From: Alphaproteobacteria bacterium | GTDB lineage: Bacteria > Pseudomonadota > Alphaproteobacteria > UBA8366 > Aestuariispiraceae | DNA: 64,000 nt | Direction: 5' to 3' | NCBI GenBank assembly: GCA_033344895.1 | Contig: JAWPMN010000001.1 | Span: 3,728,001-3,792,000 of the forward strand | Part shown: positions 1-64,000 of the stretch, piece after piece | Position numbering within the stretch: the stretch's first letter is position 1 | How the letters are laid out: each line of letters begins with the position of its first letter | Position numbers and translations under genes: made by a program | Notes under the pieces: generated by a model | Database searches by the model: none | What the model was told of the DNA's origin: nothing | What the model saw: the letters and a program-made list of their open reading frames with translations, nothing else

Positions 1-250
1 TAGCCACCAGCGTCTGGAAACGGGTCCGCGCGGCGGTGAGCGCGACGGCGCCCGGTGCATCACAAAGGGTGGAGATCGCGTCCGCCTGCTCTGTGGCTGC
101 CCCGGCCAGCGCTTCATATCCGGGAACGATGACGTCATCGATCGAACGGTTGACGGCCCCCTGCAGGTCCAAGGGTTCCGCGGAGAGGGGAAGCGCAATC
201 ATTCCAAACAATGTTGCGGCCATCAGCGAAGGCAGTTTCCTTCGAAGCAT
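1..250 (-). CDS. Imelysin family protein, 5' part only (cut by window start)
   Basis: Reading the minus strand from 250 gives 83 residues before the window edge. A short signal peptide (MLRRKLPSLMAATLFGM, then IALPLSA) is followed by text typical of imelysin-like periplasmic proteins (VIVPGYEALAGAA, ALTAARTRFQTLV), resembling the N-terminal helix of the other imelysin in this window. The ATG overlaps the TGA of the di-heme gene by 4 bases (ATGA), so it is the third gene of the same operon. Imelysin-like proteins (IrpA/ICMP/EfeO-related) are exported and tied to iron handling; the peptidase activity claimed for the founder is doubtful. The GxHxxE signature would lie outside the window. Family call from the N-terminus and context only. 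Confidence 0.75.
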   Translation of the reverse strand, partial: MLRRKLPSLMAATLFGMIALPLSAEPLDLQGAVNRSIDDVIVPGYEALAGAATEQADAISTLCDAPGAVALTAARTRFQTLVA

Positions 251-1791
251 CACAGGGACTCCAGAAAGCGGATCAGGTCGCGTCTTTCTTCCGGCGTAAG
301 CCGGGTGACGGCATTCCGCGCAGAGTACGCCTCGCCGCCGTGCCAGAGGATTGCTTCCAACAGGGTGCGGGCGCGACCGTCATGCAGGAAGAAGGTATGA
401 CCGTTCACACGTTCAGTCAGACCGATGCCCCAAAGCGGCGGGGTGCGCCACTCTCTGCCGGAGGCGCTGCCGACAGGGCGACCGTCCGCCAACCCATCGC
501 CCATATCGTGCAGAAGCATGTCCGTATAGGGCCAGATCAACTGAAACCGGTGTTCCTCGAACTCGGCCTCGCGGCTGGTGACATATTTCGGGGTATGGCA
601 TGCCGGACAGCCGAGCGCATAGAAATGCGCCTTGCCGCGAAGAACCGCCGGGTCGTCGACATGGCGCCGCGCCGGGACGGCCAGATTGCGTGCATAGTGC
701 GACACCAGCTCCAGGACGGGCGGCGGTGCCTCCGTGGGGCCCAGACTTTCCTGTGTCCCGTGGGGCATGCCGATACACTTTGGCTGCTTGTCGGTACAAT
801 CGCCCCAATCGATCGGCAGACGGGGTGTAGAGAGCCCGATATCGCCGGCAAAGGCATGGGCGGATTGCTGTTCCACGTCCGGCATCGAGGCCTTCCAGCC
901 AAACCGGCCCAGGATCATGGTCTCCGTTGCCGGGTCAAACACATAGCTCGGCCGTCCGGAAATGCCGTCGCCGTTGCGGTCCTCCGGATCCGCCTGGCGC
1001 AGAATGTCATCGGGATGGATCGCCTCCAGAAGTCCCAGGCCGATCATCGGAGACGCGATACGGGGCGACATCATGGTATCGGGATGCAATGGCCCGTATC
1101 CCAGATTCTCGATACTGTAGGAGGGTTTCCGCAGAACTACAGGGGGCTCGCCGTTCAGTTCGACGACGACATCCTCATAGGTTATCCGCATGGTTCCCTC
1201 TGCCGGGAGGCCGGGCACTGCGAGATCCTGCAGTTGGCCGCCATAGGTCGGCTCTGGAATGCGTGGAACACGGCCGCCTTCGATGGCTTCTTTCTCATCA
1301 TCTGTCTGCGGCGGAATGGACAGGCGCAGGAACATGGAGACCGCGGAATCCTCCGGTCCGTTCGGCGGATGGCCGCGCCCGTCCTTCAAATGACATCTCT
1401 GACAGGATCGCGCGTTGAACAGGGGGCCAAGTCCGTCGGATGCGCGAGTGGAAGCGGGCGAGGCCACCCAAACTTTCCTGAACAACCCATTGCCCAGCTT
1501 GAAGTTCTGCTCCCCTTCGAAATCAAGATTTGCCGATGGGTGGGAAAAGGCATTGCCGTCCGGCGTTGCCATTGACGTTGCCGCACCCGCGGACATGACC
1601 TCGAAACTCTCCGGCTTGTCGAATGCGGTCGCCGGTTTGACCACGGCCGCCACCCGGCCGCGATCTGTGGCGGATAGGTCGGTCCGTCCCGGTTCCTGTG
1701 CCGCAATTTGGGGGACAAGGAGGCTCAGGAAGAGGGTAGAGACGAACGCCAACGCCGTGGTCTTCGGACAATGAAGAATCATTGCGCGCAT
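250..1791 (-). CDS. Di-heme oxidoreductase (DHOR/DUF1111-type cytochrome)
   Basis: 513 residues. A signal peptide (about residues 1-31) is followed by two haem-binding motifs, CQRCH at about 130-134 and CPACH at about 395-399, each starting a cytochrome c-like domain. The long region between them (GYGPLHPDTMMSPRIASP, RNGDGISGRPS) is typical of the di-haem oxidoreductase/putative peroxidase family (PF06537), which is distantly related to MauG/CcpA peroxidases. It should act in the periplasm, with haem attached by the Ccm system. It sits between two imelysin genes (81 bases after the first, 4-base overlap with the second), a gene order I recall from other proteobacterial iron-regulated loci. 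Substrate unknown; a redox step in iron acquisition is an inference from context. Confidence 0.88.
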   Translation of the reverse strand: MRAMILHCPKTTALAFVSTLFLSLLVPQIAAQEPGRTDLSATDRGRVAAVVKPATAFDKPESFEVMSAGAATSMATPDGNAFSHPSANLDFEGEQNFKLGNGLFRKVWVASPASTRASDGLGPLFNARSCQRCHLKDGRGHPPNGPEDSAVSMFLRLSIPPQTDDEKEAIEGGRVPRIPEPTYGGQLQDLAVPGLPAEGTMRITYEDVVVELNGEPPVVLRKPSYSIENLGYGPLHPDTMMSPRIASPMIGLGLLEAIHPDDILRQADPEDRNGDGISGRPSYVFDPATETMILGRFGWKASMPDVEQQSAHAFAGDIGLSTPRLPIDWGDCTDKQPKCIGMPHGTQESLGPTEAPPPVLELVSHYARNLAVPARRHVDDPAVLRGKAHFYALGCPACHTPKYVTSREAEFEEHRFQLIWPYTDMLLHDMGDGLADGRPVGSASGREWRTPPLWGIGLTERVNGHTFFLHDGRARTLLEAILWHGGEAYSARNAVTRLTPEERRDLIRFLESL

Positions 1792-1872
1792 GAAACCCTC
1801 TGAACTTCCGCTGAGACCGAAATCCGGACGGAATTTCTCCCGTCCGGATAACCGCCTGATGCGATGACGGAC

Positions 1873-3138
1873 TTACTGGAAAACGGCGTTCGGGTTGTCG
1901 AGGCTGTCGGAGCCTTCGAACTCAATTGCGGACAATCCCAGCGTTGCAACGGCGCGTTCGATGGAGCGCGTCTGGTCGACAAGGGCGTCGACGACGGCCT
2001 GGACAACGGCATTGCCGGTCGCGTTTCCTTCACCGATCATCTGATCGTAAGCCTCGATGGACTCCGCTCGTGCGCGCATGACCGCCAGAGCAGCGACGCT
2101 GTTATTCAGTTTGGTGCGCAATTCCTGATCCAACCCGGCATTCAGATCGCGCAACAGGTCTGAAATGGAAGGGCCCGATACGACCGATCCATCGATGCGT
2201 CGGTATGTGCCGGTATAGACGTTTCGAATGCCGATCTGATCGAAGTAATGGGAATCGTGCGTGTTGTCCGAGAAGCAGTCATGCTCTTCTTCCGGATCGT
2301 GCAGCATCAGGCCCAGTTTGATGCGCTCACCCGCCAATTCCCCATAGGACAGCGACCCCATGCCGGTGAGGATCGACGATAGGCCCTGTTTCGGGTCCTC
2401 CAGCAAGGCGGCGCGCGCAGCGCCATCGGCCTGCCAGTTCCCGACCATTTCCTCCAGGTCCGCGATCAAGAGCGTCGAAGCCGCCTTCAGATAGGCGGCA
2501 CGGCGGTCACAATTGCCGTTGGTGCAGTTTTCAACGTCGAAGTCGCTGGCGGGGCGGGTGCCGGCGCCGGCCTCAGAACCGTTCAGATCCTGCCCCCAGA
2601 GCAGGAACTCAATCGCATGGTAGCCGGTGGCGACATTCGCCTCGACCTCTTCGGCTTCATGCAATGTCTCGGACAGTAGCGTCGGCGTTATCCGCGTTGC
2701 GTCGACTTTGGTACCGTTCACGGTCAGTTTCGGATTGGCGATGACGTTTACGGTGTAGAGGGCATTGGCGTCGGATTCACTGCCGTAGGACGTGGCGACA
2801 TAGTCGATCAGTCCTTCGTCCAGCGGCCAGGCGTTCACGCGTCCTTCCCAGTCGTCGACGATGGCGTTTCCGAAGCGGTAGGCCTCGGTCTGCTGATAAG
2901 GCTCGCGCGCGGCAATCCAGGCGGCCCTTGCCGTCAAAAGGGTTGCGGTACTGGGCGCTGCGATCAAGGCATCGATTGCGCTGTCCAGAGCGCGCGCGGT
3001 AATGAGGGAATCCTCGTAGCCGGCATGGGCAATATCCGAATAGGTGTTCAGCACCGCTTCCGGATCAGCTGCCTGTGCGGTCATCATTGGAAACGTCGCG
3101 AAGGCTGCTGCGACCAGGGTATTCTTGACTGCGCTCAA
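1873..3138 (-). CDS. Imelysin family iron-regulated protein (IrpA-like)
   Basis: About 421 residues from a TTG start at 3138. I prefer this TTG to the ATG at 3183 because a GGGAGAG ribosome-binding site lies just upstream, the signal peptide (SAVKNTLVAAAFATF..AQA) then starts properly, and the 15-residue ATG extension would run through a Fur-like site. The imelysin fold is indicated by TARAAWIAAREPYQQTEAYR and by the GxHxxE motif in GYHAIEFLLWGQD (about residues 172-177). A C-terminal half with HDCFSDNTHDSHYFDQIGI is typical of longer IrpA-type members. Exported, probably periplasmic, and implicated in iron binding or uptake in this family. First gene of the imelysin/di-heme/imelysin operon. 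Confidence 0.88.
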   Translation of the reverse strand: MSAVKNTLVAAAFATFPMMTAQAADPEAVLNTYSDIAHAGYEDSLITARALDSAIDALIAAPSTATLLTARAAWIAAREPYQQTEAYRFGNAIVDDWEGRVNAWPLDEGLIDYVATSYGSESDANALYTVNVIANPKLTVNGTKVDATRITPTLLSETLHEAEEVEANVATGYHAIEFLLWGQDLNGSEAGAGTRPASDFDVENCTNGNCDRRAAYLKAASTLLIADLEEMVGNWQADGAARAALLEDPKQGLSSILTGMGSLSYGELAGERIKLGLMLHDPEEEHDCFSDNTHDSHYFDQIGIRNVYTGTYRRIDGSVVSGPSISDLLRDLNAGLDQELRTKLNNSVAALAVMRARAESIEAYDQMIGEGNATGNAVVQAVVDALVDQTRSIERAVATLGLSAIEFEGSDSLDNPNAVFQ

Positions 3139-3156
3139 GGGGACTCTCCCGATTTT

Positions 3157-3175
3157 GAGAATGCTAGTGAGAGTC
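3157..3175 (-). promoter_or_regulatory. Fur-like operator upstream of the imelysin operon
   Basis: The 19-mer GAGAATGCTAGTGAGAGTC matches 12 of 19 positions of the classical Fur box GATAATGATAATCATTATC. It lies 18-37 bases upstream of the preferred TTG start of the imelysin gene, where iron-dependent repression would act. Possible TTGACT -35 elements flank it, but I see no convincing -10. Alphaproteobacteria may use RirA or Irr instead of Fur, so the regulator is uncertain. Confidence 0.35.
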
Positions 3176-3250
3176 AATTGCATTTCAATGATGGCGAGTC
3201 AACAGAGAGGTGACACGAACGGAACCGGTCCGAATTACACCTCTTGCCGA

Positions 3251-3862
3251 TCAGGCCTGCATCGCGGCGGATAGATGGCGGTATCGGGAAATCATCCTGG
3301 ATTTCGCCTCGTCCGGACGGAGGGGCGTCGGATCGAACGGTCCGCTGGAGCCGACCGACGGAGCCTTGCCCCAAAGCTTGCGGGCTTCCTTTTCCGAGAA
3401 GCCGGCGATGCCCGTTGCCTCGATGCGGGCCGCTTGAAGGTCGGCCTTCTTGATCAGTTTCTTGAGGGACGGGGGCGTTTGAGAGGGCAGGCCGAAGCGG
3501 ATGTGTATCGCCGTCTGAAGCCGATCTTCCAGGGCGCGGTAGTCAATTCCAATCGCTGCCTTGAAGGGCGAGATCATGTCGCCCACAACATATTCCGACG
3601 CGTCGTGCAGCAGCGCCATCAGTCGCTGGGAGGCGGTCAATTTCGGGTTCAGCTCCACGGCAAGGGCTTCAACCATAACGCTGTGCTGTGCGACCGAAAA
3701 GGCCCAGTCGCCGGTCGTCTGGCCGTTCCAGCGGGCCACCCGGGACAGTCCATGCGCAATGTCTTCAATTTCGATGTCGACAGGGCTGGGATTCAAGAGA
3801 TCCAGCCGGCGGCCGCTCAACATGCGTTGCCACGCCCGTTTGGTTTCCGCACCGGCCGTCAT
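3251..3862 (-). CDS. HD-domain phosphohydrolase, YfbR-like 5'-deoxynucleotidase
   Basis: 203 residues from the ATG at 3862, which overlaps the stop of the isomerase gene as ATGA; an in-frame ATG at 3883 would add seven residues. The family pattern is clear: DIAHGLSRVARWNGQT, then the metal ligands of an HD domain, His in AQHSVMVE, the HD pair in LLHDASEYVVGDM, and a following Asp. This resembles YfbR-type proteins, which remove phosphate from deoxynucleoside 5'-monophosphates. Cytosolic, metal dependent. It is the last gene of a run of overlapping minus-strand genes starting with the RAM-domain gene. Exact substrate is inferred from family. Confidence 0.78.
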   Translation of the reverse strand: MTAGAETKRAWQRMLSGRRLDLLNPSPVDIEIEDIAHGLSRVARWNGQTTGDWAFSVAQHSVMVEALAVELNPKLTASQRLMALLHDASEYVVGDMISPFKAAIGIDYRALEDRLQTAIHIRFGLPSQTPPSLKKLIKKADLQAARIEATGIAGFSEKEARKLWGKAPSVGSSGPFDPTPLRPDEAKSRMISRYRHLSAAMQA

Positions 3863-4638
3863 GTCAGATAGGGCTTCAACCATTTCAGGCCCGACCAGGT
3901 ATCTTCCCGGGGAAGATACTCACATCCGATCCAGCCATTGTATCCCAGCCGGTCGAGACGATCGAAGAGGGCCGGATAATTGACTTCCCCGGTGTCCGGC
4001 TCGTTGCGGCCGGGCACACCGGCGATCTGAATATGCCCGATGATACCGATATGACGCTCGATGGTTGCCATCAGGTCGCCCTGCATGATCTGGCGGTGAT
4101 AGATGTCGAGCTGCAGGGCGAGGTTGGAGGCCTGAACATTGTCCATGATGCGGATCGCCTGTTCGGTCCGGTTCACCACATATCCCGGCATGTCGCGTGT
4201 GTTGATCGGCTCGACCATCAGCGTGATACCGCCGCGCTCCGCATGGGGGGCTATGCGGCGAAGATTCCCTTCCAGGGCCGAATGGTGAACCCGCTCGTCC
4301 AGGGTGACTGGAGCGATTCCGGCCATTACATGAAGGCGTTCGCATTCCAATATTGCGGCATAGTCCATGGCGGTCCGGAACCCGCGTTCGAACTCCGCCT
4401 CGCGACCGGGCAGGGCGCCGATACCGCGGTCCCCGCGCGCCCAGTCGCCGGCCGGAACGTTGAACAGCACGACCTCGACGCCGGCCTTCTCTCGGGCTTC
4501 GGCGACTTCTTCCTTGGCGTGTTCATAGGGAAACTGGAACTCGACGCCGGCGAAACCGGCCTCCCGCGCCGCATCGAAGCGCTCCAGAAACGGCACTTCG
4601 GTGAACAACATCGACAGGTTGGCCGCGAAACGGGGCAT
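3859..4638 (-). CDS. hyi: Hydroxypyruvate isomerase family TIM-barrel protein
   Basis: 259 residues. The N-terminus (MPRFAANLSMLFTEVPFLER) and the stretch GFAGVEFQFPYEHAKEEV are typical of hydroxypyruvate isomerase (Hyi/OtnI-like, xylose isomerase-like TIM barrel, PF01261). The enzyme converts hydroxypyruvate and tartronate semialdehyde in glyoxylate metabolism; OtnI relatives act on 2-oxo-tetronate. Expected metal ligands include Glu in MVEPINTRD, and DIYHRQIMQGD is present near the C-terminal side. Family members are about 258 residues, so it is full length. It lies 25 bases downstream of the NlpC/P60 gene and overlaps the HD gene by 4 bases. No glyoxylate carboligase or reductase is nearby, so the metabolic role here is uncertain. 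Confidence 0.82.
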   Translation of the reverse strand: MPRFAANLSMLFTEVPFLERFDAAREAGFAGVEFQFPYEHAKEEVAEAREKAGVEVVLFNVPAGDWARGDRGIGALPGREAEFERGFRTAMDYAAILECERLHVMAGIAPVTLDERVHHSALEGNLRRIAPHAERGGITLMVEPINTRDMPGYVVNRTEQAIRIMDNVQASNLALQLDIYHRQIMQGDLMATIERHIGIIGHIQIAGVPGRNEPDTGEVNYPALFDRLDRLGYNGWIGCEYLPREDTWSGLKWLKPYLT

Positions 4639-4663
4639 GAAGTCCTTTCCCGGGCAGGGACGA

Positions 4664-5509
4664 TCAGGGGCGTCGAACCGCTCTGAGTTCGGTTTCCTCC
4701 GCCCGGCGAATATGCGCTCTTAGGTCCGGCAAGGTCCAGACCCGTGTGGACATATCCGTGGCATTGCAGTGCAGGATCCTGTCCGGTGCGGTCAGAATGC
4801 CGACATGCCCGGGCCAGAAGGCGAGGTCGCCGCGTTGAAGCGGAGCCTCTTCAAAGTCGATCTCGGTGCCGACCAGTCTTTCCTGCATGTCGGAATCCCT
4901 GGGGCATGTTATGCCGCAGGCGGACAGGGCAAATTGAACCAGCGCGGAACAATCCATGCCTTCGCTGGACCGACCGCCCCAGAGGTAGGGTGTTTCCAGA
5001 AAGCGTTCCGCAACGGCGACGGGATCCCGTTCGCGATGATCCACCGCCACCAGATGGGCGGAATAGAGCCACTGGCCGTCAGCGATCTGAGACCAGCGTC
5101 CGCTGACATCCACCACATGGACCAAGGCGCCGTGAGGCAGCGCAGCGACGGCGAACCGTTTCAGTTCCGGTGCCGGATAAAGATGGGTCCGGCGGGCGGC
5201 GACCCGATGTGTCGGTGACGGCTCGGAATAGGAAAGGGCCGTTGCGTCGACATAGCCGACATATCCATCCAACTGAGACTGCACCCAGGACCAGCCGTCG
5301 CTGGTGTCATAGACCGTAACCGGTTCTCCGAACAGGAATTCCGTATCCCGCGGCCGGGCCGCATCCGGCGCCGGCCTTACCGGCAGGACAGGGTGGACCA
5401 CACGTGCCGTTTCGCCTGCGACAAAGCGGGTGGCCTCGACCTGGCCCTGGAGCGACTGGGCAGCGAGGTCCGGTCGGTAGGCGTTGAGGCGTCGGTCGAG
5501 GTCGCTCAA
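4664..5509 (-). CDS. SH3-domain C40 (NlpC/P60) peptidoglycan endopeptidase
   Basis: 281 residues. Two bacterial SH3-like segments (about 50-95, with DGWSWVQSQLDGYVGYVD, and about 105-155, with SGRWSQIADGQWLYSAHLV) precede an NlpC/P60 domain. The catalytic Cys is in GMDCSALVQ (about 187), the His in GHVGIL (about 235), and the third polar residue lies near ILHCNA. Family members cut gamma-D-Glu-diaminopimelate bonds in peptidoglycan peptides. There is no signal peptide, so it may act on muropeptides in the cytosol or be exported in another way. The ATG overlaps the cheZ stop by 4 bases. Confidence 0.87.
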   Translation of the reverse strand: MSDLDRRLNAYRPDLAAQSLQGQVEATRFVAGETARVVHPVLPVRPAPDAARPRDTEFLFGEPVTVYDTSDGWSWVQSQLDGYVGYVDATALSYSEPSPTHRVAARRTHLYPAPELKRFAVAALPHGALVHVVDVSGRWSQIADGQWLYSAHLVAVDHRERDPVAVAERFLETPYLWGGRSSEGMDCSALVQFALSACGITCPRDSDMQERLVGTEIDFEEAPLQRGDLAFWPGHVGILTAPDRILHCNATDMSTRVWTLPDLRAHIRRAEETELRAVRRP

Positions 5510-6051
5510 TCGAACAGCTTGTCGATTTCGTCCTGGGAAATCGACGCTTCCTTCTGAAGGGCCGGTCCGTTCAACAGGGCATCGTCGCCCTGCGGTTTGT
5601 CCTCCTGGGCGAACTCGCTGGCCAGCCGATTGATCTCGTCATGACCCCAGAGGTCGATCATCTTGTTCACCCGCTCCTCGACGAATTTCATCGACCGGAC
5701 GATCTTGGTCACACGCTGGCCGGTGATGTCCTGGAAGGTGCAGGCCTCGATCGCTTCCATGGTCTTCTCGCTGATCTGGTCGCACAGCGCGCCACGCGCC
5801 TTGGGGTCGTCGGTTGTGCGGATTTCCTCAACCAGACCATCGACGGATTCCATGTGTTCCAGAATGGAATGGGTCGCCGTTTCCGTCGCGCCGACAATGG
5901 CGTCCAACTGGTCGGCCATGGTTTCGAACCGCGTCTGGTTGCCGTCAGCGGCGACCATATGGGCGATTTCTTCCCTGAAACGCTTGATGTACTGGACGAG
6001 ACTGACGATCTCGGACTTCAGTTGCTTGTCGTTTGCGTGCCGTTCCGGCAT
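5506..6051 (-). CDS. cheZ: Protein phosphatase CheZ
   Basis: 181 residues from the ATG at 6051, chosen because a GGGGGAAG ribosome-binding site sits just upstream; the longer reading frame lacks one. A long helical region is followed by FQDITGQRVTKIV, matching the CheZ active-site segment. The Asp and the second Gln (about 108 and 112) have the same spacing as D143/Q147 of E. coli CheZ. The C-terminal end SISQDEIDKLFD resembles the CheY-binding tail. The protein would dephosphorylate CheY-P and tune flagellar switching. No flagellar or core che genes are adjacent; a chemoreceptor lies 9.5 kb away. Confidence 0.88.
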   Translation of the reverse strand: MPERHANDKQLKSEIVSLVQYIKRFREEIAHMVAADGNQTRFETMADQLDAIVGATETATHSILEHMESVDGLVEEIRTTDDPKARGALCDQISEKTMEAIEACTFQDITGQRVTKIVRSMKFVEERVNKMIDLWGHDEINRLASEFAQEDKPQGDDALLNGPALQKEASISQDEIDKLFD

Positions 6052-6062
6052 CCGACTTCCCC

Positions 6063-6302
6063 CTAAAACGCTTTGAACGCGAGAATGGTGAAGGTATCCC
6101 GAACGCCCGGCAGTTTCTGGATATGGTCGGTGACGAAACGCCCGACATCCAGGTCTTCCGGCAGATAGCACTTCATCAGCAGATCGTACTGCCCCGACGT
6201 CGAATAGACCTCAGACACATGCTCCACGGATTCGACCGCCTCGGCGGCGGTGGTGTAGGCCTCCCCCAGGTCGCATTTCACCTGAACGAATAACGTGCGC
6301 AT
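6063..6302 (-). CDS. Stand-alone Lrp/AsnC ligand-binding (RAM) domain protein
   Basis: 79 residues. The whole protein is one RAM/AsnC_trans_reg domain (PF01037): beta strand MRTLFVQVKCDLG, helix, strand EVYSTSGQYDLLMKCYL, helix and final strand TFTILAFKAF. The DNA-binding helix-turn-helix of full Lrp proteins is absent, as in stand-alone SIRAM proteins, which bind small molecules (often amino acids) and can pair with full-length regulators. It starts 93 bases after the helicase stop and ends 11 bases before cheZ, so it heads the cheZ gene run. Ligand unknown. Confidence 0.85.
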   Translation of the reverse strand: MRTLFVQVKCDLGEAYTTAAEAVESVEHVSEVYSTSGQYDLLMKCYLPEDLDVGRFVTDHIQKLPGVRDTFTILAFKAF

Positions 6303-6395
6303 GATGGATCGGTCTCCTCATCGAACTGTACAGACAGTTGGAGAATGCCCCGCGCAACCTGCGCGGTGCAAGGAAAACCCGGTCTGCGGAATGGC

Positions 6396-7805
6396 TTACC
6401 GCGCGCGCAGCAGGAAGGCCGGAACCTGCTCGGTCTTGCCGAACGGGACGTCCGAAATATCGGGCAGGGGATCGTCGTTGGCTTCGGCAGCGGCGCTGCG
6501 CTCCCGGCCGCCGCGACGGCCCTTGCCTTCGCGTGCTTCGTCTTTCGCCGGCGCATTCTTGCTGCGGGATCGCGATCCGCGTCCCCGCTTGGCGTCCGCC
6601 TTCTGTGGCTGAGCCTCATCCTCCGGCCCGGTTTCGGTCCGCGGCTCATCGTTGCCGGTCTTCGCTTCGGCGTCTTCGGCCTGTCCGGCCTCCGTGACCT
6701 GCGGGATCTTCTTCCCGATCAGCTTCTCGATCGCGTCCAGATACTTGCTGTCGTTGTCGCTGGCGAAGGTAATCGACACACCGCTGCGCCCGGCACGGCC
6801 GGTCCGGCCGATCCGGTGAACGTAGTCCTCCGAATGGGACGGGACGTCGTAATTGAAAACGTGGCTCACGGACGGAATGTCCAGGCCGCGTGCGGCGACG
6901 TCGGAACAGACCAGGATGTTGATCTCGTTCTTCTTGAACTTGTCGAGCCATTCGAGGCGCTTGTACTGATCCATGTCGCCATGGAGGGCACCGGCCGAAA
7001 AACCCGCCTGTTCAAGGGCGCGGTAGAGCGATGCCACATCACGCTTCCGATTGCAGAAGACGAGTGCGTTCTTGATCGTATCGTCCTGAAGCAGACGATA
7101 GAGCGTCTTGCGCTTCTGTCGCCCGTCGACCTTCATCAGACGCTGCTCGATCGTGTCGGCCGTGCTGGCCGGCGGCGCGACGGTAATTTCCTTCGGGTTG
7201 CTGAGGAACTTCGACGCCAGCTTGCGGATTTCCGGCGGCATGGTGGCGGAGAACATCAGCGTCTGACGCAGCGGCGGCATCAGCGAGACCAGTTTCTCGA
7301 CATCGGGGATGAACCCCATGTCGAGCATGCGGTCGCCCTCGTCGATGACCAGAATCTTCACGTCGGTCAGGATGACCTTGCCGCGCTCGCAATGATCCAG
7401 CAGGCGTCCCGGCGTTGCGATCAGGACGTCGACACCGCGATTGATCTTGGCTTCCTGCTCCGCAAATGACACGCCGCCGATCAGCAGGGCCATGTTGAGC
7501 TTGTTATACTTCCCGTAGGTCTCGAAGTTGTCCGCGACCTGTGCGGCAAGTTCCCGCGTCGGCTCCAGGATCACCGTCCGCGGCATCCGCGCCCGGCCAC
7601 GTCCCTGGGACAGGATGTCGATCATCGGTAGGGTGAAGGACGCGGTCTTGCCCGTCCCGGTCTGTGCGCAGCCCAGTATATCCCGGTTCATCAGGACATA
7701 AGGGATCGCTTTCTCTTGAATCGGCGTCGGGGTTTCATAGCCCGCGTCGCTGATCGCGCGCAGGATGGGGTCACTGAGACCGAGATCGGCAAAAGTCGTC
7801 GCCAT
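6396..7805 (-). CDS. DEAD-box RNA helicase, RhlE-like
   Basis: 469 residues. In order: Q motif (FADLGLSDPI..PTPIQEKAIP), Walker A AQTGTGKT (about 47-54), motif Ia PTRELAAQ, TPGRLLD, motif II as DEGD (about 155-158), SAT (about 186-188), motif V DVAARGLDIP, and motif VI HRIGRTGRAGR (about 330-340). A charged tail from about 380 (SRSRSKNAPAKDEAR) probably binds RNA. Members unwind structured RNA in ribosome assembly or mRNA decay, often in the cold. Motif II reads DEGD instead of the usual DEAD; the two acidic residues needed for Mg and ATP are kept. Single gene with a 200-base upstream gap. Confidence 0.93.
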   Translation of the reverse strand: MATTFADLGLSDPILRAISDAGYETPTPIQEKAIPYVLMNRDILGCAQTGTGKTASFTLPMIDILSQGRGRARMPRTVILEPTRELAAQVADNFETYGKYNKLNMALLIGGVSFAEQEAKINRGVDVLIATPGRLLDHCERGKVILTDVKILVIDEGDRMLDMGFIPDVEKLVSLMPPLRQTLMFSATMPPEIRKLASKFLSNPKEITVAPPASTADTIEQRLMKVDGRQKRKTLYRLLQDDTIKNALVFCNRKRDVASLYRALEQAGFSAGALHGDMDQYKRLEWLDKFKKNEINILVCSDVAARGLDIPSVSHVFNYDVPSHSEDYVHRIGRTGRAGRSGVSITFASDNDSKYLDAIEKLIGKKIPQVTEAGQAEDAEAKTGNDEPRTETGPEDEAQPQKADAKRGRGSRSRSKNAPAKDEAREGKGRRGGRERSAAAEANDDPLPDISDVPFGKTEQVPAFLLRAR

Positions 7806-8005
7806 GCGTTCCTTCTCGCCGGTTTATTGCGTCAGAATCGACCAAATCCGGCGTCTTCGATTGCGCCGGACTATAGGCCGCGCGCCTTTCCTGTCAACGA
7901 CAGCCCAATATCTCTTACCTTGCAGGGGCGCACGATTGCCCAACTGTTGCCCTATGGCTACGGTCTGCGGGTCTGTCGGACCCTGTTTGGATGGAAAGGT
8001 GACCC

Positions 8006-8548
8006 ATGCTGATTGATGCTAAGCAATCTCTGCTCCTGACAATCGATGTTCAGGAGAGGCTGTTGCCGGCGATTCACGAGGGCGACCGGGTTCTGGCGAA
8101 CTGCCTCAAGCTGATTGAGGCCGCCCGCCGGCTCGAGATTCCAGCTCTCTGCAGCGAACAGTATCCGAAGGGACTCGGTCCCAGCGTGCCTGAACTGAAG
8201 GCCGCCCTCGCGTCCGACGAGATCATGCCGAAGCTTCATTTCTCCTGCGCGGCCGATCCTGACATGGCGCGACGGATCGCGGAATCCGGTCGACGACAGC
8301 TGATCCTCTGCGGTGTCGAAGCCCATGTCTGCGTGTTGCAATCCGCCTTTGGCTTTCGGGAGGCCGGATATGACGTCTTCGTCGTTCTGGATGCTGTTTC
8401 CAGCCGGTCGCCGGATAGCGTCGCGGCAGCCAGGGATCGTTTCCTGGCCGGCGGCGTTTCCGTGGTGACATTGGAGATGGTGCTGTTCGAATGGCTGCAT
8501 CAGGCGGCGACGCCGGAATTTCGGGATCTGCGGGGCCTGATTACCTGA
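8006..8548 (+). CDS. Cysteine hydrolase of the isochorismatase superfamily
   Basis: 180 residues. The catalytic triad of the isochorismatase-like fold is visible: Asp in LLTIDVQERLL (about 14), Lys in MPKLHFSC (about 76) and Cys in GVEAHVCVLQSA (about 109). Family members hydrolyse amides or esters of small molecules; the YcaC/YecD-like group to which this seems closest has mostly unknown substrates. Cytosolic. The ATG has a GGAAAGG ribosome-binding site. The 3' end overlaps the convergent lipoprotein gene by 8 bases. Confidence 0.88.
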   Translation: MLIDAKQSLLLTIDVQERLLPAIHEGDRVLANCLKLIEAARRLEIPALCSEQYPKGLGPSVPELKAALASDEIMPKLHFSCAADPDMARRIAESGRRQLILCGVEAHVCVLQSAFGFREAGYDVFVVLDAVSSRSPDSVAAARDRFLAGGVSVVTLEMVLFEWLHQAATPEFRDLRGLIT

Positions 8549-9116
8549 TTGTCGGGAAATCTCTGACCAGACAGTTCAGGCAACGATCGCGTCGGTCCAG
8601 TGGCGGGTCGCTGGGCAGCAGTTCCCGGACCGCGAGGGCGAATGCGTCGTTGAATGCCTCATTTCCCGGTGTGGCGCCTTCGGGGAACCTGAGCCAAAGC
8701 GAGCTGAGATCCCGATCCCGCTTGCAATAGACGATCAACGCCTCGTCGGCATAGCGGCTGCCAGGATCGGGCTTTGTCTCGCCGCGGCACAGATAGGCAC
8801 CGATCGCATCGGGCGGTGGCTGGAACAGCACTTCGATGCGTCCCGGGCCGATGTCTGGATTGTTCGGTCTGTCGGTAAAGGTGATCGGAAGTCCCGGGTT
8901 GCGACCGCTCATCGCCGCGCCCACTGCGTTCGAAAGTTTCTTCCCATCGATGCGGTACGGATTACCGGAAACCGACAGGGGCATCTCCTTGCCGCCGTGA
9001 AACGCCATCAGTTCCAGAAAATCGTAGGAGCTGGCAAAATGCTGATTATACAGCGTTCCACCGGAACAGGCGGTCAGCGTCAGAGCTAGGGCGGCGAAAG
9101 ACAAAAATCGGCGCAT
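8541..9116 (-). CDS. Uncharacterised lipoprotein
   Basis: About 191 residues from the ATG at 9116, picked because GGAG sits 7 bases upstream; an ATG at 9122 is possible. The N-terminus MRRFLSFAALALTLTAC is a lipoprotein signal with an LTAC lipobox (Cys 17). The mature part carries two cysteines near the end (RCLNCLVRDF) and segments such as GPGRIEVLFQPPPDAIGAYLC that I cannot assign to a known family. It should be anchored in the inner or outer membrane. It lies upstream of nothing obvious and downstream of parE (80 bases between parE start side and this gene is taken up by its leader). Function unknown. Confidence 0.7.
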   Translation of the reverse strand: MRRFLSFAALALTLTACSGGTLYNQHFASSYDFLELMAFHGGKEMPLSVSGNPYRIDGKKLSNAVGAAMSGRNPGLPITFTDRPNNPDIGPGRIEVLFQPPPDAIGAYLCRGETKPDPGSRYADEALIVYCKRDRDLSSLWLRFPEGATPGNEAFNDAFALAVRELLPSDPPLDRRDRCLNCLVRDFPTIR

Positions 9117-9196
9117 CGACATACTCCAGTCCCAATCCGTCCCTTGCACGGATATGGTGAGGAGGGGCAAAAACGCCAGAGCCCGCGATGCGATGT

Positions 9197-11185
9197 CTAG
9201 ACGTCCAAGTCCTCGATGAACCGGGCATTGTCCTGAATGTACTGGAACCGCAGTTCCGGCTTCTTGCCCATCAATGTCTCGACGATCTTGGCCGTGCGGC
9301 GGCTTTCCTCCAGCTCGTCCTCACGGCTTCGGTCGGGCAGTTCGACACGCAGAAGGGTGCGTTTGGCGGGATCCATCGTCGTTTCGCGCAGTTGCTGCGG
9401 CGGCATCTCGCCCAGGCCCTTGAAGCGACTGATATCAACCTTCGCGTTCGGTTTGAACTCGGCCTTGATCGCGGCGTCCTTTGCGGCGTCATCCATGGCA
9501 TAGACCGATTTTCCGCCATGGGTCAGGCGGTAAAGCGGCGGCTGCGCCAGGAACAGGCGGCCGGATTCAACAAGGCCGGGCATCTCGCGGTAGAAGAATG
9601 TCATCAGCAGGGAGGCGATATGCGCGCCGTCGACGTCGGCATCGGTCATGATGATGACCCGTTCGTAGCGCAGCTTGTCCAACCGGAAATCCGCCCGTGT
9701 GCCGCAGCCCAGCGCCTGGATGATGTCCTTCAGTTCCTGGTTCTGCTTCAACTTGTCAGCCGAAGCTGATGCAACGTTCAGGATCTTGCCCTTCATTGGC
9801 AGGATCGCCTGGGTCTTCCGGTTGCGTGCCTGTTTGGCGCTGCCGCCGGCACTGTCGCCCTCGACCAGGAAGATTTCCGTACCTTCGGCGCTTTCGTCCG
9901 AACAGTCCGCCAGTTTGCCGGGCAACCGCAGCTTGCGGGTCGGCGTCTTGCGGCGCTGCTCCTTCTGCTGCTTGCGGCGCTGACGTTCGTCGACTCGCTC
10001 CAGAATTCGCTCGAGCAGATCGTTGGCGGAGGCCGGGTCTTCGGCCAGCCAATGATCAAAGCGGTCCTTCAGTGCGCTTTCGACCATCTTGCCGGCTTCG
10101 ACGGAAACAAGCTTTTCCTTGGTCTGTCCCTGGAACTGTGGATCCGGGATGAAGACCGACAGCATGATACAGGCCTCGCCCGTGACATCGTCACCGGTTA
10201 TCTGGGCGGCCTTCTTGTTGCCGACGAGTTCGCCGTAGGCGCGGATCGATTTAGCAAGCGCCGAACGCATTGCGCTTTCATGGGTTCCACCCTGCGGGGT
10301 CGGCACCGTGTTGCAATAGGTGTGACAGAACCCGTCGCCATCGGCCGGCCAGTGAATGGCCCATTCCATCTGGCCAACGCCGTCCTGCGCCTTCCAGCCG
10401 GCCGCAAAGGGGCGGGGGGTGATCGTCGCCCGTGCCCCGAGGGTAAAGGTCAGAAAATCCTTCAGACCGCCCGGGAAATGCAGCACGCCCTTTTGCGGTA
10501 CCTCGCTGCCTTCCGCCAGCAGGGACGGCGCGCAACTCCAGCGGATCTCGACACCCTTGAACAGATACGCCTTGGACCGGGCCATCTTGTAGAGGCGTTC
10601 CGGGTCGAAACGGGTCTTGTCGCCAAAGATCTGTCCATCCGGCTTGAACGTGACCGTGGTGCCGCGCCGGTTCGGCGCATCACCGACCTTCGAGAGCTTG
10701 TCCTGGGCAAGGCCGCGAGAGAAGTTCTGGCGATAGAGCGTACGGTCGCGCGCGACCTCGACCATCAGGCTTTCCGAGAGGGCATTCACGACGGAAATGC
10801 CCACACCGTGCAGGCCGCCGGATGTGGCATAGGCCTTACCCGAGAACTTGCCGCCGGAATGGAGGGTCGTCAGGATGACCTCCAGCGCCGATTTGTCCTT
10901 GTATTTCGGGTGCGGATCGATCGGGATGCCGCGGCCGTTGTCGCGGACCGTGCAGGTCCCGTCTTCGCCCAGTTCCAGTTCAATCCGGCTGGCATGCCCG
11001 GCGACCGCCTCGTCCATCGAGTTGTCCAGCACTTCGGCCACCAGATGATGGAAGGCACGCTCGTCGGTGCCGCCGATATACATGCCGGGTCGGCGTCGAA
11101 CGGGCTCAAGCCCCTCGAGAACCTCGATGTCCTTGGCGGAATAGTCTGCGCCCTTGGCGCCGGAGTTCTGGAAAAGATCGCTCAT
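9197..11185 (-). CDS. parE: DNA topoisomerase IV subunit B
   Basis: 662 residues. N-terminal GHKL ATPase: [33 protein letters not shown] and GGLHGVGISVVNALS. A transducer domain follows, then the TOPRIM segment with EGDSAGGSAKQARNRKTQAI and DADVDGAHIASLL. The length fits ParE (about 630-690) better than GyrB (about 800), and the C-terminal RFQYIQDNARFIEDLDV is ParE-like. With ParC it forms topoisomerase IV, which unlinks daughter chromosomes using ATP. parC is not in the window. Single gene on the minus strand, divergent from the thioesterase gene with about 86 bases between starts. Confidence 0.93.
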   Translation of the reverse strand: MSDLFQNSGAKGADYSAKDIEVLEGLEPVRRRPGMYIGGTDERAFHHLVAEVLDNSMDEAVAGHASRIELELGEDGTCTVRDNGRGIPIDPHPKYKDKSALEVILTTLHSGGKFSGKAYATSGGLHGVGISVVNALSESLMVEVARDRTLYRQNFSRGLAQDKLSKVGDAPNRRGTTVTFKPDGQIFGDKTRFDPERLYKMARSKAYLFKGVEIRWSCAPSLLAEGSEVPQKGVLHFPGGLKDFLTFTLGARATITPRPFAAGWKAQDGVGQMEWAIHWPADGDGFCHTYCNTVPTPQGGTHESAMRSALAKSIRAYGELVGNKKAAQITGDDVTGEACIMLSVFIPDPQFQGQTKEKLVSVEAGKMVESALKDRFDHWLAEDPASANDLLERILERVDERQRRKQQKEQRRKTPTRKLRLPGKLADCSDESAEGTEIFLVEGDSAGGSAKQARNRKTQAILPMKGKILNVASASADKLKQNQELKDIIQALGCGTRADFRLDKLRYERVIIMTDADVDGAHIASLLMTFFYREMPGLVESGRLFLAQPPLYRLTHGGKSVYAMDDAAKDAAIKAEFKPNAKVDISRFKGLGEMPPQQLRETTMDPAKRTLLRVELPDRSREDELEESRRTAKIVETLMGKKPELRFQYIQDNARFIEDLDV

Positions 11186-11271
11186 ATCGGCATTATACGG
11201 TCAGGCCCGGCTCTATCAAGCCTATAAGGTATAGGATGTGTGTCGGTGGCACTAGATATAGGATACGCGTC

Positions 11272-11661
11272 ATGAGTGATTCGTCCCAGAACGAGCCCCG
11301 CGGGGAACTTCAGATCCGCACCCTCGCCATGCCGGCGGACACCAATCCGTCCGGCGATATATTCGGCGGTTGGGTGCTGTCGCAGATGGACGTTGCCGGC
11401 GGGATCCTGGCGGCGACAAAGGCAAATGGGCGCGTTGCGACCGTGGCCGTCGACGGGATGACCTTCTATCTGCCGGTCTTCGTCGGTGATGTCGTTTGCT
11501 GCTACGGTGACGTCGTGCGCATCGGACGGACGTCCATCGCCGTCAACGTGCAGGCCTGGGCGCTGCGGGCCAAGACCAACGAGAGATGCCTGGTCACCGA
11601 AGGCGTCTACACCTATGTCGCAATCGGCGATGATCGTCGGCCGCGACAGATCGGAGACTGA
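11272..11661 (+). CDS. Acyl-CoA thioesterase, YciA-like hotdog protein
   Basis: 129 residues from the ATG at 11272; the frame is open to 11236 but the family starts near ELQIRTLAMPADTNPSGDIF. The hotdog hallmarks are GDIFGGWVLSQMDVAGGI (with the catalytic Asp) and TVAVDGMTFYLPVFVGD. YciA enzymes hydrolyse acyl-CoA esters broadly and release free CoA; they work as cytosolic hexamers. The next gene begins 13 bases after the stop, so the two are probably co-transcribed. Divergent from parE. Confidence 0.88.
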   Translation: MSDSSQNEPRGELQIRTLAMPADTNPSGDIFGGWVLSQMDVAGGILAATKANGRVATVAVDGMTFYLPVFVGDVVCCYGDVVRIGRTSIAVNVQAWALRAKTNERCLVTEGVYTYVAIGDDRRPRQIGD

Positions 11662-11674
11662 CCGGGAGGTCACT

Positions 11675-12043
11675 ATGCGTCGCATCCTGTCCATGGCCGC
11701 ACTCCTCTTCACCTGCAGCTTTCCGGCTGTTGCGGATGAGGCCGATGTCCTGGCGGTCGACATCACGGCGCAGGGGAACGGTACCTATCGCTTCGACGTC
11801 ACGGTCCGGCATGCCGACGAGGGCTGGGATCATTACGCCGACGGTTGGGAGATCCTGACCGAGGACGGGACCAGCCTAGGCTATCGGAAGCTGCACCACC
11901 CCCACGTCAATGAACAACCGTTTACGCGCTCCCTGTCCGGCGTCGAAATTCCCGACGGGGTCGACCGGGTCGTCGTGCGTGCCCATGACAGTGTCCACGA
12001 ATGGGGTGGGGCGGAGATGACGGTGACGGTGCCGCGCGACTAG
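11675..12043 (+). CDS. Small exported protein of unknown function
   Basis: 122 residues from the ATG at 11675, which has a GGGAGGT ribosome-binding site 4-5 bases upstream. A signal peptide (MRRILSMAALLFTCSFPAVA) is followed by a mature domain of about 100 residues rich in beta strands: NGTYRFDVTVRHADEGWDHY, DGTSLGYRKLHHPHVNEQ, VVVRAHDSVHEWGG. The several His residues (in HHPHVNEQPF and HDSVHEWGG) could bind metal, but I do not recognise the family with certainty. It sits 13 bases after the thioesterase gene and its stop overlaps that of the convergent GFA gene. Confidence 0.75.
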   Translation: MRRILSMAALLFTCSFPAVADEADVLAVDITAQGNGTYRFDVTVRHADEGWDHYADGWEILTEDGTSLGYRKLHHPHVNEQPFTRSLSGVEIPDGVDRVVVRAHDSVHEWGGAEMTVTVPRD

Positions 12044-12444
12044 ACGTCGCCGCCGATATCCTCGGCCTGCATCAAGGGGAGCCAGTCGAGCCTGCTGCTG
12101 CAGTAGTACTGCCGCGACGGGACGAGATTTCGCCGATCGTCCAAGGTACCGACACGAACGCCATAAACCTTCGGGCCGTCGGCGTTCGGCGCGGAATAGA
12201 TCGGGGAACCGCAGGTCGGGCAGAAACTCTGCTGCCGTTCACGGCCGCTGTCGGCGATCTTCACGTAGACGGTCGGCTCTCCCTTCAGCAGGGTGAGGCC
12301 GTCCGGAGCGGTGAAGGCGACGGTGCGATAGGCGCTTCCGGACAGGGATTGGCAATCGGTGCAGTGACAGATGATGACGTCGGCGGGATCGATTTCCGCC
12401 TCGTACTCAATGCCGCCGCAATGACACCGCCCGGTCATGCGCAT
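12040..12444 (-). CDS. GFA family zinc protein (glutathione-dependent formaldehyde-activating-like)
   Basis: About 134 residues from the ATG at 12444 (12438 is a second candidate). The Zn ligands of the GFA/CENP-V fold are visible: RCHCGG near the start, IICHCTDCQSLSGSAYR, and SFCPTCGSPIYS. The founder Gfa was proposed to speed the reaction of formaldehyde with glutathione, but most paralogues like this have no tested role. It starts four bases beyond the uvrA stop and is probably read from the uvrA transcript. Convergent with the small exported protein, with a 4-base overlap of the ends. Confidence 0.86.
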   Translation of the reverse strand: MRMTGRCHCGGIEYEAEIDPADVIICHCTDCQSLSGSAYRTVAFTAPDGLTLLKGEPTVYVKIADSGRERQQSFCPTCGSPIYSAPNADGPKVYGVRVGTLDDRRNLVPSRQYYCSSRLDWLPLMQAEDIGGDV

Positions 12445-12448
12445 GAGA

Positions 12449-15301
12449 TCATCCGGCCTTTTTCTGAACCTGCTTCCCCAGATAGGGCGCCAGATAGCGA
12501 CCTGTATGGGACCGGTCCGCCTTGACGATTTCTTCTGGTGTGCCCTGCGCAACGATCTCGCCGCCGCGCGTGCCGCCGTCCGGACCAAGATCGATGATCC
12601 AGTCGGCGGTCTTGATGACCTCCAGATTGTGTTCGATCACGACCACGGTGTTGCCGGAATCGACCAGTGTTTGAAGGACTTCCAGCAGTTTGCTGACGTC
12701 ATGGAAATGCAGTCCGGTCGTTGGCTCGTCGAGGACATAGAGCGTCCTGCCGGTCGCCTTCTTCGACAGTTCCTTGGCCAGTTTGACGCGCTGCGCCTCG
12801 CCGCCGGACAGGGTCGTCGCCTGCTGACCGACCTTGATATAGCCCAGGCCGACACGCTGCAGAGTGACCAACTTATCCCGGATCGACGGCACGGCCTTGA
12901 AGAATTCCGCCCCTTCGTCGACGGTCATCTCCAGGACGTCGGCAATGGATTTGTCGCGATACTGAACTTCCAGCGTTTCGCGATTGTAGCGGTGCCCATG
13001 GCACTGGTCGCACTGCACGTAGACGTCGGGCAGGAAGTGCATCTCGATCTTGATGACGCCGTCGCCCTGGCAGGCTTCACAGCGGCCGCCCTTGACGTTG
13101 AAGCTGAAACGACCCGGCTGGTAGCCGCGTGCCTTCGCTTCCGGCAGTCCGGCGAACCAGTCGCGGATCGGTGTGAAGGCACCGGTATAGGTCGCCGGGT
13201 TCGAACGCGGCGTCCGGCCGATCGGGGACTGATCAATGTCGATGATCTTGTCGAGGAAATTCATGCCCTCGATCTTGTCGTGGTGGCCGGGATGGTCGCG
13301 GCTTCCCATCAATGCGCGGGACAGGGCGCGCTGCATGGTTTCGATGATCAGCGTCGACTTGCCGGAACCGCTGACCCCGGTGACGACCGTCAGGGTACCC
13401 AGCGGAATGGTCGCGTCGACGTTCTGAAGGTTGTTCTCGCGCGCGCCGAACACCTTCAGGAGCTGGCCCTTGTGCCCCTTGCGGCGCTTCTTCGGGACTT
13501 CGATCTGCTTCATGCCGGTCAGGTACTGCGCGGTCAGGGAACGCGGGTTCTGCATAACTTCCGCGGGCAGACCCGCCGCCACGACTTCGCCGCCATGCAC
13601 CCCTGCGCCGGGGCCCATATCGACCAGATAATCGGCCGCGCGGATCGCATCTTCATCGTGCTCCACGACGATCACCGTGTTGCCGAGGTCCCGCAGCCGA
13701 CGCAGCGTTTCCAGCAAACGGTCGTTGTCGCGCTGGTGCAGGCCGATGGAAGGCTCGTCCAGCACATAAAGCACGCCGGTCAGGCCCGACCCGATCTGAG
13801 AGGCGAGGCGGATACGCTGGCTTTCCCCGCCACTCAGCGTGCCGGAGTTCCGGCTGAGGGTCAGGTAGTCCAGTCCGACATTGTTCAGGAAGCCCAGCCG
13901 CTCGTTGATTTCCTTCAGGATACGATAGGCGATTTCCTTCTGCTTGTCGGTCAGGTGGTCGTCCAGGCCTTCGAACCAGGCGCCGGCATCGGCGATGGAC
14001 ATCTGCCCCACCTCGCCGATATGACGCCCGCCGACCTTCACAGCCAGGGCCTCCGGTTTGAGCCGGTGGCCGTTACAGGCTGGGCAGGGGGTCACTGTCT
14101 GATACTTGGACAATTCCTCGCGCGACCAGTTGGACTCGGTTTCGCGATATCGGCGCTCCATATTCGGAATGACGCCTTCGAAAGGTTTCTTGGTCTTGTA
14201 GGAACGGAGACCATCGTCATAGCGAAACTCGATCGCCTCCTCGCCACTGCCATGCAGGACGCAGTTCCGTACCTTCTCGTCCAGTTCCGCGAATGGCGTT
14301 TTCAGCGACGCCCCATAATGACGGACGATCGCTTCGAGCGTCTGCTTGTAATAGGGGGATGACGAGGTCGACCATGGCGCAATCGCCCCCTGCCAGAGGG
14401 ATTTGGTCTTGTCCGGGACGATCAGATCGACATCGAATTCCATATCCGTGCCCAGACCGTCGCAGGTCGGGCAGGCACCGAACGGGTTGTTGAAGCTGAA
14501 CAGTCGCGGCTCGATCTCCTCGATCGTGAAGCCGGAAACAGGGCAGGCGAACTTGGCGGAAAAGATCGTCTGATCGCCGCCATCCGCATTTTCCGCAAAC
14601 AACAGCCCATCCGAAATGCCGAGGGCGGTTTCGATCGAATCCGCGAGGCGCTGCTCCAGCCCTTCGCGAACCACCACGCGGTCCACGACCACGTCGATCG
14701 TGTGTTTCAGCTTTTTGTCGAGCGCCGGGACGTCCTCGATCTCGTAGAACTTGCCGTCGACCTTCACGCGCTGGAACCCGCGTTTCTGAAGTTCGCCGAA
14801 CTCTTTTCGATATTCCCCTTTGCGACCCCGCACCAGCGGCGCCAGCAGGTAAAGGCGCGTGCCTTCCTCCATCGCCATGATCCGGTCGACCATCTGGGAT
14901 ACGGTCTGGCTTTCGATCGGCAGGCCCGTGGCCGGGGAATAGGGGACCCCGACGCGCGCCCACAGAAGGCGCATATAGTCATAGATCTCGGTCACGGTCC
15001 CGACGGTGGATCGCGGGTTGCGCGACGTCGTCTTCTGCTCGATGGAAATCGCGGGTGACAGACCTTCGATCAGGTCGACATCCGGCTTCTGCATCATCTC
15101 CAGGAACTGCCGGGCATAGGCCGAGAGGCTTTCGACATAGCGGCGCTGCCCGTCGGCATAGATCGTATCGAATGCAAGGGAGGATTTGCCGGATCCGCTG
15201 AGCCCGGTGATCACCACCAGCTTGTCCCGGGGCAGGTCGACATCGACGTTCTTTAAGTTGTGCTCACGCGCGCCGCGAACTGAAATCGTGTCGTTGACCA
15301 T
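12449..15301 (-). CDS. uvrA: Excinuclease ABC subunit A
   Basis: 950 residues from the ATG at 15301, with GGTGAGG upstream and the canonical beginning [19 protein letters not shown]; the open frame continues to 15355 without a good start. Two ABC ATPase modules: Walker [11 protein letters not shown] and [10 protein letters not shown], signatures [12 protein letters not shown] and [12 protein letters not shown]. Zinc-binding CxxC pairs are in [16 protein letters not shown] and the CEACQGDG / CDQCHGHR module. UvrA dimers find bulky DNA damage and load UvrB in nucleotide excision repair. I did not find a convincing LexA box upstream. Confidence 0.96.
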
Positions 15302-15580
15302 GAACCTCACCGGTTTTGAGCTGAGAAATTTGAGCAAGGGAATATAGGGGACCATTCCGTGAACTTCGAGTCCGGATGCTGCATCGCAGCCAGTTATCCC
15401 CAGGAATTGCTGACACCTGTTGTCATTCTTCCGGCCCCCGTCGGCGCGTCAGCGCAATTTCGGCAAGAATTTGTTAAATCTCGTCGCCCGAGTGGAAAAT
15501 TTATTAACGAAATCTTGGCTATTTTCGGTGATCTGTGAGTCGGTGAGTTTACGCAGTGCAAAGATGTGGGGAATTGCAAC

Positions 15581-17767
15581 ATGGCGTTGGCGACGGAAGC
15601 CGGGACTAACGGGCCAGATGAGGGGGGCTCGACGACCCGTTTCGGATTGCGGGTGAAGCTGCTCCTGGCGATGGGGGTAATTGCCGCTACAACAGTGATT
15701 TCGGCGGGGATCAGCGGTCTGTCCTTTGATCGGATTTCCGATCAGATGAACCTGTTCAGCTCCCGGACGTTGTCAGACCTTGAAGCCGCGCAACGGGTCA
15801 GCGCGCTGGGCCCCAGCGTCGGCGCCGGCGCGGCAAACCTGATCGCGTCGCCCAGCGAGGCGGAACGCATCCAGCGCTTTGAGCGATTGCAGCAGGACAT
15901 CGCCGAGTTGCGTCAGGTGGTGCAGAACCTTTCCGGCGCCGACGCGTCGGATGCTGACATCCAGGCGACCATCGAATCCCTGGCCGCCAATCTGAGATTG
16001 ATCAATGACGCCGTCGGCCGCCGCACCTCACAGGAACAGGCTGTCGCCGCGGCTTTTGAAGAGATCGCCACCGCGCGCAAGGCGCTGAACGACCAGCTTG
16101 GGCCGTATATCGAGGAACTGAGTGGCAATGTCGGCGACAATTTCAACAACATGCTGACCCAGCCCGACAAGATGATGGAGTTCTTGTTCCCGTTATATGG
16201 CGCCTACGGCAAGGTACAGGTGCTGCATACGGTTCAGGCCTTCTCCGATCAGATCATGACGCATGTCGTCACCATCGCGACCGCGCCGACGGAAGCGCGC
16301 ATGCGTGAAGCGGATGCCGAAGCGCAGGAACTGCTGCGCTGGGCCTCCGACACGCGATCGGCGCTCAACGCGGATTTCACGGAATCGGGGCGGGCCGTCG
16401 CGGAACTGCTCAAGGCATTCTTCGAGGTGCTCGGCAAGGAAAAGGGCCTCGCCTTTCATCGGGCTCAGGTTTTCGCAGTTCAGGCGGAACTGGAAACGTT
16501 GATGGCCGAAAACCAGCAACTTGTTGCCAAGCTTGAAGATTTTACACTGGATGCCGCCGGGGCGGCGGCTCAGGGCGGTCGGGAGTCCATCGGCCTGGTC
16601 GAGGACACGGTCCTGCAATCGGAGATCTGGTTGATTGCGATCAGCATCCTGTCGATCGCTCTGGCTTTCGGCATCGGCTACTTCTATGTCGGCCGCATGG
16701 TGGTCGGGCGCCTGCTGAACCTCTCCGACGCGATGGAGCGCATTGCCGGCGGCGATCTGGACTCTGAAATCGATACCCGCCAGGGCGACGAAATCGGCAA
16801 TATGAGCCGGGCGCTGGTGACGCTCCGCGAAAACTCCCGCAAGGTCGAGAGCCTTCGGGCCGAGAAGGAAGTTGCCGACCGAAATGCGGAACGCGAACGG
16901 CGCGCCGCCCTGAACCGGTTGGCCGACGATTTCAACAGCCGCGTTTCCGCCATTGTTCAAAGCGTGGATGTCGCCGTTTCCGGGCTGACCGATGCGGTGA
17001 ACGGCATGGCGCAGGATACATCGCGCTCCGCGGAACAGGCCCGTGCGGCTTCCCGATCGGCGCAGACCTCGGTGGATCGGATCGGCAGCGTGTCGCAGAC
17101 GTCTCTGGAACTGTCCGAATCCATGCGGGATATGAGCGCCCGCACCAGTGAGGCGTCGCGCATCTCGGGCTCTGTCACGCAGGATGCGGAGCGAACGGAT
17201 ACGGCAGTGGAATCGCTCTCGGAAGCCGCTGCCCGGATCGGCGACGTCGTTGCCCTGATCTCCGATATTGCCGAACAGACCAATCTGCTGGCGCTGAATG
17301 CAACGATCGAGGCGGCGCGAGCGGGTGAGGCCGGAAAGGGATTTGCCGTCGTGGCGAACGAGGTGAAGAGCCTGGCCAACCAGACCGCATCCGCGACCGG
17401 CGACATCGTGGCCCAGGTCGATGCCATCAAATCGGCGGTGCGCGAAGCGGCGGATACGACCAAGCTGGTGACCGAAGGGGTCGGCAATGTCGACCGCGTC
17501 GTCTCGGAAATTGCCGACGTCACCCAGCGTCAGACGGATGCGACGGCGGCCATTAATGAGACCATGCAGTCGACCTCTCAGGAGATCGAATCCGTGAACG
17601 GGCAGGTCGGCAGCATCATGGCCGCCTCCGAACAGGTTCAGTCGGCATCCGACGCCCTGGTCCGCGGAGTCGGCGAAGTTCGTCAGAGCACGGGTGATCT
17701 GGCCCGCGAACTTGAACGGTTCGTGACGGATATTCGTCGGGACGATTCCGAGGCCCGTGCGACCTGA
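15581..17767 (+). CDS. Methyl-accepting chemotaxis protein
   Basis: 728 residues from the ATG at 15581 (a GTG at 15566 adds five). Transmembrane helix 1 at about 26-48; a periplasmic, mainly helical sensor domain of about 300 residues with no Cache-like pattern that I can see; transmembrane helix 2 at about 349-370; HAMP ([20 protein letters not shown]); a cytoplasmic signalling hairpin with the conserved tip [19 protein letters not shown]. Receptors of this type sense a ligand and control CheA. No C-terminal CheR/CheB pentapeptide is evident. The sensor ligand is unknown. The stop codon abuts that of the convergent aminotransferase. Confidence 0.94.
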
Positions 17768-18949
17768 TCAGTTCGTGTTCAGGAAGTCCCCGATACGCTC
17801 GATGGCGCGCAGAATGTTCTCCTGGGAGTTCGCGTAGGAAATCCGCAGGTAGCCTTCACCGTGGATGCCGAAACTGGTGCCGGCAATTGCCGCGACATGC
17901 GCTTCGGTCAGCAGCTTGTCCTGCAAGGTGCGGGCATCCAGTCCGGTGCCCGAAATGTTCGGAAAGGCATAGAAGGCCCCGCCTGGATCGACACAGGATA
18001 CGCCCGGAAGGTCGTTTAGCGCGGCAACGGTCGCTTTGCGCCTGGCGTCGAATGCCGTCACCATGTCCCGGGCGGCATCCTGCGGCCCCTCTAGAGCGGC
18101 AATCCCGGCATACTGGGTGGCGGCGTTGACGCAGGAATGGTCGTTGATTGCTAGCCGGGTTGCCTTCTCGACCAGTTTCTCCGGCCACACGGCATAGCCC
18201 AGACGCCAACCCGTCATCGCATAGGTCTTCGACCAGCCGTCCAGCATGATCGCGCGGTTCGCCAGATGCGGATACTGGAGGATCGAACAGTGCTGCCGGC
18301 CGTCATACAGCATGCAAGAATAGATTTCGTCGGACAGGATCGCGACGTCCGGATGCCGCTCCAGCCCGGCGGCAAGCTTGTCCATTTCCGCCACCGGCGT
18401 GACCCCGCCCGTCGGATTGGCCGGACTGTTGACGATGATCAGGCGGGTTTTCGGCGTGATGAGGGACAGCAACTCGTCGGCGGAAAAGGCGAAGCCGTTT
18501 TCCTCGCGCAGGGGCAGGGGGACCGCCCTGGCGCCGCTGAACTCGATCGCGGATCGATAGATCGGGAAACCGGGGTCCGGATAGATGATTTCCGCACCGG
18601 GCTCTCCGAACATCAGCATGGCGAAGAACATCGTGACCTTGCCCCCGGGCACGACAACGACCCGGTTCGGGTCGACTTCGACACCGTGGCGGCGTTCCAG
18701 GTCGGCGCTGATGGCTTCCCGCAAGGCCGGAATACCGTTGGCCGGCGTATAGCCGTGATGCCCGTTGCGCAGGGCCTTTGCAGCGGCCTCTACGATATGC
18801 GGCGGAGTCGGAAAATCGGGCTGGCCGATGCCGAGATTGATCATGTCCGCGCCACGCGCACTCAACGCATTCGCCTTGGCAAGGACGTCGAAGGCGGTTT
18901 CGGTGCCGAGGCGGTCCATGCGGGCGGCGAGTAGGGGCATGTCGGTCAA
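17768..18949 (-). CDS. PLP-dependent class I/II aminotransferase
   Basis: 393 residues. Fold type I landmarks: GIGQPDFPTPPHIVEAA, HHGYTPANGIPALREAI, NSPANPTGG, Asp/Tyr in LSDEIYSCMLYDG that hold the PLP ring, the Schiff-base Lys in DGWSKTYAMTGWRLGY (about 241), and Arg in YLRISYANS (about 376) that binds the substrate carboxylate. This is the aspartate aminotransferase-like subgroup (AspC/AatA/YhdR type); the amino acid used cannot be read from sequence. Cytosolic dimer. Single gene on the minus strand, convergent with the chemoreceptor. Confidence 0.92.
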   Translation of the reverse strand: MTDMPLLAARMDRLGTETAFDVLAKANALSARGADMINLGIGQPDFPTPPHIVEAAAKALRNGHHGYTPANGIPALREAISADLERRHGVEVDPNRVVVVPGGKVTMFFAMLMFGEPGAEIIYPDPGFPIYRSAIEFSGARAVPLPLREENGFAFSADELLSLITPKTRLIIVNSPANPTGGVTPVAEMDKLAAGLERHPDVAILSDEIYSCMLYDGRQHCSILQYPHLANRAIMLDGWSKTYAMTGWRLGYAVWPEKLVEKATRLAINDHSCVNAATQYAGIAALEGPQDAARDMVTAFDARRKATVAALNDLPGVSCVDPGGAFYAFPNISGTGLDARTLQDKLLTEAHVAAIAGTSFGIHGEGYLRISYANSQENILRAIERIGDFLNTN

Positions 18950-19087
18950 TCTCCTGTCGGTCAGCGGGCCACGCAGAAATGCGGGCCGAGATTAGGACCA
19001 AGGTGGAGGGCTCTGCAAGGCGGCGGTCGTCCCGCTGCGTCCAGGCATGCGTGGGGTCTGATCCGGCAGAGGTACGGTAGGAAAGGG

Positions 19088-20386
19088 CTAGTCGTCTTCG
19101 TCCACGCCGATATCGAACAGTTCGGTGGCGGCGAGGGTGGAGATATCCAGAAGCTTGTGATTTCGCGGGTCGTCGGGATCGATCATGTTGGAGATTCGCG
19201 AATACATCTCGGGTATCTGCGCTTCCGTGCCGTTGGCCATTGTCTGTCGGATGCCGTAGCGAATCTGACTGCGTTCCTTGTCGCTCAGGCGGCTCAGCAT
19301 GCTTTTGGTGATCCAGATCGAACCGTCCCGGGAAAAGTCGCTGAGGCGTGACGCCCGATTGATCGTGTCACCTAGGGCGGTGAATTCGATGAATGTCGGC
19401 CCCTCGAAGGTTCCGAACCATTCCTCGCCCTGCTCAAGGCCGAAATTCAGGTGCAATGTGGTGCCCCAGTTCTTCCGGCTCTGCCATTCGCGGTTTACCT
19501 TGCGCATGGCCGCGCGCATCTCGAACGAGCACTGAATGGCGTTCAGGATATAGTTCGAATCGGGCTGCGGCAGGAAGTAGTACAGCATGCCGTCGCCTGC
19601 ATGCTTGCCGTAGGTGGCGTAATACTTCCGCAGATAGGGCTGCATCGTCGTCCAGATCGAGTTGATCAACTCGAAATACTGCTCGGGCGGCAGTTCGGCG
19701 CAAATGCGCATCGAACTCTGCAGGTCCGCCACCAGGACGGCGAGAGAGGTCACATAGGGCCGTCGAACCCTCAGCAGGTCGCGAATGACGATGTCGCGAC
19801 GGCTGAGCCAGCTCATGAAGCTTTCCTGCTCCCGCGCTTCCGGGGCAATCGTGAAAAAGATCCCCTCCCGGAAGAAGGTTGCGTAAAGCCTGTGCCACTT
19901 CTGCGGCTCGTCGCGCGCGGCCAGATTGACCTCCGCGTCGCTGGTCATCTGATGGGTCGGCACCGCCTGGACGCGGTCATAGAGCTGACCCAACAGTTCG
20001 GCTTCGCGCGAATCCAGATGCGGGTTGCTGAGGAACAGGAATGCCTTCGACGCCCTGCGCTTGGCGATTGTCAGGTGGAACTTCAGCAGTTCCGGCAGGC
20101 CATCCGCGTTCCGGGCGATCGGACTCGACAGCAGCAGGTTGAACAGGCTCGAATCCTCGATGGCCGGAGGCAGGCCGTCCGGCCTGCCGAACAACTCCTT
20201 CAGGGCAAATTCGTTTGCCCATTCGACCTGGAACTTGTGATTGATCAGATAGGCCGGAGTCGAAAGATCCTCGACCGACAGATGACGCAGAACGCGCTCC
20301 GTATCGGTCCCGGATTCCCCGCGGCCCCCCGACAAGGCCGTCAGTTTTGACGGACTCGGTCCGGACGGATCATGCGAATCCAACAT
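19088..20386 (-). CDS. PAS-linked class III adenylate/guanylate cyclase
   Basis: 432 residues from the ATG at 20386, which follows a strong GAGGGAGGGG ribosome-binding site. An N-terminal PAS-like sensor (about 40-135: STPAYLINHKFQVEWANEFA) and a linker lead to a class III cyclase domain (about 210-400). Two metal-binding Asp residues are in VLVADLQSS (about 221) and KHAGDGMLYYF (about 265). The purine-binding/transition-state motif is FTALGDTINRASRLSD (Asn about 343, Arg about 347). It therefore looks catalytically competent for cAMP or cGMP synthesis. No membrane segments, so cytosolic. The 344-base upstream region has a long inverted repeat. Stimulus and exact product unknown. Confidence 0.87.
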   Translation of the reverse strand: MLDSHDPSGPSPSKLTALSGGRGESGTDTERVLRHLSVEDLSTPAYLINHKFQVEWANEFALKELFGRPDGLPPAIEDSSLFNLLLSSPIARNADGLPELLKFHLTIAKRRASKAFLFLSNPHLDSREAELLGQLYDRVQAVPTHQMTSDAEVNLAARDEPQKWHRLYATFFREGIFFTIAPEAREQESFMSWLSRRDIVIRDLLRVRRPYVTSLAVLVADLQSSMRICAELPPEQYFELINSIWTTMQPYLRKYYATYGKHAGDGMLYYFLPQPDSNYILNAIQCSFEMRAAMRKVNREWQSRKNWGTTLHLNFGLEQGEEWFGTFEGPTFIEFTALGDTINRASRLSDFSRDGSIWITKSMLSRLSDKERSQIRYGIRQTMANGTEAQIPEMYSRISNMIDPDDPRNHKLLDISTLAATELFDIGVDEDD

Positions 20387-20492
20387 TTTCCCCTCCCTCA
20401 CTCGCGGTGTTCTGCCGCAGAGTGGATGGTGGCGGACTTCTGCCGCCGGAACAGGCCCTGCCAGACCCGGTCCCAAATAAATCCGGTCAATT

Positions 20493-20592
20493 TGGATTCA
20501 CTCGCAAGCTGGGACTGTGGAAATTTATTCAAATATTCAATGGTGTAAACAGGTATTCGCAACTGAAGCCTAAGAAAGTGCAAGTGAATCCA
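20493..20592. repeat. Separated inverted repeat upstream of the cyclase gene
   Basis: TGGATTCACTCGCA at 20493-20506 and TGCAAGTGAATCCA at 20579-20592 are reverse complements with one mismatch in 14 bases. A partial third copy, TTGGATTCGACC, follows at about 20609. The arms are 72 bases apart, which fits a pair of operator half-sites for a looping regulator, or the stem of a large hairpin. It lies 100-200 bases upstream of the cyclase start. Confidence 0.5.
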
Positions 20593-20665
20593 TATCTAGT
20601 ATTTCCGTTGGATTCGACCCCCAATTGCGGTTCGGTTTTGAGGGGCAATCGGACGATACCATCGC

Positions 20666-20694
20666 TTGACGGGACCGCGCCCACGGCGTAAAAG
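20666..20694 (+). promoter_or_regulatory. Sigma70-type promoter of tRNA-His
   Basis: TTGACG at 20666-20671 and TAAAAG at 20689-20694 are separated by 17 bases. Transcription would begin near 20701, about 30 bases before the tRNA. Confidence 0.6.
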
Positions 20695-20730
20695 CGCCGC
20701 CGCTGAGGGCGTACTGTCGGTCCGTCCCAT

Positions 20731-20808
20731 GGTGGCTGTAGTTCAGTTGGTTAGAACGCCGGATTGTGATTCCGGAGGTCGTGGGTTCAAGTCCCATCAG
20801 CCACCCCA
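20731..20808 (+). tRNA. tRNA-His (anticodon GTG)
   Basis: Cloverleaf readable by eye: acceptor GTGGCTG pairs with CAGCCAC, D arm GTTCAGTTGGTTAGAAC, anticodon stem CCGGA/TCCGG around TTGTGAT with anticodon GTG, T arm GTGGGTTCAAGTCCCAT, and an encoded CCA. The extra G at 20731 opposite C73 is the G-1 identity element special to tRNA-His. It lies 22 bases from the end of the convergent mnmC. Confidence 0.96.
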
Positions 20809-20830
20809 GCTTTCCCGGAAAATCAAGGCG

Positions 20831-22753
20831 TTATGGACGCGGCGGCGGGATCTGCCGACGGCTGATCGCGCGTATCTGGAATCGAGACGGTGCCAGGGCG
20901 TGACGAACGGCGTCGCTGACGGCGACGGGCGATCCGTCAATCTGGGCGGCGATGAGGTCCGCCGCCAGAAATGCCCCCTGAAACCCCCGTGCGCCAAGCG
21001 CCGCGAGCGCGAAGAGGCCTGACCGATAGGTTGCCTCGGGCATTCCCTCGCCAGGTTTTCCATCCGCGAGACCGGCATAGTGCCGGGAGTATGTTTTCGC
21101 ATCCTGAACCGGCCCCACAAGCGGCAGGTGGTCACCGGTATCGCAGCGCAATCCGGTCCATGCCGTTTCGACCCGGGCGTCGAATTCGGACAGGAGTTGG
21201 TCGTGACGGCGCAGAAGGTCTGCGCTCTCCTGATCGGAAACCGGGACAGGGGCCAGCGGCGCGCGGGGCGTCGCGGTCGCGCCCAGGGCGAACCGGCCCT
21301 CGCTGTCCGCCGCGGTCATATATCCGTCCTTCATCACCGCCTGCGTCGGACCGTTCTCACTGCGAAGGATCAGACATTGTCCCGATCCGATGCGCATGCC
21401 GTATCCGCCCGGTGCAGCCGGTAGAAGCGCGGCGGTGCCGGGACCACAGGCCAGAATGACCGCTTCCGCCTCATGGATGATACGGCCGTCCCCCGCGATG
21501 ATCTGCCACCCGTCGGCGTGCTGCCGGATGTCCGCAACGTCCCTTTCAATGGCTGCATGTGCGCTGAGGCGAGTGAGAAGCCGGTCGGGGTTGATGGCGC
21601 CGGCCTTTGAGAGGGACAGGCCGCCTGGAAGGGTGCCGTCCGGTGCAAATTCGGCCAGATCAGTAGACGGCCAGTTCAGGGCGTCCTTCAGTTTCTGAAG
21701 CTTGATGAGATCGGATTGTGTACCGGCTGCAATCCTCAATCCCCTCGGCCCCGCCCAGATGTCGCCGTCGTCCAGCGCGTCGAGTTCCCGGACGGCATCC
21801 CAGAACGCCTGGCGCCAGAATGTTGCAAAGGGCTGGTCGCCGCGGATCAACTTCGGCGCGATCAGGGCGCGGGGCAGGGTGCTGGCGGCGTAGGCGCGGC
21901 TTGCGCGGCCGGCAATGCGGACCGGCGATCTGTGCCGGTCCCGCAGGGCACGCTCGACCGCCCGAGCGGCGATACCGTCCCCGATAATGGCAATCCGGCT
22001 ATCCTGGGACAGTGGGGCGGGCTGGGCGTGCCAGGGTGGTCCGCTCCACGCGACGGGGCCGGTATAGGTCGCGGTGACGCAGTCCCGCTTGCGCCCAAAG
22101 CCCGGACGCTTGGAGACCTTGAAGCCCTGATCGGACAGACCGCGCCGAACCGCGCCGGCCGCGGTGAAGGTCGCCAGCTGCGCGCCCTCAGCGCTGTTGC
22201 GGGCGACCTGTTTCAGAACTTCGGGTCGCCACATCTCCGGATTGCGGGACGGGGCGAAGCCATCCAGGAACCAGGCGTCTGCCCGGAATGACATGGACGA
22301 AAGCATCTCGGCCGCTTCGCCGATCATGACGATCAGCCTCACCCGACCTTCGGCGAGGCGTATTCGGTGAATGCCGGGCACGGCGCCGGGCCACGCGGCG
22401 ACCAATTGCTGAGAGCGTGCCAGATGTTCGGGAAAGGCCGCATGCGCACGGCGCATCGACTCCCTGCCCATCGGATAGGCCTCAACGGACAGGAAATCCA
22501 GATGGGCTCCATCGGATGCGTCCCGCGCCCAGGCGGCCCAGGCTTCCAGAAAGTTCAGACCGGTGCCGAAACCCGTCTCGGCGACACAGAGCCGTTTCCG
22601 TCGGCAAAGGTCGCCGAAATTCGTGCCCTCCAGAAAGGTGTGACGCACCTCTCCGCGCGGGTCGTCGACGGAGTAGTAGACATCGGCGAACCGCGTCGCA
22701 AAGGGCACGGTGCCGCGCCATTCCAGGCTGTCATCTTGCGGAGGCGTCGTCAT
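20831..22753 (-). CDS. mnmC: Bifunctional tRNA wobble-uridine modification enzyme MnmC
   Basis: 640 residues with both MnmC halves. The N-terminal MnmD methyltransferase (about 1-235) shows the SAM loop ETGFGTGLNF (about 59-68), SVEAYPMGRESMRRA and the family signature DGFAPSRNPEMW. The C-terminal FAD oxidase (about 255-640) starts with IAIIGDGIAARAVERAL and continues with VILACGPGTAALLP and GLRCDTGDHLPLVGP. It completes mnm5s2U34 from cmnm5s2U34: the FAD domain removes the carboxymethyl group and the SAM domain methylates the amine. Cytosolic. Single minus-strand gene next to tRNA-His. Confidence 0.94.
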   Translation of the reverse strand: MTTPPQDDSLEWRGTVPFATRFADVYYSVDDPRGEVRHTFLEGTNFGDLCRRKRLCVAETGFGTGLNFLEAWAAWARDASDGAHLDFLSVEAYPMGRESMRRAHAAFPEHLARSQQLVAAWPGAVPGIHRIRLAEGRVRLIVMIGEAAEMLSSMSFRADAWFLDGFAPSRNPEMWRPEVLKQVARNSAEGAQLATFTAAGAVRRGLSDQGFKVSKRPGFGRKRDCVTATYTGPVAWSGPPWHAQPAPLSQDSRIAIIGDGIAARAVERALRDRHRSPVRIAGRASRAYAASTLPRALIAPKLIRGDQPFATFWRQAFWDAVRELDALDDGDIWAGPRGLRIAAGTQSDLIKLQKLKDALNWPSTDLAEFAPDGTLPGGLSLSKAGAINPDRLLTRLSAHAAIERDVADIRQHADGWQIIAGDGRIIHEAEAVILACGPGTAALLPAAPGGYGMRIGSGQCLILRSENGPTQAVMKDGYMTAADSEGRFALGATATPRAPLAPVPVSDQESADLLRRHDQLLSEFDARVETAWTGLRCDTGDHLPLVGPVQDAKTYSRHYAGLADGKPGEGMPEATYRSGLFALAALGARGFQGAFLAADLIAAQIDGSPVAVSDAVRHALAPSRFQIRAISRRQIPPPRP

Positions 22754-22988
22754 GATTGCCGAGGATATGCCTCAAGCGGCCTGATCCGGGCAAAGGAAAT
22801 TCGGGCAAAAGAAAAGCGACGACACGATTCGGGCCTACACTTAATCTCATCGGCCGTCATCGTGCGTCGCCAGGATGCCCTAACCCCGTGAGGCCGGGGA
22901 TCGGGCGGTTGGTCGATGCGCGAAACCTAGATGCCGCGTGTTGCAGGTTGTTTACCGGATCGTGTTTTTTTCGTGACCTGGTGAGCCT

Positions 22989-23525
22989 CTATTTGGGGCT
23001 GCGATCCTCGCCGACGATCAGCTCTCCCGCGCCCTGTTCCAGCAACTGGTCGAATGCGGATTCCAGGGAGGCGGTTTCCCTGGGCAGAACCCCCATAACC
23101 TCGACAAGGCGCTGTGCCTCGTCGCAGACCATCATGCGCACGATGATCCGCTCTTCGCGGCGTTGTGCCTCATAGGGTTTACCCTGGCATGCGGATATCC
23201 CGGTATAATCCGTCGGCGTATCGACCAGCACGAGGACACGCGGGGCGCCGGCGTCCGGCAAGCCGCCGCCGGCCCCTTCAAACCGCAGGGATTGGTCACG
23301 CTGGGAAAGGTGCTCAGCGAAGGTGTTCGCAAGCGCGGCATCATTGCCATAGGGATTGTTGACCGCGTGTACGGGGACTGCGCGACCAGCCCGGGCTTCC
23401 GCCCCCAATGCGCGCAGGCTGCCGTATGTGCCGACATAGGTGACCTGGGTTCTGGGGCCGGCCTCGTCACACGCCGTTAGAACGGTCAGGGTCGCCGCGA
23501 AAGTCAGGTGAAACAGGCCGCGCAT
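22989..23525 (-). CDS. Uncharacterised lipoprotein
   Basis: 178 residues. MRGLFHLTFAATLTVLTAC is a lipoprotein signal with the lipobox LTAC (Cys about 19). The mature part has an alpha/beta pattern: VTYVGTYGSLRALGAEARAG, PRVLVLVDTPTDYTGISAC, ERIIVRMMVCDEAQRLVEV. I do not recognise a named family. The start faces the nnr gene (divergent, 88 bases between start codons). Membrane-anchored, role unknown. Confidence 0.72.
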   Translation of the reverse strand: MRGLFHLTFAATLTVLTACDEAGPRTQVTYVGTYGSLRALGAEARAGRAVPVHAVNNPYGNDAALANTFAEHLSQRDQSLRFEGAGGGLPDAGAPRVLVLVDTPTDYTGISACQGKPYEAQRREERIIVRMMVCDEAQRLVEVMGVLPRETASLESAFDQLLEQGAGELIVGEDRSPK

Positions 23526-23613
23526 CTCTGGCTCCGGTCAGGAAGAAGTCCTTGTCAGAGTGGGGCGCATCGGGTGGGATTTCAATGCGCAACGGATTGG
23601 GAAACGGGCCTGT

Positions 23614-25149
23614 ATGAGCGATGAACCCCTTGAACTCGAAGATGTTCCTTCGGGTATCGACCGGAAGGCATGGAATCGGCACGCGTTGTTGTCGCCGACC
23701 GAGATGGGGGAGGCAGACCGTCTTGCAATCGAGGGCGGCCTGGCAGGCTATGACCTCATGCAGGCTGCGGGAAATGCCGTTTTCGACGCGGTTACCGAAC
23801 GCTTTCCGATCGGCCGTGTGGCCGTCCTCTGCGGGCCAGGCAACAATGGCGGGGACGGGTTTGTTGTCGCGGAACGGCTGTTGCGCGCCGGATGGGACGT
23901 TCGTCTTGGTCTGTTGGGAGACAGGTCGGCACTGAAGGGGGATGCCGCGCAGGCGGCAGCGGATTTCACGGGAGGGGTAGAGCCCCTGACGCCCGGAATT
24001 CTGGACGGCGCCGATATCATTGTGGACGCCCTGTTTGGCGCCGGATTGAACCGCGAGGTCGATGGCGTCGCTCGTGCAACGCTGGATGCGGCCGGGGACA
24101 GGCCGATCATTGCCGTCGATATCCCTAGCGGAGTGTCGGGCAGCGATGGATGTACATCGGGGCATTCCACGAAGCCGTCCGCCCTGACCGTGACCTTCTT
24201 CCGGGGCAAACCGGGGCACCATCTGCTGCCCGGCCGCGAACTGTGCGGCGAGCGTGTTCTGACGGATATCGGGATCCCGGAATCGGTTCTGGATTCCATC
24301 TTGCCGGAAACTGCGGAGAATCATCCTTCGCTGTGGCGCGAAGCATTGCCGGTCGCAACGCCGTATTCCCACAAGTACAGCCGCGGCTGTGTCCTGATTA
24401 CCGGCGGCGCGGAGATGATCGGCGCAGCCTGTCTCGCGGCACGGGCCTCGCAGCGAGCGGGTGCCGGCATTGTCTTGGTCGCCTCGCCGCTGCAACAGGC
24501 GCCGCTCTACAAGCTGGCCTTGGAGAGTGCTGTCGTCCGGACGATGAAGGATACGCGGGGCTTTATTGAACTCCTGGAAGACCCGCGGATCGGTGCCGCT
24601 GTTGTCGGGCCGGGCCTCGGCCTCCACAGTCCTGGCGGTCATGAAAAAGTCCTCGCGGTACTGCGTCGGCGATGTGCGGCGATTTTGGATGCCGATGCGC
24701 TGACACTGTTTGCCGAAGCGCCCCAATCCCTGTTCGACGAAATCCAGGCTCCGACAATTCTGACGCCCCATGATGGGGAGTTCACGCGCCTGTTTCCGGA
24801 TCTGGCGGACCGGGCCGGAAGGCTTGAGCGGGCGAGGGCGGCGGCGGTGCGCAGCGGCGCGGTCGTCGTGCTGAAAGGCTACGATACGGTTGTTGCCGAC
24901 CCGTCCGGCTATGCGGTCGTCAATAGCAATGCCCCTCCCGAACTGGCGACCGCCGGGTCTGGAGACGTCCTGTCCGGGGTCATTGCAGCGCTTGCGGCCG
25001 GTGGAATGCCGCCATTCGCGGCGGCGGCGGCGGCGGTTTATCTGCATGGCGATGCGGCATCGCAGTCCCCTGTGGGCCTGATTGCCAGCGACCTACCGGA
25101 TCGACTTCCCGATTCCATCGAACGCTGCCGCTCTGTTTCCAAGAACTAA
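23614..25149 (+). CDS. nnr: Bifunctional NAD(P)H-hydrate epimerase / ADP-dependent dehydratase
   Basis: 511 residues from the ATG at 23614, which has GGGAAACGGG upstream; the frame is open from 23560. The N-terminal YjeF_N epimerase has LMQAAGNAVFDAV and the phosphate loop GPGNNGGDGFVVAERL (about 74-89). The C-terminal carbohydrate-kinase-like dehydratase has PYSHKYSRGCVLITGG, VVGPGLG, TPHDGEFTRLFPD and the anion hole ATAGSGDVLSGVIAAL near the end. Together they repair NADHX and NADPHX, damaged forms of the cofactors. Cytosolic. In some alphaproteobacteria it neighbours glnB/glnK; not here. Confidence 0.94.
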   Translation: MSDEPLELEDVPSGIDRKAWNRHALLSPTEMGEADRLAIEGGLAGYDLMQAAGNAVFDAVTERFPIGRVAVLCGPGNNGGDGFVVAERLLRAGWDVRLGLLGDRSALKGDAAQAAADFTGGVEPLTPGILDGADIIVDALFGAGLNREVDGVARATLDAAGDRPIIAVDIPSGVSGSDGCTSGHSTKPSALTVTFFRGKPGHHLLPGRELCGERVLTDIGIPESVLDSILPETAENHPSLWREALPVATPYSHKYSRGCVLITGGAEMIGAACLAARASQRAGAGIVLVASPLQQAPLYKLALESAVVRTMKDTRGFIELLEDPRIGAAVVGPGLGLHSPGGHEKVLAVLRRRCAAILDADALTLFAEAPQSLFDEIQAPTILTPHDGEFTRLFPDLADRAGRLERARAAAVRSGAVVVLKGYDTVVADPSGYAVVNSNAPPELATAGSGDVLSGVIAALAAGGMPPFAAAAAAVYLHGDAASQSPVGLIASDLPDRLPDSIERCRSVSKN

Positions 25150-25232
25150 CAGTATTTCCCTCTAATTGCGGATAGTTACCATTTGTAAAGGATTGACCAC
25201 TAGCGTGTATTGCTATCTGGTTTCGATGGGGA

Positions 25233-25250
25233 TTCTCGATTCGTCGAGAA
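25233..25250 (+). other. TTCG-tetraloop hairpin in the leader of the small protein gene
   Basis: TTCTCGA (25233-25239), loop TTCG, TCGAGAA (25244-25250): a perfect 7-base-pair stem with a UUCG loop, ending only a few bases before the ribosome-binding site AAGGGG of the gene at 25264. It could affect mRNA stability or translation start. Confidence 0.55.
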
Positions 25251-25263
25251 GGCAAGGGGAAAA

Positions 25264-25554
25264 ATGAATTCTGGCGAATTCATTTCTGGCGAAAACGGGG
25301 TGAGTACCATGTTCTTCAGACGTAGTTTGCCTTTAGATCGGGTTGCAATCGGCCGATCCTTCAGCCGGCGGCGTCGGGATGATGCGATTGAAATTGCTCA
25401 GGTACTGGGCATTTCGCCCGATGGCTTCGGCATTCCGCATGTTCGATACGAGCTGACCGTGGAGAAGCCGCTTTCACACGGTGTCTATCCGGCGGGGACC
25501 AAGGTCCTTTCCCTTTCACAGTTTTCCGCGACCTACCCCGAGGCACTGGCCTAG
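25264..25554 (+). CDS. Small conserved-looking protein of unknown function
   Basis: 96 residues from the ATG at 25264 (AAGGGGAAAA upstream); a second start at 25309 (GGGGTGAG upstream) would give 81. The middle is very basic (SFSRRRRDD), followed by IEIAQVLGISPDGFGIPHVR and ELTVEKPLSHGVYPAGTKVL, ending in SLSQFSATYPEAL. No signal peptide, membrane helix or cysteines. I do not recognise it. It has its own AT-rich upstream region with TTGACC (25193-25198) and TATCTG (25214-25219) only 15 apart, and a hairpin just before the ribosome-binding site. Coding character is supported by GC-rich third positions and strong start signals. Confidence 0.65.
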   Translation: MNSGEFISGENGVSTMFFRRSLPLDRVAIGRSFSRRRRDDAIEIAQVLGISPDGFGIPHVRYELTVEKPLSHGVYPAGTKVLSLSQFSATYPEALA

Positions 25555-25598
25555 CTTCCGATCAGCCGCAATTCCGGGAAAACACCGGAACTGACGCT

Positions 25599-25627
25599 TT
25601 GACGCGGGGTAATGCGTTTGCTATGAC
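25599..25627 (+). promoter_or_regulatory. Sigma70-type promoter of tRNA-Leu
   Basis: TTGACG at 25599-25604 and TATGAC at 25622-25627, 17 bases apart, about 66 bases before the tRNA. Confidence 0.6.
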
Positions 25628-25693
25628 GCGCGCGCTTCGATGAAAGTCGGGGCGCGCGATCCGTTGAAGGGTGGTTTCGGAAGTCCGAACCGT

Positions 25694-25778
25694 GCGGGCG
25701 TGGCGAAATTGGTAGACGCGCCAGATTTAGGTTCTGGTGGGGCAACCCGTGGGGGTTCGAGTCCCTCCGCCCGCACCA
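25694..25778 (+). tRNA. tRNA-Leu (anticodon TAG)
   Basis: 85 bases with a long variable arm, as expected for a class II tRNA. Acceptor GCGGGCG pairs with CGCCCGC, anticodon stem CCAGA/TCTGG around anticodon TAG (reads CUA/CUG), variable arm TGGGGCAACCCGT region, T arm GGGGGTTCGAGTCCCTC, encoded CCA after A73. Located about 100 bases before tig. Confidence 0.96.
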
Positions 25779-25876
25779 GACGCCTTATTCCATACAGGCG
25801 ATTTCGGCACGATCCGGTCCCGATGCGGGGAACGCGATTCATATTCTAGAAACGTCGAGCCGGGGCCCATTCTCCT

Positions 25877-27304
25877 ATGCAGGTAAGCGAAACGAAAAAC
25901 GAAGGTCTGAGCCGCGAATTCACCGTGACTGTCGGTGCGGACGAGATCGATCAAAAGGTCGAGGCAAAGCTGACCGAGGTCGGGCAGACCGTTAATCTTC
26001 CGGGTTTCCGTCCCGGCAAGGTTCCGATGAAGATCCTGCGGCAGCGCTTCGGCAACGCCGTGCTGGGCGAGGTGCTGGAAGCCGCCGTGAGCGAAACCAG
26101 CCAGTCGGTCCTGACCGAACGGGCCCTGAAGCCGGCAATGCAGCCGAAGATCGAAATTTCCAGCTTCGACCCCGGCGCGGACCTTGTCTATACGATGGGT
26201 GTCGAAATCATGCCGGAGATCGAGCCGGTTGATTTCTCCACCCTGACGCTGACCCGGTACAAGCCGGAAATCGCGGATGAGGAAGTCGAGAACGCCCTGG
26301 GCGAGCTGGCAAAGAACAACCGTGCCACCCAGAAGATCGAAAAAGACCGCAAGACCCAGTCCGGCGACGTCGTCGTGATGGACTTCAAGGGCTTCGTCGA
26401 TGGTGAAGCCTTCCAGGGCGGCGAGGCCAGCGATTTCCGACTGGAACTCGGCAGCGGCCAGTTCATCCCCGGTTTCGAAGATCAGCTGATCGGTCAGGCC
26501 GCCGGTGAGGACATCAAGGTCGAAGTCAAGTTCCCGGAAGAGTACGGCGCGGCCAACCTGGCCGGCAAGGACGCGGTCTTTGAATGCAAGATCAGCGAAA
26601 TCCACGAATACACCGAGCGCCAGCTTGACGATGAATTCGCCAAGGAGCTGGGCCTGGAATCGCTGGACGATCTGCGCGGCCAGATGCGCGAGCGGCTGGA
26701 AGGCGAGTATGCCGAATTGGCCCGTGCCCGGACCAAGCGTGAACTTCTGGATGTCCTGTTCGAGAAGCACGATTTCGAAGTGCCGGCCGGTATGGTCGAC
26801 AGCGAGTTCGAGCAGATCTGGGAACAGTTCTCGAAGGCGCGTGAGGAGGGCAATGTCGACGACGAGGACAAGGAAAAGGACGAGGAAGTCCTGAAGTCCG
26901 AGTACCGCGACATCGCCAAGCGCCGTGTCCTGCTGGGCCTGCTGCTGAGCCATGTCGGCGACACGGCCAACGTGCAGGTAACGCAGGAAGAGCTGCAGCG
27001 TGCCGTTTTCGAACAGGCGCGCCGTTACCCGGGCCAGGAACAGCAGGTCTTCGAACATTTCACGAAGAACCCGGAAATGATGGCAAGCCTGCGTGCGCCG
27101 ATCTTCGAAGAGAAGACGGTCGACTACATTCTGGAGCTTGCCCAGGTGACCGACGTGTCCCTGCCGGTCGACAAGCTGCTGGGAGCCGACGATTCGGACG
27201 ACGACGCCCCGGCGAAGAAGGGCAAGGCCAAGAAGGCGGCAAAGAAATCCTCCGCCAAGAAGGCTTCGGCCAAGAAGGCGGCGGCGAAGAAGTCCGACGA
27301 CTGA
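25877..27304 (+). CDS. tig: Trigger factor, ribosome-bound chaperone and prolyl isomerase
   Basis: 475 residues. The N-terminal ribosome-binding domain carries the signature GFRPGKVPMKILRQRFG (about 41-57). A FKBP-type PPIase domain follows (SGDVVVMDFKGFVDGEAFQG to KFPEEYGAANLAGKDAVF), then the helical C-terminal chaperone domain. The last 30 or so residues form an Ala/Lys-rich tail (KKGKAKKAAKKSSAKKASAK and on) like that of histone H1-type proteins, beyond the E. coli length. It binds nascent chains at the ribosome exit. First gene of the tig-clpP-clpX-lon-hup series, with its own terminator. Confidence 0.96.
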   Translation: MQVSETKNEGLSREFTVTVGADEIDQKVEAKLTEVGQTVNLPGFRPGKVPMKILRQRFGNAVLGEVLEAAVSETSQSVLTERALKPAMQPKIEISSFDPGADLVYTMGVEIMPEIEPVDFSTLTLTRYKPEIADEEVENALGELAKNNRATQKIEKDRKTQSGDVVVMDFKGFVDGEAFQGGEASDFRLELGSGQFIPGFEDQLIGQAAGEDIKVEVKFPEEYGAANLAGKDAVFECKISEIHEYTERQLDDEFAKELGLESLDDLRGQMRERLEGEYAELARARTKRELLDVLFEKHDFEVPAGMVDSEFEQIWEQFSKAREEGNVDDEDKEKDEEVLKSEYRDIAKRRVLLGLLLSHVGDTANVQVTQEELQRAVFEQARRYPGQEQQVFEHFTKNPEMMASLRAPIFEEKTVDYILELAQVTDVSLPVDKLLGADDSDDDAPAKKGKAKKAAKKSSAKKASAKKAAAKKSDD

Positions 27305-27322
27305 TTTCCGCCACGCGGAACG

Positions 27323-27362
27323 AAACGGCTGTCGGACTCGTCGGTTCGGCAGCCGTTTTTCG
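27323..27362 (+). terminator. Rho-independent terminator after tig
   Basis: AAACGGCTGTCG (27323-27334) pairs with CGGCAGCCGTTT (27347-27358) around a 12-base loop and runs into TTTTT. The 12-base-pair stem with flanking A and T tracts is a textbook intrinsic terminator. Confidence 0.85.
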
Positions 27363-27505
27363 TCTCCGGTGGGGGAAGCGCCGCTTTTCGTCTTACGGGG
27401 TCTTTACATCCCGGACGGCGCACTTAACTCTGCCATTCGCGGTGCGGCCCGGGGCGCCCGCGGACCGACGATCACCCCCGGGAAATCAGGGAGCTTTGTT
27501 GAGAC

Positions 27506-28141
27506 ATGCGGGATCCGGTCGATCTGTACATGAACACGCTGGTGCCGATGGTTGTCGAGCAGACCAACCGCGGCGAGCGCGCTTACGACATCTATTCCCG
27601 CCTCCTCAAGGAACGGATCATTTTTCTGACGGGCGGCGTCGACGATCACGTCGCGAGCCTGATCTGCGCGCAGCTGCTGTTCCTGGAATCGGAAAACCCC
27701 AGCAAGGACATCGCCTTCTACATCAACTCGCCGGGTGGCGTGGTGACCTCGGGCATGTCGATCTATGACACGATGCAGTACATCCGTCCGGAAGTATCGA
27801 CGGTCTGCCTGGGGCAGGCCGCCTCCATGGGGTCGTTGCTGCTGACCGCTGGCGCAGCGGGTAAGCGATTCGCGCTGCCCTATAGCCGAATCATGGTCCA
27901 TCAGCCTTCCGGCGGGGCGCAGGGTCAGGCCACGGATATCGAAATCCAGGCCCGTGAGATCTTGCGGATGCGCGAAATGCTGAACGGTATCTATGTCAAA
28001 CATACCGGCCGGCCGCTGGAAGAGATTGAAAAGGCGATGGATCGCGACAAGTTCATGAGTGCGAACGAAGCCAAGGAGTTCGGGCTGATTGATGAAGTTG
28101 TTTCGAGCCGCCCGAAGCCGGATGGCGAATCCGAAAGCTGA
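27506..28141 (+). CDS. clpP: ATP-dependent Clp protease proteolytic subunit
   Basis: 211 residues, starting with the usual [19 protein letters not shown]. Catalytic triad: Ser in [11 protein letters not shown] (about 107), His in [10 protein letters not shown] (about 132) and Asp in [12 protein letters not shown] (about 181). Fourteen subunits form the chamber that degrades proteins unfolded by ClpX or ClpA. The C-terminus [12 protein letters not shown] is of normal length. clpX follows after 267 bases, so it may have its own promoter as in other bacteria. Confidence 0.96.
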
Positions 28142-28408
28142 TTATCCGGCCCTGGACAGGGCTGCCCGAAATCGGGGCGCGGGGGCCCCGGCCGTCTGGA
28201 ATGCCGTTGATCTCCGGGGCTGGCGAGCGCTGTGCCGCTGCCCCGGAGCCGCCGTGACGGATATGCGACAGGCCTAGGGAAACGGCGATTTTCCGTTTGA
28301 GGGGGCCGGTCGGTACGTCTACGATAACAGACGGTTGGCATCCGGTGCCCTGCATCGGGCGGAAAACGGAAAAGATCGGCAACGATCGAAGAAGGATCCG
28401 AAGATACG

Positions 28409-29677
28409 ATGACCAAATCCAGCGGCAGCGATGGAAAGAACACGCTCTACTGCTCCTTCTGCGGCAAGAGCCAGCACGAGGTGCGGAAGCTGATCGCCGG
28501 CCCGACCGTTTTCATCTGCGATGAATGCGTCGAGTTGTGCATGGACATCATCCGCGAGGATCACAAATCGAGCGTCTCCAAGACCTCCGACGGCGTGCCG
28601 ACGCCGCAGGAGATCCGTCAGGTGCTGGACGACTATGTGATCGGGCAGGACTACGCCAAGCGCGTGCTGTCGGTGGCTGTTCATAACCACTACAAGCGAC
28701 TGGCACATGGCCAGAAGCAGAATGATGTCGAGCTGCAGAAGTCGAACATTCTCCTTGTCGGGCCGACAGGCTGCGGCAAGACGCTGCTGGCCCAGACGCT
28801 GGCGCGCATCCTGGATGTGCCCTTCACCATGGCCGACGCGACGACGCTGACCGAAGCCGGGTATGTCGGAGAGGACGTCGAGAACATCATTCTGAAGCTG
28901 CTGCAGGCTGCCGACTACAATGTCGAGCGTGCGCAGCGCGGCATCGTCTACATCGACGAGGTGGACAAGATCAGCCGCAAGTCGGACAACCCGTCGATCA
29001 CGCGCGACGTGTCGGGTGAGGGCGTGCAGCAGGCACTTCTGAAGATCATGGAAGGCACTGTCGCATCGGTCCCGCCGCAGGGCGGCCGCAAGCATCCGCA
29101 GCAGGAATTCCTGCAGGTGGATACGACGAACATCCTGTTCATTTGCGGCGGAGCCTTTGCCGGTCTCGAAAAGATCATCGCGTCACGCGGCAAGGGGTCG
29201 TCGATCGGGTTCGGCGCGGATGTGCATGCCGAAGACGACCGCAAGGTCGGGGCGATCCTGCGCGAGGTCGAACCGGAAGACATGCTGAAATTCGGCCTGA
29301 TTCCGGAATTCGTCGGGCGTGTTCCGATGATCGCGACCCTGGAGGATTTGGATGAGGATGCGCTGATCGATATCCTGACCAAACCCCGCAATGCGCTGGT
29401 CAAGCAGTACGGCAAGCTGTTCGAGATGGAGGATGTCGGCCTGGAGTTCACCTCCGACGCACTGTCCGCCATCGCGCAGCGCGCCATTGAGCGCAAGACC
29501 GGTGCGCGCGGGCTGCGGTCCATCATGGAAGCCATCCTTCTGGATACGATGTACGAGTTGCCGAGCCTGGAAGGGGTCGAGGAGATCGTCATCAATCGCG
29601 AGGTGGTCGAAGGGCGGGCCGAGCCGCTCTACATCTACTCCGATCGTCGCGAGGAAGTTGAAAGCAACGCCTCCTGA
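28409..29677 (+). CDS. clpX: ATP-dependent Clp protease ATP-binding subunit ClpX
   Basis: 422 residues. An N-terminal C4 zinc finger (YCSFCGKSQ and CDECVELC, Cys about 15, 18, 37, 40) binds substrates and adaptors. The AAA+ module follows: Walker [13 protein letters not shown], Walker [11 protein letters not shown], the pore loop [13 protein letters not shown], the RKH loop and IGF loop region ([17 protein letters not shown]) for ClpP docking, and the sensor 2 GARGLRS. It unfolds proteins and feeds ClpP; in alphaproteobacteria ClpXP controls the cell cycle. A terminator follows at 29698. Confidence 0.97.
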
Positions 29678-29697
29678 GGGACATTGAGATCACGATT

Positions 29698-29731
29698 GAC
29701 CGCCTGCGTGTTTCGCGCGGGCGGTCTTTCT
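29698..29731 (+). terminator. Rho-independent terminator after clpX
   Basis: GACCGCCTGCG (29698-29708) pairs with CGCGGGCGGTC (29716-29726) with one wobble pair and a 7-base loop, followed by TTTCT. Confidence 0.8.
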
Positions 29732-29834
29732 ATGTGAACGGCCGGGAGAAGGCCAAATTCCTCAAGAATCCGCTATGGTTCGCTTGAAGTAGGGCGCAAA
29801 GCGCACCACAATAAAGATGACCCGACTGGCGTGG

Positions 29835-29961
29835 GTCCGACGCGGGTGGCCTGGAAATCGGCCACCGATGACACGGGTTCGGACGCGCGCATCAATATGG
29901 CGCGTAATTCCTGTCCTGGCCCGGACAACGATGGAGTACGCGGGACGCGGATGCGGGTCCC
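29835..29961 (+). other. Structured leader region upstream of lon (three hairpins)
   Basis: Between the clpX terminator and the lon start there is no gene, but three inverted repeats: (a) GGTGGCC/GGCCACC (29845-29851, 29860-29866) inside an outer stem GTCCGA/TCGGAC (29835-29840, 29879-29884); (b) TGTCC/GGACA (29912-29916, 29923-29927); (c) GGGAC/GTCCC (29942-29946, 29957-29961), soon followed by CCGTTTT and then the ribosome-binding site GGAGAG. Whether the mRNA includes all three depends on the transcription start, which I cannot fix. Confidence 0.45.
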
Positions 29962-29981
29962 CCGTTTTGGAGAGATTGCCG

Positions 29982-32399
29982 ATGTACGAGTATAATCCAG
30001 GTGTGGAACTTCCGGTTTTGCCGCTGCGGGATATTGTCGTTTTCCCTCACATGATCGTGCCGCTGTTTGTCGGCCGAGACAAATCGGTGCGTGCCCTGGA
30101 AGACGTCATGCAGGACGACAAACAGATCCTGTTGGTGACGCAGAAGAATGCCGGCGAAGACGATCCGAAACCTGAAGACATCTATGAGGTCGGAACGGTC
30201 GCCACCGTCCTGCAGTTGCTGAAGCTGCCGGACGGAACGGTGAAGGTCCTGGTCGAAGGCGTCCAGAGAGCCCGTATCTCGGACTACACCGCGACGGAAG
30301 ATTTCTTCCAGGTGCGTGCCGAGATGATCGAGGACCCGGAAGAGCCGGAAGCCGACCTGCAGGCCCTGAGCCGCGCCGTGGTCGGTCAGTTTGAGCAATA
30401 CATCAAGCTGAACAAGAAAGTCCCCGCCGAGGTGATGATCTCGATCAATCAGATCGAAGAACCGTCCCGTCTGGCCGATACGGTGGCGCAGCATCTGACG
30501 CTGAAGATCTCCGACAAGCAGGACCTCCTGGAACTGGACACGGTCTCCGGACGGATGGAGAAAATCTTCGGCTTCATGGAAGGCGAGATCAGCGTTCTGC
30601 AGGTCGAAAAGCGCATCCGCAACCGCGTGAAACGGCAGATGGAGAAGACCCAACGCGAATACTATCTGAATGAGCAGATGAAGGCCATTCAGAAGGAACT
30701 CGGCGAGGGCGAGGACGGCAAGGACGAGCTTTCCGAGCTTGAGGAGCAGATCGAAAAGACGCGCCTTTCCAAGGAAGCCAAGGAAAAGGCTTACGCCGAG
30801 TTGAAGAAACTTCGGTCCATGAGCCCGATGTCCGCCGAGGCGACGGTGGTGCGCAACTACCTGGACTGGCTGCTGTCCATTCCGTGGAAGAAGCGGTCCA
30901 AGGTGAAGTCCGATCTGAAGGAGGCCCAGGCCGTTCTGGATTCGGACCATTACGGTCTGGAAAAGGTCAAGGAACGCATTCTGGAATATCTTGCGGTCCA
31001 GGCCAGACAGAAGAAGCTCAAGGGTCCGATCCTGTGTCTCGTCGGACCGCCCGGTGTCGGCAAAACGTCGCTCGGCAAGTCGATTGCGAAGTCGACTGGA
31101 CGCCAGTTCGTTCGAATGAGCCTGGGGGGCGTTCGCGACGAATCCGAAATTCGTGGCCATCGCCGGACCTATATCGGGTCGATGCCCGGCAAGGTCATCC
31201 AGGGGATGAAAAAGGCGAAGAAGTCGAACCCGCTGTTCCTGCTGGACGAGATCGACAAGCTGGGTGCGGATTGGCGTGGAGATCCGTCTTCCGCCCTTCT
31301 GGAAGTGCTGGATCCGGAACAGAACTCCAGCTTCAACGACCATTATCTCGAAGTCGATTACGACCTGTCGGACGTGATGTTCGTGACCACGGCAAATACC
31401 CTGCGCATGCCGCAGCCGCTGATGGATCGCATGGAGATCATTCGAATTCCCGGTTACACCGAGGATGAGAAGGTCGAAATCGCGAAGCGTCACCTGCTTC
31501 AGAAGCAGCGTGAGGAGAACGGCCTGACCGAAGAGGAATGGTCGATTTCGGACAACGCCTTGCGCGACCTGATCCGCTACTACACGCGGGAAGCCGGGGT
31601 CCGGAACCTGGAACGCGAAATTGCGAACCTGGCGCGTAAGGCGATCAAGGAAATCATGATGGGGGAACGGGAGACCGTTTCCGTGAACACGCAGAATCTC
31701 GGCAAATATGCCGGGGTCCGGAAATATCGCTTCGGCGAGATCGAAGAGCAGGACATGATCGGCGTCGTCACCGGTCTGGCCTGGACCGAAGTCGGCGGTG
31801 AACTGCTTTCGATCGAAGGTGTTCTTGTGCCCGGTAAGGGCCGTGTCACGAAGACCGGCAAGCTGGGCGACGTGATGCAGGAATCGATTCAGGCGGCAGA
31901 AAACCTGATCAAGAGTCGGTCTGTTTCCTTCGGGATCAAGCCGACCGTGTTCGACAAGAACGACATCCATGTGCACGTGCCGGAAGGGGCGACGCCGAAG
32001 GATGGCCCGTCGGCTGGCGTTGCCATGGTGACGTCGATCGTTTCCATTCTGACGGGGGTTCCGGTTCGTCGCGAAGTCGCGATGACCGGTGAGATCACGT
32101 TGCGTGGTCGGGTCCTGCCGATCGGCGGTCTGAAGGAGAAACTGCTTGCGGCATTGCGCGGCGGAATCAAGACCGTGCTGATCCCGCATGACAACGAAAA
32201 GGACCTCGCCGATATTCCGGATAATGTGAAGAAGGGGCTGGAAATCATCCCCGTTCGGACTGTCGATGAGGTTCTGGGGCATGCCCTGGTGGCGCCGCTG
32301 GTTCCGATCGAATGGAATCCGGAAGAGGACGAGAAAGCCGAAGTGCCTGTAACCGCGGGCGAATCGGGGGACGATCTCGACGGTGTCGTCACACACTAA
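29982..32399 (+). CDS. lon: ATP-dependent endopeptidase La
   Basis: 805 residues from the ATG at 29982, which follows GGAGAG and gives the usual start [20 protein letters not shown]; the open frame upstream to 29817 is leader. N-terminal LON substrate-binding domain, coiled coil ([20 protein letters not shown]), AAA+ module with Walker [14 protein letters not shown] (Lys about 361) and [13 protein letters not shown], and a C-terminal Ser-Lys protease domain with [12 protein letters not shown] (Ser 677) and [17 protein letters not shown]. It degrades misfolded and regulatory proteins in the cytosol. Single gene; a structured leader precedes it and a strong hairpin follows. Confidence 0.97.
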
Positions 32400-32440
32400 G
32401 GCGCGAATTTTCGTTCTGTTCTATAAAATCTGGTGTGGTG

Positions 32441-32468
32441 GCGCACTGACGGTCAACCGTCGGTGCGT
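32441..32468 (+). terminator. Strong hairpin after lon, probable transcription end
   Basis: GCGCACTGACGG (32441-32452) pairs with CCGTCGGTGCGT (32457-32468) around the loop TCAA, a 12-base-pair stem with G.T wobbles only. There is no T-run after it, so it may end transcription weakly or protect the 3' end. A shorter CCCC/GGGG hairpin follows near 32525-32540. Confidence 0.5.
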
Positions 32469-32558
32469 CACTGCTATCGGGGATGGTCAAAACTATCCAC
32501 ATACCGTTGCAGAATGCTAAAAATCCCCAGAAAACCGGGGAAAATTAAGCGTTTCGCG

Positions 32559-32588
32559 TTGACGCCCCTCCCGAATTCCCCGTAAACT
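32559..32588 (+). promoter_or_regulatory. Sigma70-type promoter of hup
   Basis: TTGACG at 32559-32564 and TAAACT at 32583-32588 with an 18-base spacer. Transcription would start near 32595, about 60 bases before the GTG start of hup. Confidence 0.55.
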
Positions 32589-32653
32589 CCACGGCGTTCG
32601 GATAGTTCTATCCGCCCAACTCAACATCATCCCGAAACATTAGGGGGGTTCCT

Positions 32654-32926
32654 GTGAATAAGAACGATCTCGTCGCCGCCGTCGCCGATTCTGCCGACCT
32701 GTCCAAAGCCGATGCTGCCAAGGCAGTCGATGGTGTTCTCGAAGCCATCACCGGTCAGCTGAAGTCGGGTGGCGAAGTCCGCATCGTCGGTTTCGGCACC
32801 TTCTCGGTGAGCAAGCGTGCGGCTTCCACGGGCCGGAATCCTCAGACCGGTGCGACCATTCAGATTCCGGCGTCCAACCAGCCGAAGTTCAAGGCCGGTA
32901 AGGCGCTGAAGGACGCGGTCAACTAA
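32654..32926 (+). CDS. hup: HU family nucleoid DNA-binding protein
   Basis: 90 residues from a GTG start at 32654 with TAGGGGGG upstream; the start gives the usual MNKNDLVAAVADSADLSKAD. The beta-arm region GGEVRIVGFGTFSVSKRAA and the DNA-contacting RNPQTGATIQIPASNQPKFK are typical of HU. The protein bends DNA and compacts the nucleoid as a dimer. It follows lon as in many proteobacteria and has its own promoter and terminator, which suits a highly expressed gene. Confidence 0.96.
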   Translation: MNKNDLVAAVADSADLSKADAAKAVDGVLEAITGQLKSGGEVRIVGFGTFSVSKRAASTGRNPQTGATIQIPASNQPKFKAGKALKDAVN

Positions 32927-32953
32927 GACCGTTCCAGTCCTTGGAATTGAAAG

Positions 32954-32983
32954 CCGGCCGTCCGATTGGGCGGCCGGTTTTTC
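32954..32983 (+). terminator. Rho-independent terminator after hup
   Basis: CCGGCCGTCC (32954-32963) pairs with GGGCGGCCGG (32968-32977), loop GATT, followed by TTTTTC. A 10-base-pair stem with a clear T-run. Confidence 0.88.
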
Positions 32984-33018
32984 TATGCGCAAATGCTGTC
33001 GCAGGGGCGATTACGGAT

Positions 33019-33047
33019 TTGAACCATCGGGCGTCACGGGGTATAGA
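33019..33047 (+). promoter_or_regulatory. Sigma70-type promoter of tRNA-Val
   Basis: TTGAAC at 33019-33024 and TATAGA at 33042-33047 with a 17-base spacer, ending 12 bases before the tRNA. Confidence 0.65.
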
Positions 33048-33059
33048 CCGCCTTGGAAT

Positions 33060-33135
33060 GGGCGGTTAGCTCAGCTGGGAGAGCATCTCGTTTACACCGA
33101 GAGGGTCGGCGGTTCGATCCCGTCACCGCCCACCA
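33060..33135 (+). tRNA. tRNA-Val (anticodon TAC)
   Basis: 76 bases. Acceptor GGGCGGT pairs with ACCGCCC, D arm TAGCTCAGCTGGGAGAGC, anticodon stem CTCGT/ACGAG-type around TTTACAC with anticodon TAC, T arm GGCGGTTCGATCCCGTC, A73 and encoded CCA. Located between hup and the HTH/DUF2975 pair. Confidence 0.96.
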
Positions 33136-33190
33136 TTCCCCCTTTTCACCGTATATCCTCCCTGAGTTGCGCGCCTTTGTGGCCCGGTGG

Positions 33191-33403
33191 TTACTCCTCG
33201 ATGTAGTCCAGGAGGTCGCCTGGCTGGCAGTTCAACTCCCGGCAGATTGCGGCCAGTGTTTCGAACCGTACGCCTTTCACCTTACCGGACTTGAGCAGCG
33301 ACAGATTTTGCTCACTGATGCCGATTCGCGCAGCGAGCTCGCGGGATTTCATTTTCCTTTGCGCCAGGACGACATCCAGGCGAACCACGATGCCGGATGT
33401 CAT
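33191..33403 (-). CDS. Small XRE/Cro-type helix-turn-helix regulator
   Basis: 70 residues, nearly all HTH_3/HTH_26-like: VVLAQRKMKSRELAARIGIS is the first helices plus turn, EQNLSLLKSGKVKGVRFETL the recognition helix and following helix, ending in LNCQPGDLLDYIEE. Such YozG-like proteins are usually encoded with a DUF2975 membrane protein, as here (4-base overlap with the upstream gene). Probably controls its own operon. No effector domain. Confidence 0.9.
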   Translation of the reverse strand: MTSGIVVRLDVVLAQRKMKSRELAARIGISEQNLSLLKSGKVKGVRFETLAAICRELNCQPGDLLDYIEE

Positions 33404-33951
33404 ATGAACTCCCGGTTTTCCTTGTCGATCCGAACGGCCTCCAGCAGAACCCAGCTCAGGACAAGAAGCAGGCCGCTCAATGCGAGCGAGATCAGCTCGC
33501 CGGACCCGATTGAAATGGTCAGGGCTCTTTGGCCCGGTCCCAGGTGATACGTTGCGAACACCGATGCGGCGGCGCCGGCAATCGGTTGCAGTATTGTGTG
33601 AAGCAGCAGGGTCACTGCGAAGAAACGCAGACTGGAAATCGGTGCTTCACTGAATACCTCGCCGCGGCCGAAACACCGGAACATGGTCCGCAATCGCCAC
33701 AGACCGGCGCACAGGACCGCAGCAGGAACCGCGAGGGCCAGATAGGATCCTATCCGGTTGAGGGTCGGAACGGCTCCTAAAGCCTCCAGGTCAGACGGCA
33801 GTTCCGGGGGCAAAGCGTCGAACAAGGCGACAACAGCAGTTGGAGAGATCCAGACGACGGCCGGCAGCAGGAGGATCGTCGGAATGCCGATCAGGCAGAG
33901 AGCGGAGAGCAGCCGGCATGTTGTCCGAAGGGGAGGGGGCATTTGTCTCAT
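33400..33951 (-). CDS. DUF2975 family membrane protein
   Basis: About 183 residues from the ATG at 33951 (GAGATGATC upstream); ATGs at 33987, 33957 and 33942 are alternatives. Four predicted membrane helices: LLSALCLIGIPTILLLPAVV, IGSYLALAVPAAVLCAGLW, FFAVTLLLHTILQPIAGAAA and LISLALSGLLLVLSWVLLEA. The cytosolic loop RTMFRCFGRGEVFSEAPISS is typical of DUF2975. The family has no established function; its gene almost always precedes a small XRE regulator. The upstream region is AT-rich and has a direct repeat. Confidence 0.83.
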   Translation of the reverse strand: MRQMPPPLRTTCRLLSALCLIGIPTILLLPAVVWISPTAVVALFDALPPELPSDLEALGAVPTLNRIGSYLALAVPAAVLCAGLWRLRTMFRCFGRGEVFSEAPISSLRFFAVTLLLHTILQPIAGAAASVFATYHLGPGQRALTISIGSGELISLALSGLLLVLSWVLLEAVRIDKENREFI

Positions 33952-33992
33952 GATCATCTCATTTGTGAAAAACTTAAAATAAAACATTAAAG

Positions 33993-34020
33993 AATTGTCG
34001 ATCTGTCAATTACAATTGTC
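33993..34020. promoter_or_regulatory. Direct repeat AATTGTC upstream of the DUF2975/HTH pair
   Basis: AATTGTC occurs at 33993-33999 and 34014-34020, 21 bases (two helical turns) apart. On the minus strand a TTGACA -35-like element (34009-34004) lies between them; the matching -10 is poor. This is a plausible operator for the HTH protein encoded by the second gene. Confidence 0.4.
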
Positions 34021-34192
34021 TGCGGGGAGATATTCGCAGCACGACAGGGTCGTCAGCGATTCGCTCAGTGTTTGAGACGCATGCGGGCGCGGGACGGTCT
34101 ACGACACCCGGTGCATCATTGATTGGAAAGGGAGGTCGCCCCGACGGAAACCGGGGCGATACGATCTCGTCGTACCGCCCCGTCTCAGTTTC

Positions 34193-35758
34193 CTACCAGC
34201 GTGACGACGACGGGGATGGAACCCTGTTGGGGATCTTCCCCGACTTGCCGCGTTTGCCGCGTTTTGGATCGAGATAGGCCGTGATGAAGTCAGTGTGCTT
34301 TTTCAGGCCGTTACGGGCGCTACGATCGATTCGGTCCATCAGTTGCGTGTCGCAGGGACGTGCCGACGGTGGCGGCGTGCGCAATCCCGGTGGCGCCCAT
34401 TCCATGCCATAGAGAATGAACTCGAAATTGATGTGCGAGAACAGCTGTTGCTGGTCCGTGAAGTCCAGACGGCTGGGTGGTTTCTCGGCCCAGCGTTCGA
34501 GCAGAGCGGCAAGGCTGTCGGTCGTATGCTCGCGCTTGCGGACTTCCTTCCAGAAGGGTGTATCGTCCCGCTGGTTCAGGATGTAGTGCAGGTTGATGAA
34601 ATCCAGGCATTCCGTATAGCGATCGCGCATGCGCTCGTTATAGATCGCCCGGGAGTGCTCCATCGACCCGAGGCGCGGGAAGAGTTCGCACAGGTAGTCG
34701 ACGCCTTCTTCGACGAAGAACAGGCCGGTCGATTCGAGGGGTTCCAGGAACCCGGCCGACAGTCCGATTGCGACGACATTGTTCTTCCAGGCTTGTTCGA
34801 CGCGCCCGGTGGTGAATTTCAGGCGGCGTGCCGAAATCTGGTCGGAATGGGGTCCTTCATGTGCCCGCAGTTCCGATTCGGCCTCGTCGTCCGATATGAA
34901 CTGGCTTGAATAGACGTAGCCTGTGCCGCGGCGGTTCTGCAGTCCGATATCCCAGACCCATCCGGAAGTGAGGGCCCTGGCGGTCGTGAAGGGACGTACG
35001 GTTGGCTCTGGCTTCTTGATGTCATAGGGCACCTGCATCGCCACGGCGCGGTCGCAAAGCAGATACTGGCCGAACTCCTGATAGGGGACACCAAGTGTCT
35101 TGCCGATCAGCAGGCGGGCAAAGCCGGAGCAGTCGATGAACAGATCCGCTTCCAGCCGCTTCCCGCCGGCGGTTTTGACGGCGGCCACATCGCCGTTTTC
35201 CTTCGTTTCCACATCGGTCACGTCATCGACGAGATGATGAATGCCCCGAGACCGGCCCAGTTCGCCCAGATAGACCGCGAATTTTTCCGCATCCATATGA
35301 TAGGCGTAGGGCATCTGGCCCTCATAGTCCCCGTCATCCAGACGCTTTGGCGACAACATGTCTTCGCACATGCCTGTTTGCGGGGTGACGCTGTCGGCGA
35401 AGGAAACGCTGCGATCACTGGCCAGATAGCGCAGGCCGACGCGATCGTATTTCAAGGCCGTCAAGCGGTCGAACGGGTGATAATATCGATGACCGGGCCT
35501 GAGCCAGTCATCGAACCGAATCGCCTGCTTGAAGGTCGCGTCCGCGTGTTTCAGGAATTCCTTCTCGGGAATTCCCATGTTGGACAAGGTCCGCTTCATT
35601 GTCGGAATTGTCGCCTCACCGACGCCGATCCGGCCGATCCGGGACGATTCCACAACACCGATCAGGGCCTCTTTAGGCCCGGTACCATTCAGATATCGGT
35701 CAAGGTAGACGGCCGTGATCCATCCGGCCGACCCGCCGCCGACGACGAGTATACGCAT
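34193..35758 (-). CDS. Flavin-dependent tryptophan halogenase family protein
   Basis: 521 residues from the ATG at 35758 (AAGGGGGAAAT upstream). N-terminal FAD loop MRILVVGGGSAGWITAVYL; VGEATIPTMKRTL; the lysine matching PrnA K79 in ATFKQAIRF (about 77); IDCSGFARLLIGK; a WxWxIP-type motif read here as WVWDIG (about 267-272); and LEPLESTGLF with the residues matching PrnA E346/S347 (about 342-343). The catalytic Lys and Glu are kept, so halogenation by HOCl or HOBr from FADH2 is plausible. No flavin reductase, biosynthetic enzyme or TonB receptor is adjacent, so the substrate is unknown. Monocistronic. Confidence 0.87.
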   Translation of the reverse strand: MRILVVGGGSAGWITAVYLDRYLNGTGPKEALIGVVESSRIGRIGVGEATIPTMKRTLSNMGIPEKEFLKHADATFKQAIRFDDWLRPGHRYYHPFDRLTALKYDRVGLRYLASDRSVSFADSVTPQTGMCEDMLSPKRLDDGDYEGQMPYAYHMDAEKFAVYLGELGRSRGIHHLVDDVTDVETKENGDVAAVKTAGGKRLEADLFIDCSGFARLLIGKTLGVPYQEFGQYLLCDRAVAMQVPYDIKKPEPTVRPFTTARALTSGWVWDIGLQNRRGTGYVYSSQFISDDEAESELRAHEGPHSDQISARRLKFTTGRVEQAWKNNVVAIGLSAGFLEPLESTGLFFVEEGVDYLCELFPRLGSMEHSRAIYNERMRDRYTECLDFINLHYILNQRDDTPFWKEVRKREHTTDSLAALLERWAEKPPSRLDFTDQQQLFSHINFEFILYGMEWAPPGLRTPPPSARPCDTQLMDRIDRSARNGLKKHTDFITAYLDPKRGKRGKSGKIPNRVPSPSSSRW

Positions 35759-35959
35759 ATTTCCCCCTTTGACTTCAGCGCTCTTGTACCCCCACAAGCT
35801 TGCGTTCCACGCAGCGCCCCGTCTGTCTTCAATCCGTAACGTCAGTTTAATAGGTCGTCAAACGGCATTGGTCGGTGGGGGGCGCAAACAAGTTTCGCGG
35901 AAAACCGCGGATGTCACCGGCGGGGGTAGAAAAATCGTAACAAGGGGTGCGTTGGCTGC

Positions 35960-35988
35960 TTGACACTGTGGTTTGGGTGCAATATCAC
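35960..35988 (+). promoter_or_regulatory. Sigma70-type promoter of tRNA-Asp
   Basis: Consensus -35 TTGACA at 35960-35965 and TATCAC at 35983-35988, 17 bases apart, 42 bases before the tRNA. Confidence 0.65.
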
Positions 35989-36030
35989 CCCGCTCACCGC
36001 AGACGAAGTGAGCGCTGCGGGCCCAAACGC

Positions 36031-36107
36031 GGGGGTGTAGCTCAGCTGGTTAGAGTGCCGGCCTGTCACGCCGGAGGTCGCGGGTTCGAGCCCCGTCACT
36101 CCCGCCA
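36031..36107 (+). tRNA. tRNA-Asp (anticodon GTC)
   Basis: 77 bases. Acceptor GGGGGTG pairs with CACTCCC (one G.T), D arm TAGCTCAGCTGGTTAGAGT, anticodon stem CCGGC/GCCGG around CTGTCAC with anticodon GTC, T arm CGGGTTCGAGCCCCG, discriminator G73 (identity element for Asp), encoded CCA. Confidence 0.96.
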
Positions 36108-36425
36108 CTTCTTCCCAAAAGAAGTCGACACGATCGAATGCGCAGGCAGCGGATGCTGCGCTGCGGCATTCGATGTCGTATGCGCCCTTTATGTTGCAAT
36201 ATCCAGCCAGTATAGTGTCCGTACCGGAACCCCGCGAATGCGTGCTATGCGGTCGCGGGTGCCTTGACCGGGGGGGCCGTCCGTGCAACATGGCGCGGAC
36301 AAGAAAACGGGCGCCGGGGGCCAGGTCCGTATCGGGCAGAAGGGCTTTCGCGTCAGGGAATTACCGGGCGATCCGGACTCGCGGTACAGGCGGCCGGAAG
36401 CCCACGTTTCGATACGGGGACCGTG
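36108..36425. other. Intergenic region between tRNA-Asp and nuoA
   Basis: 318 bases without a gene. It holds a large hairpin (listed separately), an isolated TATAGT (36211-36216) with only a poor -35 (TTTATG, 17 bases upstream) that could be the nuo promoter, and a GC-rich leader ending in GGGGACCGTG before nuoA. Otherwise I see nothing. Confidence 0.5.
36126..36178 (+). terminator. Large hairpin downstream of tRNA-Asp
   Basis: ATCGAATG (36133-36140) pairs with CATTCGAT (36167-36174); inside, CGCAG pairs with CTGCG and GCAGC with GCTGC, each after a single bulged G, around the loop GGAT. That gives 18 paired bases, with a further CGAC/GTCG outside. There is no T-run. It may end the tRNA transcript or be a processing site. 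Confidence 0.5.
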
Positions 36426-36791
36426 ATGGAAGAGCTTCTGAGCGAATACTTTCCGATCCTGGTGTTCCTTGGCATCGCGATCGGTATCGCGGTCCTGATG
36501 ATCGCCGCCAGCATGATCATTGCTCGGCAGGCGCCGGATTCCGAAAAGCTCTCGGCATATGAATGCGGGTTCGAGGCGTTTGACGACGCGCGGTCCCGCT
36601 TCGACGTTCGTTTCTATCTGGTCACGCTTCTCTTCATCATTTTCGATCTTGAAGTCGCCTTCCTGTTTCCCTGGGCGGTGGCCTTGGGCGACATCGGGTT
36701 GTTCGGTTTCTGGTCGATGGTGATCTTTCTGGGAATTCTGACCATCGGCTTCATCTACGAATGGCGCAAAGGGGCTCTGGAATGGGAGTAA
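36426..36791 (+). CDS. nuoA: NADH-quinone oxidoreductase subunit A
   Basis: 121 residues from the ATG at 36426 (GGGGACC upstream); the open frame from 36264 is leader. Three membrane helices: [40 protein letters not shown] and [20 protein letters not shown]. Between the first two lie the conserved [20 protein letters not shown] with the Cys loop near the quinone site. It belongs to the membrane arm of complex I close to NuoH and the NuoBCD module. First gene of the nuoA-N operon; nuoB begins inside its last codons. Confidence 0.96.
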
Positions 36792-37327
36792 CCACCACAC
36801 AACAGGGTGCCGTCCTTCCGCCGGGTGAAATGCAGAACCGGGCGATCGGCGCCGTTACCGACGAGCTGCAGGACAAGGGCTTCATCGTTGCCAATATGGA
36901 CAAGCTGGTCAACTGGGCCCGCACCGGTTCGATGTGGCCGATGACCTTCGGCCTGGCCTGCTGCGCGGTGGAAATGATCCACGCCTACATGCCGCGTTAT
37001 GATCTGGACCGCTTCGGTGTCGTCGTGCGGGCCAGCCCGCGCCAGTCGGACGTCATGATCGTTGCCGGTACGTTGACCAACAAGATGGCGCCCGCGCTAC
37101 GCAAGGTATACGACCAGATGGCGGAGCCCCGCTGGGTTATCTCCATGGGGTCCTGCGCCAATGGCGGCGGGTACTATCACTACAGCTATTCCGTCGTGCG
37201 TGGCTGCGACCGAGTCGTCCCGGTCGATATCTATGTGCCGGGCTGCCCGCCGACCGCCGAAGCGCTGGTCTATGGTGTGCTGCAGCTGCAGAAGAAGATT
37301 CGCCGCACCGGAACGATCGCCCGCTGA
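36782..37327 (+). CDS. nuoB: NADH-quinone oxidoreductase subunit B
   Basis: 181 residues from the ATG at 36782, 10 bases inside nuoA. It holds the last iron-sulfur cluster N2: tandem Cys in GLACCAVEM, Cys in [12 protein letters not shown] and Cys in [11 protein letters not shown]. Together with NuoD it forms the quinone-reduction site at the junction of the two arms of complex I. The basic loop [20 protein letters not shown] is typical. Translation is probably coupled to nuoA. Confidence 0.97.
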
Positions 37328-37355
37328 TCGCGGCAAGAGGGGCAGGGACAGTCAC

Positions 37356-37988
37356 ATGAATGCCAATCTGGAAGCCTTGAGGGATCTGGGAGCATACATC
37401 GCCGCGAAGTTCGGCGATGAGATCGACGGTCACGAGCTGATCAACGGCCAGCTTGTGGTGACGGTCGGTCCGCAGAATCTTCTGAAGCTCTGCAAGTTCC
37501 TGCGCGACGATGCCCAGTGCCTGTTTCAACAGGTGTCGGATATCTGCGGGGTGGATTATCCGGATCGCGAAAAGCGTTTCGAGGTTGTCTATAACCTTAT
37601 GAGTTTCAAGCATAATCTGCGTTGTCGCGTGAAAGTCAATGCGGATGAGGACACGGCGGTTCCGTCGGTCGTCAAGATCTGGCCGGCGGCGAACTGGTTC
37701 GAGCGTGAAGTCTGGGACATGTACGGCGTGTTCTTCTCCGACCATCCCGACCTGCGCCGAATCCTGACGGATTATGGCTTTGACGGCCATCCGCAGCGCC
37801 GGGACTTCCCGCTGACGGGCTATGTCGAGGTCCGCTACGACGACGAGCAGCGCCGCGTGGTGTATGAGCCGGTCCGGCTCACCCAGGAATTCCGTAGCTT
37901 CGACTTCATGAGCCCGTGGGAAGGCATGACGCCGACTCTGCCGGGCGACGAGAAGGCCGAAGGCCAGCAGGAAGGGGACAAGGCATGA
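37356..37988 (+). CDS. nuoC: NADH-quinone oxidoreductase subunit C
   Basis: 210 residues from the ATG at 37356 with GGGGCAGGGAC upstream. The 30-kDa subunit signature is present: [40 protein letters not shown] and [14 protein letters not shown]. It is a separate protein, not fused to NuoD as in E. coli, which is normal for alphaproteobacteria. It scaffolds the hydrophilic arm of complex I. The stop overlaps nuoD as ATGA. Confidence 0.96.
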
Positions 37989-39193
37989 GCGTCGCTGAAT
38001 CCTACAGCGGAACCAGCCAGGATCCGACGATCAAGACGCTGACCATGAATTTCGGTCCGCAGCACCCTGCGGCCCATGGCGTGCTGCGCATGGTCATGGA
38101 AATGGACGGCGAGGTCGTCGAGCGCCTTGATCCGCATATCGGTCTGCTGCACCGAGGCACCGAGAAGCTGATCGAGTACAAGACCTACCTGCAGGCTATT
38201 CCGTATTTCGATCGCCTCGATTACGTTGCGCCGATGGCGCAGGAGCACGCTTTTGTTCTGGCGACCGAGAAGCTGCTGGGAATTGAGCCGCCGATTCGCG
38301 GTCAATATATGCGCGTCCTCTTCGACGAGATCAGCCGCATTCTGAACCACCTTCTGAACGTGCCGGCCTATGCCATGGATGTCGGCGCGATGACCCCGAT
38401 GCTCTGGGCGTTTGAAGAACGCGAAAAGCTGATGGAATTTTACGAAGGTGTCTGCGGTGCCCGTCTGCACGCGGCCTTCTATCGCGTCGGTGGTGTCCAT
38501 CAGGACATGCCGGCCGACATGGCGGCGAAGATCGAGGAATGGGCCGACGGCTTTCCGAAGTTCATCGACGACATGGAAAGCCTGCTGACCGAGAACCGGA
38601 TATTCAAACAACGCTCGGTCGATATCGGCATCATCACGCCGGAAGAAGCCATGGCATGGGGCATGAGCGGCCCGGTGATTCGCGGCTCAGGCATTCCGTG
38701 GGACCTGCGCAAGTCGCAGCCCTATGACGTTTACGACAAGATGGATTTCGACATCCCGATCGGAAAGAACGGCGATTGCTACAGCCGCTATCTGGTCCGC
38801 GTCGAGGAAATGCGTCAGTCGCTGAAGATCATCAAGCAGTGCCTGGCCGAAATGCCGGCCGGGCCGGTCCTGTCGACCGATAGCAAAGTCGCGCCGCCGC
38901 GCCGGGGCGACATGAAGCAGTCGATGGAAGCGCTGATCCATCATTTCAAACTCTATACGGAAGGGTTCCACGTTCCGGAAGGGGAGACCTATACGGCCGT
39001 TGAGGCGCCAAAGGGCGAGTTCGGCGTGTATCTGGTTTCCGACGGATCCAACAAACCCTATCGCTGCAAGATCCGCGCGCCGGGCTTCGCGCATCTTCAG
39101 GCGATGGATCATGTCTGCAAGGGACACATGCTGGCCGACTCGGTCGCCATTCTGGGCGGTTTCGATGTCGTGTTCGGCGAGATCGACCGCTAA
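37985..39193 (+). CDS. nuoD: NADH-quinone oxidoreductase subunit D
   Basis: 402 residues from the ATG at 37985. The 49-kDa subunit has [20 protein letters not shown] near the N-terminus with the His residues lining the quinone cavity, [13 protein letters not shown], the Tyr region ending at [18 protein letters not shown], and the terminal segment [12 protein letters not shown]. It is related to the large subunit of [NiFe] hydrogenases but lacks the metal ligands. It reduces ubiquinone together with NuoB. Confidence 0.97.
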
Positions 39194-39226
39194 GGCGGCG
39201 GTTCGACCAAGGGAAGCGGTTACGAG

Positions 39227-39832
39227 ATGACGGCTGAGAACTTCGAATTTACCGGCAAGCACCTCTCCGAAGCGGAGCGGGCGATCGCGAAATATCCGGA
39301 AGGCCGTCAGCAGTCGGCTGTTCTGGCGCTGCTGTTCGAGGCGCAGGAGCAGAACCATGCCAACGGCCATTACGTGACCGAGGCGGCCATGCGGAAAATC
39401 TCCGACATGTTGGACATGCCGTATATCCGCGTCATGGAGGTTGCCAGCTTCTTCACGCAGATCAATCTGGAGCCGGTCGGCGAGTTTCACATCCAGCTGT
39501 GCGGTACGACGCCCTGCATGCTGCGCGGCGCCGAGGACATTCGCGCCGCCATCGAATCCAAGTTGGGCATCCATGCCGGCCAGACGACGCAGGACCGCAA
39601 GTTCACGCTGACTGAAGTGGAATGCCTCGGGGCGTGCTGCAACGCGCCGATGGTCCAGATCAACGACGACTATTACGAAGACCTGACACCGGACATCATG
39701 TCGGACCTGATCGATCGGCTCGCCAAGGGCGAGGCCGTGACCCCGGGGCCGCAGAATGGTCGGATGTGCTCGGAACCGGAAGGTGGGCCGCAGACGCTGC
39801 AGTCCGGCCCGGCGCCGCAGGTCAAGAACTGA
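39227..39832 (+). CDS. nuoE: NADH-quinone oxidoreductase subunit E
   Basis: 201 residues. The thioredoxin-like 24-kDa subunit binds a [2Fe-2S] cluster (N1a) through Cys residues in QLCGTTPCMLRGAE and VECLGACCNAPMVQ. The region after about 165 (VTPGPQNGRMCSEPEGGPQT) is a low-complexity tail common in alphaproteobacterial NuoE. Part of the NADH dehydrogenase module with NuoF and NuoG. Thirty-three bases separate it from nuoD. Confidence 0.96.
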   Translation: MTAENFEFTGKHLSEAERAIAKYPEGRQQSAVLALLFEAQEQNHANGHYVTEAAMRKISDMLDMPYIRVMEVASFFTQINLEPVGEFHIQLCGTTPCMLRGAEDIRAAIESKLGIHAGQTTQDRKFTLTEVECLGACCNAPMVQINDDYYEDLTPDIMSDLIDRLAKGEAVTPGPQNGRMCSEPEGGPQTLQSGPAPQVKN

Positions 39833-39850
39833 CGGAAGGGGGCTGAAACC

Positions 39851-41164
39851 ATGCCGGATTGGTCTCCGCTCAAGGACGAGGATCGCGTCTTCCAGAATCT
39901 CTACGGGTACCACCCGTGGAACCTGGAATCGGCGAAAAGACGCGGCGCCTGGAAGGACACGAAGTCCCTGGTCGAACTCGGCCGGGAGAAGATTTGCGAG
40001 ATCGTCAAGGCGTCCGGTCTGCGCGGGCGAGGCGGTGCGGGCTTCCCCACCGGCCTGAAATGGTCCTTCATGCCGCCGGCCAATCCGGAGAAGCCGTCCT
40101 ATCTGGTCGTCAACGCGGATGAGTCCGAGCCCGGTACCTGTAAGGACCGGGAAATCATGCGCAACGATCCGCATACCTTCATTGAGGGCTGCCTTCTGGC
40201 CTCTGTCGGTATGGGCGCGCATGTCTGCTACATCTACATCCGCGGCGAATACCGCCTGGAATACCGTGTGATGGAACAGGCGATCGCTGAGGCCTATGAG
40301 GCCGGTCTGGTCGGCAAGAACGCCTGTGGTTCGGGCTACGATTTCGACATCTACATGCATCATGGCGCCGGGGCCTATATCTGCGGCGAGGAAACCGCGC
40401 TGCTGGAGAGCCTGGAAGGCAAGAAGGGTCAGCCGCGCCTGAAGCCGCCATTCCCGGCCATGGCCGGTCTGTATGGCTGCCCGACCACCGTGAACAATGT
40501 CGAAAGCATCGCGGTGACCGGCGAGATCCTGCGCCGTGGCGCGGAATGGTTCCTTGGCTTCGGACGGGAGAACAATTCCGGGACCAAGCTGTTCTGCGTC
40601 TCCGGGCACGTGGAGAAGCCCTGTAACGTCGAAGAAGCCATGTCGATCCCGCTGAAGGAATTGCTGGAACGGCATTGCGGCGGCGTGCGCGGTGGCTGGG
40701 ATAACCTGAAGGCAGTCATTCCGGGCGGTTCGTCCGTGCCGTTGATCCCGAAGGATATCTGCGACGATGTTCTGATGGATTTCGACGCGTTGAAGGAAGT
40801 GAAATCCGGCCTGGGCACGGCGGCGGTGATCGTGATGGATCAGTCCACCGACGTCATCAAGGCGATCGCCCGGCTGAGCTACTTCTACAAACATGAAAGC
40901 TGCGGCCAGTGCACGCCCTGCCGCGAAGGCACCGGCTGGATGTGGCGCGTCATGGAGCGACTGGTGCGTGGTGAGGCGGAGATCGAAGAGATCGACACAC
41001 TGCTGGAAGTCACCAAACAGGTCGAAGGGCACACGATCTGCGCTCTCGGCGACGCGGCGGCCTGGCCGATCCAGGGCCTGGTCCGTCACTTCCGCGACGA
41101 GATCGAAGACCGCATCAAGAACCGCACGCGCGTGGCCATGCCAGGCGCGGCGGCGGCTGAATAA
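39851..41164 (+). CDS. nuoF: NADH-quinone oxidoreductase subunit F
   Basis: 437 residues. The NADH-binding loop is [19 protein letters not shown], the FMN site includes [16 protein letters not shown] and [17 protein letters not shown], and cluster N3 is held by [17 protein letters not shown] plus a later Cys in [13 protein letters not shown]. It takes electrons from NADH as hydride to FMN and passes them one at a time to the cluster chain. Cytosolic tip of complex I. Confidence 0.97.
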
Positions 41165-41183
41165 GTAGGACGGGGCGCTGACC

Positions 41184-43265
41184 ATGGCGACGATAACGGT
41201 CAAGATTAACGGCGAAGAGCACGAGGTCGAGCAGGGCATGACGGTCCTGCAAGCGTGCGAGCAGGCCGGCGTGGAAGTGCCGCGCTTCTGCTATCACGAG
41301 CGGCTCTCCATCGCGGGCAACTGCCGCATGTGCCTGGTCGAAGTGAAGCCCGGCCCGCCGAAGCCGGCGGCGTCCTGTGCTTTGCCGGTCGCGCCGAACC
41401 AGGAAATCTTCACCGATACGGAGATGGTCCATAAGGCGCGTAACGGCGTCATGGAATTCCTGCTGATCAACCATCCGCTGGATTGCCCGATCTGCGACCA
41501 GGGCGGCGAATGCGACCTGCAGGACCAGGCCATGGCCTATGGCCGCAGCGGTTCGCGCTATGACGAGAACAAGCGCGCGGTCAAAGACAAGTATATGGGA
41601 CCGCTGATCAACACGATCATGACCCGCTGCATTCACTGCACGCGCTGTGTCCGCTTCGTCGCGGAAGTCGCCGGCGTCGAGGAAATCGGCCTGCTGAACC
41701 GCGGTGAAAATGCCGAGATTTCCAGCCTTGAGAAGGCGGTGGACAGCGAGTTGTCTGCCAACGTGATCGACCTGTGCCCGGTCGGCGCCCTGACGTCCAA
41801 GCCCTATGCGTTCGAAGCACGCCCCTGGGAATTGAAGAAGACCGAAAGCATCGATGTGATGGACGCCGTCGGCTCCAACATCCGCATCGACACGCGGGGC
41901 AACGAGGTCATGCGCGTGCTGCCGCGTCTGAATGAGGACGTGAACGAGGAATGGATTTCCGACAAGTCGCGTTATGCCTGTGACGGCCTGCGCCGTCAGC
42001 GCCTGGACCGCCCCTATGTGCGCGGCGAAGACGGCAAGCTGAAAGCGGCCTCCTGGCAGGACGCCATGACGGCGATCGCCAAGGCGGCATCCGGCCTGAA
42101 AGGCGCGGAGATCGCGGCGATTTCGGGCGACCAGGCCTGCGTGGAGAGCGTTTATTCCCTGAAGAAGCTGATGACGGCCCTGGGATCGCCCAATACCGAC
42201 TGTCGTCAGGACGGTGCCAAGCTGGATAGCGGCGTGCGTGCCGGGTACCTGTTCAACACCACCATTGCCGGGATCGATGAAGCTGACGCATTGCTGGTCG
42301 TCGGCGCGAACCTGCGGTGGGAAGCTCCGATCATCAATGCGCGGATCCGCAAACGGTGGCTGCATGGCGATCTGAAGGTCGCATCGGTCGGGCCCGCGGT
42401 TCAGACAACCTACGATGTGGACCACCTGGGCGCCGGACCGGAAACGCTGAAGGAACTGGCGGATGGGAAGCACCCCTTCGCCGATGTTCTGAAGAAGGCG
42501 GAACGCCCGATGCTGATTGTCGGCCCTGGGGCGGTGGCGCGCGAAGACGGCGCGGCGGTTCTGGCTGCTGCGAAGAAGATCGCGGACATGTGCGGTCTGA
42601 TCAAGGATGGCTGGAACGGCTTCAATGTCCTTCACACGGCCGCCGGCCGGGTTGGTGCGTTGGATCTTGGCTTCACGCCGGAAGAGGGCGGGGCGGATGC
42701 CGCCGGAATCGTCGCCGGTGCCAAGGCCGGGTCGATCAAGCTGGTATATCTGCTGGGCGTCGATGAAATGGATCTGACCGGCCTGAAGGACAGCGGCGCC
42801 GTCGTCGTCTACCAGGGGCACCATGGCGATGCGGGCGCCCATGCAGCGGATATCATCCTGCCGGGCGCGGCCTACACGGAAAAGAATGCCACCTTCGTGA
42901 ATACCGAGGGTCGGGTACAGCTGGCGCGGCGTGCCAACTTCCCGCCGGGCGACGCGAAGGACGATTGGGCCATTCTTCGGGCACTTTCGGAAACGCTGGG
43001 TAAACCGTTGCCCTGGATCGATTTCGACGGTCTGCGTCAGTCGATGCGCGCGGAGTTCCCGCATCTGGCCCGGATCGACGATGCCGAGGCGGCCACCTGG
43101 GCGGATTTCGGTGAGGCCGGTGCAATGGATTCCGCACCGTTCCAGTCGCCGATCGAAAACTTCTACATGACGGACCCGATCTCGCGGGCGTCCGAGACGA
43201 TGGCGGAATGCACGCAGGTCTTCGTGCTGGACCGCCAGGAAAAGGGGACCGGCACCAATGGCTGA
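41184..43265 (+). CDS. nuoG: NADH-quinone oxidoreductase subunit G
   Basis: 693 residues. An N-terminal 2Fe-2S ferredoxin domain ([18 protein letters not shown], Cys in AASCALP), then a His/Cys-bound cluster ([19 protein letters not shown]) and a 4Fe-4S site ([16 protein letters not shown], later Cys in [14 protein letters not shown]). The C-terminal molybdopterin-oxidoreductase-like domain has no cofactor in complex I. Length fits alphaproteobacterial and mitochondrial 75-kDa subunits. The stop codon lies inside nuoH (8-base overlap). Confidence 0.97.
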
Positions 43266-44304
43266 GTTGTTCGACGGCATTTGGTGGAGCGGCTACGTCT
43301 GGCCGACCCTCCTGACGGTGTTGCTGATCGTTGCGATCATGGTCCCGATCCTGATCGCCGTGGCCTATCTGACGCTGGCGGAGCGCAAGGTCATCGGCTG
43401 GATGCAATTGCGCAAGGGGCCGAATGTCGTCGGCCCGTTCGGTCTGCTGCAGCCGCTGGCGGACGGCCTGAAGCTGATGCTGAAGGAAACCGTCATCCCG
43501 TCGGGATCGAACCCGGTTCTGTTCCTGATCGCGCCGATGCTGACCTTCATCCTGGCGCTGATTGCCTGGGCGGTCATCCCGTTCGACGAGGGCTGGGTGC
43601 TGGCCGACATCAATGTCGGGGTACTGTATCTGTTCGCGATTTCGTCGCTGGGCGTCTACGGCATCATCATCGCGGGCTGGGCCTCCAATTCGAAATACGC
43701 CTTCCTCGGGGCCCTGCGCTCCGCCGCGCAGATGGTGTCTTATGAGGTCTCCATCGGCTTCGTCATCGTAACCGTGCTGATCTGCGTCGGTTCCTTGAAC
43801 CTCAGCGATATCGTCCTGGCGCAGGCCGGCGGCGGTTTCTGGAACTGGTACTTCCTGCCGTTGCTGCCGATGTTCGTCGTCTTCGTGATCTCGGCCCTGG
43901 CCGAAACGAACCGGGCGCCGTTCGATCTGCCGGAGGCGGAGGCGGAACTGGTGTCCGGCTATAACGTCGAATACTCCGCCATGGCCTTCGCCCTGTTCTT
44001 CTTGGGTGAGTACGCCAACATGATCCTGATGAGCGGCATGACCACGGTGCTGTTCCTGGGCGGCTGGCTGCCGCCGCTGGACATCGCGCCCTTCACCTGG
44101 GTGCCGGGCCCGATCTGGTTCGCGCTGAAGATCTGCTTCGTGCTGTTCATCTTCCTTTGGGTTCGCGCCACCTTCCCGCGCTACCGCTACGACCAGCTGA
44201 TGCGCCTGGGCTGGAAGGTCTTCCTGCCGCTGTCACTGTTCTGGGTGGTCGCGACCGCCGGTTTCCTGGTCGCATTCGACCTGCTGCCCACCGCGGCCAA
44301 TTGA
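43258..44304 (+). CDS. nuoH: NADH-quinone oxidoreductase subunit H
   Basis: 348 residues with about eight membrane helices. Conserved signatures: [20 protein letters not shown] in loop 1, [19 protein letters not shown], and [20 protein letters not shown] in the cytoplasmic loop that contributes acidic residues to the quinone chamber. It joins the peripheral arm to the antiporter-like subunits and is essential for coupling. Starts within the end of nuoG. Confidence 0.97.
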
Positions 44305-44323
44305 GACAGAGGAGAGCTTCGAT

Positions 44324-44812
44324 ATGACTAGCCTCGACCGGACCGCGAAAGCCTTCCTGCTGAGCGAACTGCTCAGCGGCATGGCCCTGACCTTCAAGGC
44401 CATGTTCAAGCCGAAGCACACGATCAACTATCCCTACGAAAAGGGACCGTTGAGCCCGCGCTTCCGCGGCGAGCATGCACTGCGTCGCTATCCCAACGGG
44501 GAAGAGCGCTGCATCGCCTGCAAGCTGTGTGAAGCCGTGTGCCCGGCACAGGCCATCACCATCGAGGCCGAGCCGCGGGCCGACGGGTCCCGTCGGACGA
44601 CGCGCTACGACATCGACATGACAAAATGCATCTACTGCGGCTACTGCCAGGAGGCCTGTCCGGTCGATGCCATCGTCGAGGGGCCGAATTTCGAATTCGC
44701 GACCGAAACCCGCGAAGAGCTGTTCTACAACAAGGACAAGCTCCTCGCGAACGGTGAGCGTTGGGAGGCGGAAATCGCTTCCAACCTTGAATTGGACGCG
44801 CCCTACCGGTAA
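44324..44812 (+). CDS. nuoI: NADH-quinone oxidoreductase subunit I
   Basis: 162 residues. Two 4Fe-4S motifs of the 8Fe ferredoxin type, [16 protein letters not shown] and [16 protein letters not shown], carry clusters N6a and N6b on the path to N2. An amphipathic N-terminal helix ([20 protein letters not shown]) anchors it to the membrane arm. The leading [13 protein letters not shown] is typical of the mitochondrial-type TYKY subunit. Confidence 0.97.
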
Positions 44813-44841
44813 GGCCGGGCGACACTACGAGGGGGGAACCA

Positions 44842-45450
44842 ATGGCATTCGCCGGGTTCATGTTCTACATCTTCGCCGCGATCACCGTGGCGTGCGGGGT
44901 GATGGTCATCACGTCGCGCAATCCGGTGCATTCGGTGCTCTATCTGATCCTCGCCTTCTTCAACGCGGCGGGGCTCTTCGTCCTGATCGGCGCGGAGTTC
45001 CTGGCGATGATCCTCGTCGTGGTCTATGTCGGCGCGGTCGCGGTTCTGTTCCTGTTCGTCGTCATGATGCTGGACGTGAATTTCGTCGAACTGCGCAAGG
45101 GCGTGAAGAAATACGTCTATATCGGCGCGACGCTGGGCGGCATCCTGTTCCTCGAGCTGGGGCTCGCGGCGACATCCTGGACCCTTGGCCCGGAGATCGC
45201 GAATGTCGCGCTCAGCCCGGTGGCGGGTGACGTTCACAATACCCGCGCCATCGGCCAGGTGATCTACACCGACTATGTCTATCTGTTCCAGGGCGCGGGC
45301 ATGATTCTGCTGGTCGCCATGCTGGGTGCGATCGTGCTCACGCTGCGCAGTCGACCCGGCGTCAAGAAACAGATCATCGCCGACCAGGTAAACCGGTCCT
45401 CGAAGGACGAGGTTTCCGTGGTCAAAGTGCCAACCGGCAGCGGCGTGTAA
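44842..45450 (+). CDS. nuoJ: NADH-quinone oxidoreductase subunit J
   Basis: 202 residues with five membrane helices, starting [19 protein letters not shown]. The conserved helix 3 segment [20 protein letters not shown] contains the pi-bulge Tyr and Gly residues that move during coupling. Membrane arm of complex I, next to NuoA and NuoK. A GAGGGGGG ribosome-binding site precedes the ATG. Confidence 0.96.
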
Positions 45451-45464
45451 AGGGAGGGCGCGAA

Positions 45465-45773
45465 ATGATCATCGGTCTCGAACACTACCTGACCGTTGCG
45501 GCGATCCTGTTCACGCTGGGTCTGTTCGGCATCTTCCTGAACCGCCGCAATGTCATCGTCATCCTGATGTCGGTGGAACTGATGCTGCTGGCGGTGAACA
45601 TCAATCTGGTCGCATTCTCAGCCTATCTGCAGGATCTGACTGGCCAGATCTTCGCCATGTTCGTCCTGACCGTGGCTGCGGCGGAGGCCGCCATCGGTCT
45701 GGCCATCCTTGTCGTGTTCTATCGCAACCGCGCCTCCATCGCGGTCGACGACGTCAGCAATATGAAGGGCTAG
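45465..45773 (+). CDS. nuoK: NADH-quinone oxidoreductase subunit K
   Basis: 102 residues, three membrane helices. Two buried glutamates of the proton path are present, in [15 protein letters not shown] and [17 protein letters not shown]. The usual start segment ([20 protein letters not shown]) and length match the family. Membrane arm, between NuoJ and NuoN. Short spacers on both sides (14 and 10 bases). Confidence 0.96.
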
Positions 45774-45783
45774 AGACAGAGCC

Positions 45784-47781
45784 ATGGAAGCACTGATCGT
45801 ATTCCTTCCGCTGATCGGGGCGCTGATCGCCGGATTCGGCGGGCGCGCCATCGGCGGCCATAAAGGCGACGTCTTCGCGCAATGGGTCTCATCCGGCCTG
45901 CTGGTCGTGGCGGCGATTCTGTCCTGGATCACCTTCATACAGGTCGGCGGCCTCTTTGCCGGCGGCCAGGCGATGGAAGGCTACAAGATCGAGCTGCTGC
46001 GGTGGGTTGTCGTCGGTGATTTCGCCTTCGACTGGTCACTGCGCATCGACACGCTGACCGCCGTGATGCTGGTGGTCGTGACCACGGTGTCGTCGCTGGT
46101 GCATATCTATTCCATTGGATACATGCATCACGATCCGGGTATTCCGCGGTTCCAGGCCTATCTGAGCCTGTTCACCTTCATGATGCTGATGCTGGTGACC
46201 GCCGACAATCTGGTCCAGATGTTCTTCGGTTGGGAAGGCGTCGGTCTGGCGTCCTATCTGCTGATCGGGTTCTGGTACAAGAAGCCGTCGGCGAATGCGG
46301 CGGCGATCAAGGCGTTCGTCGTGAACCGTGTCGGTGATTTCGGCTTTGCGCTCGGCATCTTCGGCACCTTCGTGATGACCGGCGCGCTTGCCTTCGACGA
46401 TATCTTCGCCGCCATTCCTGGCATTGCCGCCAGCGAAGCCGAAGGGGCGGTCTTCACCTTCCTGTGGATGAGCTTCACGCCCGGTGAAGCGATTACCTGT
46501 CTTTGCCTGCTGCTGTTCATGGGGGCCATGGGCAAGTCGGCGCAGCTGGGCCTGCACACCTGGTTGCCGGACGCGATGGAAGGTCCGACTCCGGTCTCCG
46601 CGCTGATCCATGCCGCGACCATGGTGACCGCCGGTGTCTTCATGGTCTGCCGCCTTTCGCCGATGTTCGAATTCTCGGAAACGGCGTTGTTGGTCGTGAC
46701 CTTCGTCGGGGCAAGTACCGCCTTCTTCGCGGCGACGGTCGGCCTGACGCAGAACGACATCAAGCGTGTCATTGCCTATTCGACCTGTTCGCAGCTCGGC
46801 TACATGTTCTTCGCGGCTGGCGTCTCGGCCTATCCCGCGGCCATGTTCCACCTGTTCACGCATGCTTTCTTCAAGGCCCTGCTGTTCCTTGGCGCCGGTG
46901 CGGTGATTCACGCCGTCTCCGACGAACAGGACATGCGCAAGATGGGTGGGCTTGCGAAGCCGATCTGGAAGACCTGCGTGCTGATGTGGATCGGCTCTCT
47001 CGCCCTTGGCGGGATCGGTATCCCCGGCACGTATATCGGCTTTGCCGGCTTCTTCTCGAAGGACATCATTCTGGAATCGGCCTATGGCGCGCATACCGGG
47101 ATCGGCATGTTTGCCTTCTGGATGGGCGTGGCTGCGGCCATCATGACCGCATTCTATTCCTGGCGTCTGCTGTGGATGACCTTCCACACGCCGCCGCGCG
47201 CGGATGAGAAGGTGATGGCGCATGTCCATGAATCCCCGAATGTCATGCTGGTGCCGCTGTATGTGCTGGCCATCGGTGCGGTCTTCGCGGGCGCTGTGTT
47301 CTATCCGTACTTCACCGGTGACAACTGGCAGGCATTCTGGGGCGACTCGATCCTGATCCTGGAACAGCATGCCGCACTCGAGAACGCGCATCATGTGCCG
47401 CTCTGGGTGAAGTGGACCCCGCTGGTCGTTGGGATCATCGGGATCCTGGGGGCCATCCATGTCTATCGTCGCGGCCTGGATAAGGGGCGTGCGATCGGAC
47501 AGTTCTGGGGACCGTTCTACCAGTTCTCGTTCAACAAATGGTACTTCGACGAGCTCTACGACTTCCTGTTCGTTCGCCCGTCCTTCGCCATCGGCCGCCT
47601 GTTCTGGAAACGGGGCGACGGTACGGTCATCGACGGTCTGGGACCGGATGGAGTCGCGAAGACCACCAATCTGGCGGCAGGGCGCGTCAGCCTGCTGCAG
47701 AGCGGATATCTGTATCACTATGCGTTTGCCATGCTGATCGGCGTTGTCGTCCTGATCGGCTTCTACCTCCTGGCAGGCTAA
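45784..47781 (+). CDS. nuoL: NADH-quinone oxidoreductase subunit L
   Basis: 665 residues, about 16 membrane helices. The antiporter core is recognised by [19 protein letters not shown] (with the key Glu), [20 protein letters not shown] with [14 protein letters not shown], and [17 protein letters not shown]. The C-terminus ([20 protein letters not shown]) belongs to the long lateral helix that runs along the membrane arm. Distal proton-pumping subunit of complex I. Confidence 0.97.
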
Positions 47782-47800
47782 GAAGGGACCCGTAGGGACA

Positions 47801-49336
47801 ATGTCGCAAACCACTATGCCTCTTCTGAGTCTGACGACCTTCCTGCCGCTGGTCGGGGCGCTGTTCCTGATGGTGATCCGCAGCGACAATGAGGAGGAAG
47901 TCGCACGCAATGCCCGCTGGGGTGCCTTGTTCACCTCATTGGTCGTGTTCTTCCTGTCGTTGCTGATTCTGGCCAATTTCGATGGCTCGAGCGCGGAATT
48001 CCAACTGGTCGAGCGCGAGGAATGGCTGCCCTCTGTCGGCATATCGTATCATCTGGGCGTCGACGGAATTTCCGTCTGGTTCGTCCTGCTGTCGACCCTG
48101 CTCACGCCGATCTGCATTCTGGCCAGCTGGAACGCCATCAAGACCCGTGTGCGGGAATACATGGTCGCCTTCCTGGTTCTCGAAACCATGATGGTCGGCA
48201 TGTTCTGCGCACTCGACATGCTGCTGTTCTACATCTTCTTCGAAGGTGTACTGCTGCCGATGTTCCTGATCATCGGTGTCTGGGGCGGCGCCCGCCGGAT
48301 TTATGCCGCGTTCAAGTTCTTCCTGTATACGCTGCTCGGCTCTATCCTGATGCTGGTGGCGCTGATCGCGATGTACTACTTCGCTGGCGGCACGACCGAT
48401 ATTCCGACCCTGATGACGACGCAGTTCCCCGAGGACATGCAGAAGCTGATCTGGCTCGCCTTCTTTGCCAGCTTCGCGGTCAAGGTCCCGATGTGGCCGG
48501 TTCACACCTGGCTGCCCGACGCGCATGTCGAGGCACCAACCGCCGGGTCCGTCATCCTGGCCGGGGTGCTGTTGAAGATGGGCGGCTACGGCTTCCTGCG
48601 CTTCTCCATCCCGATGATGCCACTGGCGTCGGCTGATTTCGCCTGGATCGTCTTTGCGCTGTCCTGTGTCGCGGTGGTCTATACCTCACTGGTCGCCCTG
48701 GTGCAGGAAGACATGAAGAAGCTGATCGCCTATTCGTCGATCGCCCATATGGGCTTCGTCACGGCGGCCATCTTCTCGGTCAACGAGACCGCGATTGCGG
48801 GGTCCATCCTTCAGATGCTGAGCCACGGCCTGGTGTCCGGCGCGCTCTTCCTCTGCGTTGGCGTGGTATATGACCGCCTGCATACCCGTGAGATTGCGCG
48901 CTACGGCGGTCTGGCGACCAACATGCCGCGCTATGCGCTTGTCTTCATGCTGTTCACCATGGCGTCCGTGGGGCTGCCGGGGACCAGTGGGTTCGTCGGT
49001 GAGTTCCTGATCCTCTATGGAGCGTTCGAGCATAACACCTGGGTTGCGGCGTTCCTTGCGACAGGGATGATCCTCGGTGCGGCCTACATGCTGTTCCTCT
49101 ATCGGAGGGTCGTCTTCGGGGAACTGACGAAGGATGACGTGAAGGCCATGTTGGATATGAGCCCGCGGGAGATTGCGATCTTCGCGCCGCTCATCATCCT
49201 GACGATCTGGATGGGCGTTTATCCATCGACCTTCCTCGATCCGATCGAAGCGTCCGTAATCAATCTGGTTCAGAACTACGATGCGGCTATTGCCGCGGCA
49301 CGCGACAGCGCCGCCGCGCTGGCCGACAGCCAATAA
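47801..49336 (+). CDS. nuoM: NADH-quinone oxidoreductase subunit M
   Basis: 511 residues, about 14 membrane helices. Key elements: [20 protein letters not shown] with the essential Glu, [20 protein letters not shown], and [18 protein letters not shown] followed by [20 protein letters not shown]. One of the three antiporter-like pumping subunits. The C-terminus is Ala-rich and normal for the family. Twenty bases after nuoL. Confidence 0.97.
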
Positions 49337-49357
49337 GGAAGAGAGGGGCCGACCCCT

Positions 49358-50809
49358 ATGATGTTCGAAACCTCCATGCTCGCCCCCGCGCTTCCGGAAA
49401 TCGTCCTGGCTTGCGCGGTCATGGCCCTGATGATGGTCGGCGTGTTCTCGCCGGCCAAGGCGGCGCTCGGGCGCGTTTCCTTCCTGGCGGTCGTAACGCT
49501 GGTAGGGGTCGGCGTCTTGATCGCCGTTGTCGGCAGCGACTACCGACTGGCGCTTGGCGACCTGTTCGTGGTCGACAGTTTTGGCTTCTTCATGAAGCTT
49601 CTGGTCGTGATTGCGGCACTGCTGGCCCTGGTGATGAGCGACGGCTACATCCGACGGGAAGGCATGGGCCGGTTCGAGTATCCGGTGCTGTTGTGCTTCG
49701 CCACGCTCGGCATGCTGATGATGATCTCGGCGAACGATCTGATTTCGCTGTATATCGGTCTGGAACTGCAGAGCCTGTCACTTTATGTCGTCGCGGCCTT
49801 CCAACGCGACCAGCTGCGCTCTACGGAGGCCGGCCTGAAGTATTTCGTGCTCGGCGCGCTCAGCTCCGGCCTGCTGCTCTACGGCTGCTCCCTGATCTAC
49901 GGGTTCGCCGGCACCACCGGCTTCGACGATCTGGCCCGCCAGATGTCCGCTGTCGACCAGGCTCCGACCGGACTGATTGTCGGTCTGGTTTTCCTGTCCG
50001 CCGGTCTCGCCTTCAAGATTTCCGCGGTTCCGTTCCATATGTGGACGCCGGACGTTTACGAAGGCGCGCCGACCCCGGTAACAGCCTTCTTTGCGGTCGC
50101 GCCGAAGATTGCGGCCATGGCGCTGATCCTACGCGTGATGCTTGGCCCGTTCGGGGAGTTGATCGACGAGTGGCGCCAGATCATCTGGCTGATCTCGGTC
50201 GCGTCGATGATCCTCGGTGCGTTGGCCGCGATTGCCCAGACCAACATCAAGCGCCTGATGGCCTATTCCTCCATCGGTCACGTCGGCTATGCCCTGATGG
50301 GGCTGGCGGCCGGCTCCGAAGCCGGGGCAGGCGGGGTCATGCTGTATATGGCGATCTACCTCGTCATGAATGTCGGTACCTTCGCCTGCATTCTGTCGAT
50401 GAAGGTCAAGGACCGGATGGTTGAGAACATCTCCGACCTTGCCGGCCTGTCCAAGACCCGACCGGGTATGGCCTTTGCGCTGATGCTGTTCATGTTCTCC
50501 ATGGCGGGTATTCCCCCGCTGGCCGGGTTCTTCGGCAAATTCTTCGTCTTTGCCGCAGCGATCGAGGCCGGCCTGATCTATCTGGCCGTGATCGGTGCCC
50601 TGACCAGTGTGATCAGCGCGTTCTACTACCTGCGCATCATCAAGGTCATGTATTTCGATGAGAGCGAGGAAACGCTCGACCCGATCGAAGGCCGTTCCAT
50701 GAAGGCGATCCTGCTGGTCAGCTCCATCGCGGTTCTGGTCTTTGTTCTGGCGCCTCAGCCCATCGCCGACTACGCGGCGCACGCGGCATCGGTCCTTTTC
50801 CCGGGGTGA
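49358..50809 (+). CDS. nuoN: NADH-quinone oxidoreductase subunit N
   Basis: 483 residues, about 14 membrane helices. Signatures: [60 protein letters not shown] and [20 protein letters not shown]. Third antiporter-like subunit of complex I, next to NuoK. It starts with two ATG codons, either of which may be used. Last gene of the nuo set; the birA start overlaps its stop. Confidence 0.97.
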
Positions 50810-51531
50810 TTTCGTCCCTGCCAGCGGGCTGGACGGAGCATCGCTTCGACAGTCTTGGATCGACGATGGATGCCGCCCGCGACATGGCGGAATCCGGCGC
50901 CGGCGACCGTACGCTCGTGCGTGCCGACGTGCAGAGCGGTGGTCGCGGACGGTATGGGCGTCCCTGGGTGTCGGAGGCCGGCAATCTCTATCTGACGGTC
51001 ATCCTGCGCGAGGCGCGGCCGCTTTCCCAGTGCGCCCAGTTGAGTTTTGCGGCGGCTCTGGCAGTCGCGGAGTCGATCCCGGATGACGGTGTTCGTTTGA
51101 AATGGCCGAATGATGTTCTGATCCGGGACAAGAAGACGGCGGGAATCCTACTGGAAGCCGGCGGCGAGAACACCGCGCCGTGGATCCTGATCGGGATCGG
51201 CGTCAATGTCGCCCATTTTCCGACCGATACACCCTATCGCGCCACCAGCCTGTCGGCTGAAGACCTCCCGACGGACCTGGACGCGCTTTGCCGCAGCCTT
51301 GCGTCGGGAATCGACCGCTGGCGCGGGATTTGGCATAAGCAGGGGGCGCCCGCACTGCATCGGGCCTGGATGGATCATGCCAAGGGTGTTGGTGAGCCGA
51401 TCCGTGTGCGCCTCCGGGAACGACAGATCGATGGCGTCTTTGAATCGCTGGACAGCGAGGGGCGGCTGATCGTCCGGACCGACGGAAATGAACGGCATGC
51501 GATTGCGGCCGGCGATGTGTTCTTCGACTGA
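50806..51531 (+). CDS. birA: Biotin--[acetyl-CoA-carboxylase] ligase
   Basis: 241 residues from a GTG that overlaps the nuoN stop as GTGA. The biotin ligase core has [20 protein letters not shown], the biotinyl-AMP loop [32 protein letters not shown] and a small C-terminal SH3-like domain ([18 protein letters not shown]). It lacks the N-terminal DNA-binding domain of E. coli BirA, so it is a pure enzyme. It attaches biotin to carboxyl carrier proteins such as AccB. Position after nuoN is common in alphaproteobacteria. Confidence 0.95.
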
Positions 51532-51543
51532 AGGATTGGAACC

Positions 51544-52320
51544 ATGCTTCTAGCCATCGATTCCGGGAATACGAATGTCGTGTTCGGCATCTTCGACGGT
51601 GTCGACTTCGTTAAGGCATTCCGCTGCGCCAATGATCCGAAGCGCACGGCGGACGAATATATCGTCTGGCTGAGCGAGCTCATGAAGCTGAACGGGCTGG
51701 ATTACAACGACATTACCGGCACCGTGATCGGCAGTGTCGTGCCGGAAACCGAATTCAATCTGATCAGTCTGTGCCGACGCTATTTCGACGGCGAGCCGGT
51801 GGTGATCGGCGAAGAGGGCGTCGAACTGGGCATTGAGGTTCTGATCGACCGTCCGGAGCAGGCCGGGGCGGACCGGCTGGTCAATGCGCGTGAAGCGCAT
51901 GAGACCTATGGCGGTCCGCTGATCTGTATCGATTTCGGCACGGCGACGACCTTCGACGTCGTGGACGGGGATGGAAACTATCGGGGCGGTGTGATCGCGC
52001 CCGGGATCAACCTTTCGCTGGAGGCCCTTTACATGGCTTCCGCCAAGCTGCCGCTCGTGGAGATCGCGCCGTCCCGCACGGTCATCGGCAAGTCGACGCA
52101 GCATGCAATGCAGTCCGGCATTTTCTGGGGCTATGTCAGCATGATCGAAGGCATGGTCGACCGAATCCGACTGGAATACGGAGATGATATGAAAGTTGTT
52201 GCCACCGGCGGTCTCGCGGACCTGTTCGCGGAAAAGACGGCCGTCATTCAGCATACGGACCGGGCGCTGACGATCCGCGGCCTGATCGGGATTTATCGCA
52301 AGAACCGGGGTAACCAATGA
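51544..52320 (+). CDS. coaX: Type III pantothenate kinase
   Basis: 258 residues. ASKHA-fold features: LLAIDSGNTNVVFGIFDG at the N-terminus (phosphate loop with Asp), GADRLVNAREAHETYGGPLI and IDFGTATTFDVVDGDGNYRG, then GVIAPGINLSLEALYMASAK. It phosphorylates pantothenate in the first step of CoA synthesis and, unlike CoaA, is not blocked by CoA. Twelve bases after birA; 4-base ATGA overlap with rnj. Confidence 0.95.
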   Translation: MLLAIDSGNTNVVFGIFDGVDFVKAFRCANDPKRTADEYIVWLSELMKLNGLDYNDITGTVIGSVVPETEFNLISLCRRYFDGEPVVIGEEGVELGIEVLIDRPEQAGADRLVNAREAHETYGGPLICIDFGTATTFDVVDGDGNYRGGVIAPGINLSLEALYMASAKLPLVEIAPSRTVIGKSTQHAMQSGIFWGYVSMIEGMVDRIRLEYGDDMKVVATGGLADLFAEKTAVIQHTDRALTIRGLIGIYRKNRGNQ

Positions 52321-53987
52321 TCGGGTTTCGCGAAACCGATACACCTGGCGCGGAAGAGTTCCTGTTTCTGCCGCTCGGCGGAACCGGCGAGATCGGGATG
52401 AACCTCAATCTCTACGGTCACGACGAGAAATGGCTGATGGTGGATTGCGGCATTACCTTCGGCGACGAACGCACGCCGGGTATCGATGTGATCATGCCCG
52501 ACCCCGGCTTCATCGAGGAACGGATCGAAGACCTGTGTGGTCTGGTTCTGACCCACGCCCATGAGGACCATCTGGGTGCGGTTCAGTATCTCTGGCCGCG
52601 CCTCAAATGCCCGGTCTATGCGACGCCTTTCACGGCGGCCGTTCTGCGCCGGAAGCTGGCGGAGGCAAGCTTCGGCGGGAAGGTTGAGATCATAGAGGTT
52701 CCGATGTCGGGCCAGTTTGATGTCGGCCCCTTCAATGTGGAACTGATCACACTGACCCATTCGATCCCGGAACCGAATGCCCTGGTCATCCGCACGCCCA
52801 TGGGCGCGATCCTTCATACCGGCGACTGGAAGCTGGATCCGGATCCCCAGATCGGTCCCTCGGCCGACGAAAAGCGGTTGATGGCGCTCGGGGAGGAAGG
52901 CGTTCTGGCGATGGTCTGCGATTCGACCAATGCCATGTCTCCGGGGCGCAGCGGCTCCGAAGGCGATGTCCGGGAGAACCTGGCGGAAGTCGTGAAGGGG
53001 TGCGACGGGCTCGTAGCCGTGGCGTGCTTCGCGTCCAACGTGGCGCGGCTTGAGAGCGCGGCGAAGGCTGCCCTGGCCTGCGGCCGCCAACCGGCGCTTG
53101 TCGGGCGCTCCCTGTGGCGCATGAATGATGCCGCGCGGGAAACCGGATATCTTCAGGATCTCCCCAATTTTCTGACGGATGAGGCGGCATCGCGCCTTCC
53201 ACCGAACAAGGTTCTGTTGATCTGCACCGGAAGCCAGGGTGAGCCCCGGGCGGCGCTTTCCCGGATCGCCCGTGGGGACCACAACTTCATCGAGATGGGG
53301 GAGGGCGATACCGTTATCTTCTCCAGCCGCGAAATTCCCGGGAACGAGGTCGCCATCGGCGAGCTGCAGAACGCGCTGACGCAACTAGGCTGTACCATCA
53401 TCACGGCCAATGATGCCGAAATTCACACATCCGGCCATCCGAACCGGGACGAACTGGCCGATATGTACGGTTGGATCCGCCCCCGCGTCGCGATCCCGGT
53501 GCATGGTGAGCACCGCCACCTGCTTGCCCATGCCCGGTTGGCCCAGAGCTGCCAGGTGCCTCATGGCATCGTGTCCAAGAACGGCATGCTGATGAATGTG
53601 ACCCCGAATGGTGTCGATGTAGTCGACGAGGTCTATGCCGGACGCCTTGCGCTCGACGGGGACCGCCTGATCCCGTTGGACCACGGCTCGATCCGTCAGC
53701 GTCGCCGCATGTCCTATAACGGGGCCGCCGTTGTCTCGATTGCGTTGGACAAGTCTGGAAAACTCGCGGACGAGGCCCAGATCTCTGTTTCCGGCTTGCT
53801 CGATTCCGACGGGCCGGAATGGGACGAATTGCTGGATATAGCCGAAGACACTGTCGAATCCCTGGGGCGCAAGCAGCGTCAGGACGATGGCGCGGTGATT
53901 GAGGCGGTGCGGGTTGCCGTGCGGCGTCGATTGCAGCAGATGACCCGTCGCCGTCCCCAGGTCGATGTCCATTTGTTGCGTGTTTAG
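52317..53987 (+). CDS. rnj: Ribonuclease J
   Basis: 556 residues. A metallo-beta-lactamase domain with LTHAHEDHLGAVQ (HxHxDH ligands at about 80-85) and HTGDWKLDPDP, a beta-CASP insert (TGSQGEPRAALSRIARGDH) and HTSGHPNRDELADMYGWIRP for the RNA path, and a C-terminal domain. It has 5'-3' exo- and endonuclease activity on rRNA and mRNA. In alphaproteobacteria RNase J works alongside RNase E in rRNA maturation. Gene order coaX-rnj is conserved in the group. Confidence 0.94.
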   Translation: MIGFRETDTPGAEEFLFLPLGGTGEIGMNLNLYGHDEKWLMVDCGITFGDERTPGIDVIMPDPGFIEERIEDLCGLVLTHAHEDHLGAVQYLWPRLKCPVYATPFTAAVLRRKLAEASFGGKVEIIEVPMSGQFDVGPFNVELITLTHSIPEPNALVIRTPMGAILHTGDWKLDPDPQIGPSADEKRLMALGEEGVLAMVCDSTNAMSPGRSGSEGDVRENLAEVVKGCDGLVAVACFASNVARLESAAKAALACGRQPALVGRSLWRMNDAARETGYLQDLPNFLTDEAASRLPPNKVLLICTGSQGEPRAALSRIARGDHNFIEMGEGDTVIFSSREIPGNEVAIGELQNALTQLGCTIITANDAEIHTSGHPNRDELADMYGWIRPRVAIPVHGEHRHLLAHARLAQSCQVPHGIVSKNGMLMNVTPNGVDVVDEVYAGRLALDGDRLIPLDHGSIRQRRRMSYNGAAVVSIALDKSGKLADEAQISVSGLLDSDGPEWDELLDIAEDTVESLGRKQRQDDGAVIEAVRVAVRRRLQQMTRRRPQVDVHLLRV

Positions 53988-54011
53988 AGTAGGTTGAACA
54001 AGGAGCGGGAA

Positions 54012-54416
54012 ATGATTGGCAAGCTCAACCACGTTGCGATCGTCGTACCGGATCTTGAGGCGGCCAGCGCGGTGTACCGTGATACGCTGGGCGGTGACGT
54101 TTCCGAACCCCACACCCTTCCGGAGCACGGGGTTACGACGGTTTTCGTCAATCTTCCCAATACGAAGATCGAGTTGCTGCATCCCTTCGGCGACGAATCC
54201 CCGATTGCCAAATTCCTGGAAAAGAACCCGTCCGGAGGCATGCATCACGTCTGCTACGAAGTGGATGACATCATTGCCGCGCGTGACAGGCTGAAGGCGG
54301 AGGGCGCCCGCGTCCTGGGTGATGGCGAGCCGAAGACCGGCGCCCATGGAAAGCCCGTGCTGTTCCTTCATCCCAAGGATTTTTGCGGCACCCTGGTGGA
54401 ACTGGAACAGGTCTGA
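54012..54416 (+). CDS. mce: Methylmalonyl-CoA epimerase
   Basis: 134 residues from the ATG at 54012 with AAGGAGCGGG upstream; the TTG at 53994 is less likely. A VOC/glyoxalase fold with metal ligands in KLNHVAIVVPDLEA (His), NTKIELLHPFGDESP (Glu), GGMHHVCYEVDDI (His) and GTLVELEQV (Glu). It interconverts the 2R and 2S forms of methylmalonyl-CoA in propionate breakdown. The mutase genes are not in the window. Twenty-four bases after rnj. Confidence 0.93.
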   Translation: MIGKLNHVAIVVPDLEAASAVYRDTLGGDVSEPHTLPEHGVTTVFVNLPNTKIELLHPFGDESPIAKFLEKNPSGGMHHVCYEVDDIIAARDRLKAEGARVLGDGEPKTGAHGKPVLFLHPKDFCGTLVELEQV

Positions 54417-54421
54417 GCGGC

Positions 54422-54658
54422 ATGAGCATCGCGTCCTTCATTGTCGTATTTGTCATCGGTTTCTGGCTCGCCTTCTTCATGGTCCTGCCGATCGGCGTAC
54501 GCCGAGACGACAATCCGGAGAAGGGGAACGATCCCGGCGCCCCGAAAATTCACATGATCGGAAAGAAGGTGCTTTGGGCGGGACTTGCCGCGGTCGTCCT
54601 GACCGGCGTCTATTGGTATCTGGTGGATATCGTCGGGTTCCGGATCGTTCCTTCCTGA
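54422..54658 (+). CDS. DUF1467 family small membrane protein
   Basis: 78 residues. Two membrane helices (IASFIVVFVIGFWLAFFMVL and VLWAGLAAVVLTGVYWYLV) joined by a polar loop with PIGVRRDDNPEKGNDPGAP. This pattern matches DUF1467, found in alphaproteobacteria after mce or near rnj and proS. Function unknown. The start lies 5 bases after the mce stop. Confidence 0.88.
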   Translation: MSIASFIVVFVIGFWLAFFMVLPIGVRRDDNPEKGNDPGAPKIHMIGKKVLWAGLAAVVLTGVYWYLVDIVGFRIVPS

Positions 54659-54749
54659 CACAAGGCTGTCAGGAGCCCTGTCCGGCCCGTCTTTCTGATC
54701 GCGGAATCCGGTTCTATCGTCTGCCGCAGAAACAACTGCGAGGCTTACG

Positions 54750-55307
54750 ATGAGTTGGTATTGCGACTTCGCGATCGGTGATCCGGTCCATGGCGGCTAT
54801 CACGATACCGAGTACGGCGTTCCGGAACGGGATGAAGCGCGCCTTTTCGAGCGTCTGACCCTGGAAATCATGCAGGCCGGGCTGAATTGGGGCCTGATCC
54901 TGCGCAAGAGGGACGGGTTGAATCAGGCCTTTGACGGTTTCGATGTCGACACAGTCGCCGCCTATGGTGACGCGGATGTGCGGCGGCTTCTGGCAGACGA
55001 GCGCATCGTCAGGAACCGTCTGAAGGTCAATGCCGTCATATACAATGCCTGCGTATTGAAAAAGATGCGCGACAGTCACGGTGGTTTCGCGGGCTGGATC
55101 GAAACACATCACCCGCTGACCAAGGATCGCTGGATCAAGTTGTTCAAGAAGACGTTCAAATTCACCGGTGGGGAGATTACCGGTGAATTTCTGATGTCGA
55201 TCGGCTATCTGCCCGGCGCCCATCGCGAGGACTGCCCGGCCTACCGTCGGATTGCCGCTCTGAGCCCGCCATGGATGCAGCAAGGCGCGGAGTTCTACGC
55301 GACCTGA
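54750..55307 (+). CDS. tag: DNA-3-methyladenine glycosylase I family protein
   Basis: 185 residues. Tag features: WYCDFAIGDPVHGGYHDTEYG, the catalytic-site segment LFERLTLEIMQAGLNWGLIL, and PAYRRIAAL near the end. Zinc ligands of Tag are Cys near the N-terminus, two His and a late Cys; candidates here are Cys5, His14 and His18, and Cys/His in GAHREDCPAY. The enzyme removes 3-methyladenine from alkylated DNA. Its 3' end overlaps the convergent hydrolase gene by 13 bases. Confidence 0.9.
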   Translation: MSWYCDFAIGDPVHGGYHDTEYGVPERDEARLFERLTLEIMQAGLNWGLILRKRDGLNQAFDGFDVDTVAAYGDADVRRLLADERIVRNRLKVNAVIYNACVLKKMRDSHGGFAGWIETHHPLTKDRWIKLFKKTFKFTGGEITGEFLMSIGYLPGAHREDCPAYRRIAALSPPWMQQGAEFYAT

Positions 55308-56524
55308 CTTCCACTTTCGGCGCGGGATGCCAGTTCCACAGTTTTTGTGTAAAGAACACTTTCCCGGTCGGCCATGGCTTCGACGGCTGTGAAATGGTTC
55401 AGTCCGGGCAGTTCCAGATAGGTGGCCTGGACACCCTGACCAAGCAGATGATCAACATAGTCGCGGCTCTGGCGGCGGAATTCGTCGCTTTCCGCGCCGC
55501 CGACCGCCGCGATGATCGGGCCGGGGGAGACCACCGGATACCGGATCGGGCTGATTTCCCGGGCCTGTTCCAAAGTCAGGCGCAGGGCCTTGTTGAGACC
55601 GGTATGGACCAGCGGCTCGACCTCAAACAGGCCGGAGATCGCAACCGTTCCCTTGATCAGATCGCGCGGCAGGTCCGTATGGACCGAGGTCCAATCCGTC
55701 GCCGCCAGCATGCCGACCAGATGGCCGCCGGCGGAATGGCCGGAAATGGTAATCCAGTCTCGATCATACCCGTATTTGTCCGCCTCCTGATAGAGGCAGG
55801 CGAGCGCGTCGCGGCAATCTGTGACAATGCCGCCGACCGTGGCGGGCGGGCAGAGAGGATAGTTGAGTACGGCGACGGCGATTCCGGCTTCGACCAGTCC
55901 GGCCCCGAACTGCCCGTTGTCCCGCTTGTCCAGGGCCTGCCAGTAACCGCCGTGAATATAGACATGCAGCGGCGGACGATCTTCTCCGCCGGAACTCGGC
56001 AGAAAAATGTCGATTGCTCGGGCGTCGTCGGCGCCATAGTTCAGCACCGCGCTTCTCTTGGCCTGATTGGCTGTTCCTTCGCGTCGCCACCGCGCCATGA
56101 TATCCGGCGCCTCCGGGACCGTTGCACGAGGGCTGTACTGCCGGTTCAGGTCGCTGCGGGTGTATCCGGCAAAGACAATCTCATCGGATGCGGGGGGAAT
56201 CACCGCCTGCGCCTGCAGACGAATTGCGCCGTCCGATTCGATCAGGGCGACCAGACCCGAATTGCCGGCCAGCGCCTCGCGATAGAGCAGATCCATGTCT
56301 GTCAGCGCGGCCATGAATGCCTCGGTGTCCGGAACCGCAATTGTCAGGCGTTCGATATGCGCGGGCGCCGCGCCCTTCGAGGCCAGGTCGCGCCCAAGAG
56401 CCGCCGCGGCACCGAGGAACCCACCCTTTAAATCCGTCTCGTTGGAAGTTCCTTCGGCCCAGACAGACACGCCGGTTTCTGCCGATATGTCCGGTGCCGG
56501 TTTCCCGCGCCATTCGATCTGCAT
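55295..56524 (-). CDS. Rid-like domain fused to formamidase-like alpha/beta hydrolase
   Basis: 409 residues. Residues about 15-112 resemble a Rid/YjgF domain: FLGAAAALGRDLASKGAAPA, HIERLTIAVPDTEAFMAALT and a last strand IRLQAQAVIP. From about 125 an alpha/beta hydrolase follows with HGGYWQALDK (HGGxW, a hallmark of kynurenine formamidases), nucleophile Ser264 in GHSAGGHL, Asp347 in GGAESDEF and His377 in GLNHF. The full triad suggests an active esterase/amidase, perhaps on formyl- or carbamoyl-amino compounds. The fusion to a Rid domain is unusual. It faces an M20 amidohydrolase gene 45 bases upstream in the same direction. Rid assignment is by pattern only. Confidence 0.75.
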   Translation of the reverse strand: MQIEWRGKPAPDISAETGVSVWAEGTSNETDLKGGFLGAAAALGRDLASKGAAPAHIERLTIAVPDTEAFMAALTDMDLLYREALAGNSGLVALIESDGAIRLQAQAVIPPASDEIVFAGYTRSDLNRQYSPRATVPEAPDIMARWRREGTANQAKRSAVLNYGADDARAIDIFLPSSGGEDRPPLHVYIHGGYWQALDKRDNGQFGAGLVEAGIAVAVLNYPLCPPATVGGIVTDCRDALACLYQEADKYGYDRDWITISGHSAGGHLVGMLAATDWTSVHTDLPRDLIKGTVAISGLFEVEPLVHTGLNKALRLTLEQAREISPIRYPVVSPGPIIAAVGGAESDEFRRQSRDYVDHLLGQGVQATYLELPGLNHFTAVEAMADRESVLYTKTVELASRAESGSQVA

Positions 56525-56569
56525 GTACTCGCCCTTTCCACAGGTCTTATAAAACGATGCGCGATGGAA

Positions 56570-57820
56570 TCAGACTCTCCCCGCCCGCGCCAGCATTGCC
56601 GTTGCCAATACCCGCGTTCCATCGGCCAGGTCGGACGGCGTTGCGGATTCCAGTTCATTATGGCTCAGACCGTCCCGACAGGGGACAAAGACCATTGCCG
56701 TCGGCTGGAGCGGTGCCAGATAGCAGGAATCATGCCCTGCCATCGAGAAGATATCTGCTGCGGCGATCCCGCAGCTTTCCGCGGATTGCCGCAACAACTG
56801 GACTAGGTCAGGATCGAAATTGATGGGGGGTTCCCGCTCCAGTATTCGGCTTTCGACGATCACCTGATCACGGGCCTGTTCAGCCGCGAATGCTTCAGAA
56901 ATGGCGCTTTCCATGGCTGCCAGACCGGCGGCCGTCGGATGCCGCAGATCGATTGAGAACCGGACACGGCCCGGTATCGTTTTGATGGAGTTTGGTGCGA
57001 CCGTCAGGGCGCCGACGGTACAGACACCCTGGGGCAGGTGGCTCAGCCCGATCTCTTCCAGCCTTACCACCAACCGGGCCGCGGCGGTCAGGGCGTCGCG
57101 TCGCATATCCATCGGCATCGTCCCGGCATGCCCCTCCTGCCCGGTGACCGAGACATCGTACCGAAGTTGCCCCCTGGCACCGGTAACGATGCCGACGGAT
57201 AGTCTCTGTCGCTCCAGTAATGGTCCCTGTTCGATGTGAGCCTCGAACACGCTGTCGAAACGGCGGAATCCGCAGGGCAGGTTTCCCTTCGCGCCGATGG
57301 CGGTCAACGCATCCTCGAAGCGAGTACCGGCGGAATCGACGGTGTCATAGACCGTTTCCAGTTTCATCAGGCCGGCAAACACAGCGGAACCGCCATAGGG
57401 GAAACGCGTTCCCTCCTCGTTCGTCCAGACCACCACATCGATCGGACGTCGGGTTTCGATCGCGGCGTCATTCAGTGAGCGCACGACTTCCAGGCCGGCC
57501 AGAACACCGAAGGCGCCATCGAATCTCCCGCCGGTCGGCTGGGTATCGAGGTGACTTCCCGTGCAGACGGCTTCGGCATCGGGATCAAGACCCGGACGCC
57601 GCGCAAAAATGTTTCCCGCTGCGTCGATCTCGACCTGGCATCCGGCGTCTTCGCACCATTCCTGAAAGAGGTTGCGTGCGGCGCCGTCTTCCACGGTCAG
57701 GGCCTGACGATTGACTCCGCCCTTCTGCGTCGCACCGTGTTTCGCCATTTCCATGTGGCTTTGCCACAATCTGTCAGGATTTATGGAGACGTTGCTCAAA
57801 GTGCTATAGAATTCAGGCAT
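56570..57820 (-). CDS. M20 family Zn-dependent amidohydrolase (N-carbamoyl-amino acid / allantoate type)
   Basis: 416 residues from the ATG at 57820 (TTGGGGAAAC upstream); the upstream open frame is not needed. Metal ligands: GSHLDTQPTGGRFDGAFG, TNEEGTRFPYGG, HIEQGPLLE and the C-terminal SHNELE, with HDSCYLAPLQPTAMVFVPC shared with allantoate amidohydrolases. The lid domain has GQEGHAGTMPMDMRRDAL. Enzymes of this group cut N-carbamoyl-L-amino acids, ureidopropionate or allantoate. The Rid/formamidase-like gene follows 45 bases downstream. Divergent from the PAS_5 gene. Exact substrate unknown. Confidence 0.9.
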   Translation of the reverse strand: MPEFYSTLSNVSINPDRLWQSHMEMAKHGATQKGGVNRQALTVEDGAARNLFQEWCEDAGCQVEIDAAGNIFARRPGLDPDAEAVCTGSHLDTQPTGGRFDGAFGVLAGLEVVRSLNDAAIETRRPIDVVVWTNEEGTRFPYGGSAVFAGLMKLETVYDTVDSAGTRFEDALTAIGAKGNLPCGFRRFDSVFEAHIEQGPLLERQRLSVGIVTGARGQLRYDVSVTGQEGHAGTMPMDMRRDALTAAARLVVRLEEIGLSHLPQGVCTVGALTVAPNSIKTIPGRVRFSIDLRHPTAAGLAAMESAISEAFAAEQARDQVIVESRILEREPPINFDPDLVQLLRQSAESCGIAAADIFSMAGHDSCYLAPLQPTAMVFVPCRDGLSHNELESATPSDLADGTRVLATAMLARAGRV

Positions 57821-57884
57821 GCCGTTTCCCCAACAGCGAGAATCGCGATAACAGTCTCGCCGATTGCCTTGGATGGAACCGCGA

Positions 57885-58478
57885 ATGGATGGAGCAAACA
57901 ACAGGGAATTGCTGCCCGCCACCATTGCGGATGTAGCGACGGAAATCCGAAACGGAGGCTCGGCCTCCCTGGACGCCATGTTTCAGGCATGGGGCGCCCC
58001 CAATCCGTTGATCGTGTTCGATCCAGCTGAGGCCGACATGCGCGAAAGCCGGCTTGTTACCTTGCTCCGCTATTGGCACGACATGCCGCAGATAAAGGGA
58101 CTTCCGGACCATAGTGCCCTCGATCCGATCGACATCACGTCGACCCTGGGCATCGTGATGCTGCTGGAGGTTCTGCCGGAAGGGGATGATTTTCGCTACC
58201 TTATCTACGGAGAGGAAATTGCCGAGCGGTTCGGGCGTAACATGGTTGGGAAGCGGACCAGCGATATCCCGACCCAGGCGAGCGTGACGACCCTTTTCCT
58301 GGCCTGTTATCGGGTGGCAATCGACACCCGGCGGCCGATCCTGACGGAACATTCGGCGCCGCCCAAGGTTTCGGCCACGACGTGGCGCCGGCTGGTGCTG
58401 CCCCTTGCCGGCCCGACGGGCGCGGTGGAACGTTTTCTTGTCGGGAACATTCCCGGCGCCTGGCGCAAGCCCAGTTAG
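57885..58478 (+). CDS. PAS_5 domain protein
   Basis: About 197 residues from the ATG at 57885 (another ATG at 57873). The core SALDPIDITSTLGIVMLLEV, DDFRYLIYGEEIAERFGRNM and VGKRTSDI match the PAS_5 (PF07310) proteins that are abundant in alphaproteobacteria, usually without an output domain. RRLVLPLAGPTGAVERFLVG is the final strand pair. A role in sensing is assumed; none is proven. It shares the intergenic region with the M20 gene and overlaps the convergent Ldh-family gene by 4 bases. Confidence 0.82.
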   Translation: MDGANNRELLPATIADVATEIRNGGSASLDAMFQAWGAPNPLIVFDPAEADMRESRLVTLLRYWHDMPQIKGLPDHSALDPIDITSTLGIVMLLEVLPEGDDFRYLIYGEEIAERFGRNMVGKRTSDIPTQASVTTLFLACYRVAIDTRRPILTEHSAPPKVSATTWRRLVLPLAGPTGAVERFLVGNIPGAWRKPS

Positions 58479-59488
58479 CGTCCCGCCAGCTCGGTGACTG
58501 TTTCGTACAGGGATCTTGCCAATTCAATGCCCGATTCCGGGGTCTCCAGGCGTGCGCGACGGCGGCGCTGCCCGGGCAGGCGGACGCCGTCCATCGCGGT
58601 GGCCGCGGCAAACAGCTGCTCGCAATGGGCAGCCCAGTTTTCCGCATCCCCAAACCGGGACGGGTCCATGGCGACGATGATCTCTCCACCGATCGGCGGC
58701 CCGCCATCCTGATTGTCCTGGCGCCCGGCCTCAAAGGAGAATACGGAGCCGATCAACCCACCAGCCAGCAATTCGATCATCATGGCAATATTGGACCCCT
58801 TGTAACCGCCAAAGGGCAGTTGGGCCCCCTTCAGAACCTCATTGGGGTCCTCGGTCGGATTGCCGTTCGCGTCGATGCCGGTGCCGATCGGAACCTTCTT
58901 GCCGTCCCGGGCGTGGATCATGACATCGCCGCGTGCCATCGCGGCGGATGCCTGATCGAAGACATAGGGATCCTTGCCCGGCCGCGGCCAGGAAAATGCC
59001 ATCGGATTTGTCCCGAAGAAGGGGCGGGTCCCGCCGGTCGGCGCCACCATGGGGGAGGCCTGGGTGAAGGCCAGGGCGGACAGACCGGCCTCGGCAAGGG
59101 TTTCCACTTCCGGCCACAGGGCGGCGAAATGATAAATGTCGACGAGGCCCAGGGCTGCGATACCCTGGCTGCGCGCCCGTTCCGCGAGGGCCGGAAGCCC
59201 GGTGTCGAGGGCAAGCGGCGCGAACCCGCCGTCCCCGTCGACACGCAGAATCCCCGGGGCAATATCATGCAGTTTTGGCGATGCCGATCCATTGACCTTG
59301 CCACTGCGCAGGGATGCGCAATAGCCCGGCAGGCGGAACAAGCCGTGACTGGCGCAGCGATCCTGCTCGGCCCGCAGCATGATCTGAGTCACGGCTTCGG
59401 CATTGGCGCTGTCCGCGCCATGCGCGTCAAGGGCGGCAAGGGATAGTTCCCGGGCTTCGGACAGGCTCAGATTGACGGTCTCGGACAT
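58475..59488 (-). CDS. Ldh family (malate/L-lactate/ureidoglycolate dehydrogenase-like) oxidoreductase
   Basis: 337 residues. The family (PF02615) is shown by LRAEQDRCASHGLFRLPGYC with the conserved SHG, VDIYHFAALWPEVETLAEAG, GTRPFFGTNPMAFSWPRPG and LPFGGYKGSNIAMMIELLAG. Members use NAD(P)H on 2-oxo acids or cyclic imines: malate, lactate, ureidoglycolate (AllD) or piperideine-2-carboxylate. Among these I lean to the imino acid reductase group because of the N-terminal pattern, but this is weak. A ureidoglycolate role would fit an M20 allantoate-type enzyme next door. Confidence 0.87.
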   Translation of the reverse strand: MSETVNLSLSEARELSLAALDAHGADSANAEAVTQIMLRAEQDRCASHGLFRLPGYCASLRSGKVNGSASPKLHDIAPGILRVDGDGGFAPLALDTGLPALAERARSQGIAALGLVDIYHFAALWPEVETLAEAGLSALAFTQASPMVAPTGGTRPFFGTNPMAFSWPRPGKDPYVFDQASAAMARGDVMIHARDGKKVPIGTGIDANGNPTEDPNEVLKGAQLPFGGYKGSNIAMMIELLAGGLIGSVFSFEAGRQDNQDGGPPIGGEIIVAMDPSRFGDAENWAAHCEQLFAAATAMDGVRLPGQRRRRARLETPESGIELARSLYETVTELAGR

Positions 59489-59543
59489 GTCGCCTCCTTC
59501 GAAACACTCAGAGCGGACAGCCTATGGGAGCGGCCGGTCCGTG

Positions 59544-60449
59544 TCAGGGCTTGAGTTGCGCTTCCGTCGGCGCGTCGGGCACCTTGCGGGCCCGTTCGCG
59601 ATAGATGGTATAGAGACCGCTGCCCACCACGATCGCGCCGCCGACGATGGTCCAGAAATCCGGCAGGTTGCCGAAGACCAGGTAGCCCATGATGGTGGCC
59701 CAGACCAGAAGGGTGAAATTGAACGGCTGAAGCGTGGATGCCGGCGCCAGTTCCAGCGCCTTGATCAGCAGCAGATGCCCGGTCGCGCCGGTCACGGACA
59801 ACAGGGCAAGCCAGCGCCAGGCCTCTGGCGTCGGTTCCACCCAATAGAATGGACCGATCAGAGTCAGGACCGCGGCCCCGACAACCGCCATGTAGAGCAG
59901 GGAGGTGTTGGTGCCGTCGTCGCGGCTGGTGACGCGCGTGATCACGTGATAGCTGGCAAACATGACGGCAGCGGCGAGGGCGATCAGGGATTCCAGCTGA
60001 AACACGCCGGTTCCCGGACGCAGGATGATCAGGACGCCCAGGAACCCAACGATCACCGCACTCCAGCGGCGCAGCCCGACCTTCTCACCCAGGAAGACCG
60101 CCGACATCGCGGTGACGATGAGCGGGAAGCTGGCGAACAGGGCATGGGTTTCGGCCAGGCTGAGAACCCGGACCGCCATGACGAAGATTCCGATTTCGGC
60201 CACGATGATCAGGGAGCGCACGACCTGTAGCCAGGGACGCTTCGCCTTCACCGCAGTCTTCAACGGCGTGTGCCAGCTGCTCAGTGCCATCGCGAAGACG
60301 GCAAAGAACAGATAGCGCACCCAGATGATCTGCGGCGTCGCATAAGTCTGCGCCAGATGCTTTGTGACGGCATCCTGGCACGCGAAGATGAATGTCGCGC
60401 CGATCAGCATCAGAATGCCGCGGCTGGTGGAGTCGAGCTTTGAGAACAT
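59544..60449 (-). CDS. DMT superfamily (EamA) transporter
   Basis: 301 residues from the ATG at 60449; the frame is open to 60629 but the first 60 codons have no membrane segment and overlap the prfC start. Two EamA repeats of five helices each: from SRGILMLIGATFIFACQDAV to VIVGFLGVLIILRPG, and from LIALAAAVMFASYHVITRV to IVGGAIVVGSGLYTIYRERA. The motif LSLAETHALFASFPLIVTAM is common in RhaT/RarD-like exporters. Inner membrane; substrate unknown, maybe an amino acid or metabolite. 55 bases upstream of the Ldh-family gene, same strand. Confidence 0.92.
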   Translation of the reverse strand: MFSKLDSTSRGILMLIGATFIFACQDAVTKHLAQTYATPQIIWVRYLFFAVFAMALSSWHTPLKTAVKAKRPWLQVVRSLIIVAEIGIFVMAVRVLSLAETHALFASFPLIVTAMSAVFLGEKVGLRRWSAVIVGFLGVLIILRPGTGVFQLESLIALAAAVMFASYHVITRVTSRDDGTNTSLLYMAVVGAAVLTLIGPFYWVEPTPEAWRWLALLSVTGATGHLLLIKALELAPASTLQPFNFTLLVWATIMGYLVFGNLPDFWTIVGGAIVVGSGLYTIYRERARKVPDAPTEAQLKP

Positions 60450-60572
60450 GAACTGCCCATACGCCGGAACCGGTTCGGACGCAATCTTTGCGGGCCTCGC
60501 TTGCGTCGCGCGGGCGCGGGGATTAGATAGGGCCGTCACCTTGATCCCGGAATTTCGGAAAGCGCCCAAACC

Positions 60573-62147
60573 ATGGCCACCCTTGCAGAGCAGGCCGCGA
60601 GCCGTCGCACATTTGCGATCATCAGCCACCCCGACGCGGGGAAGACGACGCTGACGGAAAAGCTGTTGTTACGCGGTGGCGCCATTCACCTTGCCGGGGA
60701 GGTGAAGGCCAAAGGCGACCGCCGGCGTGCGCGTTCCGACTGGATGAAGATCGAGCAGCAGCGCGGCATCTCGGTCACGACGTCGGTCATGACCTTCATT
60801 CGGGACGGCGTCTATTTCAATCTGCTCGATACGCCGGGCCACGAGGATTTTTCGGAGGATACCTACCGCACGCTGACGGCGGTCGACAGTGCCGTAATGG
60901 TGATTGACGCCGCGAAGGGCATCGAGCCGCAGACCCGCAAACTGTTCGAAGTCTGCCGACTGCGCGATATGCCGATTGCGACCTTCATCAACAAGCTGGA
61001 CCGCGAGGCTCGCGATCCTTTCGAATTGATGGATCAGATCGCCGAGGAGCTTGCGCTGGACGTTTCGCCGGTTGCCTGGCCGATCGGGTCCGGGCGGGAA
61101 TTCAAGGGCTGCTACGATCTGCTGAACGATCGCGTCCTGCTGATGGGGGAGGACCGCACGGAATCGGTCGAGGTCGACGGTCTGGACGACCCGAAACTGG
61201 ACGACCTGATTCCGGCCGAACAGTTGGAACAACTGCGTGAGGAAGCGGAACTCGCCCGGGAAGCCTGTCCGAAATTCGACGTGGAGGCGTATCTGGAAGG
61301 GACCATGACGCCGGTCTATTTCGGCAGCGCCCTGCGCAATTTCGGGGTCGGTCATCTGCTCTCCGGCATCAGCCTGCATTCGCCGCCGCCGCGCCCCCTG
61401 CCGACGGACAAGCGCGAAATCGATCCGAAGGAAGAGAAGGTCACCGGTTTTGTCTTCAAGGTTCAGGCGAACATGGACCCGAACCACCGGGATCGCATCG
61501 CCTTCGTTCGATTGGTCTCCGGCAAGTTCAAGCGGGGCATGAAGCTGAAGCATGTCCGGTCCGGCAAGCCGATGGCGATCTACAATCCCATCATGTTCTT
61601 TGCCCAGGACCGGGAAATCGCGGACGAGGCCTATCCGGGCGACATTATCGGTGTGCCGAACCACGGTACGCTGCGTGTGGGGGATACGTTGAGCGAGGCA
61701 GAGGAAGTGCGCTTCACGGGTATTCCGAACTTTGCGCCAGAGATCCTGCGCCGTGTGCGGCTGGACGATCCGATGAAGGGCAAGCATCTGAAAAAGGCGC
61801 TCGAAAGCCTGGCGGAGGAGGGGGTTACCCAGGTCTTCAAGCCGGAACTGGGCGCCAACTGGATCGTCGGTGTCGTCGGGCAACTTCAGCTTGATGTGCT
61901 GCAAACCCGGATCGAAGCCGAATACGGGATCAACGTCACGCTGGAGCCCGCACCCTTCGAAACGGCCCGATGGGTCGCTGCCGACGACCCGGCGGAACTG
62001 GATCGATTCACAAGCTCGATTCGCAGTGCGATGTCGGTGGATCGCGATGGCGCACCCGTCTTCCTGGCGCGGAACTATTGGGAACTGAACCACCAGACTC
62101 AGAACAATCCGAAAATTCGGTTCTCCAAGACAAGGGAACGGTCGTAA
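60573..62147 (+). CDS. prfC: Peptide chain release factor 3
   Basis: 524 residues. GTPase motifs: G1 SHPDAGKTTLTEKLLL, G2/G3 region GISVTTSVMTF and DTPGHEDFSEDTYRTLTAVD, G4 NKLD. The presence of FSEDTYRTL after DTPGHED is diagnostic for RF3 against EF-G. Domain II and the C-terminal domain (GVVGQLQLDVLQTRIEAEYG) are complete. RF3 uses GTP to recycle RF1 and RF2 after termination. Divergent from the EamA gene, 123 bases between starts. Confidence 0.96.
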   Translation: MATLAEQAASRRTFAIISHPDAGKTTLTEKLLLRGGAIHLAGEVKAKGDRRRARSDWMKIEQQRGISVTTSVMTFIRDGVYFNLLDTPGHEDFSEDTYRTLTAVDSAVMVIDAAKGIEPQTRKLFEVCRLRDMPIATFINKLDREARDPFELMDQIAEELALDVSPVAWPIGSGREFKGCYDLLNDRVLLMGEDRTESVEVDGLDDPKLDDLIPAEQLEQLREEAELAREACPKFDVEAYLEGTMTPVYFGSALRNFGVGHLLSGISLHSPPPRPLPTDKREIDPKEEKVTGFVFKVQANMDPNHRDRIAFVRLVSGKFKRGMKLKHVRSGKPMAIYNPIMFFAQDREIADEAYPGDIIGVPNHGTLRVGDTLSEAEEVRFTGIPNFAPEILRRVRLDDPMKGKHLKKALESLAEEGVTQVFKPELGANWIVGVVGQLQLDVLQTRIEAEYGINVTLEPAPFETARWVAADDPAELDRFTSSIRSAMSVDRDGAPVFLARNYWELNHQTQNNPKIRFSKTRERS

Positions 62148-62257
62148 GTCCGCCAAAATTCGGAATATTGATCCTGATCATCGACTTCGGCGACCAGTTG
62201 GGCGAAGATCGCAACCGCCCAAGAGACATGGCGTACCGAACACGAGGAGGTTGATCC

Positions 62258-63214
62258 GTGTCTGGTGAGTTATCCATCGCCGATCAGCGAGACCGATTCC
62301 TGGCATTTGCCTTTGCCGCATCGGACGTCCTGATCGAAGTGGACGACAGCGGCACCGTTGTCTTCGTGGCCGGATCGGTCAAGAGCCTGTTCGGCCTGTC
62401 GCCGGACCAGTTGATGAATGGAGATGTCGCCCGGATTGCCGATCAGGGCGACAGGGTTCTGTTGGGTGAATATCTGAAAAAGCTGATTGCAACCGGCCGT
62501 GCCTCTGATCGCCTAATTACCGCCGCGGCGGAAGCGGATGGCAGGAAGCTGCAGATCAGTGTGTCGGGCATGTCGAGCCCGCAGCGCAAAGGCATTCATC
62601 ATCTTGCTGTGAAGCGGGTGCCATTGGCTTCCCGGCCTGCGCAGAAGCAGGCTCCGGCAAATCCCATGGGGGTTCTGGATTTCGCGAACAGCGCAGCGAT
62701 GCTCTCCGGCGAAGCCCGGGACGCGGGCGAAAAACTGAACTTCGCCATGTATGATGTCGGTTGGGAGAAGGTCGAATCCCAGGTCGACAGCACGACTGCC
62801 GAGACGCTGAACGAGAATCTCGTCCAGACACTTCGGGCCTGGGCTTCGGGCGGCAGCGGTGTCGGACAGGTCGGGCAGGGCAAGTATTCGCTGCTGCTCG
62901 ACGAAGGGATTGACCCGGAAGTTCTCAAGAAGCGTATCGCCGATGTTGCCCGGGAAACGGATGACAAGCTGGACCTGGACGTCAACCATGCCGCGCTCGA
63001 TGTGAACGATGTCATCGACACTGACGATTTCGGTGCCTTCTTCGAACAGGCGATGGAGCGCTTCGACGCGGTCGGCGGCGAGAAGTTCGATCTGATGTCT
63101 TTCAGCGAACTGCCCGGATCCAAGCCCCAGAAACCGGAAGTCCCGCCCCCGTCGGACATTCATCCGGCACGGCGCATGGCCCGTCGGAAGGGGACGACCG
63201 AAAGCTGGGGGTGA
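62258..63214 (+). CDS. PAS domain protein with probable degenerate GGDEF domain
   Basis: 318 residues from a GTG at 62258 with GAGGAGG upstream. Residues about 14-120 form a PAS domain (FAASDVLIEVDDSGTVVFVA, LFGLSPDQLMNGD). At about 158-250 the pattern KLNFAMYDVGWEK ... GQVGQGKYSLLLDEGIDPEV resembles the core of a GGDEF domain in which the GGDEF loop has become VGQGK, so it could not make c-di-GMP. No EAL domain follows. The C-terminus is acidic, then basic (PARRMARRKG). I infer a signalling or scaffold role; the degenerate GGDEF call is by eye. Confidence 0.68.
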   Translation: MSGELSIADQRDRFLAFAFAASDVLIEVDDSGTVVFVAGSVKSLFGLSPDQLMNGDVARIADQGDRVLLGEYLKKLIATGRASDRLITAAAEADGRKLQISVSGMSSPQRKGIHHLAVKRVPLASRPAQKQAPANPMGVLDFANSAAMLSGEARDAGEKLNFAMYDVGWEKVESQVDSTTAETLNENLVQTLRAWASGGSGVGQVGQGKYSLLLDEGIDPEVLKKRIADVARETDDKLDLDVNHAALDVNDVIDTDDFGAFFEQAMERFDAVGGEKFDLMSFSELPGSKPQKPEVPPPSDIHPARRMARRKGTTESWG

Positions 63215-63318
63215 CGGTAGGCCCTTTTCTAACACTTTCGTGAGCGACCTTCGGTCGGACTTGGCATCTCCGACTGACGCTCTGCATAGTCTTCCGGATG
63301 CAAGACCGGAGGGTAGTC

Positions 63319-63786
63319 ATGCTTGGCCCGTTTGCCCTTGTTGGGCGCTCTGCGCTTCTGAGCCTGTTGATCTGGCTGTCCGCACCTGCCGTGGCTCTGG
63401 CCGGTGCGGTAAACGCGACGACATTCGGCAATGTCGCCATCGACGGTGCCGATCCCGTGGCATATTTCCAGGACGGTCGGGCGGTGCTGGGGTCGTCCGA
63501 CTTCGAACTGGAGTGGAACGGCGCGGTCTGGCGCTTCGCCAATGCCGCAAACCGTGCCGCCTTTGAGGCCGATCCGGAACTCTATGCCCCGCAATACGGG
63601 GGATATTGTGCCTGGGCGGTCAGCCAAGGCTATACGGCGTCGATTGACCCCGAAGCCTGGAAGATTGTCGATGGAAAGCTTTACCTGAATTACTCGAAGG
63701 GTGTGCAGCGCCGCTGGGAGGAGGATATTCCGTCGCGGATCCGTGAGGCGGACGCGAACTGGCCCTCGCTCAAGACACAGGAATAG
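63319..63786 (+). CDS. Exported YHS domain protein
   Basis: 155 residues from the ATG at 63319 (CCGGAGGG upstream; an ATG at 63298 is possible). A signal peptide (LLSLLIWLSAPAVALA) is followed by a YHS domain: IDGADPVAYFQDGRAVLGSS, WRFANAANRAAFEADPELYA and PQYGGYCAWAVSQGYTASID. The YHS fold is thought to bind metals through Cys and acidic residues; here only one Cys remains in the conserved GGYCAW. Periplasmic; function untested. Single gene. Its 3' end faces a Sel1-repeat gene. Confidence 0.88.
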   Translation: MLGPFALVGRSALLSLLIWLSAPAVALAGAVNATTFGNVAIDGADPVAYFQDGRAVLGSSDFELEWNGAVWRFANAANRAAFEADPELYAPQYGGYCAWAVSQGYTASIDPEAWKIVDGKLYLNYSKGVQRRWEEDIPSRIREADANWPSLKTQE

Positions 63787-63816
63787 GCATAGAGGGGCAT
63801 TGGATCAGGGGAAGTC

Positions 63817-64000
63817 TCAGTAGACGGTTGCCCGTCGCGGCACAAAGGCATCGGCACGGGCACCGGCTTCCGCCCGTTGATCCTCCGAGAGTTCCGCGGA
63901 AAGTTTCTCCGCCTTCTTGGCGGCACCGCTATGCCCCTGTTCGGCGGCCAGGGTGAACCATTTCAGGGCTTCGACCGGATCCTTGGCGATGCCTTCACCG
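63817..64000 (-). CDS. Sel1-repeat protein, C-terminal end only (cut by window end)
   Basis: The minus strand from 64000 down to the TGA at 63817-63819 encodes about 60 residues. GEGIAKDPVEALKWFTLAAE then QGHSGAAKKAEKLSAELS is a perfect Sel1-like repeat (Gx(4)DxxxAxxWxxxAAxxG pattern), and the tail ADAFVPRRATVY ends the protein. Sel1 repeats form superhelical protein-interaction surfaces, often in exported proteins. The rest of the gene is outside the window. It is convergent with the YHS gene, 30 bases between stops. Confidence 0.82.
   Translation of the reverse strand, partial: GEGIAKDPVEALKWFTLAAEQGHSGAAKKAEKLSAELSEDQRAEAGARADAFVPRRATVY

Follow-up and report, generated by a model that had tools for sequence, protein, structure and literature searches.

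Introduction

In the Rut uracil pathway a Rid protein, RutC, is accompanied by a second enzyme, RutD, which is an alpha/beta hydrolase. Both proteins are encoded by separate genes of one operon and act in enamine and carbamate chemistry; RutC carries the catalytic Arg and is active, while its variant R104A is inactive (PMC8113886, available part of the text). In the two RidA proteins tested, one from a plant and one from Salmonella, imine hydrolysis was almost lost when Arg105 was changed; Ser is found at this position in about 10% of RidA proteins, and the subfamilies Rid4-Rid7, which have been called mysterious, are devoid of Arg105 (PMC4433059, as far as the accessible sections go). According to the accessible sections of PMC8113886, Rids without Arg105 had no detectable deaminase activity. 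The fusions dealt with in the available text of PMC4433059 are Rid-Rid tandems, and among the titles and abstracts listed from the openly licensed literature no description of a fusion between a Rid protein and an alpha/beta hydrolase was found.

Here we analyse such a gene in a 64,000-nucleotide stretch of an alphaproteobacterial genome of the family Aestuariispiraceae, in the following called the window. In contrast to the separate genes of the Rut pathway, a Rid domain and a hydrolase domain are joined in one chain. The fusion is genuine, consists of known kinds of domains and is restricted to one family.

Results

Architecture of the fusion gene and fold of its N-terminal domain

The fusion gene occupies exactly 55295..56524 on the minus strand, which also carries all other features given below, and encodes a protein of 409 amino acids with a Rid-fold domain followed by an alpha/beta hydrolase. 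A Shine-Dalgarno-like GGAAAGGG is located at 56532..56539, 7 bases 5′ of the ATG. Residues 1-112 (56189..56524) form the Rid-fold domain with the order b-b-a-b-a-b-b, as delimited by hhalign, AlphaFold2, Foldseek and VIA-align. The kynurenine-formamidase/HSL-like hydrolase domain comprises residues 123-402 (55319..56158; in a wider delimitation about 115-402) and was assigned from Pfam and solved relatives. The Pfam matches of the protein, BD-FAE (5e-22) and Abhydrolase_3 (3.5e-16), fall on the hydrolase half; the best Pfam stretches begin at residue 159 or later and the best NCBIfam stretch begins at residue 125, while the Rid half of the window protein gave no Pfam match even at E 1. Since these family models are blind to the Rid half, its identity was tested by other means.

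A profile of the 12 fused domains retrieved no Rid protein among the best 60 of 353 PDB matches, in which the best rows were cytochrome b562 with 0.0036 or worse. Comparison of profiles by hhalign gave a different picture: the 12 fused domains matched 8 stand-alone Rids with a probability of 98.4 (E 5.4e-15) and 6 other Rids with a probability of 88.6 (E 2.6e-6). In a set of 4,839 ORFs, a profile of seven stand-alone Rids picked up nine of the 12 different fusion proteins, with E-values between 3e-8 and 4.4e-4; L001, L086 and L090 stayed unmatched in this set at E 10. In the alignment, the helix, the strand and the C-terminal strand of the N-domain all coincide with those of stand-alone Rid-type proteins, and one of the aligned proteins, from the window's own genome, is itself a PF01042 match with 77 bits.

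The AlphaFold2 model of the N-domain, calculated from an alignment of fusion proteins only and thus free of Rid rows, reached a pLDDT of 90.9 and a pTM of 0.83. All of the best 50 Foldseek matches listed are of the Rid/YjgF type by title (best E 2.7e-6), except three chains of 1xrg, which bear the title 'conserved hypothetical protein'. The comparison of the predicted N-domain with Rid structures, proposed as a check in an earlier reading of the sequence alone, gave a best VIA-align match of Z 10.1 over 91 residues at 2.5 A, and none of the best 50 matches listed is titled as another family. For four of the structural matches (1xrg, 1j7h, 2csl and 9bjv) the title is hypothetical or a locus name only. 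The N-domain is predicted to adopt the chorismate-mutase-like Rid fold and is, judged by the profile alignments, homologous to Rid proteins. The proposal of that sequence-only reading that the first ~110 residues are Rid/YjgF-like was thus confirmed by hhalign, by the fusion-only model and by the structural matches.

Rid catalytic residues

The alignment of the fused domain reveals that the loop bearing Arg105 (numbering of Salmonella RidA and E. coli TdcF) is missing, in line with the earlier remark that the classic Rid Arg is not clearly present. At the Arg105 place, 45 distinct stand-alone relatives (L204 was left out of the residue count) carry Met (41), Ile (2), Val (1) or Thr (1) and in no case Arg, and eight other Rid comparison rows carry Arg (4) or Ser (4, two of these rows being identical). 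The canonical Glu120 is found in none of the 12 fusions, being Asp in L092 and Arg102 in the window, whereas it is retained in all 45 stand-alone Arg105-less relatives. As aligned, the fused domain has neither the Arg105 nor the Glu120 by which imine/enamine deaminase Rids (RidA, Rid1-3, RutC) are recognised. The Rid half is folded but stripped of the Rid catalytic residues. It shares with Arg105-less members of the Rid (RidA/YjgF/YER057c/UK114) family the fold, the homology and the loss of Arg105, which is also seen in Rid4-Rid7 (PMC4433059, available part), but differs from them by the hydrolase at its C-terminus and by the loss of the canonical Glu and of the entire Arg loop.

A residue pair of a different kind has been preserved. 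Arg82-Glu83 (56276..56281) is invariant in 12 of 12 fusions, although the fused domains are otherwise only 19-56% identical to that of the window. The stand-alone Arg105-less relatives have Arg (43 of 45) or Lys (2) at place 82 and Glu or Asp (40 of 45) at place 83. Judged by eye, Glu83 takes the place of AmnE Gln103. This Gln is among the residues conserved in the subunit-interface cleft, according to the accessible part of PMC6742747.

The hydrolase domain

The oxyanion motif HGGYW (residues 191-195; 55940..55954), the nucleophile Ser264 within GHSAGGH (55733..55735) and the catalytic His377 (55394..55396) are invariant in all 12 fusions. Ser264, Asp347 and His377 had been proposed as catalytic triad, of which only the serine and the histidine hold: position 347 is S, P, A or E in other rows of the alignment, while Glu345 (55490..55492) is invariant (12/12). 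When aligned to Drosophila kynurenine formamidase 4e11, Glu345 falls on the Asp of its HDS stretch and is therefore the probable catalytic acid. With HGGxW, a GxSxG nucleophile, an acid and a His in place, the hydrolase looks intact from its sequence.

The full-length model has a pLDDT of 90.0. Its hydrolase fold is closest to a lipase (9n8r, Z 37.1) and to 2pbl (Z 34.5), and kynurenine formamidase is the third-best solved relative by sequence as well as by fold (4e11/4e14/4e15, Z 29.2-30.0, 4e15 giving 30.0). The classification of the second half as kynurenine-formamidase-like was therefore correct, both by these Z-scores and by the invariant motifs. HGGYW, GHSAGGH, acid, His and a fold over 256-279 residues are shared with 4e11/4e15, 9n8r and 2pbl, but the identity over the aligned core is only 23-29%, the fusion has an extra N-terminal domain, and its acid is Glu where kynurenine formamidase has Asp. 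The NCBIfam equivalog of hormone-sensitive lipase, NF058665, gave 157.9 bits, which is below its cut-off of 320. The genome of the window (G000) contains five matches to the window's hydrolase, among which L137 and L147 are distant.

Distribution, phylogeny and selection

Among 43 genomes of the order, matches that extend into the N-domain within one frame are found in all six members of the genus and in six of the eight remaining members of the family, but in none of the 29 others; the fusion thus occurs in 12 of the 14 genomes of the window's family. At E 1e-5 the fused-domain profile matched 69 of 385 genomes of a class sample, three of them with fusions, all within the family, and at E 1e-8 it matched 58 of 398 genomes of a phylum sample, where only the window's own genome has the fusion. 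Up to 11 first-look candidates per genome were scored in the class and phylum searches, so that a much diverged fusion could escape. Outside the family no fusion was found among the listed matches with a frame of at least 390 amino acids (G129, G273, G763), nor in six matches with frames of 235-308 amino acids (G394, G043, G397, G049, G314, G169). The frames L220-L227 end 0-11 residues past the Rid match, and L204 (from G129) ends at the Rid match. Three further candidates, G022, G023 and G015, appeared to reach into the N-domain and were rejected, as they showed no Rid domain at E 10.

An artefact of frameshift or annotation as the source of the join is ruled out by the 12 genomes that carry it in one open frame. 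This agrees with the earlier impression that the fusion is real and unusual, and the search for the same architecture in other genomes, which had been suggested at the same time, recovered it in 12 of 14 genomes of the family and, among the candidates scored, in none of the other genomes of the samples.

In the Rid tree the fusions form one clade (100/98) on a long branch. This tree holds 11 of the 12 rows, FUS_L092 (14 residues) being left out, includes some genes as identical copies, and its bootstrap is not settled. The hydrolase tree, from which the duplicate loci L082-L085 and L125-L131 were left out, also has the fusions as one clade (100/99); L150, L151 and L152, which lie inside it, are fusions under unfused labels. 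The fusion seems to have a single origin within one alphaproteobacterial family. Its Rid domain is likely derived from the Arg105-less Rid lineage, a placement that is made uncertain by the long branch and the unsettled bootstrap.

In the closest pair (L003/L004) the Rid part has a dN/dS (NG86) of 0.12 and the hydrolase one of 0.06; the ratio is below 0.5 in both halves of all eight pairs, with silent sites near saturation in most pairs and YN00 giving no value for five of the eight. In the eight pairs the Rid half has 1.6 to 2.7 times the dN of the hydrolase. By these substitution ratios both halves are under purifying selection.

Gene neighbourhood

Next to the fusion gene lies a gene for an M20 amidohydrolase of the hydantoinase/carbamoylase family (56570..57820, minus strand; likely start 57820, the ORF being open to 57979). 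At higher coordinates lie a gene for an Ldh_2 dehydrogenase (58475..59488, minus strand) and one for an EamA-family transporter (59544..60629, minus strand). The order EamA, Ldh_2, (M20), fusion is common to all six genomes of the genus, with M20 absent in G013. The M20 protein is nearest to 5thw (426 bits), and its nearest entry named for a specific reaction is the N-carbamoyl-beta-alanine amidohydrolase 8c46 (362 bits). For the Ldh_2 protein the closest solved relative is the imine reductase DpkA, a delta1-piperideine-2-carboxylate reductase (1wtj; 258 bits, next match 141). Outside the genus, Ldh_2 is not found beside the fusion.

Nine of the 12 fusion loci have an adjacent M20 gene, seven on the strand of the fusion and two divergent; the exceptions are G013, G002 and G006. 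By comparison, of 76 loci with unfused hydrolases only 2 have an M20 gene anywhere in the flanks, which span at most 8 kb and less where the contig is shorter. Genome-wide, an M20 match at E 1e-80 is present in 13 of 14 genomes of the family, including both without fusion, so that an M20 gene by itself is no marker of the fusion. In a tree with weak deep support, the M20 genes that neighbour fusions do not form one clade. Dihydropyrimidinase is over its cut-off in only 9 of the 14 genomes (absent in G000, G011, G013, G007 and G008), and the fusion-linked M20 protein is therefore not simply an enzyme of the uracil pathway. It could be one in G009, G010 and G012, where it is the sole M20 match at E 1e-80.

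In G002 the fusion terminates an operon with 3-hydroxyanthranilate 3,4-dioxygenase and a Rid protein, in which a muconate-semialdehyde-type dehydrogenase, an Amidohydro_2 protein and a branched-chain-type binding protein are also encoded; the intervening genes were assigned to permeases and ATPases from size and position. Separate, adjacent genes for a Rid protein and a hydrolase of the same two families exist in L061, L056 and L196; the hydrolases of these loci are not the nearest relatives of the fusion clade in the hydrolase tree.

Across the 12 fusion genomes, tryptophan dioxygenase and kynureninase are each over the cut-off in 7 and KynB in 1. Nine proteins were scanned in the window's genome at the loci of tryptophan dioxygenase and of 3-hydroxyanthranilate dioxygenase, and six of them belong to other families. 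The three proteins beside the tryptophan dioxygenase had no match at 1e-8, and a formamidase may thus be encoded there.

Genomic context of stand-alone Arg105-less Rids

Among 40 loci of stand-alone Arg-less Rids, a two-domain flavoenzyme is encoded in 16, a CoA ligase in 18 and at least one of the two in 21. Most of these loci stem from the better matches of the class sample (69 genomes matched); the stretches span 9.4-19.7 kb, misses include cut-off flanks, and L217, in which the ORF set held no Rid gene, was counted as a miss. As a background, 80 hydrolase loci contained the flavoenzyme once and the CoA ligase four times. L061 and L196 also have the flavoenzyme and CoA-ligase genes, unlike the 11 fusion loci outside the window, none of which contains either gene.

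The flavoenzyme has FAD_binding_3 and Oxidored_FMN domains and is over the cut-off of NF006101, in NCBIfam a bifunctional salicylyl-CoA 5-hydroxylase/oxidoreductase. Genome-wide, all 14 genomes of the family have an NF006101 match over the cut-off, as does 1 of 29 others of the order. The same domain architecture is that of 2-aminobenzoyl-CoA monooxygenase/reductase; the description of the 2-aminobenzoyl-CoA clusters is credited to Schuhle 2001. The clusters around the stand-alone Arg-less Rids probably represent the 2-aminobenzoyl-CoA pathway. In the openly licensed papers searched, no co-mention of aminobenzoyl-CoA with RidA or YjgF was found. The complete lack of both genes in the 11 fusion loci argues against the fusion itself acting in this pathway.

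Discussion

We favour the view, with a probability of about one half, that the fusion is a pseudo-Rid scaffold on an active small-molecule amidase or esterase, rather than a pair of coupled enzymes. A Rid protein, probably of the Arg105-less lineage, would have been fused once to a kynurenine-formamidase-like serine hydrolase. As the Rid catalytic residues are lost, the first half is probably a scaffold and not a second enzyme: a pseudo-enzyme that may keep the oligomer-forming fold and, extrapolating from a single-chain prediction, would hold the hydrolases together, probably as trimers. A ligand cleft, with the invariant Arg82-Glu83 as its mark, may persist in it. Catalysis would be left to the hydrolase alone. 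Its substrate may be a small amino compound with an N-acyl group, probably N-formyl or N-carbamoyl, or else a related ester, and the fusion may share one catabolic route with the neighbouring M20 amidohydrolase. Counting against this view are the three of 12 loci in which M20 is not adjacent and the position of the G002 fusion in a 3-hydroxyanthranilate operon. The invariance of Arg82 and Glu83 also hints at a role in ligand binding or catalysis beyond that of a pure scaffold.

The G002 operon speaks for a kynurenine formamidase of tryptophan catabolism with an idle Rid domain, as do the rank of this enzyme as third-best solved relative of the hydrolase in sequence and fold, the presence of tryptophan 2,3-dioxygenase and kynureninase in G000 with no KynB match, and a gene of the tryptophan dioxygenase cluster near 6 of 76 unfused-hydrolase loci (one of these six was Pfam-scanned). 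We nevertheless regard this assignment as doubtful. Tryptophan dioxygenase is below the cut-off in 5 of 12 fusion genomes, and four of the 12 (G007, G009, G010 and G012; 91-99% complete) have neither this enzyme nor kynureninase over the cut-off, for which reason N-formylkynurenine is not the general substrate; it may be the substrate in some fusion genomes. Moreover, G002 has a KynB beside its tryptophan dioxygenase, no tryptophan gene was recognised among the scanned neighbours of the fusion in the window, and the dioxygenase-linked hydrolases form a separate clade. A truly bifunctional enzyme, in which the hydrolase cleaves an N-acyl or N-carbamoyl enamine and the enamine so released is deaminated on site in the Rid cleft, with Arg82/Glu83 in place of Arg105/Glu120, seems unlikely to us. 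It would explain why Arg82-Glu83 is kept in every fusion, with Arg82 also in 43 of 45 relatives, and why Glu83 is found, by eye, at the place of the cleft-conserved Gln103 of AmnE (PMC6742747, available part). A carbamoylase-type M20 neighbour, the DpkA-like imine reductase neighbour within the genus and the precedent of RutC and RutD, encoded in one operon around an enamine and a carbamate (PMC8113886, accessible sections), point in the same direction. Yet neither the Arg105 loop nor the canonical Glu120 is left, and in the available parts of PMC4433059 and PMC8113886 the Arg-less Rids assayed so far had no deaminase activity. The coupling of amide cleavage to an enamine deaminase, which the sequence-only reading had put forward, is accordingly in part favoured by the neighbouring genes but not supported by the fused domain itself, in which the loop is missing and the Glu is found in none of the fusions (0/12).

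The Rid half might instead sense a ligand and gate the hydrolase as a regulatory domain. A domain that is folded and constrained, has lost its catalytic residues and retains a conserved pair where the cleft is expected would suit such a function, but we consider the idea improbable. Still less can be said for a neutral relic, persisting as its removal would expose hydrolase surface. The Rid half does evolve faster (1.6 to 2.7 times the dN of the hydrolase), but a dN/dS well below 1, the confident fold, the invariant residues and its presence in all 12 fusion genomes of the family make this very unlikely. The term 'structural relic' had been used before; it was right in so far as the catalytic residues are lost, and too weak for a confidently folded domain under purifying selection. 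Equally hard to credit is a one-chain deacylase-deaminase, whose cleft around Arg82-Glu83 would have been retargeted from a lineage of enamine-CoA deaminases with Met for Arg105. The ancestral Rid lineage would have deaminated the CoA-bound 2-amino-5-oxocyclohex-1-ene-1-carbonyl-CoA of the 2-aminobenzoyl-CoA pathway, and the fused cleft would now act on the product of its own hydrolase. Met instead of Arg105 would then follow from a natural substrate without free carboxylate: Arg105 could be dispensable as the carboxylate is bound to CoA. We gave this proposal less weight since NCBIfam labels the flavoenzyme family as salicylyl-CoA 5-hydroxylase.

The pseudo-Rid scaffold on an active hydrolase thus remains our preferred reading. 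By tying an Arg-less Rid to an intact amidase or esterase, the fusion points to concrete candidate substrates and partners for the Arg-less Rids, as do the stand-alone relatives, whose probable pathway includes a known enamine-CoA intermediate. If the scaffold reading is true, a metabolite-repair enzyme would have been turned into a structural domain in this family.

The closest fusion gene (locus L001) is located in the public record CP051228.1, which is titled Mesoflavibacter (Bacteroidota). Gene order at L001 matches that of the window with protein identities of 67–90%, and the same fusion gene is also present in genome G011, a member of the window's genus. The Mesoflavibacter label of the record is probably wrong.

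Relatives of the hydrolase half also occur as separate genes. At seven loci (L005, L006, L009, L018, L025, L032, L064) a GMC oxidoreductase gene lies on the same strand as the unfused hydrolase gene at a median distance of 28 bases, and some of these loci additionally carry genes for a branched-chain-type ABC transporter; both labels were obtained by scanning one representative of each. At six further loci (L031, L039, L049, L050, L058, L059) a gene of a tryptophan 2,3-dioxygenase cluster is found nearby, the neighbour at L049 being the one assigned by Pfam scan, and the hydrolases of these loci are probable true kynurenine formamidases.

Two large minus-strand open frames, of 905 and 1185 residues, were observed within 3-hydroxyanthranilate dioxygenase regions at L145 (genome G008) and L146 (G007), respectively. 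Their C-terminal ends are kynurenine-formamidase-like hydrolases and their upstream parts resemble an amidohydrolase, a label assigned by eye; these frames possibly represent another hydrolase fusion.

Relatives of the M20 amidohydrolase adjoining the fusion in the window lie 3–8 kb from a dihydropyrimidinase-type gene at L228 (G001), L230 (G003) and L231 (G006), the proximity that a beta-ureidopropionase gene would be expected to show.

Of 45 distinct proteins in the stand-alone Rid lineage lacking the catalytic Arg105, 41 carry Met at this position, and a Y-R-E/D motif is conserved in the lineage. Probable 2-aminobenzoyl-CoA (anthranilate) clusters house this lineage at 21 of 40 loci. The gene for the two-domain flavoenzyme of such clusters stands beside the Rid gene at L183, L185, L195–L198, L200, L201, L204, L205, L209–L211, L214, L215 and L219; L115 (G001) and L061 are further instances of the lineage in this setting. 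The lineage is a candidate for deaminating the enamine-CoA intermediate of the 2-aminobenzoyl-CoA pathway.
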